Assembly (NCBI GenBank): GCA_001599935.1
Contig: BCIJ01000001.1
Coordinates: 1,799,027-1,863,026 of the forward strand
Source of the DNA: Holtermannia corniformis
Taxonomy: Eukaryota > Basidiomycota > Tremellomycetes > Holtermanniales
Direction: 5' to 3'
Length of the DNA: 64,000 nt
This document shows, in pieces, positions 1 to 64,000 of the stretch. Position 1 is the stretch's first letter. The number at the start of each line of letters is the position of its first letter. The translations under genes were made by a program, and so were the position numbers. Below the pieces are notes generated by a model. That model was not told the origin of the DNA. It made no database searches and was given only the letters and a program-made list of their open reading frames with translations.

Positions 1-655
1 TGCTAGGGATCGTGCGGCCATAGAGCCTGAGCGCCTCGCCGGCGTTCCACTGGACATAGCTGGCTGAGTACAAGACTTCCGCCAGTGCATCCTTGTAAGC
101 CTTGCCGTTCTCGAGCGTGATCAGGCGCGCGAGATCCTCCTTGTTGGCGAGGATGGCGGCGTGAAAGGCCGTCAAGACGTCGGCGCGCGACTGCGGAGTC
201 GTCTTTTTGAACGTCTTGAAGGCGGCAGCAGCGTTATCGACGGCCTTTTGCGTGTCGGCGACGGTCATGTCGGCGAGCGAGCCGAGGGACTGGCCGCTGG
301 ACGGGTCTGTGATGATGAGTGGGAGGATCCCGGGAAGATGGACTACGCACTGGTGACGTCGAAGCGCTCGTGCGAGCCGAGCTTGACCCACTCGCCGTTG
401 ATGAACGCATCTTGGATGTAGAGAGATGGGTCGTTGAGGCCCAAGTCTTTGATCACGACGTCAGTACAGCACGGTCCGTACACCACCGACGCACCCTTGC
501 CTGTAATCTGGGATGACTAGACGCTATCAGCCCGACTCTGATCTGCACCATGCACTCACAGCGCTCATTGTCCTGAACAGCGGTCTGAGATCTCTAGCCC
601 GGATGTTAGTAGCCTGGTATACCGACGGTCGCAAGAGAACGCTCAGTGCCCGCAT
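1..655 (-). CDS. UGA2: Succinate-semialdehyde dehydrogenase, 5' part (runs off window)
   Basis: Oxidises succinate semialdehyde to succinate in the GABA shunt, probably in mitochondria. Exons read on the minus strand: 560..655, 495..516, 351..446, 1..306 (continues past base 1). The start at 655 opens a basic, hydroxylated leader (MRALSVLLRPSVYQ...) typical of a mitochondrial presequence. A 22-nt second exon then restores the frame into the family's N-terminal block (LNDPSLYIQDAFINGEW) and later NAAAAFKTF and LENGK, near the start of the aldehyde dehydrogenase fold. The catalytic Cys and Glu lie outside the window. Other ALDH subfamilies are possible, but the DPSL...INGEW block fits SSADH best. 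Introns are 43-48 nt with branch-like CTGA(T/C). Confidence 0.85.
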
Positions 656-1150
656 CGTCTTGGGCGGATCCGGTGCGGTGTTGGCTGGCGCCCGTTGGTG
701 TAAACGAGAGCCGGCGGTGGAGGTCTCGGGAAAGGTCAAATCTCATCGTGCTAACCGAGCTGACGGGGCGGAAGCCAGCTGACCAGGCGGAACTCGGCAG
801 GAGCGGGCTCGGTATGTACAGTATCGTGTACACTGGTGTGCGAGGATGAGAGCGATGTACACACCGTGCGTCTTGCGATCGTCCGCACAGACTTTGGTGT
901 GATCGTGGCAGCGTGATCCGAATCGAGCGTCGGTCGTAGACTGATCGCACGTCTGATGTCCAGGACGGAGTGCATAGTGAGCCAGGAGAAGGTGGTCACT
1001 GCAGCACAAATGCACGATAACTGTAGACTCACACAGAGCATCAGTCGGGTGTACCTAGCACCTCGCTAGCAGTTCTCAGCCATTTGTGCTAGCAGTCGAG
1101 TGCAGCAGACCGACCACGTCCAGCGCAACGAGCCAGTCAAGCATCCCAGC
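656..1150. promoter_or_regulatory. Divergent promoter region, SSADH / KIN28
   Basis: About 495 bases lie between the two divergent start codons. I see no convincing gene. GCTAGCAG occurs twice close together (around 1064 and 1088), the second within GTGCTAGCA. A similar GTGCTAGCAA lies in the SEC12/SLX4 promoter. Function is unknown. Confidence 0.4.
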
Positions 1151-2695
1151 ATGGACTTGGCAGCGCTCGAAAATGCCAAAGCTGCTGCAAGGTGTGAGTT
1201 TGCACCTTTACCGGCGCCACACGGCAGACAGTGCACTGCTGAGCTCGAACAGGGACTAAGGACACCAAGATTGGTGAGGGTACCTATGCCGTCGTGTACA
1301 AGGGTCAGAGTCTTTGCTGCAGTCCATTCGCTTAAGAGTAGGGTCTAACATGTAATAAACAGCAACGGAAAAGGCTACGGGGCGCAAGGGTTGGTCGATC
1401 TCGCGATCAGTGCAGCAGCGAGCTGATCACTTGGTAGTCGCGATCAAGAAGATTAAAGTCGGGCTGATGGCCGATGGGCTCGACATGTCCGCCGTACGAG
1501 AAGTCAAGTTCCTACGCGAGCTCTCACATCCCAACGTCATTGCCGTGCGTCCTCCCCTCTGTGCTCTCTTTCACGAGAATAACCCCAACGCTGACACCCG
1601 ACAGATGCTCGACGTCTTCTCCGTCAAGCAAAACCTCAACCTCGTCCTCGAATTCCTCGATACCGACCTCGAAGCCGTAATCAGGGAAATCAAACTGACA
1701 ATCACCAACGCCGACGTCAAGAGCTGGATGGCGATGATGCTGCGTGGGCTCGAGTTTTGTCATCGATATGGCATCCTGCACCGTGTGCGTGCTTGACCAA
1801 TCGCACCGTAGAATGGTCAGGCTGACAAGCCGCTTGCAGGATCTCAAGCCGAACAACTTGCTAATCGCGTCGGATGGTCAGCTCAAGATTGCGGATTTCG
1901 GTCTGGCTCGAGAGTTTGGTGAACCGGGAGATAAGATGACTGCCAACGTGATCACTCGGTCTGTATCCCACACGTCCCACATGTCACACCTAACCTGCCC
2001 AGGTGGTACCGCCCGCCCGAGCTGCTCTGGGGTGCACGCACCTACTCGTCCGCCGTCGACATCTGGTCCGTCGGCACAATCTTTTACGAACTCGTGTTGC
2101 GCCTGCCGTTCATCGCCGGCGAGTCGGACATTGACCAGCTGAAGAAAATGTTCTTCGCCATGGGCACGCCGACAGAGGAGGAATGGCCAGGTCACAAGTC
2201 GTTGCCAGACTACAGTGCCGTGCCAGAGCAGCCAAAGACGACTTGGTGGATGCATATCTCGAGCGTGGGCAAAGAGGGCATGGAGTTGGCGAGGGAGTTG
2301 ATGCGGTTTGATCCCAGGCAGAGGATCACGGCGCGCAAGGTGGGTGCTCTTGCGTGGACCGGCTTCACATCGGGAGTCGACTGGCGAGCGTTGTTGCCAA
2401 TCGTACAACCCGTTGAGAGCCACTTGGGCGTCACTTTGAAACAACAGCCGCTGACACCCTACAGGCATTGCATCACAAGTTCTTCACCTCTCTCCCTCGG
2501 CCAACCCCGCCGGCCAAGCTGCCCAAGCCCCTGGCCGAGCTCCGTCCGCGCGCCCTAGCGCCAGACGAAGTCAACGGCAAGCCCGTAGCGTCCAACGACA
2601 AAGGCCAAGGCGTCAAGCGGAAGGCTGGGCCGCCAGAGGATAGCCTTGCGGATGGTGGAGCGCCGAACAAGGTTGCGAGGCGGCTGTTTGTGTAG
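1151..2695 (+). CDS. KIN28: Cyclin-dependent kinase, CDK7/KIN28 type (TFIIH CAK subunit)
   Basis: Catalytic kinase of the TFIIH cyclin-activating module, which phosphorylates the RNA polymerase II C-terminal repeat. Exons: 1151..1193, 1253..1303, 1363..1389, 1438..1544, 1605..1784, 1840..1958, 2003..2339, 2465..2695 (364 aa; phase kept throughout). Kinase landmarks are complete: glycine loop [10 protein letters not shown] (about 21-30), Lys in VAIKK (44), HRDLKPNN (135-142), DFG (155-157), T-loop [12 protein letters not shown] and [15 protein letters not shown]. The stretch [12 protein letters not shown] followed by [14 protein letters not shown] is diagnostic of CDK7 over CDK1/2. The basic C-terminal tail (VKRKAG...KVARRLFV) fits KIN28/Mcs6. 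The last intron, 125 nt, is longer than the others. Three short N-terminal exons precede the catalytic Lys. Confidence 0.92.
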
Positions 2696-2891
2696 CGTAC
2701 AGTGTACATTCTGGCGTTGTATCGTCTCGTGAGCATTTGCATGGGATCCCGGTCGTTGGGTGGCAAAGTGGTCCGTTTGCGTGATTGGCTCGAGTTGCGC
2801 ACAGACGTCGTTGATGCTCCAGTCACCACCATCCACCACTCGGTGCCATCCACTCTGCACAGTGCTCTCGTGCACGATCCCCGTGCAGACA

Positions 2892-5800
2892 ATGACCAAG
2901 CGGTACCCACTCCTGCCGTGGGACCCACCCCGCAACTCGGACAAAGGCTATCCTATCCGTGCTCTGCCTGACAAGCAACCCTTGAAGCCGTTCGACGCCC
3001 AGCTCATGCCTCGTCGCTCAACCGCTCCAGGTCAGTCCTCGCCATCTCCAGCCCACACCAGCCGAAGCGGTCGAGCTGACGGTCACCCAGTCATCATCAT
3101 CGGCTCCAAGAGAGGCTCGAGCACAGACTCTGCCGGGACCGTGACCGTGACGGAGCACAGCAAGAAGCGCCGGATCGATCCTGAAGACCGCGAGACGGTG
3201 CTCAGGAGTCAGCTGAGGGCCGGGAAGAGCGCGACGAGGTTCGTTACGGCGTCACAGCAGCAGGTACTGACGTCTGTGCAGTCGCTCGAGCGGTAGAAAG
3301 GAGACGCCGTGCGTTGACCAGCTCTGTCTGCAGTACTCGACGCGTGCTGATGCCGATTATTGTAGGCAGCTGCGGATCGTGACGCGTACGCCGCCTCGCA
3401 AGACGACGTCGGGATCGGCGAAAGGATCGGCAAGCAAGACGCAGGTCGCGCTGACTGATGACATGCAATCGAGGAGCAGGTGAGCTTGAGCCTACTCTTT
3501 ACCCGATCGTTCATACGGAGCAGTTGCTGACCGCACGTCCGCAGTACTGAACGCTGGTACACGCCACCTTCGCAGCCGGCATCTTTTCTACCCGCGGCGT
3601 TGGCTGTGCAGCCTGCTATCGTCCTCCAAGGAAGCCGTCTCGAGTCCTCTACAGACACGACTGAGCAACTCGAAGTCGAGAAGCGCAAGAAGCTGCTCGA
3701 AGCGATGCCTGCAGTAGTGACGTCGTCAGACGGCGCAGAGCAGCGCCCAAAGGCAAACGACTCGCAAGATGTGCCGGCTACTCGCCATCACGAAGAGCCA
3801 CGCAGAGACTATGCACTTCACCTACAAGCGCTGCGTGAGATGTCGCAAACGCCCCAACCCGCTCAGGAGATTGGCCAGCTGCCTCCGCCGCGCGTGTTTG
3901 CGCTGAAAGACGAAAACCGCGCAAGGCAACTCGAAAGGGAGCCCAGTCTTACTCACTCGGACCAAGAGTGCGTCCGGCTCGCTGATATGTACTGCGACGA
4001 GCTGCTGACTCTCAGATCGTACAGTAGCGAGTGGCATCGCCGCCACAGAGCGCGCGCTCAGGCCGATGCTCGTTATCGCGTAGGCCGCCGTCCACCTCGT
4101 GGCCTTCCCACAGTCCTGCGCTGACGCTTTGACTAGTTCAAGGTCGCTATCTGCCCGGTCCGTCACACCAACTCTGTTCGCCGCCGCAATCTGACGCGTT
4201 GTAGGCATACGACATGTACGGCGATCTCTGCAAAGCTCAAAAGTGTATCCATGGCGATCACTGCACGTCAGTCACTTGGATTAAGTGAATTGGCGGGACT
4301 GATTTGCATCTCGGACAGCTTTGCTCACCCCGACGATCAAGAATGGGAGGACCTGCTCCGCAGGGGTGTCGCCAAGACGCGCAGCAATGCTGCTTGCCCA
4401 GTGCGTCTGCTGGCGTGAGGAACATGAGCAAGACTGAAGAGTGCAGCACTATGACGACTTTGGCAACCCGAAGACGCCGGGCGGTTGCCGCCAGAAAGAA
4501 TACTGCCCGTAGGTCTCTTTCTTTGCTGCTGTTCGTGCTGACATACGTGAGGTTTTATCACCCTTGGCACCCCAAATGGCTCAGGCTCAGGGGCGAGGGT
4601 CAGCTTCAGCTTCCGACGCTGATCAAATGCAAGGTGAGTCGGTTGCGGTTCGTCGATCATTATACTGACGGACGGAAGCACTACACCCGTTACGGCGAAC
4701 CCATCACCAAGCACGGCTGCTGGTATCACCAGCGGGGCAACTGCAAGTTCGTATCCCACCTCAAGTATACTGCACAACATGGCTGACCCCACACTAGGTT
4801 CGTACACCCCGAGTCAAAGCTATGGGACAGCGCCGTCTGCGTCACGCCCTCGCCGCAGAGCGATCCAAGCTACTTTGAAGAGCCGATCCGCGGCCGCGGG
4901 ATTATCAAGCTACCTTCTGGCTATCACAGCATCAAACACCCACCGCACCATGACACGGCGAATCGTGACGGGCGTGATCGCTCACCCAGTCCTGTCCGTC
5001 GCCTATCGTACACGCCACTCGCCGACCGCCGTATGGGCCAGTCTGGGATTGAGCAAGCTTATATGCAAATGAAGACAGGGCAAGACGATTCTCCAAGCCG
5101 CCCTCTGCCTGGTTCATTGAATGCGCTCAAGCTGTCAGAGTGGATCAGGTCGGTCGCGGCTTCTTTGTCAATGATGATTACTCACATTATCAGTGACGTC
5201 CGCGCCAGCGTTGCCGCCGCAGAGGCCAACGCACAAGCGAGTGACGCGCTGGAGCGCCACGAGGCGTTCTTACACTCTGGTGTTGCATCCTCGCGGGATC
5301 CAGTGATCCAGCAAGAGGGCAAGAACCTCGCCGATCAAGCCAGTTTGACTCGCGAAAAGCTCGAAAGGACCCTCGAAGTACTTGAAGGCTCGACGCGTAC
5401 TTTGTTGCTCGTCGACGCACAATCGAAGCTGGACGACGTATTACAGCGCATCGAAAAGTTGGAGCGCACTGCGCATTCTCAATCCGAGACTAGCTCGCGG
5501 ACTGCCCGCGTGTTGTCGCCTGCGCCTGCACACCGTGCAGGGCAGCACGACGTTTTGCACCGTCTGCAGACGCTCGAGGCATCGAACCTACACCAAACGT
5601 CTCGTGTCGATGGCCTCCGCGACCGGATCGAAGACTGCAGGCAGCAGCTGAGACCGCGCCACGGGCTCGCAAGCCGCGTCCAAGACATCGAGGACGACTT
5701 GATGGATTTGCGCGTCAACAAGAAAATGGACAAGCGAGCTGCCGCCGAGCAACTGCTTGCCCTGAACTGGGATATCCGTGAACTGAAGCGGCTGCGCTTG

Positions 5801-6023
5801 GCGGAGGCGAACGTGATCAAGCGTCAAATCAAGGACGAGCTGATAGCCGAGTTTGGCGCCCATGTTCAGGTCCGTATGTTTGCACGAGCGCGTGCACTCT
5901 GATGTCGAATAGCCGTATGATCCCAACTTTGCATACCACGTCAACCCATACGACCCCACTTCGTCGCTGACTCAAGCGCTGGCTCTGCGCCCCGTCCCGA
6001 GCACCACGCACGAGCTCGAGTGA
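2892..6023 (+). CDS. CCCH zinc-finger / coiled-coil protein of unknown function
   Basis: I do not recognise an orthologue. Exons: 2892..3030, 3091..3238, 3282..3308, 3366..3479, 3545..3967, 4016..4079, 4137..4142 (6 nt), 4205..4266, 4319..4365, 4442..4508, 4552..4633, 4679..4746, 4798..5148, 5194..5869, 5913..6023 (794 aa, all phases consistent). The N-terminal third is disordered (Ser/Thr/Pro/Lys). The centre holds three Cys/His clusters: CKAQKCIHGDHCTFAH (C-x4-C-x5-C-x3-H), GGCRQKEYCPFYHP and KHGCWYHQRGNCKFVHP. The last two lack one cysteine of a standard CCCH finger, and every cluster is split by an intron. The C-terminal part is a long charged helix with heptad-like Leu/Ile (about 420-720), probably a coiled coil. 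RNA binding is an inference from the fingers. The micro-exon is optional for frame. Confidence 0.7.
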
Positions 6024-6230
6024 TCTGGACATCTTCCCCCTCCTGCACGTACCGCACTCGCATTCATTGTAACATACTTGCATCTCAACGTCTGTCTCAT
6101 ACGATCGGTTTCTTGGGTGCCCTGATCATGCTACCTCAGTAGGAAAGGGTTGCCCGTTGTGTATGCATACTCCCATTCATATACATCCAACATACATCTA
6201 GTGGATACTGTACAAAGATCCGGGTAACGC
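6024..6230. other. Short convergent intergenic gap
   Basis: About 207 bases between the stop codons of the CCCH gene and SEC12. It presumably holds both 3' ends. No other feature seen. Confidence 0.4.
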
Positions 6231-9200
6231 TCAGAGGGTGATGCCCGACTTTTGCAGCAAGAAAGCTAGCAGCAGCGCGACCAACGCGACAATGAACGCG
6301 ACGAGAGCCAAGGACACTGCTGGGTATTAGCGTTGCCCAACAAGTCTTCACGCGCACGCACCTCCACCAAAGTTTGCCGGCACAACGATGATCCGCACCG
6401 TGTTGTCAGCACTGGCCGAGACGAGCAGAGACCCAGACGGATTGAACTTGAGCGCCGTCGGCGGGAACGAGTGCGAGTGAAGAATCTTGAGCTGCGGCTG
6501 GGTAGGTTGTCAGTTTCAAAATGTAGGAGAACTGAACGGGAGACTCACTGCCAATGTCTTGGAGTCGAGGATGCCGATCGAGAGGTCGGACGAACCGTAG
6601 GCAAGTAATCGACCATCGGCGCTGAGAGCTGGTCAGCTAGGCACTAGCGCGTCAAGCACATGCTACAAGCCAAGAACGAGGCTGATATCCGAAATGCATT
6701 GCACCAAAAGTGTCAGCCTCGACCACCACGCAGTCGAGCCCGTGTATCGATCCAGGGCTTGACAGTGTCTGGTTGTAGGCTGCTAAGTTTAGGCTGATAG
6801 GGTCGAGGTGGTCGACTCACTGGTTTGCCACACGGCACACCCATGCGGTACAAGCGCACGCCTGGTTTTAACCCAGATCATCCAGCGGTTCACGCCATGA
6901 GACTCTGGCATAGCTCAACCACCAGCAGTCCACTGGCGAGCGCCACTCGGGACGATTCTTCTGCAAATGGCAGTGCGACTTGAACATGATGCGATTCATC
7001 ACCGTCAGGTCGAACGACTGGTGCTGCTGCCAGTCGACAGGCCGCCCGTCATTTTTTGTGTTGGTGACGCACGTTCGATTCCACTCGAGACCGCAATAAT
7101 CGAGCTCGATCCTTGCGGAAATCGCGGCACAGCTGGTGACTTGGGTATGTGCACGTCTGAGCTCACGGTACTATACTGGTGATAGGAGTGCCATGCTGCC
7201 CGTCATGTCGAGGCTTGGCATAGCAACGGAGCAAGATGGAACACCCTTGGCGTTCATCTACGTACTGCCATGGGGTGCTAAGAAGTTGTACACGACGAAA
7301 TCCAAGGCGAGGTTTGGATCTCACTGCATTCAATCACCCTCACGGGGACACGCAGACCAGCCGTACCGAGCACTTCAACGTCGGCGCGCGCCGAAGGGTC
7401 TGGTCGGAGAACCAGCTATACTGCACCTTTGCCAGGTCTCGCGTACCCATACTAGCTGTTTAGCGGTCTAGACCAGGGCAGGTCAAGTTTTCACTTGATC
7501 GCACTGTCACTGCCTACCGCAGAAACACTGGGGAGATTGAACGCCCGTTCACCCGCAGGCTGTGGTGCGAGCTATCGTGTGGCCTGGGTGCAGTGTCATG
7601 CCAACGAGCCAAGAGAATGAGGCTGTTAGCTATGAGCAAGCCCTACACGTGGGCATGTGTCCAGCACGGGGAGGCGCAAACTCGTAGCTAAGTACCCCTT
7701 TTCCCATGGTCCCACATAAGTTTAACCGCCAAAAGTGGTCAGTGGACAAATCAGAACCTAATATGCCAGTTCTGACACGCTGTAACAAGCGCTTCTGGGA
7801 ACGCACGATTAGGTTCGTGACCCCCACTCCACGCAGACCAACCCGAAAGTCCTTTACGCTCGACGCAAGCAACCCCAGCACTCACCTAACATCAAACACC
7901 GTCACAGGCTTACCACCCAGTTCCCTCTTGGCACCGACCGTCCACTCGCCCTTGAGCCCTTCGAGCTCAGCCGCGAGTTTGCGACCGTCATCTTTGAGGG
8001 ATTGAACGGCTGCTTTGACACTTTGCGCGGCTGGTGCGGACGTGGACGTGGAAGACGGGTGGAACGAGAGAGCGGCGATGAACGCTTTGCGTGGTGCGCC
8101 GCGTTTCGCTGGTGCGCGTGCGGCATTGAGGATTGCGAATAGGGTCGGGTGGGGGTTGGTGAGGGATGGTGTGGCGAACCTATGTGGCACGTTAGTGCGG
8201 AGTGCGACGCGGGATGAACTGACCGAGCGGCGCGGTAGACTAGCGTCGTGCTTTCAAACGTTGGTGATGGGATCGTCTGTTTTAACTGAAGGTGAAACGC
8301 TGGTGCCGACGCGGCGGTCGGTTCAGACACGACGTATATTCGTGCAGCTGTCGTTGACGTGACGGCGAGCTGGTGCTGATCAGCCTTTGATCCGCTGCGA
8401 CGATCAACATACCCATTGCCCCTCTGGACTCCAGCTAACGTCTACGAGCTCGCCTGCTGGTTCACCCTGGCTGACATTGGTGGAGAAGACGGGCTCGAGA
8501 GTCGGATAGGAAAGGACGGTCACGACGTCGTCGGTCGTCCCGACGGCTAGTAATGATCCAGCCGGGTTCAAAGCTGTCAGTTTCTGCCGTGCGCGTCAGC
8601 TTCTAATGCGCCTCTCTAGTAAACTCGAGCTTGCCGTGAGTTGCGGCGCCCGACACGCACTTGGTACGGGTAATCGTCTGACCACGGGGCCGAGATGGTC
8701 TGTGCGCTTTTGACGTATTCGAGCCTGCGACCGTGGTCAGCTCGAGCTCGATAGCTAACGCCAAGCCCAGCCAACGACACACTTGTCTTCCGCATAGCTC
8801 AGTACGCGCACATGCTCGTTCTTGCCCTGCTTGATATTGTCGGCTGACGCATTCACGCCCGTCACGAGCTCTTTGGTCTGGTGGTCGTCTCAGCTCGGGT
8901 GATAGAAAGGCGCGCGACGCACACTTGGGTTCAGCGCGACGGTCATGGGTGCGTCTTCGTCGGCTGTAAAGCTGTATTCGGCTTTAGGCGCGAGCTTGCG
9001 GCCGTCTGGGGAGACGGTGAGGAGTTTCTGGGTGGTGGTCAGCTTGGGTGAATCTGCTGTGATTGGCTCAGGCAGCCTCGCCGGGTAACGAGGGATCTCT
9101 CAGCGCTACCAGCTGTGTCGCTCTCGTCCCCCGGCGTGGTGCATCTAACCACCGCAGCAGCCGCCACTGACCAGCTTGTTCTGGATCCCGCTCCTGCTCG

Positions 9201-9303
9201 CGCCGCCGCCGCCTCCCAGGATCAATCGACTATCTGATGTCCATTCTGCCGTGTAGACTGGGAACGCTGGTGTTGGGTGCGAGTGGTGCTGAGTGCGAGT
9301 CAT
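6231..9303 (-). CDS. SEC12: SEC12/PREB family Sar1 guanine-nucleotide exchange factor
   Basis: ER membrane protein that loads Sar1 with GTP to start COPII coat assembly. Exons (minus order): 9172..9303, 8923..9027, 8783..8877, 8657..8724, 8413..8573, 8224..8369, 7886..8179, 6549..6621, 6362..6491, 6231..6316; 429 aa. The N-terminus reads FPVYTAEWTSDSRLILGGGGG, the glycine-rich loop typical of the family, followed by WD-type blades (LNPAGSLLAVGTTDD, SWSPEGQWLAV, FNPSGSLLVSASADNTVRI). It ends with one hydrophobic segment (SLALVAFIVALVALLLAFLL) and a short tail, so there is no long lumenal domain. The start at 9303 begins just before the conserved block. One junction (8574..8656) is uncertain: the only phase-correct GT-AG solution gives a weaker blade strand. 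The intron 6622..7885 is exceptionally long. Confidence 0.88.
6622..7885 (-). other. 1264-nt intron of SEC12, content unexplained
   Basis: Donor gtgagt at 7885 and acceptor ctctcag at 6622 join FDV to SADGRLLAYG in frame. Other introns here are mostly 40-60 nt. I find no long open frame, recognisable transposase or clear terminal repeats. An imperfect hairpin has arms gaacctaat (about 7756) and attaggttc (about 7809). It could be a decayed insertion or hold a non-coding RNA; I cannot tell which. Confidence 0.6.
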
Positions 9304-9634
9304 GGCTGATGATGTTGGATGGTGGTGAAACGGGCTTCGAGTTCAAGTTGGGTGCCAAACCTCCTTTGACGTTTCTGAACACGTCATCGCCCAAGTGTGT
9401 CATCGGACAGGCCATAGAGCACAACATGTAGGCAACTGGAACGTAGCGAGTCAAGCGAGTCAGCAGGAGGATCGCTTAAGCATACCTTTTGGCACTGGAG
9501 GAGAACAAGGGCGGAAGGTGGAAAAGTGCTAGCAAGTTGTTAGCACGTTGCTAGCGCCTTTGATCACGTGACATGATCTGCTTGTTGCCACCCATCGATC
9601 GCGTCCTGCTTTACTTGAACCGCCAACCTGCACC
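9304..9634. promoter_or_regulatory. Divergent promoter SEC12 / SLX4 with inverted repeat and CACGTG box
   Basis: The 331 bases between divergent starts contain an inverted repeat, GCTAGCAA (9528..9535) facing TTGCTAGC (9548..9555), and a CACGTG E-box at 9565..9570 inside GATCACGTGAC. Such boxes bind bHLH factors in fungi; which factor acts here is unknown. Confidence 0.4.
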
Positions 9635-11965
9635 ATGGCACGCTCAGTCGCAGCTCCAACACACTCTGGATCAGAAGAGGTCATCCCCGACTCGGAGCCG
9701 GAACGGTTGGAGTACCATCGGGTCCGGCGAGAACGGAAAAAGGCAAAGCGGAGAGCAGCGAGTCAAGACGACGGGTTCTCTATCACTGGCCAGAGTTCGA
9801 TCACGCCAGCATTCAAGCTGGCAGGAGGTACCGAGGTGATCACAGTCGTGACGTCGGACGAAGACGACGAGGTGGAGATTGTGGATGAACGAGGTCCAAA
9901 GCTGGCATCACTAGCCAACAAGTATGCGTTCAAGCCAAAGTCGACCTCGCGCGCAGCCGTAGCAGGACCGTCAAAGACACCATCGAATGGCACTGCGAGC
10001 CCGTTGCCGCTCTTGCCGCCCCCTTCCGAGCTCAAGGAACCGAGCAAACCGCCGCCATGGCTCAAGACGACCAAAGTACTGCAAGAACTCAAGGGCTGTG
10101 TCGTGTGCGGCAGGATGTGGAAGGGCGCAAAGGAAAAGACGGGGATCGGGAAATGGGTCAGTCGTGTCGGCCACCGAGGCTCTACCCGCAAAAGTGACAA
10201 CGACTGACAATCGACCGTCTAGCGCCATATCGCAACGTGCCTCCCGCCGCTCTACCGCCCACCCAATGCACCCCCCGATCTCCCACAACTCATCCACCAA
10301 GCGCTCCTGGCACTCGCAGACTCGAATCCGTCACCTACCGCTTCAGATTCGCTGCTGGCATTCTACGCATCAGCACCCGTCACCAAACCCAAAGGCCTGC
10401 CCAACATCGTCACCGTCCGCGCACCCTCGGAACGCGATCAGCGTGAATGGGGTGCACACGTCCGCGGACAACTCGATGGGCTGCTGGGTGGTACACAGGC
10501 GCCGTCCGTGCCGGTACCAGTGGCCGAGGGCGGCGGGTTCCAACTTGAACTCGATCCCGAAGCCGAGCCCATGGACGCAGACGCAGACGACGTGGCATAC
10601 CCGCCAACACAACAGCTTAAACCATCTAGCCTCGCTCAACGACTCGGTCTCGCCGACTCTGACTCGGGCTCTGGCACCGGCACCGTCGGCCGCGCATCCC
10701 TCTTCAGCGCCGGAGGCGCTCTCAAGCCGCTGTCACTCAACAAAGAGCCCTTTCGAACAGGGAGAAGAGGGGACGTCGAATCCCTCTTCTCCTCCAATGG
10801 ATCGACAGCGTCCGCAACCAAGGACGCCTAGTACCGCCGGTTCGCTGGTGAAGAGGTTTGGAGACATTCAGACTTCGTCGCCTGGCACCCCGGTCTCGTT
10901 GGGTTTGGTTCGCGGACCGGGGAGCGTGGGAAGAGAGGTGTTGGATGTTGGCGCGGACGAGGACGAGGTCATGGATGAGGAAGCGTGGGGCGATCAAGCT
11001 TGTCTGGAGTGGGTAGGGACGGGCGATGCTCACGAGTTTGACGAGGCCGACGACGGTGAAGACGACGACGACGACTGCGCTCACTCGGACGGTTGGGGGC
11101 AAGACGCAATGCTCGAGTTTGAGCTCGACTATCAACCCGATCCGACTGTTGATCCCCACGACGATTCAACGCGCGCCGTGTCACAAGCGAACGACGCCGC
11201 AGTGATGCCTTCTCCAGCCCAAACGTCATCAGTCACGGCCTGTCGACATGAGACCGTCGTGGACCTGTTGGCGCGCGGGATGCCAGACTATGATTCATGG
11301 GAGCTCGTCAAGCTGCAGGTGCGCGTCGCATGCTACACGGCGAGCCTGGCTGACGCCCGGGACTTTGTAGAAGCTCACGTATCTCTATGGCTATCGCAAG
11401 AGCACGAACAAGAACGCATTGGTGCAGCAAGCCCAGGTTTGCTGGGCCGCCATCAACCCGTATTCTGTGCCTTTGCCTCTGCCGCTAGCACGCCACAAGC
11501 CCGTCACGCCTCAGCGTAGGGCGCAAGATGCAGATCTTGCGATTCTGCTCGACGCCTGCGCATCGTCCGACTCGTCATCGTCTGCCGATATCCCGCTCGC
11601 GAGCGTCAACAAGCGCACGGGCAAGAAGCGGGCCAAGTCACCGGTGTCCGTCCCAGTCAAGCGCGACATCATGCTGCGCTTCCACGACCTGTTTAGCGCG
11701 GATCGCGAGATGTACAGTAAGGTATTGCTGTATGAGGTGCGTAGTGGTTGACGACACGCCGCGCTGACATGCGCAGCCCCTTGATTTCGAGCATGTGGCG
11801 AGGAAATGTGTAGCTTTTGGGATCGAGGATCGGGGCTACAAGCTTCGACTGAAAGAGTTTCTTGACCGCATGGTGGGTGTCTTTGGTCTGAACGGTGCTG
11901 ACGCCCGTCAGAGCATTTCATTCTTCCAGCAAGATCCCACTGGTGGGACCCGTAAACGGCATTGA
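9635..11965 (+). CDS. SLX4: SLX4 structure-specific endonuclease scaffold
   Basis: Scaffold of the SLX1-SLX4 nuclease that resolves branched DNA during repair. Exons: 9635..10156, 10223..10774, 10809..11318, 11371..11736, 11777..11872, 11912..11965 (699 aa). Two diagnostic parts are visible. A UBZ4-like Zn motif CVVCGRMW...HIATC (about residues 157-178) is split by the first intron. The conserved C-terminal module has GMPDYDSWELVKLQ then a YGYRKS helix, and at the end MYSKVLLYEPLDFEHV and FLDRMSISFF, which binds SLX1 in known homologues. Between them lies a long acidic, disordered stretch. The reading frame changes near 10.8 kb. I place a 34-nt intron (10775..10808), which keeps all frames, but it is shorter than any neighbour and could instead mark a sequencing indel. 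Confidence 0.85.
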
Positions 11966-12117
11966 TCCCCGCAATCCAGTTGTATGCAGACGATTTCCGC
12001 TGCCTTTGAGCCCAGAGGCCCTTTGATCGCCTCGGCCCCTCGTCATCAGGACACTGATGGGTGAAACGCAATCCTCAGAGGCTCCTTTGTGTCTTGCCCG
12101 GAGCTCTTACGCAGGCA

Positions 12118-13618
12118 ATGTGGGATTTGCTGCCTGGGGGCACTGTGACAGACAGCGTCGAGGGATGCGCTGACATGGGCGTTGTTGTCGTTTATGCGGC
12201 TCTGGGGGTGTTCGGTGGAGCGCTTGGTGTGGGAGCGGCCGAGTGAGTGCTCCAACTCGGACAGGGTGAATTTATCTAACGCGACACAGACCTCACCGAG
12301 GCGATGATGTCGAAGAGCTACGCCCTGCCTTCTGTATGGCAGACTGGAGCACGACCGTCTGCACAGTCTCCCTGCTCGGTCAGTGCCGTCTCCTCACTTG
12401 GCCCAGCGCACTGATCACGCGCATACAGGGATCCTCGGGGGTCTACTCTTGATCATCTTCCTGATCGTCGGCGGCTGGCGCTTCCGCTCGTGGTTGCGCG
12501 AACGGCGGTTCAACAAGGCACTCAAGCACCCCGATGGAACAGGCTATCACGGTGATGCGCCTTCGACACCGAAATACGCCAATGGCCCTGCAGCTTTCAA
12601 AGCTCCTGCGAGGCCGAGCTCGGTCTTTTCGGTCCTAAAGCAGTCCAAGACTACTGGGTCCGGCGGACGCTCCGAACCGGCAGTCATGGCAATGAAGGCG
12701 TATCCTAACAGCTCTCCGTGCTCGACAAGACCGTTGTTACAGCCCGCGCCCAGTCTGTCGCCTGCCAGCGTATCGCCTCGTCCCGTCAATGCGGCATCAC
12801 CCTCGTTCCACTTGCCAATACGCGCAATGGAGCACCCTCGCCTCGGTCCACCCGTTCCAGCGCACACGACGACCAGCGCCCATCCTGGGTCCAACTCGGG
12901 CGCATATCATCCGCCGCCTTTTGCTGGCAGCGTCAACTTTCAAAGTGCCTGGGCGCCTGCAGCATCACAGCCGCAGCCGCAACCGGTGTATCCTGCCGGT
13001 AGTACTACATGTCAGCCGACGTACGAACAGCAACCGACACCAGCGCAGGTATATGCACAGCAGAATTGGGTAGCTGCCCAGGCAAATGTGCCCCCTCCAG
13101 CCCCACCAGTGTATCGAGCAAACGGTCGACTACCTGCCGCGCCTCCCAGTCATGGCTATGACAGTCGCTCGGATACATCACACCATTCATCGCAGTACAC
13201 TACGCGCTCGCAGAGCTCGTATTCATCCGGCACTACCGCGTCTTCCTTTTCCGTTGCGACGCCACCACCCCAGACATTCACTATCCCAGTCTCACCCGCT
13301 GTCCAGCGCGTTCGAGCGAAGAGCATGGTGCAACCTCCAGTACCGCAACAAATCTACGATCGAAGACAGACATTCCATCCTGCACCGGCCTCTGCCCCCG
13401 CCACCGGCGGTCTCCCACCTCCACTTCCTCCCATTCGGACACAAAACCTCGAGGGGCAATCGAGTCCCAAGAGAGTCTCAATGCATCCGAAGCAGAAACT
13501 GCAGAAAGGCGCCCATGGCCGACGGGCACAGAGCTCGGGGGCGGCGCTTCCGTCACCGAGCGACGCGGCACGTATAGGCCCATCGTGGCATAGGAACAAG
13601 ATGAAGCACTTGGCTTGA
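12118..13618 (+). CDS. Membrane-anchored proline/serine-rich protein, unknown
   Basis: Not recognised. Exons: 12118..12242, 12290..12378, 12429..13618 (467 aa). The start at 12118 is chosen because exons 1 and 2 join in frame to the rest; a shorter alternative begins at the Met of MADWSTTVC. A first hydrophobic stretch (VVVVYAALGVFGGALGVGA, residues about 21-40) may be a signal or first membrane segment. A strong transmembrane segment follows (LLGILGGLLLIIFLIVGGW) and then a basic stop-transfer region (RFRSWLRERR). The remaining ~350 residues are disordered and rich in Pro, Ser, Gln and Tyr with many PPxY/PxxP-like patches. The layout suggests a plasma-membrane or ER-anchored adaptor with a cytoplasmic tail; this is inference. 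Only 152 bases separate it from SLX4, and its stop lies 57 bases from the NOX stop. Confidence 0.6.
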
Positions 13619-13675
13619 ACGTATCTGATGTTGTACAGGTATGCATAATGATAAAACGTCTCGCCGGCGAGCGCT

Positions 13676-16460
13676 TTAGAAGTTCTGTCTGAAGTTAGTG
13701 TTGTCCATTCCAAACGCACGGGGCTCACCTCTTTGCCGAAAAAGAAGCGGCAGCCTTCAGGTGTCGTATACTTGTTGCTCATGACGTGCAGCTGTCTCGA
13801 GAGGACTGCCGGTCCACAGAAGCTGCATCGCGTCAGCCATGTGCTGAGTAGCGCATGCGGGCTTCACTTACAAGACTCCACAATCGGTGTCGGGATGCTT
13901 GTTTGCTATACCTTCGAACACCTTGTCCCACTAGTCGCCAATTGTCAGCAGTGTCTTTTATCAAGCCAGTATAGCTCACGTTTGGACGTCCAAAGTGAGT
14001 CGGAGCACGAAGGCTCGTGATTGCGTCCTTCTCAGCGCCGACGTCCTGGACGAGGATGTTGTTCATATCCTCGTCTTTGATCTTGGCGGTGAGGTAGATG
14101 TGGATCTCGATTCGGTGGTCCGTGTCCTCGGCTTCGACAGCCTGCAGAAGCGAATGGAACCCTGGACAGAGCGTTAGTGGCGACGAGTGTATGTTTTTAT
14201 CATATCTCACACTCGGCAGCTATCACGAGTTAGCTTCATATCCGCATGTCAGACCGGTGTACATACCTCCAAAGTCCCGGATGACCCAGACAAAGTACAC
14301 CTTGCTTAAGCGCGTCTTCTTCTCCTTGCCGAAGCCGTTCAGGCGGTACCAGATGCTCTTCAAAATACTAGCAAAGGGTGTCACACCGATACCAGCTGTT
14401 TCTGTCATCGTCTGAGGGCACACGAAGTAGTAGACTGACCGCCGACTAGGAGAACAGTTTCGAACTTGGTAAAGTCCTCACTTGCGGATCCGAAGGGCCT
14501 AATGTGGTCTCAGATACTTGCTGAAGTCGATGCGCATTCGCCACACGCACCCGTCAATCATAACACGCGGCAGAGTCTTGTTCAGTGGCGGAGGCACAAC
14601 CACGGTGCCAGCGCCGTCCGACTTGCCACCTTTCTCCTTGGGTGCTTTGCTGTCAAAGTCACACCCGAGCGCTTTGGCAAAGGCCTGTAACATGGTGAGC
14701 GGATGACTTCAGTAGTAGTGCCTGCAGAACTCACTGTGGTCCAGTCACCGGCGACACGGATGTGTACAGAAAGGTAGTCTGCCAGAGGTCAGTATCAGAA
14801 ACACTCAACGCCACTCCGCGCACCTTCCTCGGGTGCGCTGCAGTCAGTTAGCATAGGTACCAAGGGAGATAGAGATTACTCACGATGTCAGAGTAAACGG
14901 ATGGTACTGGAAGTAGCTGATCTCCGGGCAGTTGATGAAGATGTACTGCCCAGCCCGTCGCGTCGTGTGTTCCTTCTTGATCTGCACCTCCATGACTTTG
15001 GATGGGTGCTGCACCACTTTCGAAATGTACGTGACATGCCGAGCTGCGCCGGGTAAGCGCGAGTGCGATAACAGCCCAAAATCTATGCGTACCTCTGATC
15101 TCACGAAGGATCCGCTCCATGACCCACAGCGAACCGCCAGGGAGCCAGAATTTCTACAGGGCACTGGTTCAATGACTATGCGTGACCGCTCCGATTGACG
15201 CACCCAAAAGACACCGATTTGTCCAGCGGAGCAGAACGGCGGACGATCAGGTTGGATCATGCCTGTGTACGGTAAGTACCCAACAATGAATTCGCTATAC
15301 GAATGTACAGAACATGCCGTGTAGCTGCCAGCCGATGAAGAAGACGATAAAGAGCTTGCGCAACGTTAGAGCATTCACTTTGTAGTCACTTCCTACTTAC
15401 ATGGTGTGAGTACCAGAACCTACATTTGACGTCAGCGAGTGCGGGTGAGTAATTACCGTCCAGAACAAACCTCTCAAAGTTGGCTCGACGACGTTTCTCC
15501 ATCGCGTACCAGACCATGATCCCCAGCGCGATCGTCATGATCCAACCTGTGATGCCTGGCCCGGTCGTGAAGTTGTACGCGAGGAAGCCAGTGAAGCCAC
15601 TGCGCTGATCGTTAGCCAGTCAAAGCGAACTATGTTCGCCACTTGCGTTCCCTGTACAATCGCGAGCAATCTGACGTTGTTGATATGCGCAGCCTGATCA
15701 CTGTCAGCTAGTGGCCCTTATGTTCGACGAGGTACATACGATATGGATGAAGCTGAATAGAACGATCGCCCAGGCAACTTGCTTGTGGAATGTGATGTTC
15801 TTGTCAAAGGGGATCACATCTTGCAGAGGCGTCCGCCGTAGCAACGAAATGAAGTTGCGGCACACTGGGAAGAGAATGAAAATGACGTCGACTAGCGGAG
15901 AGGCCGTGTCAGCTTTCCGACCTAGCGAGATCATGAACCCACTGTGCAGAACCAGTGCAGAGCTTCTCGCTGCCACTGTCGCCAAAGGTGAGAAGTGTTA
16001 TGCAGCTGATCCCACTACTGTCACGCACTAAAGGTCCACCCGAAAGTTGCCCTTGCATTGTTTAGGTTGTCTTTGAGGGTGTAGTGAATCACGGCAAATG
16101 CAAAGGCAAGGCAGTGTAGGAAGATCCAGAAGACCATGAACAGTCTTTTACCGCCTGGTCCAGCAAGATGAGCGGAGCGGCTACCGAACGAGGTCGGTGA
16201 AGCGCACCTTCATTCACCATCCAGACCTTGATCTTCTCGGCGGTACCCATCCCACCCTTTTTCTCTAGCACGGACCCAGCCTTGAGGTTGGCCATGGTGT
16301 GCATGAGCCCCTGCAAGCGCCCGCGCTCTGCCTGATTGCGCTGAAGGTGCGAGGGTACCGTCGACGCCGCATTGAGGTTGTTGGGTGAAAATGGATAGCT
16401 GTTTGTCGGCGGGACGGGAGGTCCAGAATCGAACGAGAGGTGGGATGCACGCCTGGGCAT
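13676..16460 (-). CDS. NOX: NADPH oxidase (NOX, gp91phox family)
   Basis: Transmembrane flavocytochrome that passes electrons from NADPH through FAD and two haems to oxygen, making superoxide. It has 21 exons (minus order): 16208..16460, 16029..16154, 15943..15975, 15740..15891, 15643..15693, 15471..15604, 15401..15419, 15309..15354, 15204..15262, 15093..15153, 14884..15043, 14824..14837, 14735..14778, 14551..14684, 14440..14498, 14267..14395, 14211..14219, 13980..14161, 13872..13930, 13729..13822, 13676..13684; 608 aa, every phase consistent. Seen: [12 protein letters not shown] (TM1), six helices with haem-type His, [24 protein letters not shown] (FAD site), [22 protein letters not shown] and GVFFCGP (NADPH site), and the canonical FFFGKENF end. 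A ~75-residue N-terminal extension precedes TM1. Micro-exons of 9, 14 and 19 nt encode conserved residues. Whether it is NoxA or NoxB type cannot be settled by eye. Confidence 0.95.
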
Positions 16461-17030
16461 GGTAATGAGTCGTCAAGAAAAGTCCCAAGAAAGTACAGCG
16501 ACTGTCCAGCAGCCGAGCAGCGAATATGCGAATGGATGAACGAGACAGGAGGAACGATGAGCGTCTGGGTCTCACCGGTCTGTTTGCCTGCGCAGTGCGA
16601 ACTTTGGTCCGTTCAATGAAACATGAGCACGTTGGGTAGTCAGTGTTTCAGCACGACCAAAGTTAGCCTGAGCGATATGAGGCACGCGGTAGCATCAGTC
16701 GTTGCTGCGCAATCGTCACAATGTGACATCGCGCAGCGCACGTCTTTGGCGATGGAATGCTGCATCAGTACGTGCTGCGCAACTGCAGTTGTCAATAATA
16801 ATGGGGATGTTCACTGCAAGCCGGAGACGCGACAAGCACAGACGTTTCATGTTAAATCGACGTCGTTTTTTCTGATTTTCTCCCGGTTCAGCATGTACGC
16901 GTTTGACTTGTGACTTTGGCATCGGATCATCTAGGCAGCAAGCATCGACTATGCAGATGGTAGCTTGACGAGTGCGTGAGAGCTGTGGTATTCCGCCAGA
17001 GTATACCGAAGCTGACTTCAGGCAGTCCAA
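16461..17030. other. Divergent intergenic region, NOX / unknown gene
   Basis: About 570 bases without a convincing gene. It must hold the NOX promoter and that of the next gene. I recognise no motif. Confidence 0.4.
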
Positions 17031-18615
17031 ATGACAGTCTCGCTGCGGCCGGTGATCGACTTGAGCTCGTCGTTTGCCACTGGTCACTCCGGCAACTCCC
17101 TTAGGACAACTCTAGACCCTTGTTGCATCTCGACCAACCAGCGTGATGGCATCCCAGACCCGTCGAGCTCTGCATCGGCGAGCTCTCGCTCAAGCAGACG
17201 CAATGTATCACCACCTGCCGGGAGAAAGCGTGCACGAGTCAGCACGGCCGGTCTCCCATCATCTCAGAATGGCGAGCAAAAGCTTTTCGCAGAGAATAAT
17301 ACCAAGCTCGGGGAGCTCATGAAGGACTGCGAGGACGCACTGGCCATGTCAGGGCGAACGCCGGCAAAAGTCATCGAGACCGTCGAGGACTTCGAGATGC
17401 TTCAAGGCGACAGCGACGACGAGCTGTGGAGAGGATACGAGCCAGAGTCTATCTCGGAACCAGAGGAGGCGAGAGGCCATCACGAGAATCTCATACGAGA
17501 GGCACAAGAGCTGCAAGCAGGCCTACATCCCGATGGCGCCGTCACTAGGCAGGAAGAGCGGAGAGCGGAACAGCTGCAACATCGTCAGACCCTGCTGGGT
17601 GAGTGCTCCAAGCCAGCTGAAGAAGTTGGCTTAAGACGTCTCAGCCAATCTGAAAGCTCGCAGCAAGCGGCCCCGTAGCCTCAGCTTCGTGTCCGACTCT
17701 TCTCCTGCGCAAAACCCAGTTTCCCTTCCGCCAGCTGATTCCTCCAACCCTCAACGTTCTGCGGCACAATCGAGCCCGCCGACGTCTGTTTCGCTTGGCA
17801 AGGGTCGCGAGGAAGACCCCAGTGGCGACTGGACGAAACATATATTCACTCCGTCACCTCAGCAGGTTGCGGACGCACACGATCCCCCACCAGCTCCGCA
17901 GATCTCCCAAGGCTTGTCAGGGCACGATCAAGAGGTGGTACAAGCGGACGATGATGGCGAGGATGACGAGGAGGAGTTCCCTTGGAGCTCTTCACCTCCT
18001 CGTCCAGGCCGCGTGCTCGTGCCCGCATCCGATGACGGTCCGGAAGTGGGGTGCAGTACACCGCGTTCGAGTCGACACGCCTCATCGCACGCTCACGCAG
18101 AGGACAATCACCGCCCAGCCGATCCATCCCAGCGAAGTCCAACCGCAAGGCCCCCGCAACGTTACGGCAAACAAAAGGCCGCAACCCCAGATCCGGACGT
18201 GGTGGATCTCGTCAGTGATGATGACTTTGCGGTTGACGACTACGACGACTTTGCCTATGGCCCTAGCGATTACATCCCTCCCCATAGCCAGCTGGCCAAG
18301 CTCCCACCCGCTCCCCCTATCCCAGTGTTCGAGATTGCCGATAGCCCCGAACCCGAGCCGATCACTTTCCCGATCACCTACCTAAGGGACCTTGACAGCG
18401 CCGATCGCGACTTCTTCGAGAACCATCTCACGCGCTCAAAGGCGAAAACGGCGGCCAACGGCGAGAATGGGTATGAGAAGCAGGCGCGGACCATGGCTCT
18501 TGGAATCGGTACGGCCAAAGAGGCAGCAGCCAAGAAGCGTGCGGCAGCTGCAAAGAAGCCTTGGCGCGGCGCGTGGCGGGGGCGAGGACGAGGACGAGGC
18601 CGGGGAAGAAAGTGA
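17031..18615 (+). CDS. Unrecognised disordered acidic protein with Gly-Arg tail
   Basis: Exons 17031..17598 and 17645..18615 (512 aa). Ser/Pro-rich N-terminus with a basic patch (GRKRARVS), a short predicted helix (FAENNTKLGELMKDCEDALAMSG), an acidic stretch (DFEMLQGDSDDELWRGYEPE), more disordered acidic sequence (VVDLVSDDDFAVDDYDDF), then PITYLRDLDSADRDFF and a C-terminal run of Gly-Arg repeats (RGRGRGRGRGRK). A nuclear, nucleic-acid-associated role is plausible from the composition but is not shown. The PITYLRDL...FF motif recurs, changed, at the C-terminus of the next gene. Confidence 0.6.
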
Positions 18616-18801
18616 GCAAACGTGGATGACGTGATGTCCTTGCAGATCCATGTGCCATATGTATCCCTTTCCTCCGTCCGAGCCGGAACTCAGCTCGTCA
18701 CCGACCGCCGTCAGGTACAAGACTATGCAACTAGGTTGCCTCGCATCGCATCGTATAGGGACTGTGCATCGAACGATACGCTTAAGGTCGTTGCTTCTCG
18801 C

Positions 18802-20766
18802 ATGAGCAATCAACGCAGGCGGCGAATCACTCTCAGCGTTATAATGGCGGTGAGTTATAAAGTGAATTTCGGCGGAAATCTGAACAGAGCTTGCAGGTGT
18901 CTCAAGAAGTCCGCATAGCCGTCAAGGACGCTCTACAAGCGAGCAAGCCCGGGGAAGGGGATTCCAGCGTCGGTCAGTCAGAGCCAACGTAATACGACCT
19001 TATACTGACTTCGCGAAGACGCCCTGTTCAAGATGCAAGCAAGTCTATGTCGGCTATTCGGCATCGCGCTTGATCTACTCGGCGCCGGTCACATACTCGA
19101 GCAAGTCGAGCAGCTGGAAGAAGAGTCGCTTCGGACCGTCTCCGAAGCGGCCGCCATTGAGCTTGATGACCTTCTCGCGGATATCAAGTGTCTGAACCGA
19201 TCGCTCGTGATCATTGCAGATACGCAGTCGCCAGATCGCTACGTCGCGGCTCGGTCTTGCCGCAAGGCATATCGCAAGATGAGTGCTAGACTTGTCTTCG
19301 TGCGCAAGCTACTGTGTATACAGTCGGAAGGCTGTCTCGATCTGCTCATCGACGGCACATCAGCGTTATCAGTCGAGCTGGCTACAGCGCACATCCTCGA
19401 TGGGATCAAAGCGGGTTTGAAGCTGCAACGCTACCATCTAGGCGCAGTCCTCGGGATAAGCAAGATCATCCAGCGCAGGCAGCCTATTGGACCGAAAGCG
19501 GTTGCAAACCAAGAGCTGTACTTATCGCATGGCTATCGGCACACTTCATTCAACTCGCCGGTCATCAAACCTGACGCTGCACGAGATGATCTGCCGTCTC
19601 CGTCGCCGTGTCCCGAGGAAGTCTCCTCCCAAGTTGAAGAAGCGGTAGCGCAAGATATCTCGGGGACGATTGGTGACGTTGTCGACAACCTTGAAGACGC
19701 ATACCGTCCCTTGGACTTTGCCACAAACGAGGTGATCCACATCGAGGACGACACGAGCACTCGATCAAGCCTGAGCGTGCCGATCGTCGAGCACGTTGTA
19801 CGCAGTGAGCACACCAGTGATTCGTCTACTACGACCTGACGGGTTTTAGTGGCTATATTCAATTGCTCTGCGGATAGAGCCTGCAGTGTCCAACCATCGC
19901 CGGTGGAACCCGTTCACGAGCGTCATCTCCCCTCATCACCTCCTACATCCCCCCATGCAATCATGCTCGGTCAGGAAGACCAGCAGCTCTCAGAACCAGA
20001 ATCTCGACCTCGGGAGATCAGCCAAGGAGCATGGGTTACCACATGCGACAAAGTGACGGCCGAGCCTCTCGAGACAACTCCAGGACCCCCGATCCAACAG
20101 AGCTCTCCGGAGAGATCACCCATCGGCCTACCTTGGGCTCACTCGGCTTTCGGCCGTGGAGGCGACAGCATGCACCGCTCGTTCGACCACGCATGCAATC
20201 ACTCGGCGTTTGGTGCACAACGGACCGCAGCGGGGCTTTGGACACCTGCGTCCAGTCAAAACTCTTCTTCCGAGTTCCCTGTGCTTGGTCCATTCTCTCC
20301 GTCGCCGACTGGATCGCGCTCTTGCCCGTCTGTCCCCAGTGTGGACACGGCCCAAGGCCACGAGTGGACAGTCGCGCGCGCCACACCTTCAGATGTGATC
20401 TCTACGCCAGGTGCAAGTAACATCGAAAGACCTCACTCGGTCACACCACCACTCTCAGGAGAATCAAGATGCCCCCCAGAGCGCGAGAGAAGGCTATTGG
20501 TGTCTTCACTCGGTCATAGTGATGTGACGAGTGCTCGCACTCCGTCGGTCGACCCCGAAGCAGTGCTATGCCCCGCGCAAGAGGACGCCACATTCCTCAC
20601 TCTGTGCGAAAGCCAGGCTCTCGCGCCGCTGGACTCTTCTCGAAGCTCTGACGAGTCAGATGGCGAGCAAGACGAATATAGCTGGGCGCCTGTGATACTC
20701 CTGCATGACCTCTGCGACAAAGACAAGGCGTTCTTTGTTTACCAATATCCTTCTGCACACCCATGA
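18802..20766 (+). CDS. Unrecognised protein, helical N-half, disordered C-half
   Basis: Exons 18802..18849, 18897..18972, 19019..19804, 19850..20766 (608 aa; phases agree). The start is the first ATG whose exon splices in frame onto VSQEVRIAVKDALQ. Residues about 35-230 look like a compact helical bundle (LFKMQASLCRLFGIALDLLGA, ILEQVEQLEEESLRT, ARSCRKAYRKMSARLVFVRKL). The rest is Ser/Pro/Glu-rich and disordered. It ends with APVILLHDLCDKDKAFF and a short tail, which resembles the motif near the end of the gene upstream. No known family recognised. It is convergent with DBF4, with 176 bases between stops. Confidence 0.6.
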
Positions 20767-20942
20767 TGGGTTCAGGTGAGGGCCCAACAGCAACACTGTC
20801 ACCGCTGAACTCGCAGAGTCTGCCTCGAATCCGAGCACGAGAATGCGTGCGCCATGTTCGTAGGCCGTTGTACGCGTATGCAAATGCTATCATCGCCATG
20901 TCGTATGCAGTATATCGTGATGACCCCGTGCTCTCCGTGCTC

Positions 20943-23339
20943 TCATTCGTCCGCATCCCCGTCGCTGTACAATGCCCACTTTTGCGCAAAAGTCTGGTCA
21001 TCGGAATCTTCGACGTACTCGCCCCAGTGCCGCTGCTTCTCCTGTTCGCGCGTCCAGCGCCGTAGTCTGCGCAGACGGGCCAGGACGACGTCGAGTGACT
21101 CCCAGCTCCCGGGATCATTCGCGAACCGTTGGTGGCGACGGGATAACGTGTGCTGGGATCGCATCAGCGCATGAAGCGATAGAACCAGGTGGTTGACTTA
21201 CCACTTCGATGCTCTCAAACTTGACGCGGCAGTTTTCACAGTAGCCAGCCTTACGGCCTAACAACGTGTTTTCACCACCTGGCTCGTCTGCCCACGCGCG
21301 CTCGAACACGCGCTGTCGATCTGCCCAGGTCACGTCGGAGGGAACGGGCAGAGGCCGTTTGGCAAGCTTGAGAAGGGCAATGACTTCGTTTTGACTCTTG
21401 ACCTTGCGTTCAGGTTTAGTCTCTGTTGGCGGTGCGCGCGCCGGTTGAGGCCGGTCATAGACTTCAAGGTCGTCGTCGCCGCCCTCGAGCCGGTTGGCAG
21501 CGCCGAGCTTGGGCTTGGTGGTGAGCCCTGCAGCGGGGAACCGGGCTGTGGCGTTGCCTTTGAGTACCTGGACGCGCTTGCTCATCTGTAGCACGCGCTT
21601 GTCCTTGCCTTGCGCCGGCAGACCTGCCGTGCCGCTCTCTAGTGAAGTGCGGCCAGTGCACGTCGAGTTGATGTTGGACGTCAAGGTGACGCTGTTGCCC
21701 GATGCAGCTTGATAAGGCGGTGGAGTGGGCAGAACGTCGTTGATCGAGAAACGGCCGCTGTCTCGGCGTGGAATCGATTGCGCGGACGACGATCGACGCA
21801 AGGGATCGTGCGACGCCGGCGCGACCTCGCCGTTCCAACCGGTTCGCGAGACGTACATGCGCCATGCCTTTTCGCGCAGCAGATCGACCGGCGTCCCGTC
21901 GTCCTGCGCCTTGACGCTCTCGGACACGCGCATAAAGTCCGAGTACATGACGGGCCATTGGATCTCGTTGCGACTGCCGCGCTCGTACTCTTTCGCCATG
22001 ACGGGTCGATGAGTTCCGGTAGCGTCCTCGATCAAGAGGTAGTGGTTGCCCTTGCCAAAGTAGTAGTAGTCGTTGCGCGGTGCGTGTGCGTCTCGTTCGC
22101 GAGTCCCATTCATGCGCTCGTCCTCGAGCAGTCGCGAGAGCTCATTGCGGATCGGTGCGGTCTCGTCCGCGGGGCAGAGCATCTTGACCACGTCCTGCAG
22201 TTCTGCGCACCGTCAGCAGCGTCACACCTTGGCAGTCGATCTACACACTAGACACGGGCCAGACCTTCATGTTCATCACCATGGCCTTGCTGACGAGATC
22301 AGTGACTTCGGCCGAGGCGCCAGTGTCTATAAAGGGGTTCTTGCCGGGGGATTGCGTCGGTCTGCACGCTTAGCCCGTGCGATTGCGGGTTCGCTACACT
22401 CACGGTTTGATCCCAAGCCCTTTGGGTTTCTGCAACGCCCTAGCTCTCTGCTCGACATTTGGGTCCTTGTTGCCAAGAGGTGCAGGTTTGGCCGAAGCCG
22501 GAGGTGGTTTGACAGTGATGAGATGGGTGACTTTTTTCGAGAAGAACTGGTCGATCCGCTAGCGTAGAGTCATCAGCTCGACTGTTGCCAGTGCCGTTTG
22601 GACGGACCCCTCCGAGCCGCTCGACGCCCGCCTTGAGACCCTCCTTCCTCGCGGCGAGCTCTGCATCGTATTCAAAGTAGAAGATGAAGTTTGGGAACGC
22701 TTTCGAATACTTTGATTTCCACTCGTCGAGCACGACGCTGTTCTGCGCCGTCTTGCCCGCGCTGTCCTTCTTGCGCCGCTTTGCGCTGATCTGCGTATCG
22801 TTGAGTGGGGTTGCTAGCCGCTTGTTGCTCTTGGCTGTGGTTGAGACAGGAGTGCCGAATAGTTGCTTGTTGGATGCTGATGCTGATGCTTTGCTTGGTT
22901 TGTTGGGGACATGAAAGACGTCTGGCGCGTCTGGTACGGTCGGGATCGAGTGCTTGGGTAGTTTGGGACGTTTGGCAAGTGAAGCCGCGTGAGCCTGCTG
23001 GCGGCGGAGAGCGTCACTGCACCGCTTCTCCTCGGCATTGTGGCTACACCACCAGTACTCTGGATAGCGGCCGTAGCACTGATCCGCGAGTTCTTCCGTC
23101 AGCACGTCGCGCCAGTGTTCTGGTCGTTCGAGCTGCGAGCACTCGCCGTTGCGCTCAGTGGTGCCGTCAGCTCGGTATCGCCAGCCATGGGCTTCAAGGT
23201 GTGAAGTGGACCATGGCTCCGGTGAGGCCGTGCGCGGTGGTAGCGGCTGCGGTTGGATCGAGGTTGAGCAAGACGCGGTGGGATCGGCGACGGCGGTGGC
23301 TGGGTGGGCGCCGGCAGGGCGTTGCTGCAGCGAGAGCAT
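20943..23339 (-). CDS. DBF4: DBF4, regulatory subunit of Cdc7 kinase
   Basis: Activates Cdc7 to fire replication origins. Exons (minus order): 22608..23339, 22404..22558, 22249..22361, 21202..22202, 20943..21152; 736 aa. All three family motifs are present. Motif N is a BRCT-like block: LGG joined to RIDQFFSKKVTHLITV, later MKVWPVSKLQDVV. Motif M is around YLLIEDATGTHRPVMAKEYE. Motif C is a CCHH zinc finger, CENCRVKF...HTLSRRHQRF, split by the last intron. An N-terminal block with several Trp (HGWRYRADGTTERNGEC...HWRDVLTEELADQCYGRYPEYWW) is also present. Start 23339 is the ATG nearest the conserved part; an in-frame ATG at 23525 would add ~60 residues. Confidence 0.93.
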
Positions 23340-23549
23340 TGCGCCGCGCACGGCTGCCTCGCGACGTGCCCGCTGGGAGGGCAAGCCAAGATGATCAGAG
23401 TGGTGAAGAGGAAGAACGAGTGGACCGAGCTCGACACCAAAAGAAATCACGCGCACCCAATCACGGTCACGTCGAGGGCGAAAGCGCGTGCATTCAAACA
23501 ACATGCCACGCAACCGACACGTCATTTGCAATCTCGTCTCGATAATGCA

Positions 23550-23870
23550 TCACCGCTTGATCAGCGCCGGCAGCTCTATCGGCCCTTGCGCTCTGGCCGC
23601 AACGCCCGATGCCAGGATGCCGACGTACGGCATGAGCGAGTAGTGCAGTGTCAGGTTGGCGTTTGGGATGTTTCTGCAAAGTGTCAGTAAGACTCTGCCA
23701 TTGGGAATTCATCGATCGCAGGATGGCAAGCGTGAGGCGTACAGGGTCTCGACGTCGACAAGGCGTACGAGCCCATGACCACGATCTGTAACGAACTGTC
23801 GCCGTACTGCTGCACTGAAGCGGTCACGACGAGAGCGATGCAGATCAGGTATAGAGATTGTAACGCCTCG
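23550..23870 (-). CDS. Possible small membrane-protein gene, incomplete model
   Basis: A last exon at 23550..23673 (ending PIELPALIKR-stop) is preceded by a plausible acceptor (ctgacactttgcag). Upstream, an open frame carries a hydrophobic stretch (SLYLICIALVVTASVQQYG). With a gtacgc donor near 23770 the two join as ...VVMGS-NIPNANLTLHYS, and a second hydrophobic patch follows (LMPYVGILASGVAARA). I cannot find an in-frame ATG, so an upstream exon is missing or the locus is not coding. Not recognised. Confidence 0.3.
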
Positions 23871-23879
23871 GTTCGACTA

Positions 23880-25590
23880 GCACGACTCGCTCAACGCACA
23901 AACAGGTGAGAGTGCAGCTCTCAACGCTCTTTCTCTCAGCGCGTGAAAGTGCTGCAGTGACAAGTGAGAGAGAGCTATCGCGATCGCGTCCAGTAGGCAA
24001 CTCGTCGAGTACACGATCGGCCGCCAGACATTGGACGAGCTATGCCGAAGAGACGCTGGCGTACGCGGGCCAGAATCGGTTCAAATGCAATCATCATACA
24101 GGCACGCGCGCTCGGTCCAGGGATTCGTAGCTCCAAAGCGTCCAATGATCGTGTCTCGCGTTGAGAGACACTAACAGATCGCCCTCAAAGCTATCGAGCC
24201 AGGCATCGAGCCGCGTTCACCGAAATGTGCATTACACTCGCAGCGGCACTGAGAAACGGCCATTGAATTGAACGCGCTCCTTACCCCGACTGTCTAGCTC
24301 GATGAGCGTGTCTCGCGTTACAGGACACGTCCGACATGTCGCAAGAGCTACCGAGCCGGGCGTCGGACCGCGTTTATCGTGATACGCATCCCCTCGCAGC
24401 TGATGCGAGGTATCGAATAGGCACGCGCTTCACCCTGACCAACTAGCTCTCAGTCGCTCGATGAGCGTGTCTCGCATCATGAGATACGCGCCGAAAGGCC
24501 TCTCAGCTAGACTCAGGCGCTGAGCCGCGCGTTGGCATCGCATGCAGGTGATGCGAACGGTGCATACTGCCATGCTGAAGGGTGAACCTTGACGAGCTCG
24601 ATTTGGGCTACTCCACGCGCAGCGACCGGAAATGTATCAGCTGGCTTAAAGTACCTGCATCGAGCTAGGACGGCAGAGGAACAGCACTTTGTGGTCGACA
24701 GGGCGGTAGAAGGCATTTCTCCAGTTTGGGCAGTCGGAAAGGCTACGTCAAAGCTATCAAGCCAAGGGGCTTCCAAAACTCGCGTAATCTAGCCGTGTCC
24801 CGTTCAGCGCACTGAACGCAATCACGAAACTTGCCTAGCTTCGAAGATGTACAACGCCGTCCCGCGCGCCGAGATTTGGATGCTATCCAGCAGGCTAATG
24901 GCGCCTGTGAGAATGCGACCATTGCTCGGCGCTTGCGTATAGCGTTCAGGTATGAGCGCGCTTGAATATTGCCGTCCAACGCCCATGTGGATTCAAGGAG
25001 CTCGTATCTGATGGAAGATCATCTACGGCTCTCTGAACGATACAAGTGCGGCGTGACCCTAGCACAGTCAAGCCACAAGGCGGACGGCCGAGCTATGCTG
25101 TGCTTCCCAACGCTCGGCAAGCGTACCGGTGCCGGTTGCACTCATAGCTTGTGGTCGCTACCGAGCGTAACTCTGCGCCAGAGTCATGTCGTGGCGGTGA
25201 GGTTCGCATGCCTTGCGATAGCTGAGTGTTGCGACAACCGCGCCTGACCACGGACGCGGCAATGTGCATGACCCAGAGCTTCGCGGCGTCGCCTGGCTAC
25301 ACACAGTGTGGCCTGCAGGCATGTCACTGAAGACATGACTGAGGCCGTTGCGATGCATGGGGGTATCCGTGAGCGCTCACGCTGAGCGCCCTCACATACG
25401 TCAACAATGGCAGCGCCTAGCTTTGCGCGGACTGCGTCTCTACGGCTCCCGAGTTTAGACAAAGCGCAAGATGATCCGCCTACGCGTCTGGCGCTCAAAG
25501 CCACACATGCCCATGGAAAAGCAAGAGCTTACAGAGCGAGACGCGGAATCGCTGAACCCAGCGACTCGACGGTCTCAACCGCTACGGAAC
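23880..25590. other. Gene-poor island of about 1.7 kb
   Basis: The largest gene-free stretch in the window. It contains the degenerate tandem repeats listed separately and, from 24500 to 25590, sequence with only short, frame-broken ORFs on both strands. No tRNA, rRNA or transposon signature was recognised. It may be a decayed element. Confidence 0.45.
24147..24520. repeat. Degenerate tandem repeat, ~158-nt period, each unit with a hairpin
   Basis: Three units begin with (CG)TGTCTCGC at about 24150, 24307 and 24466 (spacing 157 and 159). Each starts with an inverted repeat: GTGTCTC-7nt-GAGACAC in unit 1, GTGTCTC-7nt-AGGACAC in unit 2, GTGTCTC-7nt-GAGATAC in unit 3. GAGCC(G/A)GGC-like and GCGTT-containing blocks follow at similar offsets in units 1 and 2. 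The units are well diverged outside the hairpin. Confidence 0.6.
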
Positions 25591-26156
25591 TCACTGAAAG
25601 CTCGTGGAGATTTCGTTCCAGAGGTACTTGTTCTTGCCGTCTGCTAGTTGGATCTTTGGCGAGCGCGGCCTGGGGATAGTCTTGTCCCACAGGACGACCT
25701 TGTGCTGTACCTTTTGGTGCGGTGCGTGAGTGCGTGTGATAACGGCGGTTCGAGGACGAACGGCGGTGACGCTATCTTGGTATTCTGCAGTCAGGTAGAG
25801 AAAGACCTGTTTCGTGTTCCAGGCGTCGAATACGGGTGTCAGGTCTTACGGGCTGTTAGCGCGCGGTGATCTGGTCGCGAAGGAGCACGGACCGGCACGG
25901 AGGTCGAACCGGAGCGAGCCGAATTCTTCATCCTTGGCACCCCAAGTTTGTAGCCGGCCCTTTTGGCTGGTGTCGGGTCAGCACCACGTCCGAAGACAGC
26001 GTGCACGCACATGACGAGATCCCGGACCTCGACCGAGCCTGGTTCGAGCTCTGGCAGTGCGAGCAGTGAGACGATTGAAACGAGGCCGAGCAGGATCAGG
26101 ACCGAGGATGTTGCGAGGGATGTGATCAAGTTGAGGCGCTGGAGGCTCGAGTACAT
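25591..26156 (-). CDS. SPC3: Signal peptidase complex subunit SPC3
   Basis: Essential subunit of the ER signal peptidase, which removes signal sequences; a type II membrane protein with a lumenal domain. Exons (minus order): 26011..26156, 25893..25966, 25591..25844; 157 aa. The start MYSSLQRLNLITSLATSS with a following hydrophobic segment (VLILLGLVSIVSLLAL) matches the family's N-terminal anchor. Then come GAKDEEFGSLRFDLRADLTP and FDAWNTKQVFLYLTAEY, the hallmark (F-DL-ADL-P-F-WNTKQ-F) of SPC3/SPCS3, later KVVLWDK and KYLWNEISTSFQ. Slightly shorter than most family members but complete. It is divergent from KAR2 across 286 bases. Confidence 0.94.
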
Positions 26157-26442
26157 GCTGGCGCGATGCCTAGACAGCGTCTTCTCCCTCCCTCTCTCAC
26201 TCTGCCAGTGACGGGTCCGTGCGTCTGTGCGTTGCTGGCTGCACGGGATCAATTAATGTGCCACGTGGTCCAGTGCGTGGCAGTGTAATAACGCCACCCG
26301 GTTACCGCCCCGCCACGTCGACAACCATCGACCACCGCACCAGCCCCGACGCGTTCTACAGCGTTCGACAACGACCGACGGCCATCCCTCAGCTTGAAAA
26401 GCCAGTGGCTACATCGTACATCACTGACCACCACTCTCAACA
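26157..26442. promoter_or_regulatory. Shared promoter of SPC3 and KAR2 with ACGT-core sites
   Basis: Two ACGT-core elements lie between the starts: palindromic CCACGTGG at 26261..26268 and GCCACGTC at 26312..26319, whose reverse strand reads GACGTGGC. The second resembles the bZIP-bound unfolded-protein-response element known from Hac1/XBP1 targets such as BiP genes. Joint control of the two ER genes is an inference. Confidence 0.5.
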
Positions 26443-29110
<2,668 letters not shown>

Positions 29111-29498
29111 GCTGCTGAACGTGGCGTGGGGGGGGGGGGGCGAACGAGTAGAATGGAATGGATGCATCTCTTGCATTGCTATTGCTATTGGGATTGGCTG
29201 TGTTTATAGTCGTAACGAGCTTGGTGCGCTCATTGGACACGTCGCGAACTGCCATCGTTGCGCGTCTCGCTAGTCGCGATCAACGAGCGCTGCCCAACTA
29301 CCAAGTGGCTGCTAGGTTGCAGCGAGCAAGCGGTCGAGCTCGAGCTTGGCGGTGCAGTCAATGCCTCCAGCAGCGCAACGCAATGACAAGATGAACAGGT
29401 GCATCATGCTATGGACAATGGTAGGTGCTATGGATATGGATAATATGGACATGCAAGTGTGGCCTCTACAGTGTACGACGGCGGGGCGCGATCACGCG
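29111..29498. other. Intergenic, KAR2 3' side, with 12-G run
   Basis: About 390 bases between convergent stops. A homopolymer of 12 G lies at 29128..29139, 18 bases after the KAR2 stop, prone to sequencing and replication slippage. Nothing else recognised. Confidence 0.5.
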
Positions 29499-31568
29499 CT
29501 AGACCTTAGCGCCGCGGGCTGCTTTAGACTGCCAGTAGTTTGGCAGGACGACTGTCGAGCACGTCAGCGACGTTCGCCAAGACGGGCCAGAGACGTACAG
29601 TCTTTCCCGCGGAACAGCCAAAACTCGAGGCCTTGACCGTCTCCAACGTGGGACCAGGCGCCGCGGAGACCACAGCCGAGTAAGCGATGCTCATGACCGT
29701 CTTGCAAGAGACTGCACAAGGCGTCGCGCTCGATCCAGATGCAGAGCTTTGCAGGGCCCATATCTGGATTTTCAAAGACGTGCTCGCCGTCGTCGTCGTC
29801 GTCTTGGTCTGGTACGTGCCGTTGTTGCCTTTGTCGCCATTTCTCTTCGGGCGTCCAGGGCGCCCGTGCGGTTTCGAGCTGGTATAGCTGAGAGTGGACG
29901 TGGGGCGCTTGAGCGGGGATGCAGGCTGCGGGCGGGATGATGGCCGTGACGATCCGGCGTGCGTACGCGATCTGGTGGATCAATTTGAACGTGGTCGGAG
30001 CGATAGGGTGCAGCAGGTTGCTGAGGATCGGTATGGCTGTCGTATCGCTTAGTTCGGTCCACCTTGTCGTTTACGACTCACCCTCGGTAGCTGTCAAAGC
30101 CTTTGGAACGGCCATGCCGGATGGAGGCCCGGCCTTTGCTGGAATCGAGCGTGAGTTGACTTGGTTCAGCTGACTGGTCGCACTCACCCGCCGTCACCTC
30201 CCAGCCGTCAGCGTCTTCTTGAACAGCCCTCGGGACCTCCTGCGTGTGCTCCTTGATGTTAACCATCTCACGTTCACGCGCCCAATAGCTCCAAGCGGCC
30301 ATGTTGAACGCGTTCACCGAGGCCAGACCGGCCTCGAGCTGATCGGCGGCGATGAGCGCGTCGCGCGCACCCTGAGCGAGAGCGAGCGCTTCAAGCAAGC
30401 GAGGGTGGATGTTGGCGTCCGGCAGGACATTGTAGTGTTCCAAAAAGGCGAGAAAGGCGGCGGTGATGGCTGAGTAGCGAGTCAGCTGGAGACAAGCACG
30501 ATCACAGGGAGCTTACAAGCGAGCGTGAGAGCCCTCGTCACGTCCCTGAGGCATATCAGTTGCATACAGGATCAACCAGCCAAGCAGCGCACCAAGTCGC
30601 CTCGGCCTCCTTGCGAGCAAGAGCCAAGAAGCCACGAACACAGATGACGGGGTCGCGGAGCAAGATGCAGATCTCGGTCGGGACGGGCGCAAAGTCTTGA
30701 CCGTCCTTGTCCTCGGCGTGCTCTACCGGCGCCGCGTCGGGTTTGTCAGTCTCATCGGGTGCATCGGGCGCAGGCCAGTGCTGCCCGGGAATGTCGGAGC
30801 GGAGGTTGAGAGCGTTGCGGAGCTGTTGGGTGTGAGCTGTGCGTAGAAGAAACGTGATCAACTGACATTGTCAAACAGATACTTGTTGGACGGGTTGGCA
30901 AACGCTTCGTGACGTGACTGCAGAAAGTCGCGGGTCGCGTTGAGGACTGGTAGATCAGCATTGTCATGCGGCTGAAACGCAGCACTCACGCCGGCTGAAC
31001 GGTGGTTCCGAGCTGGAGAATATCAGCGCGTGTTGCACAATCAAGACTACACTCACAGACTGTAGACGTGCTGCGTCGTCTTGTCCGGTTCTTGCCAGTC
31101 GCCCCCGCGCTCGCCAATCTTCCAGCAGTCGGCATACGGCAGCCTCCAGATGACTTGGCGCTTGAGCGCACGGGCCTCCCACCTCGCTTTCGCGCGAGCC
31201 TCTTTTGACGCGGGATCATGCTTGACCTTGAGTGGGACGAGTGGGATCTCGTGCGCGTCGTGCTCTACACGATCGTCTGCGTCGGAATCCGAGTCTGTGT
31301 TGGAATCCGAGTCGTGCACGGATCCTCTTTGCTTGGTCTTTTCCTCGCCGTCGGTCGCTTCAGCTGGGTCGAGGATGTAGATCCCCGGTGTTTCGTAGGC
31401 TTGGAACGGGATGAGGGTGACGCCTGGTGGGACCGAGGGGAAGGGCGGGAACACGAGCCAGTCTGCTTGTTGGACGGCGCCGTCTAGCGGGATCTTAATA
31501 GTGCGTTGGGCCGGTGCTGCGTTTATTGGATAGACGGACGGTGCGTTGTGGCCAGCGATGTGTGCCAT
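29499..31568 (-). CDS. Conserved-looking protein, weakly Arb1-like
   Basis: Exons (minus order): 31057..31568, 30990..31012, 30867..30946, 30593..30822, 30517..30545, 30188..30469, 30082..30138, 29599..30036, 29499..29551; 567 aa, all phases consistent. N-terminus WLVFPPFPSVPPGVTLIPF then TPGIYILDP, an acidic linker, WRLPYADCWKIGERG, later FLEHYNVLPD...LLEALALAQGARDALIAADQL...VNAFNMAAW, and a C-terminus FWLFRGKDFVLPNYWQ. The helical HxxxLP-EALxLAxxA pattern and the VLPNYW end remind me of the Arb1 subunit of the Argonaute siRNA chaperone complex. The resemblance is by memory and weak, and other families are possible. If right, it would load small RNAs in heterochromatic silencing. It is divergent from chitin synthase. 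Confidence 0.6.
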
Positions 31569-31896
31569 CGTGCCAGTGAATGCTCGCTGCTTGCTGCGCG
31601 CTGCGTAGGATCCGTTTGCTGGTGTGGTTGATGCTGATGGTGCGCCACGTGGCGCCACGTGGCGATTGGGCGTATCACGTGATCGATCGGTCACTGAGCG
31701 ACGCGCCTGATTTTATCGAGATTTGGTTCCGTCGCCTCGTTCCAACCCAGCAACCGACGCGATCACCAGCGAGCGATCACAACGAGACAGCAGAGCACAC
31801 AACACGTCTAGATGGCACACGGGCAGCAGGGACACGGCGTATAACACATACATCAACACTGCAGCAGTCGACATTCACACCACAACAACAAACACC
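31569..31896. promoter_or_regulatory. Divergent promoter with three CACGTG boxes
   Basis: Two abutting copies of the 10-base palindrome GCCACGTGGC at 31644..31653 and 31654..31663 form a perfect 20-base palindrome. A third palindrome, ATCACGTGAT, follows at 31674..31683. All three carry CACGTG, an E-box for bHLH factors. They lie ~75-95 bases before the Arb1-like start and ~215-250 bases before the chitin synthase start. Confidence 0.65.
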
Positions 31897-34800
31897 ATGC
31901 CACCACCGAGCTCGTCACGAAAACAACCACCAGCCGCAGCAGCAGACTACCTGCTCCCGGGTGCGTTCAGCCCTGCACGGTCGAGCCCACAGCAGACCCT
32001 GCCACTGCACTACGCTCGCGGTCCATCCCCGGCACCGTTGACCGCACTGTCCGGCGACATGAGCGATCCGGGCGGCTACTCGTACAATCCGGGCCGCGCT
32101 CAGGGCGGCTACGCCAGTGTGCCAGGCGGGGACCAGCACCGGCACGCACCGCCAGGATGGCAGAGTGCACTGCCGACTCTGCAACAGCAGCAACGACACC
32201 GCTACACAGCGCCAGCTCAGTCGTTTGCACCGCCTAGTAACCTCGAAGCCGCCATTGCAAGATCGCGTGGCTACCCATCGGCCCTCGCGCCCGCACCCGT
32301 GCTCTCACCACCGCCTCAGCAGAGCTATCACCCATCCCCGGCACAAAGTCATCTCTCGTACAACCCATCACCCGTCGCGAGCCACGTCTCGTACAACCCA
32401 TCACCGGCACAAAGTCATCTCTCGTACAACCCGCCGTCAGCGTACCATCAGCCGTCCTACCACTCGGTCACGAGCCAAGACCCAAACCATCCAGAGACAG
32501 GTTTCTCGCTCCGGCCATCATCCACCGTTCGGTTCGCAGGCACTCCACGCTTCCGCCGCGAGTTTTCACGCTCGCCAACGCCACCGCTCATTGACGACTA
32601 TGATGAAAAATCACCTCGGGTCGACATTGAATCACCGCTGATCCCGTCGGTCGAGCACGGCCCGAATGGAGGGCTCGAAGACGCCCCGCCCGGTTGGCGC
32701 TACAGTGCCGATGGCGACCTCGCAGGCGGTTACGCCGTCGACGACGCCGACGAGAACCGGCCGTTTGCCATGGCCGGTCTGCCTAGCATCCACGTCAAGC
32801 AGCCAACATCAGATTCTGCACTCGCAATGAGCTCGACCCAGCACTTTGGCCCGGCACCCGAAGGCCGCGTCAGCCGGCGCAACAAGCAGGCCGCACGCCA
32901 GCTGAAAGAAGTCACGCTCGATGACCGCCACTACAACAATTTCGTAATCGACGCAAAGATCCCGACTAGGCTCGCGCAGTGTATGCCCGTCAAGGGGATC
33001 GAAGAGCAGTGCAGTACCCGGTGGGTGCCCATCCTCGTCTTGTACAGCGCGCAGCTGACAGCGACAGCTACACGGCCATCACCTCGTCCCCCGACGAGCT
33101 CCCACTCACAGGCTTCCGCTTGCGCCAAAACTCGTACGAACCCCCGCGCCAGACCGAGCTCTTCATCGTCATCACCATGTACAATGAAGACGCCCAGCTC
33201 TTCTGCCGCACCCTCTACGGTGTCATGAAGAATATCAGCCACCTCTGCTCACGCAAAAATTCGAGGGTCTGGGGCAAGGACGGGTGGCAAAAGGTTGGAG
33301 CGTCCGACCTCGAAGACGATGGTGGCTGATACATCAGTAGATTGTAGTGTGCATCGTCGCAGACGGCCGCAAAGCCGTCAACCCGCGCGTACTCGATTGC
33401 CTTGCCGCCCTCGGCGTCTTTCAGGAGGGTCAGTCAAGTGCCGACTCGCCCAGGCTTGCCGCTGATAGCCCACAGGCGTCATGACCAACATGGTCCAGGA
33501 CAAGCCCGTCGTCGCCCACGTTTTCGAATACACGACCTCGTTCGCGCTCGACTCGGACCTGCACTTCAAGTATCCCGACAAGGGCATTGTTCCGTGCCAG
33601 ATCATCTTCTGCCTCAAGGTGCGTCGCGATGGCGCCGTCGTGCGGTGCTGACCAATTCATCTACAGGAGAAGAATGTGTGTTAACCGACAGACGTTCCGT
33701 TACGGACAAAGCTGACGCACCCAGGCGCGCAAGATCAATTCCCACCGCTGGTTCTTCAATGGCTTTGCGCCACTGCTCTCGGTACGTCGCCCTACTGCCA
33801 CTCGCGCATCAGCTTACAGTCCCAGCCCAACATCACGATCCTACTCGACGTCGGTACCATGCCGGCCCCGAAATCGCTCTATCACCTCTGGAAAGCGTTT
33901 GACCGCAACTCGAACGTTGGTGGCGCGTGCGGCGAGATTGCAACGTTCAAGGGCAAGACGTGGCGTGGCTTGCTGAACCCTCTGGGTACGCGATCGAAGG
34001 ACGGTATACGACAGCTGCTGATATAACCTAGTCGCGGCCCAATGCTTCGAGTACAAGGTGTGCCCGATGTGGGCCGCGGCGCTACACGCTGACACTGATA
34101 GATGTCGAATATCCTCGACAAGCCGATGGAGTCGATCTTTGGGTACTGTACCGTGCTTCCTGGGGCTTTCTCGGCGTACCGGGTCAGTCGCACCTCATTC
34201 TTATACTGACAAGCTGACACCCTGTCCGACAGTACATTGCACTGCAGAACGACGCCCAGGGCCGCGGACCGCTCGCAAGCTACTTTAGAGGCGAGGAGAT
34301 GCTGGCTGGCAAAGCGGACACTTTTACGGCTAACATGTGAGTTCATGAGCGTTGTAGACTGAACGACACTGATCAAGGTGACCGTAGGGTATGCGCTCGA
34401 GTGGATGTTGATCCGGATCTGATCATGCTCGCAGTATCTTGCCGAAGACCGCATTCTCTGCTTTGAGATCGTGTGAGTGATCGTCGAGCCGTGATACGTC
34501 GCTCATGGCCCATAGCGCCAAGCCCAAAGCGAATTGGGTACTGAAATACGTCAAGCAGGCCGTGGGTGAGACCGATTGCCCGGATAGTATCCCCGAGTTC
34601 ATCTCGCAGCGCCGTCGGTAAGTCGCCCACTGTGCCGATGGTCACGTTATTGAGCGAACCCTCAGGTGGCTCAACGGATCCTTCATGGCTGCCGTGCGTC
34701 TTGGATAGCACTCGACCGGATTCCGCTGACGCAGTCTTCAGGTCTACTCGTTGTGGCACATTGCCCAGATCCTCCGTTCCGACCACTCGGTCACGCGCAA

Positions 34801-36369
34801 GTCGATGCTCATGCTCGAGTCGGCCTATAATGCCATCAACCTAGTCTTCACCTGGTTCTCGCTCGGCAACTACTACATCTTCTTTGTGCGTGCGCACATG
34901 GACGTGCTACCTCGGACTCACTGGTCTCCCTAGGTCATCCTCACATCATCGCTCGAGAGCAGCACTTTCAACATCAAGAACATTGCCGTGCTCAACAAGA
35001 TTGCACAGGTGCGTGACATTATTGTCAAGTCGTGTGCCAGACTGAGACGGTCATAGTATGGCTACCTCGGCGCCGTCGTCGCGTGCTTCATCTTCTCCAT
35101 GGGCAACAGGCCGCAAGGGTCAGTCCGTCATGCCAACCTCCTGCGTATCTGACGTCGGCCTGCAGTTCCGCTTGGAAATACAAGGCGACCGTCTACTTCT
35201 TCGCCGTGCTCACGACCTAGTACGTGGCTATAGTCTCGTCGAGCGTTCCTCTGACGACTCTCAGCATGCTCGTTTGCGCTGTGCTGTGTGCCATCCAGGC
35301 CGTCTCGCAAATTGGTGAACCGATCTATGCACAGATGATCGTCTCGCTCGCGTCAACGTATGGAGTCTTTGTGCTCTCGAGTCTGATGGCTCTCGACCCA
35401 TGGTAAGTCGCTCATTCCAGACTGATCCGAAGCCCGCTCACCGACCGCAGGCATCTGATCACTTGCTTTGCGCAGTACATACTGTTCTCACCAAGTACGT
35501 TTCGAGACGCGCTTCGGCTCCCAACTGACAATGCTTTCGCGTAGCCTACATCAACATTGTGAGTACCAGCTCACCCGCTTACCTCGATAAAAAGCTGACT
35601 CTGTTATAGCTCAATGTGGTCAGTCATCCCGATAGTCTGTCTGTGCAGCACCGTGCTGACTTGTCTTACGATAGTATGCCTACTCGAATCTGTGAGTTCG
35701 TCCCGGTTTCTGTATTACCCAGCTGATGCACCAACAGTCATGACCTCTCGTGTACGCACACGCATGCCGCACTTGATCCAAGCTGACAGGTCACAGGGGG
35801 GACCAAAGGCGCAGACACTGTGCAAGAAGTCGATCTCGGCGCCGTCAAAGGCGTCGGCCGTCACGTCAAAGCCGAGGTCATCACTTCGCAAGTCGACATT
35901 GATGTCGCATACCAAGATGCGCTCGACAACATCCGGCTCAAGCGCGCCAAAGTCGATGCGTCGGAGATGCCGCCGAAGAAGGACGGCGTGTCGGAGCAAC
36001 AGCAAAAAGACATTTATGTGCGTCGTGCGCATACTATTGACAAGCAGCTGACAACTACCAAGGCTAATTTCCGCACAAACGTCAGCTTGGGGGTGTATTC
36101 GAGCGGCATCGCTGACACATTACAGCTCCTATTGCTGTGGTCGCTGTCAAACGCTCTGCTTGCGAGCGTCATCCTCTCAGGCAATGACTCGTCAGAGACG
36201 TTCACTGGCGGCTCCACACGGACTGGAGTTTACATGCTTGCCGTGCTCAGTGAGTGCTGGCTGCCGCGGTCCGAACCGATCTCACTTTTCAGTCTTTGTC
36301 GCCGGCATGGCCCTGTTCCGCTTGTTAGGGTCGACAGCCTACCTGATCGTGACCCTGTTCGGCGGTTGA
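31897..36369 (+). CDS. Chitin synthase (class I-III type), 28 exons
   Basis: Plasma-membrane glycosyltransferase family 2 enzyme polymerising UDP-GlcNAc into chitin. Exons: 31897..33020, 33068..33293, 33341..33428, 33476..33618, 33667..33675, 33725..33781, 33820..33985, 34032..34057, 34102..34182, 34233..34336, 34388 (one base), 34435..34472, 34516..34617, 34666..34693, 34742..34885, 34934..35008, 35057..35118, 35166..35219, 35265..35402, 35451..35494, 35545..35558, 35610..35618, 35675..35691, 35738..35751, 35797..36017, 36063..36080, 36126..36249, 36293..36369; 1067 aa, every phase consistent. Landmarks: [54 protein letters not shown] and the catalytic QRRRWLNGSF, then several membrane helices. 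The ~370-residue N-terminus is disordered and repetitive. No myosin domain. Confidence 0.97.
32323..32449 (+). repeat. In-frame 33-nt coding repeats in the chitin synthase N-terminus
   Basis: About four imperfect copies of an 11-residue unit ([11 protein letters not shown] and variants [31 protein letters not shown]) lie in the disordered tail. Copies 2-4 are nearly identical at DNA level, so the tract probably varies in length between strains. Confidence 0.75.
34388..34388 (+). other. Candidate one-nucleotide exon of chitin synthase
   Basis: Between exon ...GCTAACAT (ends 34336) and TATCTTGCC... (starts 34435) lie 98 bases. Skipping all of them breaks the frame and soon meets a stop. Two introns, 34337..34387 (gtgagt...cgtag, 51 nt) and 34389..34434 (gtatgc...cgcag, 46 nt), leave the single G at 34388, giving ATG and the conserved [12 protein letters not shown]. 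Both introns have normal size, ends and CTGAT branch-like sites. Confidence 0.7.
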
Positions 36370-36509
36370 TCAATCCTCCTGTATCATTATTTGTTTACTC
36401 GCAATGTATCCGCATCGTCCCGAACGGCACAGCGTATGGCGCGACTCTCTACATGCGTATATACATTTCTACGAAACGATGAGATCCGAAAGGTCCGTAT
36501 GCGATGCGC

Positions 36510-39500
36510 TCAGTATAGCCAGTTTGCAACCCAAAGCCCCAAAAGACACAGGCCGAGCTTGACGCTCGTGTGCTGCTGCGCAAGCTCGCCCGTCTTGCCG
36601 AGCAGACTGAGTAATGTTTCGTCCCGCAGTGGCCGACCGATCGGGGCATAGCCCTCGGCGACTGCGCGACCGGACAAGTGCGCCGCAGTCGCAGCCATCC
36701 ACTATGCGATGAATCAGTAGGTGTGCTCATGTGACGAGGCGAACGCACATTGGGAAGACTGCTTCGTCTCTCCTGCGTATCCGTCGGCAGCGTCCTCGGA
36801 AGCGTCCTCTCTTCCGGCTCGACAGGCTTGACGCTCGTATCCTCCTTCTCGCCCTCCGGTCGGTTCATCAGAGGCACACTCTCTGGCACTCCTGCGACCG
36901 CGCCGGCATCGGGTCTCTCCACCGTAGACTGCACCAGAGTCGCAACCGAGTCGACTGGGGTAGGTACCGCCGCTGTCACGGGGGCAGGCAGAGTTGGCTT
37001 TCTGGGTTTGCCTACCAACCATTCGGTGATCTCGCCCGTTGCGCCAGCGACCTTGTGGCTCATCCACACAAAGCAGATGGTAGAGAGAACAAGGTTGATT
37101 GGGCGCCAGCGAGTACCGGGGATGACGAGAAGGACAGCTTTGGTGTCGGAAGCCATCCAGCCGTGGAATTGCAGGATAAAGGTCTCGAGCGAGCACTGGC
37201 CTACGAAGCAGAAGAGCCGGCTTGAGCACGAGCGAAGAAGAGGCGAAGCGTTTCGGAGGACAATAAAGGCCAGGATCGGGACGAAGCAGACGACAGCGTG
37301 GTAACCGTTGTACACGAATTTGTTGGCGAGTGTCAGTTCGAACCAAAAGTACCAGACCATGCCCAGTACACTTGCGCCGATGCTGAGCGCAGCAAGGGCT
37401 GGGAACCGTGGGTGATCGGTGACTCGGTGCTCTTTGAGCATAATGTACGCATATGCGCAAAACATGCCGCCGTAGACAATGTAGAGATCCAGTGATACGC
37501 GGAACGCCCACTCGCGCGCCGACCAGTCGATGCGGAAGATGGTCTTGAGCACAGAGAAGATGCCCTCGAGGATCCAAGCGTTGCGCATGAAGAGCGTGTG
37601 CAACGTAGCCGAGGTAACAAGCTTGGCAACCAAGAAGGCGGGTTTGTCGTTGTACTGATGGCCCAGCGCCATGGTCGTGAAGACGATGATGTACCTGCAG
37701 CGCTTAGCGGGTTCATCTCGACGCCATCGACTCACCACCAGCTGACGAGTGGAGCAAAGTAGTAGAATGCGTAGTTGGTGTTCATGGTGTATGGCAGGGC
37801 GACCGATAGGAGATTGAGGCGGACAAGGACCATGGCAATGCGTTGGAAGCCAAACTCGCGCTTTTTAAAGTCTACCGGCGTCAGCACCAACCGAGCCACA
37901 CAAAAGACGACTCACAGTAGAAAAAGTGACCGTAGCCCGTCATGAACAGATAGGACGCTACAAGGACCCGAATGGGGTTGTAGATGCCAGACACTTTGGA
38001 GCCGCCAAAAATGTGGTAGATCAAGATGGCGACTGCGACGTGGTCAGTCTACGATTCGGTCTTGAGCGATCTGCGGCTCACTTTGCATCCAGCCTTTCCA
38101 TTCGTCGGTAATCTCGCGGCCGAGGAAGCCAAGATCTTTGCCGCCATTGCGCATGGTTGCCAGGCCAGCCACCAGGAATGCAATGGTAGCGACGCTAAAG
38201 ACCCACGGGTCAAAGTGCTTCTGCTCCTTGAGGAAGACAGTGGTGCGGTCTGCCAAGAACAGGTAGAACAAGGCCAATCCAAACGTCGTGAGCGGCACGG
38301 CGAGTGCGGTCGAGGGCATGATGCTCCGCAACCTCGACTTGGTCGCTTGGTGACGTCAGTAATCCAAGTAAACTATTTGAACGACTCACAGATGCGCGGT
38401 CCAACAAGGCGAGCTAGCGGAGCGTAAGCCAAGAACAACGCCAGGACGGCGGCTTGGACTGGTCGGAGCCATCTATACCGCCTGCAGCAGGTCCCTTCTG
38501 GTCGTCCTTGGCCAAATCCATGATCATTGCACCTCCATGCAAGCAGCAGCTCGACCTGCTTGTTTACAATCTTGTCGCTAAAGTGCAGTCCATCGTTGGT
38601 CTCTGTCTCGACGAGAAGAGAGTTGAAGACGGTGGGGATGTGGATTGGCGGAGGGGACGGGTGGGAAAGACGTGCAAGCAGGTCGGCGTTCATGGCCTCG
38701 ACATCGGTGTGAATGATAGTTTTCGCGCGGTCTTCTGAAAGGAGCGATTCGATAGGTGTGACAATGGGTAAGAAGATTACAGCGTCGGCCAGTGGTCGAG
38801 GGGTCGAGTATTTTGTCCATGGCACGACGGGTGCGTTCGTGGGGAGGGAAAAGGTGGTACTCCCGAGCTGAGAAGTGTGGATGGCGGAGAACGTCCTGTC
38901 GATGACTGCCTCCCAAGCTGCGAGGCCGCCAGAAGCAGGGTTTCGCAGGTACCATAGACCGGAACCGAGCACAAGGAGAGACGACGGCGAGGTAGGGTTT
39001 GCTAGATGCTCTACAGTCCGTGTCGAGTTGAGGTACGGGTCCCTGCACGCTTCTCAGTTCCGCACGCCCAGGAGCGCACGCCTGCTTACCACCAAAACGC
39101 CACCTCGATACCCGTCTTGCCGGGAACGCCTTCATCACCGAGGACAATCTCTCTGTCCGTATGCTTTTCGCCATCCGATTCCCAGCTCTTTGGGATATTG
39201 CCATCTAGCAGGCGGGTGGTCGCGAAGAAGTTTTGTCGTACGACCGAGTCGCCAATGAATAGCAGTTGTCGCCGTGCCGCTCGCGGGGCGTGCTTGTTGC
39301 GTGGAGGGGCAGACAGGCAGGAGAAGACATGCTTGGGTGCGGGTGGGAGGTGCAGGCAGTCTGCGCGATCGAGTCAGCTAGGCTAGGATCTATGACTGCG
39401 ACTGACTGTCTGGTTGCCAGTTCTTGTAGACGCCTGGATCTAGCCATTCACCAGTGTTCAGCAGAGCACCGCAGTGGTAAGGATCGGCCCAATCTGGGGT

Positions 39501-39667
39501 GGATCATCAGCTCATCTGACTTGACACGAGTGTGATTCAAGCTCACCTAGGACAGACCATCTGAGCAGGCTACCGAGGACGACGAAAGCCACGGCGGTCG
39601 CACAGGCATAGTGTGGCCAGGCTGGGTTGATCCGCGCCTTGGACGCTGCCGCCTGCTGTGAGGGCAT
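36510..39667 (-). CDS. CAS1: CAS1/CASD1-type polysaccharide O-acetyltransferase
   Basis: Multi-pass Golgi-type membrane enzyme that adds O-acetyl groups to surface glycans; the Cryptococcus homologues acetylate capsular glucuronoxylomannan. Exons (minus order): 39547..39667, 39407..39493, 39090..39360, 38390..39042, 38082..38345, 37916..38032, 37736..37871, 36749..37694, 36510..36701; 928 aa. The N-terminal signal anchor ([18 protein letters not shown]) is followed by a GDSL-like lumenal domain with [14 protein letters not shown], then [13 protein letters not shown] starting the ~10-helix acyltransferase domain ([60 protein letters not shown]). A Pro/Glu-rich tail ends in one more hydrophobic segment. 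It is convergent with chitin synthase (140 bases between stops); both act on cell-surface polysaccharide. Confidence 0.93.
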
Positions 39668-40186
39668 GGCAGCCTTCGGCCGCTACCGGAGTGTGTTGGG
39701 AGCGCCAAGACAGGGTCGATCAAGTGCGAGAGGTGCGTGACACTGTCGATACGGATGGCAGTCTGCGAGCGCGGCGCGAGCTCGGTGGTCCTTTGGTGAG
39801 CGACTTTTTGGGACGAGACGAGCGTGTGCGTCGGTCGCTACTGCTGCCGAGTGCGAGGACACTCACGGCGAGTTTGATGGCCGTCTGCAACCTCGAGGCT
39901 TGGATAACTCTGCGGCTGGGGTGAATGCGCAAGAGTCGAGACGGCAACCAGAGCACGCGTGCACCGCTTGGTTGAGCACTTGGATGTGCATCGACCGATG
40001 GATGGCGATCGGGGATGCAAGCATGTCGTTGCAGTGCTATTGAGTCATGGGCGAGGCAAGCTATATAGATAGAGAGCGCCAGAGTGTCTGATCCGTTAGA
40101 ATTATGCATGAGCTGCCGACCAAAGGCACAAGACGACAAGGTGATCCACCGTGAGCTGCGAGCGACCACAGCCAACGGCGATCGTC
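39668..40186. other. Divergent intergenic region, CAS1 / DUF218 gene
   Basis: About 520 bases with no convincing ORF. It holds both promoters. No motif recognised. Confidence 0.4.
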
Positions 40187-41518
40187 ATGGGCAGCTCCGA
40201 CTTTACTCTGCCCTTGCCCTCGTCGTCGTCGTCAGGCCGCAAGCACCGCGTCTTCCCATCCGCATCGTCGACAGCAGGCGCATCAGCGTACCGGATAAGC
40301 CCCTTGTCAACCGAACACCTACGAGCCCGCGCGAGGCTGACCAACCTCGCTGCACTGCTGCTGGTTGCAGGCCTCGTCTTGAGTGGCCTCCTCAACCTCA
40401 ACTACATCTTGTTCAGTGATCCCAAGGCGGCACAAGGAAGCCGAGGCATCTGGAACGGTCGAGCCAGCTTTGGCCTGTCCAACTCGGCGACGCCGCCCAG
40501 TATAGAGGCTACCATTGAGCGCGATGCTCGAGTCAAACAGCTAGATCACCTCGTCATGATCCCTGGGCACGCAATCTGGCATGGGTGCGTTGTGTCCGTG
40601 AGCGAGTCGAACGCTAACAGCCATCAGACATGAAACCGAGTCTGTCCTCGACGAGTCCGAGTGGATCCTCGACGCCGTACAGAAGGGTGGTTCGATCAAG
40701 ACCTATGTCAAGCACATCACCGAGGGCATCCGTCTTGCCTCGACAGACGACAAGGCACTGCTCATCTTTTCAGGGTGTGTTCTGTGCTCTGCAAACGCCA
40801 GCAACTCACTCTCATCAGCGGTCAAACACGCCCTCCTCCCGCGCCTCTTCTGTCCGAAGCTCAGTCCTACCTGGCGATCGCCCAGACTCTGAGACTGCTG
40901 CCTCTTCTCACCGCCCCAGGCAGCAGTTCAGGTCCCCTCCCGATCAGTGCCAGAGTCACCACCGAAGAGTTTGCCCTCGATTCGTACCAAAACCTACTGT
41001 TTGCCCTTGCGCGCTTCAAAGAGTTTACAGGGCGCTATCCCACACGAATCACCACCGTTGGCTATGGCATGAAGCGCAATCGGTCAGTGATTACAGATTG
41101 ATCTCGAGAAACGCTAATGGTGCAGCTTTGTCGACTTGCATCGGGCCACGTTGCGCTTCCCATTCAAGAGCTTCGAGTACCACGGGATCGACGACGAAGG
41201 CGACACGACCGAGTCTTATGCCGGCGAGGTGGGTAGCTCACATGTGACCAGAGGCAGGGCTGATTCCTGTAGCTCAAGTACGGGTTCACGCCGTTCGTGA
41301 CCGCGCCGTCTGGCTGTCACCCACCGCTCTCGATCAAGCGCTTGACACGCAACCCGCACGCACGCTACCATGCGTACCACACCTCTTGTCCAGAGCTCGT
41401 GCCGCTGTTCGAGTGGTGCCCACCCCTAGGCCAAGGCGTTTACCCCGATGCCGTCCCTTGGCCTAGCGAGCCGGTGCTCAGGGACGGCGAGGTCCGATGG
41501 GGCCGTGAAGAGGATTGA
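40187..41518 (+). CDS. DUF218 domain membrane protein
   Basis: Exons 40187..40584, 40628..40774, 40819..41082, 41126..41228, 41273..41518 (385 aa). A Ser-rich N-terminus precedes one membrane segment (LTNLAALLLVAGLVLSGLLNL). The domain then follows the fungal DUF218 pattern: LDHLVMIPGHAIWHG, EWILDAVQKGGSIKTYVKHI, ALLIFSGGQTR, LSEAQSYL, ARVTTEEFALDSYQNLLFAL, RFKEFTGRYPTRITTVGYGMKR and RATLRFPFKSFEYHGI. The biochemical role of the family in fungi is not established to my knowledge; bacterial relatives act on cell-envelope precursors. The start at 40187 gives the shortest leader; an upstream in-frame GTG is not used. Confidence 0.88.
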
Positions 41519-41560
41519 GCACTCTATTAGATCTTGTAGACCATGCATCTCGCTTGCATC

Positions 41561-42908
41561 TCAGCTGTCGTCGACCCAGAGATTGACAACGCGTTCGGGG
41601 TTGAGTGATCCGGTAGCAATGATGCGGCGCGAGGGGTGTACCTACGGTCATGAGCTATTGTACGATGTGAGATTCAGACTGACGGCAACCGCCAGCACGG
41701 GCGACGAATGCGCACTCAGAATTTGCACAACCATCCTCGTCTGCAGATCCCAGATGACAGTCTTGCCATTCTCGCTACCAGCGACGATCCACACGTCGGC
41801 AATACGCCGTGCGGCGGGCGCCTGTGCGTTCGTTGCGGTACTGGAAGCTGCATCCGGCGCAAGCGCCTCGACCATGGCGGCAGGGCTGCAAAAGCGCTCG
41901 CTGATGTACACGCCCGGCGCTTGCAGGGTTTTGAGCACTTTGGACGTATGGAAATTGTACAGGCGGATCGTCGAGGACAGGGTGGATGATAACAGGAAGG
42001 AGGAAGATGGCGTGAATGTAGCAAACGACCTGTACGCGTCAGTGATATCAAGGTGGAGAATACTCGTCTGACACTGGAGAGTTGGACTCGTTCTCAATCG
42101 TCTTGAGACATTGACCTGTCGAAGTATCCCACAATCGCCTGCTCGTCAGTGACCACCGTTTCTTAGTACTCACATCAAGCCGTCCGCACTGCCAGTCACC
42201 ACCATACCGCCCTCGGCACTAAAGCCGACGGTCCACACCGGATCCGCATGCGCCGGCAACTCCTGCATAGGCGTTCCTCTCCGCACATTCCAGATGATGG
42301 CCGATTCATCGAAAGACCCCGATACGAGCAGATTGGCCTTTGGTGAGAATGCAACTGATAGCACAGGTGCAGTGTGCTTGACGAGCTTGCGGAGGACCGG
42401 GGCATGGTCGAGATCGGGTATGGTCTCGTCTGCTTGTTGCGCTTGATCCAGAGGTACGTTGAGGGGGTAGATGAGGATCAACTTGTCGTCGGATGCCGTG
42501 GCTAGGTAGAGCGAGTCGGGGGAGAAAGCAATGTCGTTGATCCCTGAGCTGTTGAGCAAGAGCACATTAACTGAGATAGTCTTACCGGCGTCATGATCTC
42601 GCAGACTCCGTCGATGCTCGCCCGAGTATGGATCCCTGCGGGATCGTGAGCGACAGGAACATGGTCGACTATAACAGTCGTCACCGACCAGAGGTGCACG
42701 ACACCATCCGCACCTGCATCTCGTCAGCGTCAGGTCGTCTCGAGTCAATCGACGCACCAGCCGTCGCCAGCCAGCGACCGTCTGGAGAAAACTGTACGGC
42801 CGACACGCCACGACTATGCCCATGCAATGACCGTGCAAGTGTATATCGAGGTCGGCGAGCGTAGTTGGACGGCCCAGCTTCGGGCGTTTCTGCCGGTGGG
42901 ATGGCCAT
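41561..42908 (-). CDS. SWD3: WD40 protein, SWD3/WDR5 type (COMPASS subunit)
   Basis: Seven-bladed propeller; SWD3/WDR5 is a core subunit of the COMPASS histone H3K4 methyltransferase. Exons (minus order): 42758..42908, 42685..42713, 42607..42635, 42174..42548, 42073..42138, 41684..42029, 41561..41641; 358 aa. Blades visible: LHGHSRGVSAVQFSPDGRWL, INDIAFSPDSLYLATASDDK, LVKHTAPVLSVAFSPKANLL with SGSFDESAIIWNVRRG, LPAHADPVWTVGFSAEGG with SADGL and LWDTSTGQCLKTI, then SPVSFATFTPSSSFLLSSTL, IWDLQTRMVVQIL and NLWVDD. The blade order and the C-LKT(I)-N-S-PVSF-F-P signature fit SWD3. An insertion of ~35 residues (EALAPDAASSTATN...) sits in the sixth blade. The exon 2-4 junctions are the least certain part of the model. 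Confidence 0.75.
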
Positions 42909-43057
42909 TGTGGTTGTTGGTGACAACGCGTGAACATGACATTTGATGCATCATTAACCCGCCAGCATTGGCCCGCACAAGCTACCCTGTGTCCTCAGTC
43001 TATCAGGTAGTACAGCAAGAACGACAACAAGATCCAACCCGACCCTAATCAGCACCC

Positions 43058-45477
43058 CTAGTGGGCCGCCACGCCGTCCCACAGCCGCTCCTTGTCCGTC
43101 ACGTCAATGTCACCGTACGCAGTTTGCTGCTCGAGCTTGACACAGTCCTTGGTCCCGAGCACCAAGAGCTCGAAGAAGAATGAAGACGCCGCGCGTTTGG
43201 ACGCCTGTGACATGTCAGCATATGCAGAGTACGCGCACCCAACGCGACCAACCTTTTGCGCAACCGCCCGATAGCTGACAGTCGTGGGCTCGTCCGGGCG
43301 CGAAATGATATCGTTGGTGATATCGCCGAGCTGCTCGCGCAGAACGGAAAGCGCCAACGACGTGTTCTTGGATACGCCTGCCACCCGCGTCCCACCGAGC
43401 TCTGCGTCCGCCTGGTCTTCCAAGAAAGCCAACGAGCGCGACAGGGACTGCGCCTGCGAGCCCGTACCCGACGACGACAACTGCGACTCGATCCCCTCGG
43501 CTGTACGGATTCGGCGATCGAACGCTGCGAGAACGTAGTCTGCCGCTTGGTCAGGTTGAGGGGTGCCACCGAGTGAGAGGGGCAGTGAGGTCAAGCGACT
43601 TCGTTGGGAGAGGACCGAGCCGAGGCGAGAACGTTCCGTCAAGACTGACTCTTGACGCGCACGCCGGGCCGCTTTGACCGCCCTGTCCTTTGCAATGATC
43701 TCGGCTGCGCCCTCGAGAAGGGGCACATCGGGACCGGCCTCGACCGGGTCCAGGTTGAACTCGTAGTCGTCAATCCCGGCACCGTCGCCTTGGTCAAACG
43801 AATCGTCGAATCCACCACCGAGGTGCTCGCGAATCTCACTGGCGGGGCGCACACTCTGCCTGCGGGCAACTTCAACCTCGTCTTCGTCGTCCGAGCTCGG
43901 ACCAGGTCCGAGCCTAGCCCGCTTGGCCTGGCGCACGTCCTCGGGTCCCGCGCGACGCCGAAGGACCGTCGACGGAAAGAGGAAGAGCTCGTCGAGCTCG
44001 GACGAAAGACTGGGCAAGCCGGCGTAGTACAAGGTCTCGGCTGCGGTGGTGACGGTTGGCAACAAGTGGGCGACAACATTCTCGCGAATGGCGCGGAGTT
44101 GGATCACGGCAGGATCAGAAGGGATGTAGCGTTCCTGTGGCGGTCTGAGCTTGGCCTGCACTGTAGATAGATGACATACCTCGCCAAGGATACTTGACAA
44201 GTCGCGGTTGCGGGCGCCGCCAGCGCGGTCCTCTTGCAGTTCAATCACCTCATCGGCGCCGATCAGTTTGACGCGCTTGTTTGGCGCATTCGCAGCCGCC
44301 GGTCGTTTCTTGGCAGCCGCCTCGGCAACACGGCTGGCCGTCCGCGGTGTCATGTCGGTGACCGACGCAGGCGGGGGNGAAGCCGGAGGTGTTGTGAGTC
44401 GTGTTGCTGCTGCTATCAGCCTCGGCGAACCGCGTCACACTACACATACACTCTCTCCTGGCGCGGTCATCCTCTGGCACGTCCTGCACGAGGCCCGGCA
44501 GCTCGAGCGGCGCATCGTCACCGTCAAACCCATCGCCAAGATCTAGACCAAGATCTGCGCCGTCCATGAAATCGTTGTCTGCTGCAAACGCGCCGTCGTC
44601 TTGGGGCATCGACGAGCCCAGATCGAGATCAAAGCCAGCTCGACCGCTTTTGATGCTGAGAACGCTGCCTTCGCGCACGCGCAGGTTTGATGCTACCGAG
44701 CCACTGCGCGCACTGCGGGCCGTCGCCGCGTCACGACCCAACTCGACGCTGTCATTGTCACCCAGATCACCGGATGTGTCGAGACTGCTTGGATCGAAAG
44801 CCTGCGAGTCGAGCACGGATTCGGTATCCCAGTCGACCGAGCCGGCGCGGGATGAACCGCCAAAGAGAGACCTAGCGCGGTACCGACCGAGCGGGAGGGT
44901 AATGTCGTTTGGATCGGCTACGTGCAGTCCAAGCGGGACAAAGTCGGCCGCGTTAAAGTTCCTGCAATGTACAGTTAGCGATGCGACAGTTGCCGACCCG
45001 CTACGACGTACCAACCGAGTGGGTCGAGCTCTTGACGCTCGCTTGTAAAAGTGATGGCGGCCTTTGAGACGACGAGCTGATCCTCTGCCATATCAACCTG
45101 ACCCGGTCGGAAAGCCTGCAGTCCGGTGTGAGCGCGGCCCTCGGATCACTCGACTCTCTCACCATGGAGATGCGCTCTCTAGCTTCCTTGCAGTCGTCAA
45201 ACAGGTACTGGACCTTGCGTGAGTAGATGCGAACGACGCCGAGCATGAGCTGGCCCGAGAGCCGCAACGCGATCGGCTCGACATCTCGCGTCAGAATGGC
45301 ATCTAGGACACTGAGATCAGCCGCGGGCTACGACACTGCTCGAGCCGACTGACCGACACTCTGCTCGACATCGACATTGATGGCCTGGGCCTTGCTGAGC
45401 CTGCGTTCTTGACAGGCCGCGAGCCAGACTTTGGCGAGCGGACCCGACTTTTGCGCAATGAGGTCGGTGATGAGCAT
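43058..45477 (-). CDS. SCC1: Cohesin kleisin subunit RAD21/SCC1
   Basis: Closes the cohesin ring that holds sister chromatids and is cut by separase at anaphase. Exons (minus order): 45354..45477, 45163..45302, 45012..45115, 44450..44961, 44180..44412, 43253..44134, 43058..43204; 713 aa. The N-terminal domain is classic: [67 protein letters not shown]. The middle is acidic and Ser-rich. The C-terminal winged helix reads [19 protein letters not shown] then YGDIDV. Mitotic RAD21 is favoured over REC8 by length and the N-terminus. One undetermined base (N at 44378) falls in the third position of a serine codon (TCN), so the protein is unaffected. Confidence 0.94.
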
Positions 45478-46431
45478 TGCGAGCTGTACGGGTGGTGCTG
45501 TTGGTGGAGTGAGCAACACGTCCCGCCACCCGGATCGTTGAACCGCGCGTGACTCGCGACAAAGGCACAAAAGGCAAAAAGGCGGCAAACAGGGGGTTCG
45601 ACCGAGTTGAAGTGTCCACGTCACTACCACTCGGTCGCCGTCAAACTCCCCGGTATCAAATTGAACAGACGCATTCCACCGTGCCGAGGGCAGTGCGCGT
45701 GCCGGCGAGCCCCAAACCGTCCGCAGTTTCCGGACGGGTCACCGTGGCAGTTTTGCTCATCCCAGTCCGTCTCCCAGTGCGCTGGCAAGCTGGCGAGCAG
45801 CCCTGTCGACATCCCATGCATCCGTTGGACGCACACTGCTCACCCCTAGCGCCATGAACCATACACTAGCCCAAACGAAGCCTCGGTCCCGTTGACATCA
45901 CTGCGCTTCCAAAGTTGGAGTGCACCGCCCCAGACTGACTCTCGGCCGCGAAGGAGCCGATTGACGAACGCCCGTTGCGGCAGTTTGAGCGTGCATCGTT
46001 TGGCTCCAGACGCCGTCGGTGCTGCCTGGCGTGCTTCCCCTGCTGTCTCCCTTGCCGGCGCTCAGCACTGACCCCCTTGAACCTGCGACGGTCCGTTCCC
46101 CCTTTGGATCACCACCTCAAACGCAAACAGCACCACCGTCGGGACCGCACAGCCGCCCGCAACCGCCCGAGCGCGTCACAAGCATTCACACGGCGCACGC
46201 CCCTTTTGCTCAAAACTTGCAATCCGCGCCGCGCCGGCCATCAACACCCAGCTGCAGTTGCAATCTCTGGACCAGCTCACTCTTCGTCACGGTGCGCTCA
46301 GTCTTTACCCTCCTTTGATCGCGCAGCGAGCTCACTGCCTTTTCTTAGATAGCGCCTACGTATTCAGCCTGCTGCAAGAGCACCAACCTGCACCGAGCCT
46401 TCTAGAGCGCTTCCTTCGCGCCTTGATCGGC
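45478..46431. other. Long divergent intergenic region, RAD21 / C2H2 factor
   Basis: About 950 bases, the longest promoter interval in the window. The part nearest the C2H2 gene is very C/T-rich, as expected of a long 5' leader. ORFs here are short and unconvincing. No motif recognised. Confidence 0.4.
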
Positions 46432-47909
46432 ATGTCGCCCGACCCATCGCTCTCGCTCTACTCTCACCCGTTCTCGCCCTTGTCCCCGCCAGACTCGGAC
46501 GCCGCCTGCCCGCTCGGCACCGACCCTTTGGTCGTCAAGCCGTTTGCCACCCTCACAACCGTCTTCCCGCCATCACCTCCAGTCTCGTACCCGTCGGCGT
46601 CGCCCTCGCCCCGTGCGCACTCGCACGACCGCCACTCGATCAGCTCACTCGACGACCTCGACCTCGACCTGACATTGGCACCACAGGCAGGCAAACCCGC
46701 TCCAGCAGACTCGCCGGCGCTCGCCAGCCACTACCTCGCCCGCTACCTGCACTACCGCCAGCTTGCGCTCGCGACCGCACCCGCACCGGCACGTGACCAA
46801 GAGGTTGACAAGCTCCTCGCTGCCTACGCCGTCGAACCCACCGTGCCAGCGCAAGCAAACCCGTTCACGTCAATGGACCAGGTCTACCACCAGCACTCGA
46901 CCATGGCTCAGGCAGTCCGGCAGCAACAGCAGCAGCAGCGTGGGGCCTACTTGCCGTTGCAGCAACAGCCAATGTACACCACCGCCACTCAGGCGTACTA
47001 TGCCGACTATGCGCACCCGCTCGCGCACCCGGCCTACCCATCGAGTCTCCCGGCGCACGTTCAGATTTCAAACCTGACGTCCTCGCCCTCCTCGCCCGTC
47101 TCGAGCGCTTCATTGCCGCTCTCGCCGCAGACGAGCTCGCAACGGGCCACGCTCATGCACCCCATGACCATGCTCCCGCAGGCCACGTACGCTCAGTACT
47201 ACTCGGTCGCGGCACCGAGCGCAACCCCGCTCGCATCGTCGGGTCTTGCTTGGGAGGTTAACAACCAAGTCGCGTACATGCCACAGCAGGCGCCAACGCA
47301 GCAGACCTCGTTCTCTGCCGCCGCCGACGCCAATGCCACCGGTCAGCACATGCACCTCGCTCTGCCTGCGCAGCAGCCCGAACCCGCACTCGACCACCGA
47401 TCCGGCCCGCCTTCGACGGTTGATGACGCCGATGAACTCGACGAGAGCGACTCGGAGGACCAGAGCGCGACCTCGCGCGAGCCTTCATCCGCGGCCGACA
47501 CGAAACCGTTTGCGTCGTCTGACATTCCCAACCTGCACGGCGGTGGCCGTGGCTACGTTCCCGGCACCACGCCGAACGATCCCAAGAAGCGTCACAAGTG
47601 CTCCGTCTGCGGTCGCGCGTTTGCACGCGCGTTCAACCTCAAGGTGGGTTGTTCTGCGTCACAATCCAACATGGCTGACGTACCCAGTCGCATGCGCAAA
47701 CTCACGACCCGTCGCGCCCCAAGCCGCACATGTGCCCGCACTCGTCGTGCAACCGCGGCTTCTCGCGCCTCCACGATCTCGAGCGCCACCGCCAGGGCAT
47801 CCACGCCGACGGCCCGCTCGTCGACGCCAAGCGCCAGGGCATCACCCCCTCGGTCGCCCGTGCTCAGAGTAGGACCCAGCGCCGTGCCGAGCGCGGGAAT
47901 CTGATCTGA
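46432..47909 (+). CDS. C2H2 zinc-finger transcription factor
   Basis: Exons 46432..47643 and 47688..47909 (477 aa). The long N-terminus is disordered and rich in Pro, Ser, Ala and Gln, with a QQQQQ tract, as in activators. Two C-terminal fingers are intact: CSVCGRAFARAFNLKSHAQTH (C-x2-C-x12-H-x3-H; the intron falls right after NLK) and CPHSSCNRGFSRLHDLERHRQ with its second His in GIH. A conserved-looking tail follows (ADGPLVDAKRQGITPS). The two-finger layout with a short linker occurs in several fungal regulator families, and I cannot assign one. Start 46432 (MSPDPSLSLYSHPFSP) is the first ATG of the long open frame. Confidence 0.82.
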
Positions 47910-48530
47910 CCGGACGGCCACAAAACAACTACTGCGAGACCACTTGGCGTGGTCTCACCCCTTTTCTTTCATCAACTCCTTATCGAGCCCCCGCTCGATA
48001 CGATCCCTACCACCGTCTTTCATCCCTCACCTGACAGCTCTAGTCTCTGGCTATGCGGTCTTGTGTCTCGCCCTCCTCTCTCGAACAGACTCAGCGCCGC
48101 CGCCACGGCGGCAGTCTGGTGTCTCGAGGAGGTCAGGTGTCGTCGCAAACCTGCTAGCTGTGGCTTCTGCTCGACGGTCGAACGGAGAGCCTGTCCCACG
48201 GACAGGTACAGACTCCGGTATCGGCATCGACTCGACAGTTGATCCTGCGCTTCTACCCTTGAACATCTTCCCACCACCCTCCACTGTTTCTTTCCCTTTC
48301 GTCGTTATCGCTCGCTCTTCACCCGTATCGCCATCCACTCAATCGACCGCCTCATCCATCCCGCAGGTCGCCTCCCCGTGAAAAACCATAGCAATCGAAA
48401 AACCAACCTGGGAGGTTGACTTTGCCTAGTGATAGGATCCTGGATCGTCTTTTGCGTCGGAACCGTCAGTCTTTTGTTTGCTCGCTGTCTGTAGTAGCTA
48501 GTCACTATGCAACTGGGTTGCATTGATGCA
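47910..48530. other. Intergenic, probable 3' regions
   Basis: About 620 bases between convergent stops. A 145-codon frame at 47944 is C/T-rich low-complexity sequence without a family signature and is more likely the 3' untranslated region of the C2H2 gene. Confidence 0.4.
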
Positions 48531-49136
48531 TCACTGCGCTTGACATGCCGCACGTTGCTCTATCGACAGTAAGCGCGGGAGCCACCGGGCCTGTATCGCT
48601 TGTCAGCCGGTCTGTTCGTGCAGAAGCAACGGTGCACGCACCTGAATCACGCCAGCGATCGCCCAGATCCGCTCCGGCTCCACCGGTGCGGCCGTCAAGA
48701 AGGTGATGCAGCCCTCGCCATCGGCGCTACCGGGCAGGCGCCTTTGCAGCGTCGCAGCGTACGCCGTTTCACAGCTGTACAGCTGGCCGAGGTCTATGCA
48801 GCCACGTCAGCTGGGGAGCGTGGCGAAGGGCGGACGCACCGATCTTGTCGTGGATAAAGCTGGCGATACGTGACAAGCTGAGATATGGGACATGGGAAAA
48901 GTATTGCACCGTCTGGCAAGCGTCAGCGATCGCTACGCTAATCTGCGCAAACGTACTTGGCAGAGTGGAGGGCTGGCCTGCGCGCTTGGAGAGTCACCGG
49001 CGGGGGTGACGGTACCGCTTGTCGGCGTTAGAGGCGATCTGCACTCGAGGTAGCGATGTTCATAAGCCGCATCAAGCTTGACTACAGCCTCTGGCAGAAC
49101 GAGTGGCGCTGGGGCGTCGCGAGCGAGCAGTGTCAT
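48531..49136 (-). CDS. Small protein of unknown function
   Basis: Exons (minus order): 48957..49136, 48840..48912, 48642..48793, 48531..48590; 154 aa, phases consistent with good GT-AG introns and CTGAC branch-like sites. The sequence begins MTLLARDAPAPLVLPEAVVK, has a Ser/Thr/Pro linker, then TVQYFSHVPYLSLSRIASFI, CETAYAATLQRRLPG and WAIAGVIQARWLPRLLSIEQR. No signal peptide or membrane segment is obvious and I do not recognise a family. Splicing coherence is the main support. Confidence 0.55.
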
Positions 49137-49440
49137 GTCGAGATGGTCGGTTGCGCTCTCTCGGATCCGGCCTCATATCCGTCTCTTGGCCCCCCCCAGC
49201 ACGCTGCTAGATCCTCAACCTCCGATCAAAGGGCCCGGCTTCTCACCCGCGCAGCCGCCAGCAGGTTATCTAGTCGTGTGACGACTGCAGTCGATCCCAG
49301 TCGATCCTTTCACAGCGCCGTGCCACCTGCCACTCATCGTGCTGTACTTTCCCACGGACCACTGCGCTTGTTCCACTTGGTCTCCAACACGGCGTACGCT
49401 GCACCTCGCAAACAGAGTGCAAGCCCTACAGACCGGTAAC
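49137..49440. other. Divergent intergenic region
   Basis: About 300 bases between the small gene and the POM34-like gene; presumably both promoters. Nothing recognised. Confidence 0.35.
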
Positions 49441-50264
49441 ATGGCTTGGCCCACACTCAACCATACGATCCCGCCGAGGGGCGAAGCTCTGGCTCGGCTC
49501 AAGTCCAACCTGATTATCCTGCTTGGTTTGCTTGCAGCGGGACAAACAGAGGCCTATGCCCAACTGCTGGCTTGGCTGCGAGCGACCGACCGCGGCTCAG
49601 CACCTTGGACCCGAACGGCGTCATTTGTGTACTGGATCTGTGCGTTGAATTCACCGCGAGAACGTGACTGACCTGCGTCATGTCGTAGCCTTCATCGTGA
49701 CGGCGATTTTCGCTTGCAATACGGTACAAGCAGCATACTTTGTCCGTAACGCGGCAGTACCACTAGCAACCGTTAGCCGGCCAGCGTTGGGCACACCTGC
49801 GGCCGACGCAGCACAACGAGCTGTTCTCAGCAAGAGTTCACCCTTTGTACGGCAGACTGATGACACCTACAACGCAGCTAAGCCGACTTTAGACTCGCGG
49901 ATACCCCATCATCCAGCCCACGCCACTGTTCCCCGCATCACCTGGCTCACCTCTGAGGCCCACGTCCGGTCAGGCCTCGAGTCCGTCTGCCGCAAAGCAA
50001 GCAGCTCAACCGTCATCGCCTTCGATCCGTCAATTGCTGCAATCGCCCTCTCCGCGCGGCTCCCCACTGGCAAACTCTACACGTCAGCAGTCGCCTGCGT
50101 TGAACCTCGGCCCGACGCACACCGGGCTGGACCGTAGCGTCGCATCGACACCGACAAAGGGCAAGCTTGACGTCGGGCAAGCGGCAATCTTGGCGTACAA
50201 AGGGCGGCACCAACAGGAGGGGCTTGGGCGTAGTCTGTCGGCGCGTAGACAGTCTGCCCTGTGA
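49441..50264 (+). CDS. Two-helix membrane protein, POM34-like nucleoporin candidate
   Basis: Exons 49441..49639, 49689..49846, 49893..50264 (242 aa). Two hydrophobic segments lie in the N-terminal half (NLIILLGLLAAGQTEAYAQL and FVYWISFIVTAIFACNTVQA). A Ser/Pro-rich tail follows, with SSPFTRGYPIIQPTPLFPAS, QSPALNLGPTHTGL and STPTKGKLDV. This layout, two closely spaced helices and then an SP-rich tail with SP-L-LG motifs, resembles the pore-membrane nucleoporin POM34. The resemblance is structural, not residue-level, so the name is tentative. The second intron is supported by the frame switch and by an in-frame stop right before its acceptor. GGT starts 117 bases downstream. Confidence 0.6.
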
Positions 50265-50380
50265 TGAAATCACCCTGCAATCTCAGGATATGGCTACAGA
50301 TGTCTGCATCACGTGTTCGGCGATCGGCATCGATCTCATCTTGCTTGCTAACGTGTTGTTGGGAGCTGCACACCACTGCA

Positions 50381-52937
50381 ATGTCAAGCCGTGGCTCAGA
50401 GGCCATCAAGCACGGCGACGGCGAGACGCAGCGCTTGCTTCCTGCCGATGTCGAAAGCGGACTGCAGCCAGAGCAAGAGCGTCGTTATGTCGACGATGGA
50501 CTGCTGTCACCCCACTCGGAAGAACAGCGTGTAGCTCTCCGTCGTCGGCGAGGCATATACCGATGGCTCGCTCTGGTCCTGGTAGTCGCTACCGCGATTT
50601 ATGTGCTGCTAGCATGGCGCCGCGGTCGTGAGTGGCATCGCGCAGCTCGAGCTATCCTAACCTGATGCAGCCACAACGCAGCGTCGAGGCGAGCCAATGA
50701 TATACCCAAGTTTACCCCCAGTTAGTAACATGACCATGGCAGTCTTGAGCTCATACGCCCGGTCGTGTAGCCCACGGATCTCCCTCGCAACGACGCCTTC
50801 CTCATACAAGCGGCCCACGGCGCTGTCTCTTCCGAAGTACAAACATGCTCCGAGCTCGGAGTGAGCATACTCAAGGCAGGCGGAACAGCAGTCGACTCGG
50901 CCATCACTACTACTCTCTGCATTGGCGTCATCAACTCCTTCTCCAGCGGGATCGGTGGCGGCGGCTTCATGCTCGTGCGAACACCGTCTGGCAAACACAA
51001 CGTTACAGCCATCGACTTTCGCGAGACAAGTCCGTCAGGCAGTCACAAGGACATGTACACAGAGAGCTCAGCTGGCGCTGTCGCCGCGCAGGTAGGTGGA
51101 CTGGCGGTAGGAGTGCCGGGCGAGCTGCGAGGGTTGGAGCAAGGTGAGTCATCCAGCGCTCACTGGCCGGCCTCGAAATTAACGCATCCGTAGCGCACAA
51201 GTTGTATGGCAAGCTTCCGTGGAAAGAACTCGTCGAACCTGTAGCGCACCTTGCAGCAGGGTTTCGGGTCGGCCGCGAACTCGCTCGGCGTCTGCGGGTA
51301 AGTTGACGTACCGTAGCGTGCTTGGCTGACGGCTCAGATCTTTGGGTTGGTGATGCCAAGGATAAACTCTGTGCAGACCAGTCTGACGCTCGCAAAGTTC
51401 GTACATGCTGGACGAACCGACATGGCGCGACGTATTTGCACCCCGAGGCGACTTGTTGGTTGAAGGCGACTGGATTCGGAGGACCAACCTGAGTCGGACA
51501 CTGCATACGATCGCAGTCGAGGGACCTGGAGCGTTCTATGCGGTACGTCGTCTGCAGCCTTCAGCTCGATCTTACCATCGCTAGGGGCCAATAGCGGAGA
51601 GTATCGTTGGCACAGTCCAACGACACGGTGGCTTGATGACACTCGAAGATGCAAGTTGGCAGCTACACCAAAGCCAGCTGACGGCGACAGATGGCAAACT
51701 ATCAAGTGCGCACCTATCCTGCGATCCGCGGCAAGTTCTACGACAAGACCGTGTACACGACAGAAGCACCGACATCGTAAGCGCAGCGCCCGGGCGAGAG
51801 ACAGTTCTAACAACTGCAATAGTGGCGGTGTTCTTCTCGGCTTGTTGCAGATTCTCGAGCATTACAGGATCGGCCGCTCGCCATTCTCAAGCTTGCAAGC
51901 TCATCGCTTCGTCGAGGCTCTGAAGATGGCGTTTGGGGCACGGTAGGGAACTCTCAACGTAGTAAACCAATGTTGACAACCGTCAGGTCCGAAGTCAGCG
52001 ACCCGGCTTTTGCCCCGAATGTCGAGCGTCACACTGAAATATACTCGAAAAACTGGGTTGACTCGCGAATTGCCAAGATCACCGATGTGAGTTCATTGCG
52101 GCGTGTACATGCCCGAATTGAAGAAACGCAGGGTAAAACTCATCACCCCGATTACTATGATATCGCCTATGACACACCGGTCGACCACGGCACGACGCAC
52201 CTGGTTGCGGTCGACGAAAACGGCGGGGTTGCCAGTGTTACCTCTACGGTGCGTAGCTAGCGGGCCCGCGCATCTTGCTGACGCCGGCAGGTCAATCTGA
52301 TATTCGGCAGCCATGTAATGGACGAAGCGACCGGGGTAATACTCAATGATGAGCAAGGTCCGGCGTACATGTCATATCTCAGCTCACGCTAAAGTTGTCT
52401 CAGACGACTTCTCCATTCCTGGCGCGCCGAACGCGTTTGGTCTTGCGCCCAGTCCTTTCAACTACCCCGCAGCTGGGAAACGGTGGGTACAAGTCGTGGA
52501 CTGGGTCAAAGTTGAGTTGGGATAGGCCGCTCTCCTCTACGTCACCAGCGATCCTCGAGTACGCAGATGGAAGCCTGTACGCGGCTCTGGGTGGCAGTGG
52601 AGGCTCTCGGATCTTTGGCTCGGTCGCTCAGGTCTTGCTGCACCTTGAGAGCGGCCTCAACGTCTCCGCTGCCGTCGAGGCGCCGCGACTGCATGATCAA
52701 ATCTTCCCGCAGAATGTCTCTGTTGAGACGGGTTTCGACCGCGACTTCCTCACAGATCTCCGAGACAAGGGCCATCGGTTGATAGAATTCGATGTCAATC
52801 TCGGCATCGCCGAGGGTAAGTTCTGCTTGCAAGATTCTCACTGACGACTACTAGTACAAGCCATTGTCCTGGACAGGAATGGCACTCTTTGGGCCGCTGC
52901 GGACTCTCGCAAGAACGGCGTCGCTGCAGGCTACTGA
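50381..52937 (+). CDS. GGT1: Gamma-glutamyltransferase, type II membrane protein
   Basis: Cleaves the gamma-glutamyl bond of glutathione and conjugates at a membrane, vacuole or surface. Exons: 50381..50627, 50671..50720, 50771..51143, 51194..51297, 51338..51345 (8 nt), 51398..51542, 51585..51650, 51691..51776, 51823..51942, 51987..52086, 52132..52248, 52291..52357, 52404..52482, 52526..52815, 52855..52937; 644 aa. A cytosolic N-terminus and one anchor (YRWLALVLVVATAIYVLLAW) precede AAHGAVSSEVQTCSELG, SSGIGGGGFM, FRETSPS, GELRGLEQ and GPIAESIV. The autocleavage/nucleophile site HGTTHLVAVDENGG has Thr about 454. After it come NDEQDDFSIPGAPNAFG, KRPLSSTSP and LGGSGGSRI. One intron (51651..51690) needs a GC donor (gcaagt). 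Confidence 0.93.
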
Positions 52938-52987
52938 GCAATACTCGAGACGTTGAAGATGATCGGGGATGCATAGCAATGAATTCG

Positions 52988-54851
52988 TTACTCGGCCACA
53001 TCGGCCAAGGTTCCCCGGATGACCTATCAAGTTCTCGTCAGCGACGCAAACAATCGTAGAGCGGATCGGAAGCTCACGGTACCCCAACCAATCAATCGCC
53101 AGTGCTTGTCGATTCTGCGGCTGAGGGCGATCTTGTCGCCGACCTCGGCACACGCGGGTACGGTCAAAGCAATCTTGGCCAAGTCGGCCTTGACGCCTAT
53201 GATCTTGCCACCAGTCTGGCAAGCGCCAATGTTGACAAAAAGGGTCTCGCCTGCCACGAGTTTGGGGACCTGATGCGTGATCAGCCTCATCGTGCGCGTC
53301 GGTCATCTGGCATACCCTGGCTTTCTTGTTGTCTTCCGTCTTTACGCCGAGCAACCGACGGAGCAGGAAGTCTGCGATGATCAGCCTTGACAGCTAGCCT
53401 TGGTGCGCCACTCACAGTTGACCTCGATTTCAGTGAAGATGGGTGCTCCCTTGCCCACGGCACTCATGACCATGCCCAAGAGACGATCCGCTCGGCAGAG
53501 GGCGGGGTCAACCAGCGTGCCAACACCGATCAAACCACCGGGCACGGCGAATTGCAGGTGGTTGGCCTCGGCGTGCAGCGAGACGATGCGCGACAAGAGT
53601 GGACGACAAGTGTACTTGCCAGTGGCGTCCTTTGTAATAATCCCGGGTCGGATCTCAATCTCTTGACCAAGCTGCGGAAATCAGTCGATGCTCGTCTTGC
53701 TGTTCAACCCACCTTGAGAACACCGCTGAGAATACTGCCACCAGCCACGCCGCCCTTGAGCTCCTCGACGCCAGCACCGGGCTTGTTGACATCGAAAGAA
53801 CGGATGACAACCAAGCGTGGGTCGGCGGTGAAGTCGTGCAGGGGAACAGGAATCTTTGTGCAGATGTACTCGACAACGGCGTCAATGTTGAACTTGAGCT
53901 GGGCGGAGATGGGGATGACAGGAGCGTTGCGCGCGACGGTGGCTGAGGCGTAGGGTGAGCTTGCAAACGATGAGAGAGCCCAATGACACACATTCAACAA
54001 ATTTGGCAATGCTCTTTTGGTGCTCCAGAGCCTCGGCTTCACGGACGAGATCGACCTTGTTCTGGAGAATGAGAATGTTTTCGAGCTTCATGATCTCAAC
54101 GGCAGCCAGATGCTCGCCGGTCTGCGGTTGCGGGCACGACTCGTTGCCCGCAATCAACAAGAGCGCGGCATCCACTGCGTTGGGTGAGCTGCTGCGCGTC
54201 ACTGCGCGACGGTATACGTACTGACGGCGGCACCTGTCAACATGGTAGCCATGAGAATGTCGTGTCCAGGGCAGTCCACGAAGGAGACATGTCTACACCA
54301 GATCAACCATTTGCTACCGTCGATACCATGCCCACAAACCTCAGCAATTCCATCTTGTGGTCACAGCCAGTACGTTCGCAGCGAGGGTTGGCCTCCTTGC
54401 TGCTGGAGTAGGACTTGTAGCAGCCTGGTCTCGGGCAAGCCGGGTTGGTGCATTTGTAGATCTGTTGGAGTGAGCTTAGATCCAGGTGGCGAACAGAGAC
54501 GTACCTTGGCATTGGCATAACCCAGCTTGATGGTGATGTTACGCTCGAGCTCGTTCTTGAAGCGAACCGTCTGTACGCCCGAGATGGCTCTGACAGTGCT
54601 ACTCTTGCCGTGAGCGACATGGCCAATTGTACCTGTGAGTGCAAGGTGAGTAATCGACCCTGTCTGGTAGTGAGTCATCCGACGAACCGATGTTAATCTA
54701 CAAAGGAGAGAGAGTGTGAGCGCATGCTCGAATTGGAACCCATAGCACGTACTGTAGCCTGCTTGGAAATAACTTCTGGGCTGAGAGCGGTCAAGGTCTG
54801 GAGGTCGAGTTCAACGACCGGTTGGGCCGAATCTGTAATGCCGTCCGACAT
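52988..54851 (-). CDS. GCD11: Translation initiation factor eIF2 gamma subunit
   Basis: GTPase subunit of eIF2, which delivers Met-tRNAi to the 40S ribosome. Exons (minus order): 54753..54851, 54688..54697 (10 nt), 54505..54632, 54340..54461, 54222..54292, 53992..54174, 53713..53942, 53416..53671, 53316..53371, 53078..53269, 52988..53023; 460 aa. Seen: [20 protein letters not shown] (G1), a zinc-ribbon-like insert ([11 protein letters not shown] ... CERTGCDH), VDCPGHD (G3), NKVD (G4), [11 protein letters not shown] and [19 protein letters not shown], then the beta-barrel domains ending [11 protein letters not shown]. The zinc-ribbon insert separates it from EF-Tu and SelB. Only 50 bases lie between its stop and that of GGT. 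Confidence 0.97.
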
Positions 54852-55425
54852 TTCGACGACGGATGGCGAGTTTCGAAAGCGCTAGAGTAAACGATTTGTG
54901 ATTTGTGCGTGCGTGTGTTGTCAACGATGCAGCTCTGTGCAGCGATGTATGCTGATGGGCGTGCGTTTGCAAGCTCGTGAGACGGCTGGGGGTACGCTGG
55001 GATCGAGTGCTGGAGACAAAGCGAGACGACTGGCGTTGAAAGATGGTTTGCTTGCCTGGGTGGCGTAAATAATTTAATGCGGTCGACTGAGTTGACTGAC
55101 TCGCTCCGGTTGACCGGCTATGGCTACATTCTAGTATGTGTACAGCTCACTACTCTCTGCACAGCCAGCGAGGTATGCAGCGCGACGGGACTCACTCGAC
55201 CCTGCACTGTCGGGAGATCCAAGAGACATCGCCGCGGATCACGTGACTCAGTGACGTCCCTGCCTGTTGGCTGTAGGCAGCGACACCGAGACGTAGTTGG
55301 TGTCCAGGCAACGCAAGCATATGGACCTGCAGAGTGCTCTGCGCTGCACGACTGCTCGTCTCTGCCGGTCTGTACGTCCCACAACAACTTCCGTCACCGT
55401 CCGGTGCCAGTTCCCGCCAACGACA
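54852..55425. promoter_or_regulatory. Divergent promoter eIF2-gamma / APP1
   Basis: About 570 bases with one CACGTG box (about 55240..55245, inside GATCACGTGACTC) followed closely by GTGACGTCC. No convincing gene. The eIF2-gamma leader is rich in G/T repeats. Confidence 0.4.
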
Positions 55426-57328
55426 ATGTCCTTCTCCGCGTACACGGCGGCGGCGTCCATCGGGTCTCGTGCACGATCTTTGCTGCAATCAGCTTCAAGC
55501 TATGTCGTACAAGCGACCGGCGATGGATCGGACCTTCCGGCCGCAGGACCGAGCACTTTGCGCTCTGTAGCAGGGCACGGCGGGCGTATGCCAGGCAGCG
55601 AGCGCCTCACACTGGTCCCCGGCTGGGCTGTAAAGCGACATCGCAAACGACCAGCCGATCAATCAGACGACAGCGGTGCGCTCCGTCTTTCCGGAGCCCA
55701 TGCATCGATTGACCTTGTCGCAGTTGTACCCTACGACATCCACATCTTCATGTCTGGCTTTGCCGCTCTCGAGCGGAACGTTGAGGATGCTTCAAGGACG
55801 CAGCGAGTCGTCATGAGGCTTGCGCGAAGTAGGTCCTATCGTACATCGAATGTGACTCACCAAACAGGCTTGGCCGCTTTGCCCAACCTGCCCGAGACTG
55901 AAGAGTCCATGTTCCGACAGCTCGGCGACGGACAGACCACCGCGCCCGACTCGACAAAAGCTGCAGAGCTTTTGGATCAACCCTTCTCGTTTGACAATAT
56001 GTCTCTCGAGGCAATCGAAGCGGCTCATGCGAACATGAACGCTCGGCTGCACCCGTTTTGGAGTTCGCCACTGGCTCTGCGCCCACTCCATGTTGACATA
56101 TACACTGTCGACGCACAGCGTCGGGACAGTCATGCCAGTGAACCAGCCCAAGACCCTTTGGGCACCTTCACGTTCTCAACCGACCCACAAGGCCACTTTG
56201 CAAAACATCTCGTGATCACCTGGGAACAGATTTGTACCCATCCCCCTTCAATCGCCCTGGCCTTGGCAGAGGGCTTGGAGGCCGAGGCTTGGCAGATTGC
56301 AATCAAGACACAGCTTTGCGAGGCTCGAGCATCTCCTGGTTTGCCCAATCAGCCGTCGCACTCGCGGGATCCGCCCCTCGAGCGTACACTCATCACGCCG
56401 GTGGCTCGCAACGGCGGCCTGCGTGTTGTATGCGATCTCGATGACACGATCAAGCGCACCGACATCCTCTCAGGCATGCGCACCGTCATACGGTCAGTCT
56501 GTTCTCGTCCATGCGCGGGGCGCTGACACTTGGATCTTCAGCAATGTGTTTTGCGCACCGCTGGAAGGAGCTTGCGTTGCAGGATTCGATGAGCTCTTCC
56601 GTAACCTTGCGCAGCATGGTGTACATTTTCACTTTGTCGTGAGTAGCGTTGAACCCAAGATTACACTGCTGATGGATTCAGTCGAATAGCCCGGTCGAGC
56701 TCTTTGCGGTCATTTCTGACTTTCTCCGGGTCCATCGGTTCCCGGCCCACGCCTCTGTCCGCGTATGTATGGCTGGGCTCACGCAACACACTATGCTGAT
56801 AAGCCTGCCAAGCTCAAGAACTACGGTCAAGGACGTGCTCTCTTCTCCAGCCTCTTCGAGGCCGCCGGCGGCCGGAAAAAGCCTAGTGTTCTCGAGGCTC
56901 TTGACTCTTTCCCCGATGCCGGCTTCGTTCTGATCGGTGATTCAGGCGAGGAGGATCTGGAACTTTACGCCGAAATCGCCAGGGAACGACCGCAACAAGT
57001 GCAGGGGATCTACATTAGAGATGTCTCGTCTGGCCCAGCATCGCAAGTATCTACCCCGGCCAGCTTGGACAACGAGCGACTTGTACAGACACCTCGGCGC
57101 AGTGGGTCGACTGGCTCGGCAGCATCGATGGAAGAGACTGCCGCGCAGATGTCCGAACTTACGGCTGCTCAAGAGAAGATTCTGCAACGTGCAGCGGCGT
57201 GGTCTGAGCGCAAGCAAAGGGCGACGCGCATTATCCCAAGCCACGTGCCGCTGCGAGTGTTTCAAGCAGTAGAAGATATTGCTGAGGACATGTTGAAGAT
57301 CGCTCGACAGTATAGATCACAGACCTGA
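55426..57328 (+). CDS. APP1: Phosphatidate phosphatase APP1 (actin patch)
   Basis: Mg-dependent phosphatidate phosphatase of the HAD superfamily that works at cortical actin patches in endocytosis. Exons: 55426..55828, 55868..56492, 56542..56638, 56682..56762, 56804..57328; 576 aa. The catalytic DxDxT motif is CDLDDTIKRTDIL (first Asp about 324). It is followed by FCAPLEGACVAGFDELF, FHFVSNSPVELF, KLKNYGQGRALFSSLF, VLEALDSFPDAGFVLIGDSG and DLELYAEIARERPQQVQGIYIRDV, all characteristic of APP1. The first intron (39 nt, 55829..55867) is a multiple of three with no stop, so it may be retained to add 13 residues. The helical C-terminus may bind partners. Its stop is 30 bases from that of the PPR gene. 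Confidence 0.92.
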
Positions 57329-57358
57329 AACTGTTGTATACAACGCCAGGAATGCATT

Positions 57359-59544
57359 TCACGCCGGAACACTCGACGTCACATTCCAAGAGACGGGCGA
57401 AGTCCACGACGTTCCTGATTGTCCTTGTTGATCGACATGGCCCACGTTGACCTCTGTCTGCGTGATAGTTGGAGTAGTCGCCGAGCGAAGTCGACGTCGC
57501 AGTTTGCGTGTCTGATCCACCTCGATCCGTCTTTGCACCTCCGACTCGATGCCACCTAAACTCGTTTCCAGTTTATTCAGGAGGGTAATGTGGCTGTCGA
57601 GACGGAAGGAACGCTGGTCGTTCCTCACACGAAGGCGTTTGTCGGTATGTTTGGCACCTCCATCGAAAGTCGTCAGAGCGATTTGAAGTTGCTCCGCCTC
57701 TTGCGTCCACACGCGAGTCTCATCACCGATCCAAGCGCGCGCAGTGCGTAGCTCGTCCAGCACGAGGGACAGGCGTCCAGCGGCATGAGATAGGTGTACT
57801 AGGGGATCAAACCAGCTCGTTGATGGGCCCAGCGCCGGATGGATGAGTTGTCGGTGCACACGTGAGCGATGTGATGCGGCAGCTGGCGTGTCACCGACGC
57901 CACCGTTCGATAGTGCCGAGGCGTACGCCGCGTACCATTCAGCGCGAACGGCATACGTCTCGTGCAACGCCGTGCGAAGTATGTGCAAAGCCACGTCAAA
58001 GTCGCCTATTGCTGCGGCGTGCTTGATCATGACTGTAAATGTCCTCGTGTTCACACTAGGTTGTCGATGTCGGTAGTAAGAATGAGGGGAGAAGGGGGCT
58101 TGGAGCGTCGAGGACTGAACAAAGGCAGCGTAGACCGTAGTCGGCAAAGGGGCTTTGGTGACGAAGTCGCTGAATTGGCGCTTAGCGATTTGTGGCCGCG
58201 GTGACTTGGCGGTATGGGGTGCTGACTCCACTTCGTTGGATGAGGTTGGCGAGCGAGGGTGCACAGGACGGCCAAAGAAGTTCAACCGGTCGGTACTGCC
58301 ATGTTCTCTGCTCAAGGCGGCGCTCAGTGTTTCCACTGGCTCGTCCTGACGGGGAGGTAGCTCCGACCGTGTCTTGTTGATGAGCTGCGTGGGCTTGCCG
58401 AGCGTCTCGAGCGCACTCAACATGTCCCACACGCTACCTCGGTTGCCTAGGTCGTCGATCACAACGTTCATGGTGTGAACACTGACTTGAGGTAGTTCGT
58501 TGGCGCTCTCAGCTGACGGCGGCGCGATTGCTGGGAGACTGCCACTGAAGCCTCGTTCCAGGATTTCTTCGTAGATGGAGTCGAGGGCTGCGAGTCCCGG
58601 CGAGAAGTCGCGCCCAAGGCGGTGTACAATTGTGAGTAGATGATCGAGCGTGATACGCCGAAACGCGATACCAGCGCCATGCAGGCTGCGCATGATACCT
58701 TGCGCTAGTCTGACAGTGCGGACAGCGATCTCACTGCCCTGTGGATGAGGGAGGCCTTTCGGAGAGGTATCCGGCTGAGTGGCACGCGCGGCATGTGCTG
58801 CAACGGCGAGCCACTTGGAGATGGCTGCGAGCCTAGCGTTTGCTGTCTTGATATTCATGGCGTAGCCGCGAGCGGCCATTTCCCTGGCAATGTCTTCGCA
58901 CCCCGCGACGTGCCCTACGGTTGCAAAGTGACGGAGCACAAAGTTGTAGTCGTGAAGGGTAGGATAGGACCCCATTGACGCTGAAGAGCGGACACAGGCA
59001 AGGTCCGACATGACGAGAGCCAGTCTTCGCTCCCAGCGTAGCGCCGCGTTTGGTACGGTGAACCCGTACGACTTGCTGAGTGTCGTCGCATCGGCTAGCT
59101 GTGCGCTTCGACGGACCGATGCGCTGCGCACGGCTTCTACGTGGGGTACGACATGTCGTAGAACGCGTTGCAGAGCAGCGGGTGCCAGATTCTGACGGCA
59201 ATCCGCAGAGAGTGAGCGATACAAGGCCCATATGCGGTTCGCGTCGGCAACCGACGCTTGTGGCGAAGTGCGTGGCTTGTCTAGGAGCAGCTCAAGTTTG
59301 CGAACATTCCACACTTCGCCTTCGGCATGATCCGATTTGGCAGAGCTCGCAGGGCGATGCGGCGGTGATGGTGGCTCGGCGCGGGAAAAGAATGTAGGGA
59401 TGGTGGAGGAAGAACGGCTCGTGCTGGTCACAGACCCGCGCCACGCCGGCCTGTCCTGAGGTCAACGCCGTCCGCTGTGCACTGCTATATCACCTACCTT
59501 GTACCCCGGCTTGCCGCAGCACGCAAGGCTCGAACGAGGGACAT
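57359..59544 (-). CDS. Mitochondrial pentatricopeptide-repeat-like protein
   Basis: Exons (minus order) 59498..59544 and 57359..59450; 712 aa. A short first exon encodes MSLVRALRAAASRGTR, a strongly basic amphipathic leader typical of mitochondrial import. The 690-codon second exon carries helical pairs such as LHDYNFVLRHFATVGHVAGC, EDIAREMAARGYAMN and TRTFTVMIKHAAAIGDFDVA, which read as PPR-type repeats (35-residue RNA-binding units) at about 180-250 and again near 480-540, separated by disordered stretches. A role in mitochondrial RNA processing or translation is an inference from the family. It is unusual here for having only one intron. It is convergent with APP1. Confidence 0.75.
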
Positions 59545-59698
59545 GGTGAGATTGCTTGTCGACGACCATGACTGTCGCAACGCCCGAAAGTGAGCGAAAG
59601 GTGACTGAATGACGTGTCAGTGACTGACCGTCCGCACTGACGTGAGCGCTCGGGCTCTAGACCGACTCCCTTTGCCATCTCCATCTTTGGTGAACGCA

Positions 59699-62058
59699 AT
59701 GTCCAGCATTCCAAGTGAGTCACCTGCTGCGCGTCCTGCCATCTGACTCTAGCTTTCTGACAGTCAACATCAAGCACGCCGGCAAAGTCTACAGCGTGAC
59801 CCTAGACCCTAACGGGACGGCTCTTGCGTTCAAGGATGCTATCTACCAGTCTACTGGGGTTCCCGTCGGTGGGTTCCTACTCTTGCGCCTACGCGTTACT
59901 CATGTCCGCGCGTATAGACCGTATGAAAGTCATGGTCAAAGGCGGGATGCTCAAGGTCGGTAGCGTACTCGGTCAAAGCAGCAGCTAACCGGTCGACCTC
60001 TAGGATGATGCCGACCTCGCTAAACTGCAGTTCAAGCCTGTAAGCCCTCTATGCGCCGGTGATGTATCACCGCTGACACATAGCAGCTGCAAACAATCAC
60101 TGTTGGTCCAGTCCTGCGCCTGGGTACTCCAATAACGCAGTGCAGGTCATCGGTTCAGCAGGCGAGCTTCCTCAGGCTCCAGCGAAGGCAGCAGTGTTTG
60201 GTCGGTCGCAAGAGGACAGAGGATATTTTACTGACGCGCTGCAGCTGAGGATCTGAATGATTCTGCCATGACCTCGACAGTGGGTCGCTGTGAGATACCT
60301 GGCCGTGCTCATACCCCTGCCCATTATAGTCTCCTGACCCTCCCGGGCTTGTCAACCTAGGCAACACGTGCTACCTCAACTCAACTTTGCAGGTGCTGCG
60401 AACGATACCGGAATTGCCAGACGTGCTCCAGCAGTATGTTCGTTTGTGTCGCACGGCTAATGTGCTGATCATTACAGGCCGATGTCGGAAAGCTCGGCGT
60501 CGAGCTCACGCCTTGCCAAGTCTTTCAAAGCCGTCCTAGGCACCATGGCTCAGATATCGACCGCCTTCCCGCCAATGGTCCTGCTCAGAGCACTGCGTGA
60601 TGTTGTGCCGCAATTTGCGGAACTCGACCGCACAGGACATCACGCCCAGCAAGGTCAGTACAATGTGCATTGACGCACCATGGCTTACCTTGTCGCAGAT
60701 GCAGACGAGGCTTGGACGCAGATTATCACCAGTTTGAACACCACACTCCGTTCACAGACAAGCGATCAATCGTTTATCGATCAATACATGGCGGCCGAAG
60801 TCAAACAGACGTCAGCATCCACTGCGCGTCTGCAATAACTGATATTGATGCAGCCTCTCATGCGATGAGACGGACCAGGAGCCTCCTACTGAGAGACTTG
60901 AAAAAGTTCTCAAACTCACATGTAACATCTCGGCGTCTACAAATTTCTTGCTTTCGGGCATTCTCGACGTGGGTCAGCGCCTTGTTTGAGCTCTCAACCT
61001 AATGATCACCAAACAGAGCTTCGACCAAAAGATTGAAAAGACCAGCCCCACGCTCGGCCGGATGGCCGTTTACAGCCAGTAAGTCCAGAGATGTGACATT
61101 AGTTCCGCTGACCAAGTTGCAGAAAGTCGCGTTTGTCTAGGCTTCCCGTTAATTTGGCCGTGCACCAAGTCCGCTTTTATTGGCGCAGTGACATACAGTA
61201 CGTCGGCCACAATGTTTTGTCAATCCTAACGTACGGAAAGGAAGAAAGCCAAGATCAGTGCGTCATGCTAATGTCATGAGATCGCGCTAACATATGCAGT
61301 GCGAAAGGTCAAGTTTCCTATGCAACTCGATGCTTTGGACCTCGTAAGTCGAATGACTTGCGCACATGGGGCTCACAGGTGATAGGTCACAGATGAACTC
61401 CGTGCCAAGATGACGCCAATCAGCGTAGCCGTCAAGAACATCCTCAAGGCTCGCGATGAGAGGGAAAAGATTTCCAAGCGAGCCAAGACGTCGACTGACG
61501 GCACGGAATCAGTCGAGATCGCCAGGCGCGAGACAGAAGAAGTTCAGGCGCTGATTGCACAATCTGGTCTCACCGACCCAGGCTGCAACCCCAGCGCGCT
61601 GTACGAGCTCTCTGGTGCGGTCGTGCCTCGTACCCACGCAACTGCAGCTGACAACTTGCACAGCGATGGTAACCCACAAAGGCGCTTCCGCAGACTCTGG
61701 TATGTCTCATCAATGATTGCCTCCGAACTCACTTTGCCCAGGTCACTACATCGGCTGGACGCGCAAGACCAACGACGTGTGGTACAAATTCGACGGTGAG
61801 ACAGTGATACCCATCAGCGCACATAAACTCACTCAGTGCAGATGACAAAGTGACAGAGGTGTCCGCGTAAGTCTAAAGCCCGCCGTTGCTATCGGCCTCA
61901 ATAACGGCAATTGCAGCGACAAAGTCGTCAAACTTGATGGCGGCGGTGAAGACTCGGTGGCGTACATTCTGCTTTACAGGTCAGTTTCGGACCGTGTACC
62001 GCGGCCGTGTCGCTCGGCTGTTGACAATGCCGGGCTTTGCAGGGCTGTATCCGTGTAG
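59699..62058 (+). CDS. UBP6: Proteasome-associated deubiquitinase UBP6/USP14
   Basis: Removes ubiquitin from substrates at the 19S proteasome. Exons: 59699..59714, 59764..59868, 59918..59955, 60004..60039, 60087..60101, 60146..60200, 60245..60279, 60330..60433, 60478..60653, 60699..60810, 60854..60968, 61017..61078, 61123..61197, 61241..61257, 61300..61343, 61386..61614, 61664..61699, 61742..61795, 61842..61866, 61917..61979, 62043..62058; 475 aa, all phases consistent. The N-terminal ubiquitin-like domain (KVYSVTLDPNGTALAFK ... MKVMVKGGMLKDD) precedes the Cys box GLVNLGNTCYLNSTLQV (Cys about 114), DADEAWTQII, RLPVNLAVHQVRFYW, and the His box ASADSGHYIGWTR (His about 425) with WYKFDDDKV and SVAYILLYR. 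Length matches the family. Very finely split: 21 exons of 15-229 nt. Confidence 0.96.
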
Positions 62059-62402
62059 CTATTGTTCATGCACGACTGCCTTATTGTTTCGTAAACGAGC
62101 ATGACCAACCCGATAACCTGAACAAAAGGACGGTTGGCTTGACAACCGTGCCTGAAACACATCGACTATTGTTCTCTCATCGGTCCGACTCTGGGCGCTG
62201 CAGACAATACGCACTGAACAATAAGCAACACCGTACACTCGCTTAGGCGCAGTCTTTTGTTCTGCTCTCGGCGCTTGCCGAGGGTTACCGTTGCCAGGGT
62301 ATAAAACTGCGACCATCCTCGTCTCGATCCTCATCAAATCCAACACACACTTCCACCTCTAGTTACCTACCTACACTCTCTCTCTTACTCAAACTCCTTA
62401 CA
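62059..62402 (+). promoter_or_regulatory. Promoter of the pheromone gene
   Basis: A clear TATA box (TATAAAA, 62300..62306) lies about 100 bases before the ATG, with a C/T-rich leader in between. GAACAAAAG occurs at 62120..62128 on the plus strand and again on the minus strand at 62254..62262, and ATTGTT lies near 62166. These resemble HMG-box sites such as the pheromone-response element ACAAAGGG bound by Prf1/Mat2-type factors; the match is approximate. Confidence 0.55.
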
Positions 62403-62522
62403 ATGGACGCCTTCACTGCCATCTTCACCACCTCCAACATCGCCGCCGGCGCCGAGGCTCCTCGCGACCAAGAGACCAAGACGGGCTCGTACGGTGGTTC
62501 GAACGGTTGTGTTATTGCTTAG
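62403..62522 (+). CDS. Lipopeptide mating-pheromone precursor (CAAX protein)
   Basis: A 39-residue ORF in one exon: MDAFTAIFTTSNIAAGAEAP, a short acidic linker, then TKTGSYGGSNGCVIA-stop. The last four residues, C-V-I-A, form a CAAX box for farnesylation, proteolysis and carboxymethylation. The MDAFTAIF start, the small size and the Gly/Asn/Ser-rich stretch before the Cys are the layout of basidiomycete a-factor-like precursors; the NGC end recalls rhodotorucine A. The mature peptide is probably the last ~10-14 residues ending at the Cys, but the N-terminal cut site cannot be fixed. The TAG stop is followed at once by a gtaaga donor, and a 56-nt intron (62523..62578) appears to lie in the 3' untranslated region. 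No second copy seen. Confidence 0.88.
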   Translation: MDAFTAIFTTSNIAAGAEAPRDQETKTGSYGGSNGCVIA

Positions 62523-63085
62523 GTAAGAACTGTGACGTCCTGCTGGCCCGCAACCATCACACTGATTTCCAATATTAGGCATTCTCGTCAACTTCGCGCG
62601 GGGGTGGATCCGGAGGATCTTATATTTAGTTCTATGTAGAATGCATAAGTCGTTCGCACTCGACGTTCTGCTCCAGAACGCTTTTTATCGGCTCTGTAAT
62701 GCACTAGACCACGTGCTACCATGATTTAAGCGGCTTGAACCAGCATGCCTATAACAAGGTCCCATGGAGGAGCCTATCCATCCCCTTTCTCGTTAGACAC
62801 CTGCCTATCCCGCGCCCGCGCGATACGGAGGCGACCAGTGCTCGATTGTCGACCGTCGGTTGACGTGCTACCGGGCACTTCAGCTAGCGTGTGATGCTGC
62901 CAATACCTCAAGACTGCCTGGAGTGCGCGCACATCGACATGAAGTGACGAACCTGACCATACACAGATACACAGGCCGGGTCCTGTACGCCGACATTGAA
63001 AGGTTGAGGTGAGGCTCACATCCATGAACTAGCTATTACGCTACGCGGGCAAACAAGAGCCATGTCGAATCTGAGCGACTGCTAG
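62523..63085. other. Pheromone 3' region and uncertain upstream exons
   Basis: Contains the 3'-UTR intron (62523..62578) and a CACGTG box at 62710..62715. From about 62803, after ctcgttag, an open frame (TPAYPAPARYGGDQCSIVDR ... LQLACDAANTSRLPG ... NLTIHRYTGRVLYADIERLR) runs to a gtgagg donor near 63012. It may be a 5' exon of the next gene, but I could not join it in phase. Confidence 0.35.
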
Positions 63086-64000
63086 CTCCCGCGGCAACAT
63101 TGTTAGGAGATCTGGAGACCATATTACGCCGAGGCAGCCAGCGATCCACACGTTACCCCGAACGTCTCATAAAGCTATTGGGCACGAGATTGCAGGCAAT
63201 TGCCATGGGCGATGATCCTCTGTGCGTACGCGCGCGCGAGGTGCAATCACTGACATATCTCAGGTATATGGATCAGAGAATCAGGCGTACTGCTGCCATT
63301 TTTTGGGCGAATTGGTCAAACAAAGTCTTCATTCGCCAGCTGAAAGACAGCCGACGGATAGAAGACCTGATATTACAATTCGTAACAGCTTCCGCCAAAA
63401 CTCTCCGCAAGGAACCCGAATTGATGGATAGCAATTGGAAGAGTGCGTTACACGCACAAACTTCTGATTTCCTGGATATTCTATCGGACGGCTTGTCGGC
63501 GTGCGCTCCTTCTGCGACAGAGTTGCACGAAAAACTGCGCGCGTACAAAAGCTCCTTGCTCCCATCTCAATCGACACAATCCCAATCTGGTCTTACTCGA
63601 ACATCTCACGCACAGCGGGTAGATCACGAAGGCATCTCCGTTGACGACGACGACGACGACACCTTTGCCGCGATAATGGAAGAATTATTCGAGCTCTCCC
63701 TCTCGGACAGTCGCAAAATGATCCGTCGTTTTCAAGGTTTCTGTACTGCTGAGGTGAGCCGCTTGTACCTCACGAACCCGGGTGAGTCTCATGCAACCTG
63801 GCAGGCCGCTTTGTTCGACTTGAAGGTCAGTTTCACCCAACAGCCACTTCCAACGCGGTGAATATATGTTCAAGGTCTTCAGCTATGTCTACAACGCCTC
63901 AACACCGATAGACCGTATCCGTTCAGCCGGACCAACTTCCCTTGCGAAGACCTGTGGATAGCCTGGCGCACTGCAGAGATTACAACTCTATCACAGCTCA
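63086..64000 (+). CDS. 5'/internal part of an unrecognised gene (runs off window)
   Basis: Probable exons 63086..63221, 63264..63825, 63883..64000, continuing past the window. An acceptor (gactgctag) opens the first. It reads LLGDLETILRRGSQR, LIKLLGTRLQAIAMGDDPLY, RIRRTAAIFWANWSNKVFIR, LILQFVTASAKTLRKEPEL, then an acidic insert (SVDDDDDDTFAAIMEELFEL), and finally DLWIAWRTAEITTLSQL at the edge. The helical character suggests a large repeat or regulatory domain. I do not recognise the family. The true start lies upstream. Its place beside a pheromone gene makes it a candidate mating-type-locus flank, which is only inference. Confidence 0.5.

Follow-up and report, generated by a model that had tools for sequence, protein, structure and literature searches.

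Does the short open reading frame at 62403-62522 (+) of this 64-kb window, the whole stretch of DNA that was analysed, encode a mating pheromone, and if so, in what kind of mating-type locus does it lie? The frame, here called MF, translates to MDAFTAIFTTSNIAAGAEAPRDQETKTGSYGGSNGCVIA, 39 residues followed by a stop codon, and reproduces each feature noted in the initial annotation, namely the 39 codons, the MDAFTAIF start, the tail rich in Gly, Ser and Asn, and the CVIA end. The flanking signals named there are likewise found. A TATA box (TATAAAA, 62300-62306, +) lies 103 bases 5' of the ATG and is followed by a 96-base leader (62307-62402, +) that is 70% pyrimidine and free of ATG. Immediately 3' of the stop codon, GT...AG signals define a predicted 3' UTR intron of 56 nt (62523-62578, +), running from GTAAGA to TATTAG with a CTGAT branch-like motif.

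Small frames with such an ending can be meaningless. The published search pattern for these precursors, M-X(15-60)-C-[ILMVST]2-X-stop (PMC6730849), is loose; MF fits it, and there are two other matches, besides MF itself, in 79,373 bases of nine further loci (of 46), one of which overlaps the window and so contains MF. Four ORFs in the 64-kb window match it, implying that such frames do arise randomly and that the pattern is weak evidence when taken alone. That MF is a functionless product of chance, a CVIA-ended frame in the 3' shadow of the upstream gene UBP6, is nevertheless very improbable. When both the CVIA end and a suitable Met are required, a single ORF in the window qualifies, compared with none in 60 dinucleotide shuffles. 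Across the 20.2-Mb genome (55 contigs) the pattern TGYGTNATHGCNTAR, with TAA or TAG stops, finds eight CVIA-stop sites, and at one of the eight, MF alone, does a Met stand 15-60 residues before the Cys. This sole place falls between UBP6 and STE3, and it carries the TATA box, the ATG-free leader, the 3' intron signals and a set of PRE-like sites.

A search of the genome with the MF peptide (E<=10) gave one match, that is, one copy was found. The string MDAFTAIF had no match in a text search of papers. A start of this type is also a feature of the Cryptococcus alpha pheromone precursor. Compared with the Pfam family PF08015 (Pheromone), the MF peptide gives E=0.58 and 11.7 bits and does not reach the cut-off of 22, and a protein database search with it returned no homologue, in a database that may omit such short proteins. 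The Pfam result is not counted as an exclusion, since a database cut-off is not a biological defining feature and these precursors are short and poorly conserved, as basidiomycete pheromone precursors are described in PMC6730849. Nor are the missing protein matches taken as a sign of novelty, because proteins of this size may be left out of the database. The earlier expectation that genes of this kind escape gene finders agrees with published cases in which gene prediction lacked them or they had to be entered manually, and automated annotation has repeatedly been reported (PMC6730849, PMC9296135, PMC12510652) to miss pheromone genes. Once again such a gene surfaces through reading of the locus, and not through gene finders or Pfam.

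The surrounding genes place MF in a recognisable setting, with the order UBP6 - MF - C2-domain gene - STE3 - STE12. The catalytic part of the UBP6/USP14 deubiquitinase gene, up to its stop, occupies 60339-62058 (+), with the start further upstream. It matches the solved chains of USP14 (2.8e-71) and Ubp6 (7e-66), and its best database match is from Naematelia encephala (59%). The name CNG04540-like occurs on three of the 120 UBP6 matches, among those listed, so this neighbour very probably corresponds to CNG04540, a gene of the pheromone/receptor (P/R) locus of Kwoniella (Cryptococcus) heveanensis. Between MF and STE3 lies the C2-domain gene (PF00168, 5.4e-12), whose 5' part fills 63028-64000 (+), with an approximate 5' boundary, and which runs past the window. 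The window's contig, C1, ends 8.3 kb past the window end, and STE3 and STE12 are in that part.

STE3 (C1:1866556-1867508) is on the same strand as MF and starts 5 kb downstream. It has two matches to the PF02076 profile (E 3.7e-50 and 2.1e-21), and hand splicing gives a 380-aa receptor in a frame without stops. There are 41 database matches at E<=1e-5, the top one with 44% identity over 98%; the best 14 of the 41 are all from Tremellomycetes, with 40-50% identity over 67-98% of the length. A PF02200 search of the genome found one gene, STE12, which lies beyond STE3; its reading continues to C2H2 zinc fingers. MF, STE3 and STE12 are thus clustered on one contig, the arrangement by which a Tremellomycete P/R locus is recognised. 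Pfam searches with 20 of the window's 87 long ORFs found no mating gene; the families matched were everyday ones, among them Dfp1/Him1, HSP70, Cas1p acyltransferase, WD40 and Rad21/Rec8. Further STE3-like fragments occur at C1:649900-653421, where the best match (E 1.1e-7) passes the cut-off but contains one stop; they may represent one or two divergent receptors with no part in mating.

The gene set matches the P/R locus described for Kwoniella. For K. heveanensis the locus is reported to contain STE3, STE12, MFA1/2, CNB00600 and CNG04540, and its precursors to have 39 aa and to end in CVIA or CIIA (PMC2873909). Set against these reported descriptions, MF shares the 39-aa length, the CVIA end (as in Mfa1) and the Glu at the expected start of the mature peptide, and STE3, STE12 and CNG04540 (here UBP6) are linked to the pheromone gene in both. 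In Kwoniella the P/R locus is given as MF, STE3, STE20, STE12, C2prot, DBP10, REI1, ATG7 and NDC80, with UBP6 joining it in clade G (PMC12510652); one pheromone gene together with STE3, STE12, a C2-domain gene and UBP6 is the set held in common with our locus. In K. dendrophila and K. shivajii the locus tags of UBP6 and STE3 differ by three, and in N. encephala a 60,258-base contig is the longest contig for both genes.

There are differences, however. Whereas the Kwoniella locus, as reported, has nine shared genes, the visible block here stops after STE12, at the contig end, where C1:1871315-1871373 is a dispersed repeat also present on C4, C16, C23, C30, C38 and C49; this repeat could be the reason why the assembly breaks here, next to the mating genes. 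STE12 continues to zinc fingers here, compared with the truncated form described for the Kwoniella a2 allele. The Ste20-like gene, reported inside the Kwoniella P/R locus, is here on another contig (C37:16604-16808, 16.6 kb from the contig start), where it is identified by a PF00786 match and by kinase motifs recognised by eye. Contig C37 starts with retrotransposon ORFs, and another homeodomain fragment (C37:29191-29271) lies 12 kb from the Ste20-like kinase.

We conclude, with a probability of about 0.95, that MF is the pheromone precursor gene of a Tremellomycete yeast and lies in its P/R mating-type locus. It is very probably a further member of the known family of lipopeptide pheromones, at the usual site beside the receptor. 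The identity proposed in the initial annotation is thus supported by the position in a P/R locus, the size of 39 aa, the CVIA box and a Glu where cleavage is expected. An alternative would be a prenylated small protein that has a non-mating role and is pheromone-like by resemblance. Many prenylated proteins bear CAAX boxes, as is textbook knowledge, but the length, the cleavage context of the Glu and the P/R-locus position fit a pheromone specifically, leaving such a protein a very slim chance.

Somewhat less remote, yet still unlikely, is a disused gene, correctly traced to a pheromone origin, whose function has since been lost in an asexual or self-fertile lineage. The single MF copy found would suit such a history, and there is a precedent in Cryptococcus depauperatus, a self-fertile species reported to have rearranged MAT genes and to have lost its HD genes (PMC9296135). 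Against it, neither MF nor STE3 has an interrupted reading frame, the linkage of MF with STE3 has been kept, and an HD1/HD2-like pair is present, albeit below Pfam cut-offs.

For the product of MF, the familiar processing steps can be proposed. Once expressed, the 39-aa precursor would be farnesylated on the cysteine of the CVIA box, the VIA tail would be removed and the Cys carboxymethylated, and an N-terminal cut before Gln or Glu would yield (Q)ETKTGSYGGSNGC-farnesyl-OMe. The mature product should, by analogy, be (Q)ETKTGSYGGSNGC with a farnesyl-Cys methyl ester, specified by codons 62469-62510 (+), or from 62472 with Glu as its first residue. The [M+H]+ calculated for the farnesyl methyl ester is 1478.72 for ETKTGSYGGSNGC and 1606.78 when Gln precedes it. 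The prediction of the mature product rests on the Glu start of tremerogen a-13, whose mature form is reported to begin with a Glu that the Cryptococcus precursors have kept as well (PMC2873909), and on the mature Cryptococcus alpha pheromone, printed as QEAHPGGMTLC (PMC6772093). The predicted peptide shares with the latter the Gln-Glu start, the Cys end and the expected farnesyl-methyl ester chemistry, and Cryptococcus precursors are also reported with a CVIA end (PMC2873909). The two differ in the variable middle (ETKTGSYGGSNGC here, compared with that of the printed alpha peptide), and in copy number, one having been found here whereas several are reported for heterothallic Cryptococcus species. 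After export, the mature peptide would act on Ste3 of cells of the opposite mating type, and the linked STE3 would be the strain's own receptor, for the pheromone of its partner.

To which class might this pheromone belong? In a Tremellomycete species two opposite P/R alleles, STE3a and STE3alpha, are expected, and the analysis covered one strain. In a tree of 24 Ste3 proteins, into which 23 of the 41 matches were taken and which has no known Ste3-alpha or Filobasidiales rows, the receptor stands next to Tremellomycete sequences, among them those of C. depauperatus, K. pini and K. shivajii. The C. depauperatus Ste3 is reported as a/A2 class (PMC9296135), and the K. pini and K. shivajii loci are called a2 (PMC12510652). 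With its nearest relatives of a/A2 type, the receptor provides moderate evidence, from a tree that contains no known Ste3-alpha sequence, for predicting MF to be an a/A2-type pheromone. The receptor branches outside the other Tremellomycete Ste3 rows (81/81), not among the a/A2 rows, a placement that raised the idea of a third class of receptor allele. This idea was set aside, since UBP6 is placed equally deep, and divergence of the species therefore explains the position of STE3.

The upstream regions of MF and STE3 suggest how these genes might be controlled. Six sites of the form ACAAWR, resembling HMG-box or pheromone response elements (PREs), are present in the MF promoter region (62061-62402), three on the + strand (starting at 62122, 62204 and 62218) and three on the - strand (right-hand ends at 62087, 62172 and 62260). 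The expectation from shuffles is 0.78, and six were reached in none of 2000. STE3 has three such sites 5' of it, compared with 0.41 expected (P 0.0075), and STE12 shows no enrichment against shuffles (P 0.40). The P values are optimistic because the motif was picked after the promoters had been viewed. In Ustilago the pheromone response element is printed as ACAAAGGGA (PMC3248468), and Mat2 of Cryptococcus, an HMG protein, is described as binding to PREs (PMC3744442). The ACAAWR sites resemble such elements, and may be regarded as candidate HMG-box pheromone response elements; the Ustilago core ACAAAGGG was not found 5' of MF, STE3 or STE12.

How is the mating system of this yeast arranged? 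A divergent HD2/HD1-like pair is located near C2:916-920 kb, on another contig than MF and more than 380 kb from the nearer end of that contig. Both homeodomains score below Pfam cut-offs (0.0072 for HD1 and 0.0028 for HD2, the latter with a 4-X spacer), and the HD2-like homeodomain seems to be split by an intron. The location of the pair on a separate contig suggests that the HD and P/R loci are unlinked, that is, a tetrapolar arrangement, a provisional reading for a pair that scores below the Pfam cut-offs. A fused (bipolar) MAT locus was considered; with the HD-like pair lying mid-contig on C2, no fusion is seen near MF, although C37 has its Ste20-like gene and the other homeodomain fragment within 12 kb of each other.

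What, finally, is the age of this gene block? UBP6 was used to place the fungus, in one tree of 28 of the 120 listed matches and a second of 21 of those 28, from which four long-branched and three Kwoniella rows had been dropped. In both, the fungus falls outside Tremellales plus Trichosporonales, the clade that excludes it being supported at 99/98 and 98/98. It is nearer to these two orders than Naganishia is, with weaker support (93/89 and 88/90). Topology tests weakly reject a grouping with Naematelia (p-AU 0.037) or with Trichosporonales (0.043) and do not reject one with Naganishia, of the Filobasidiales (p-AU 0.153). The STE3 tree, which has no Filobasidiales row, agrees weakly with the outside placement (81/81). 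Such a placement would presumably fit either the Holtermanniales or a lineage on the Filobasidiales side. Among the top matches in the open-licence literature, none dealt with a P/R locus of Holtermanniales. Filobasidiales are reported to branch below Tremellales, Trichosporonales and Holtermanniales (PMC9210288).

The outside placement of UBP6 suggests that the linkage of STE12, STE3 and a pheromone gene may predate the Tremellales-Trichosporonales split. The fuller proposal, which we consider evenly balanced, is that the lineage itself, Holtermanniales-like or near Filobasidiales, predates that split and that the block UBP6-MF-C2prot-STE3-STE12 would be older than both orders. If true, this would favour an early recruitment of STE12 to the P/R locus, an alternative left open in PMC6730849. 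The fungus could also serve as a possible outgroup for timing the entry of STE12, UBP6 and the C2-domain gene into the P/R locus, and MF and the STE3 beside it extend the known pheromone and receptor genes to a Tremellomycete that has no close relative among the database matches, giving this yeast a mating type that can be tested. The base composition also changes along the contig, with a G+C content of 0.527 from window 62000-64000 to the contig end, compared with 0.583 in window 1-60000; a lower G+C content of MAT loci is the subject of a section heading in PMC6730849.
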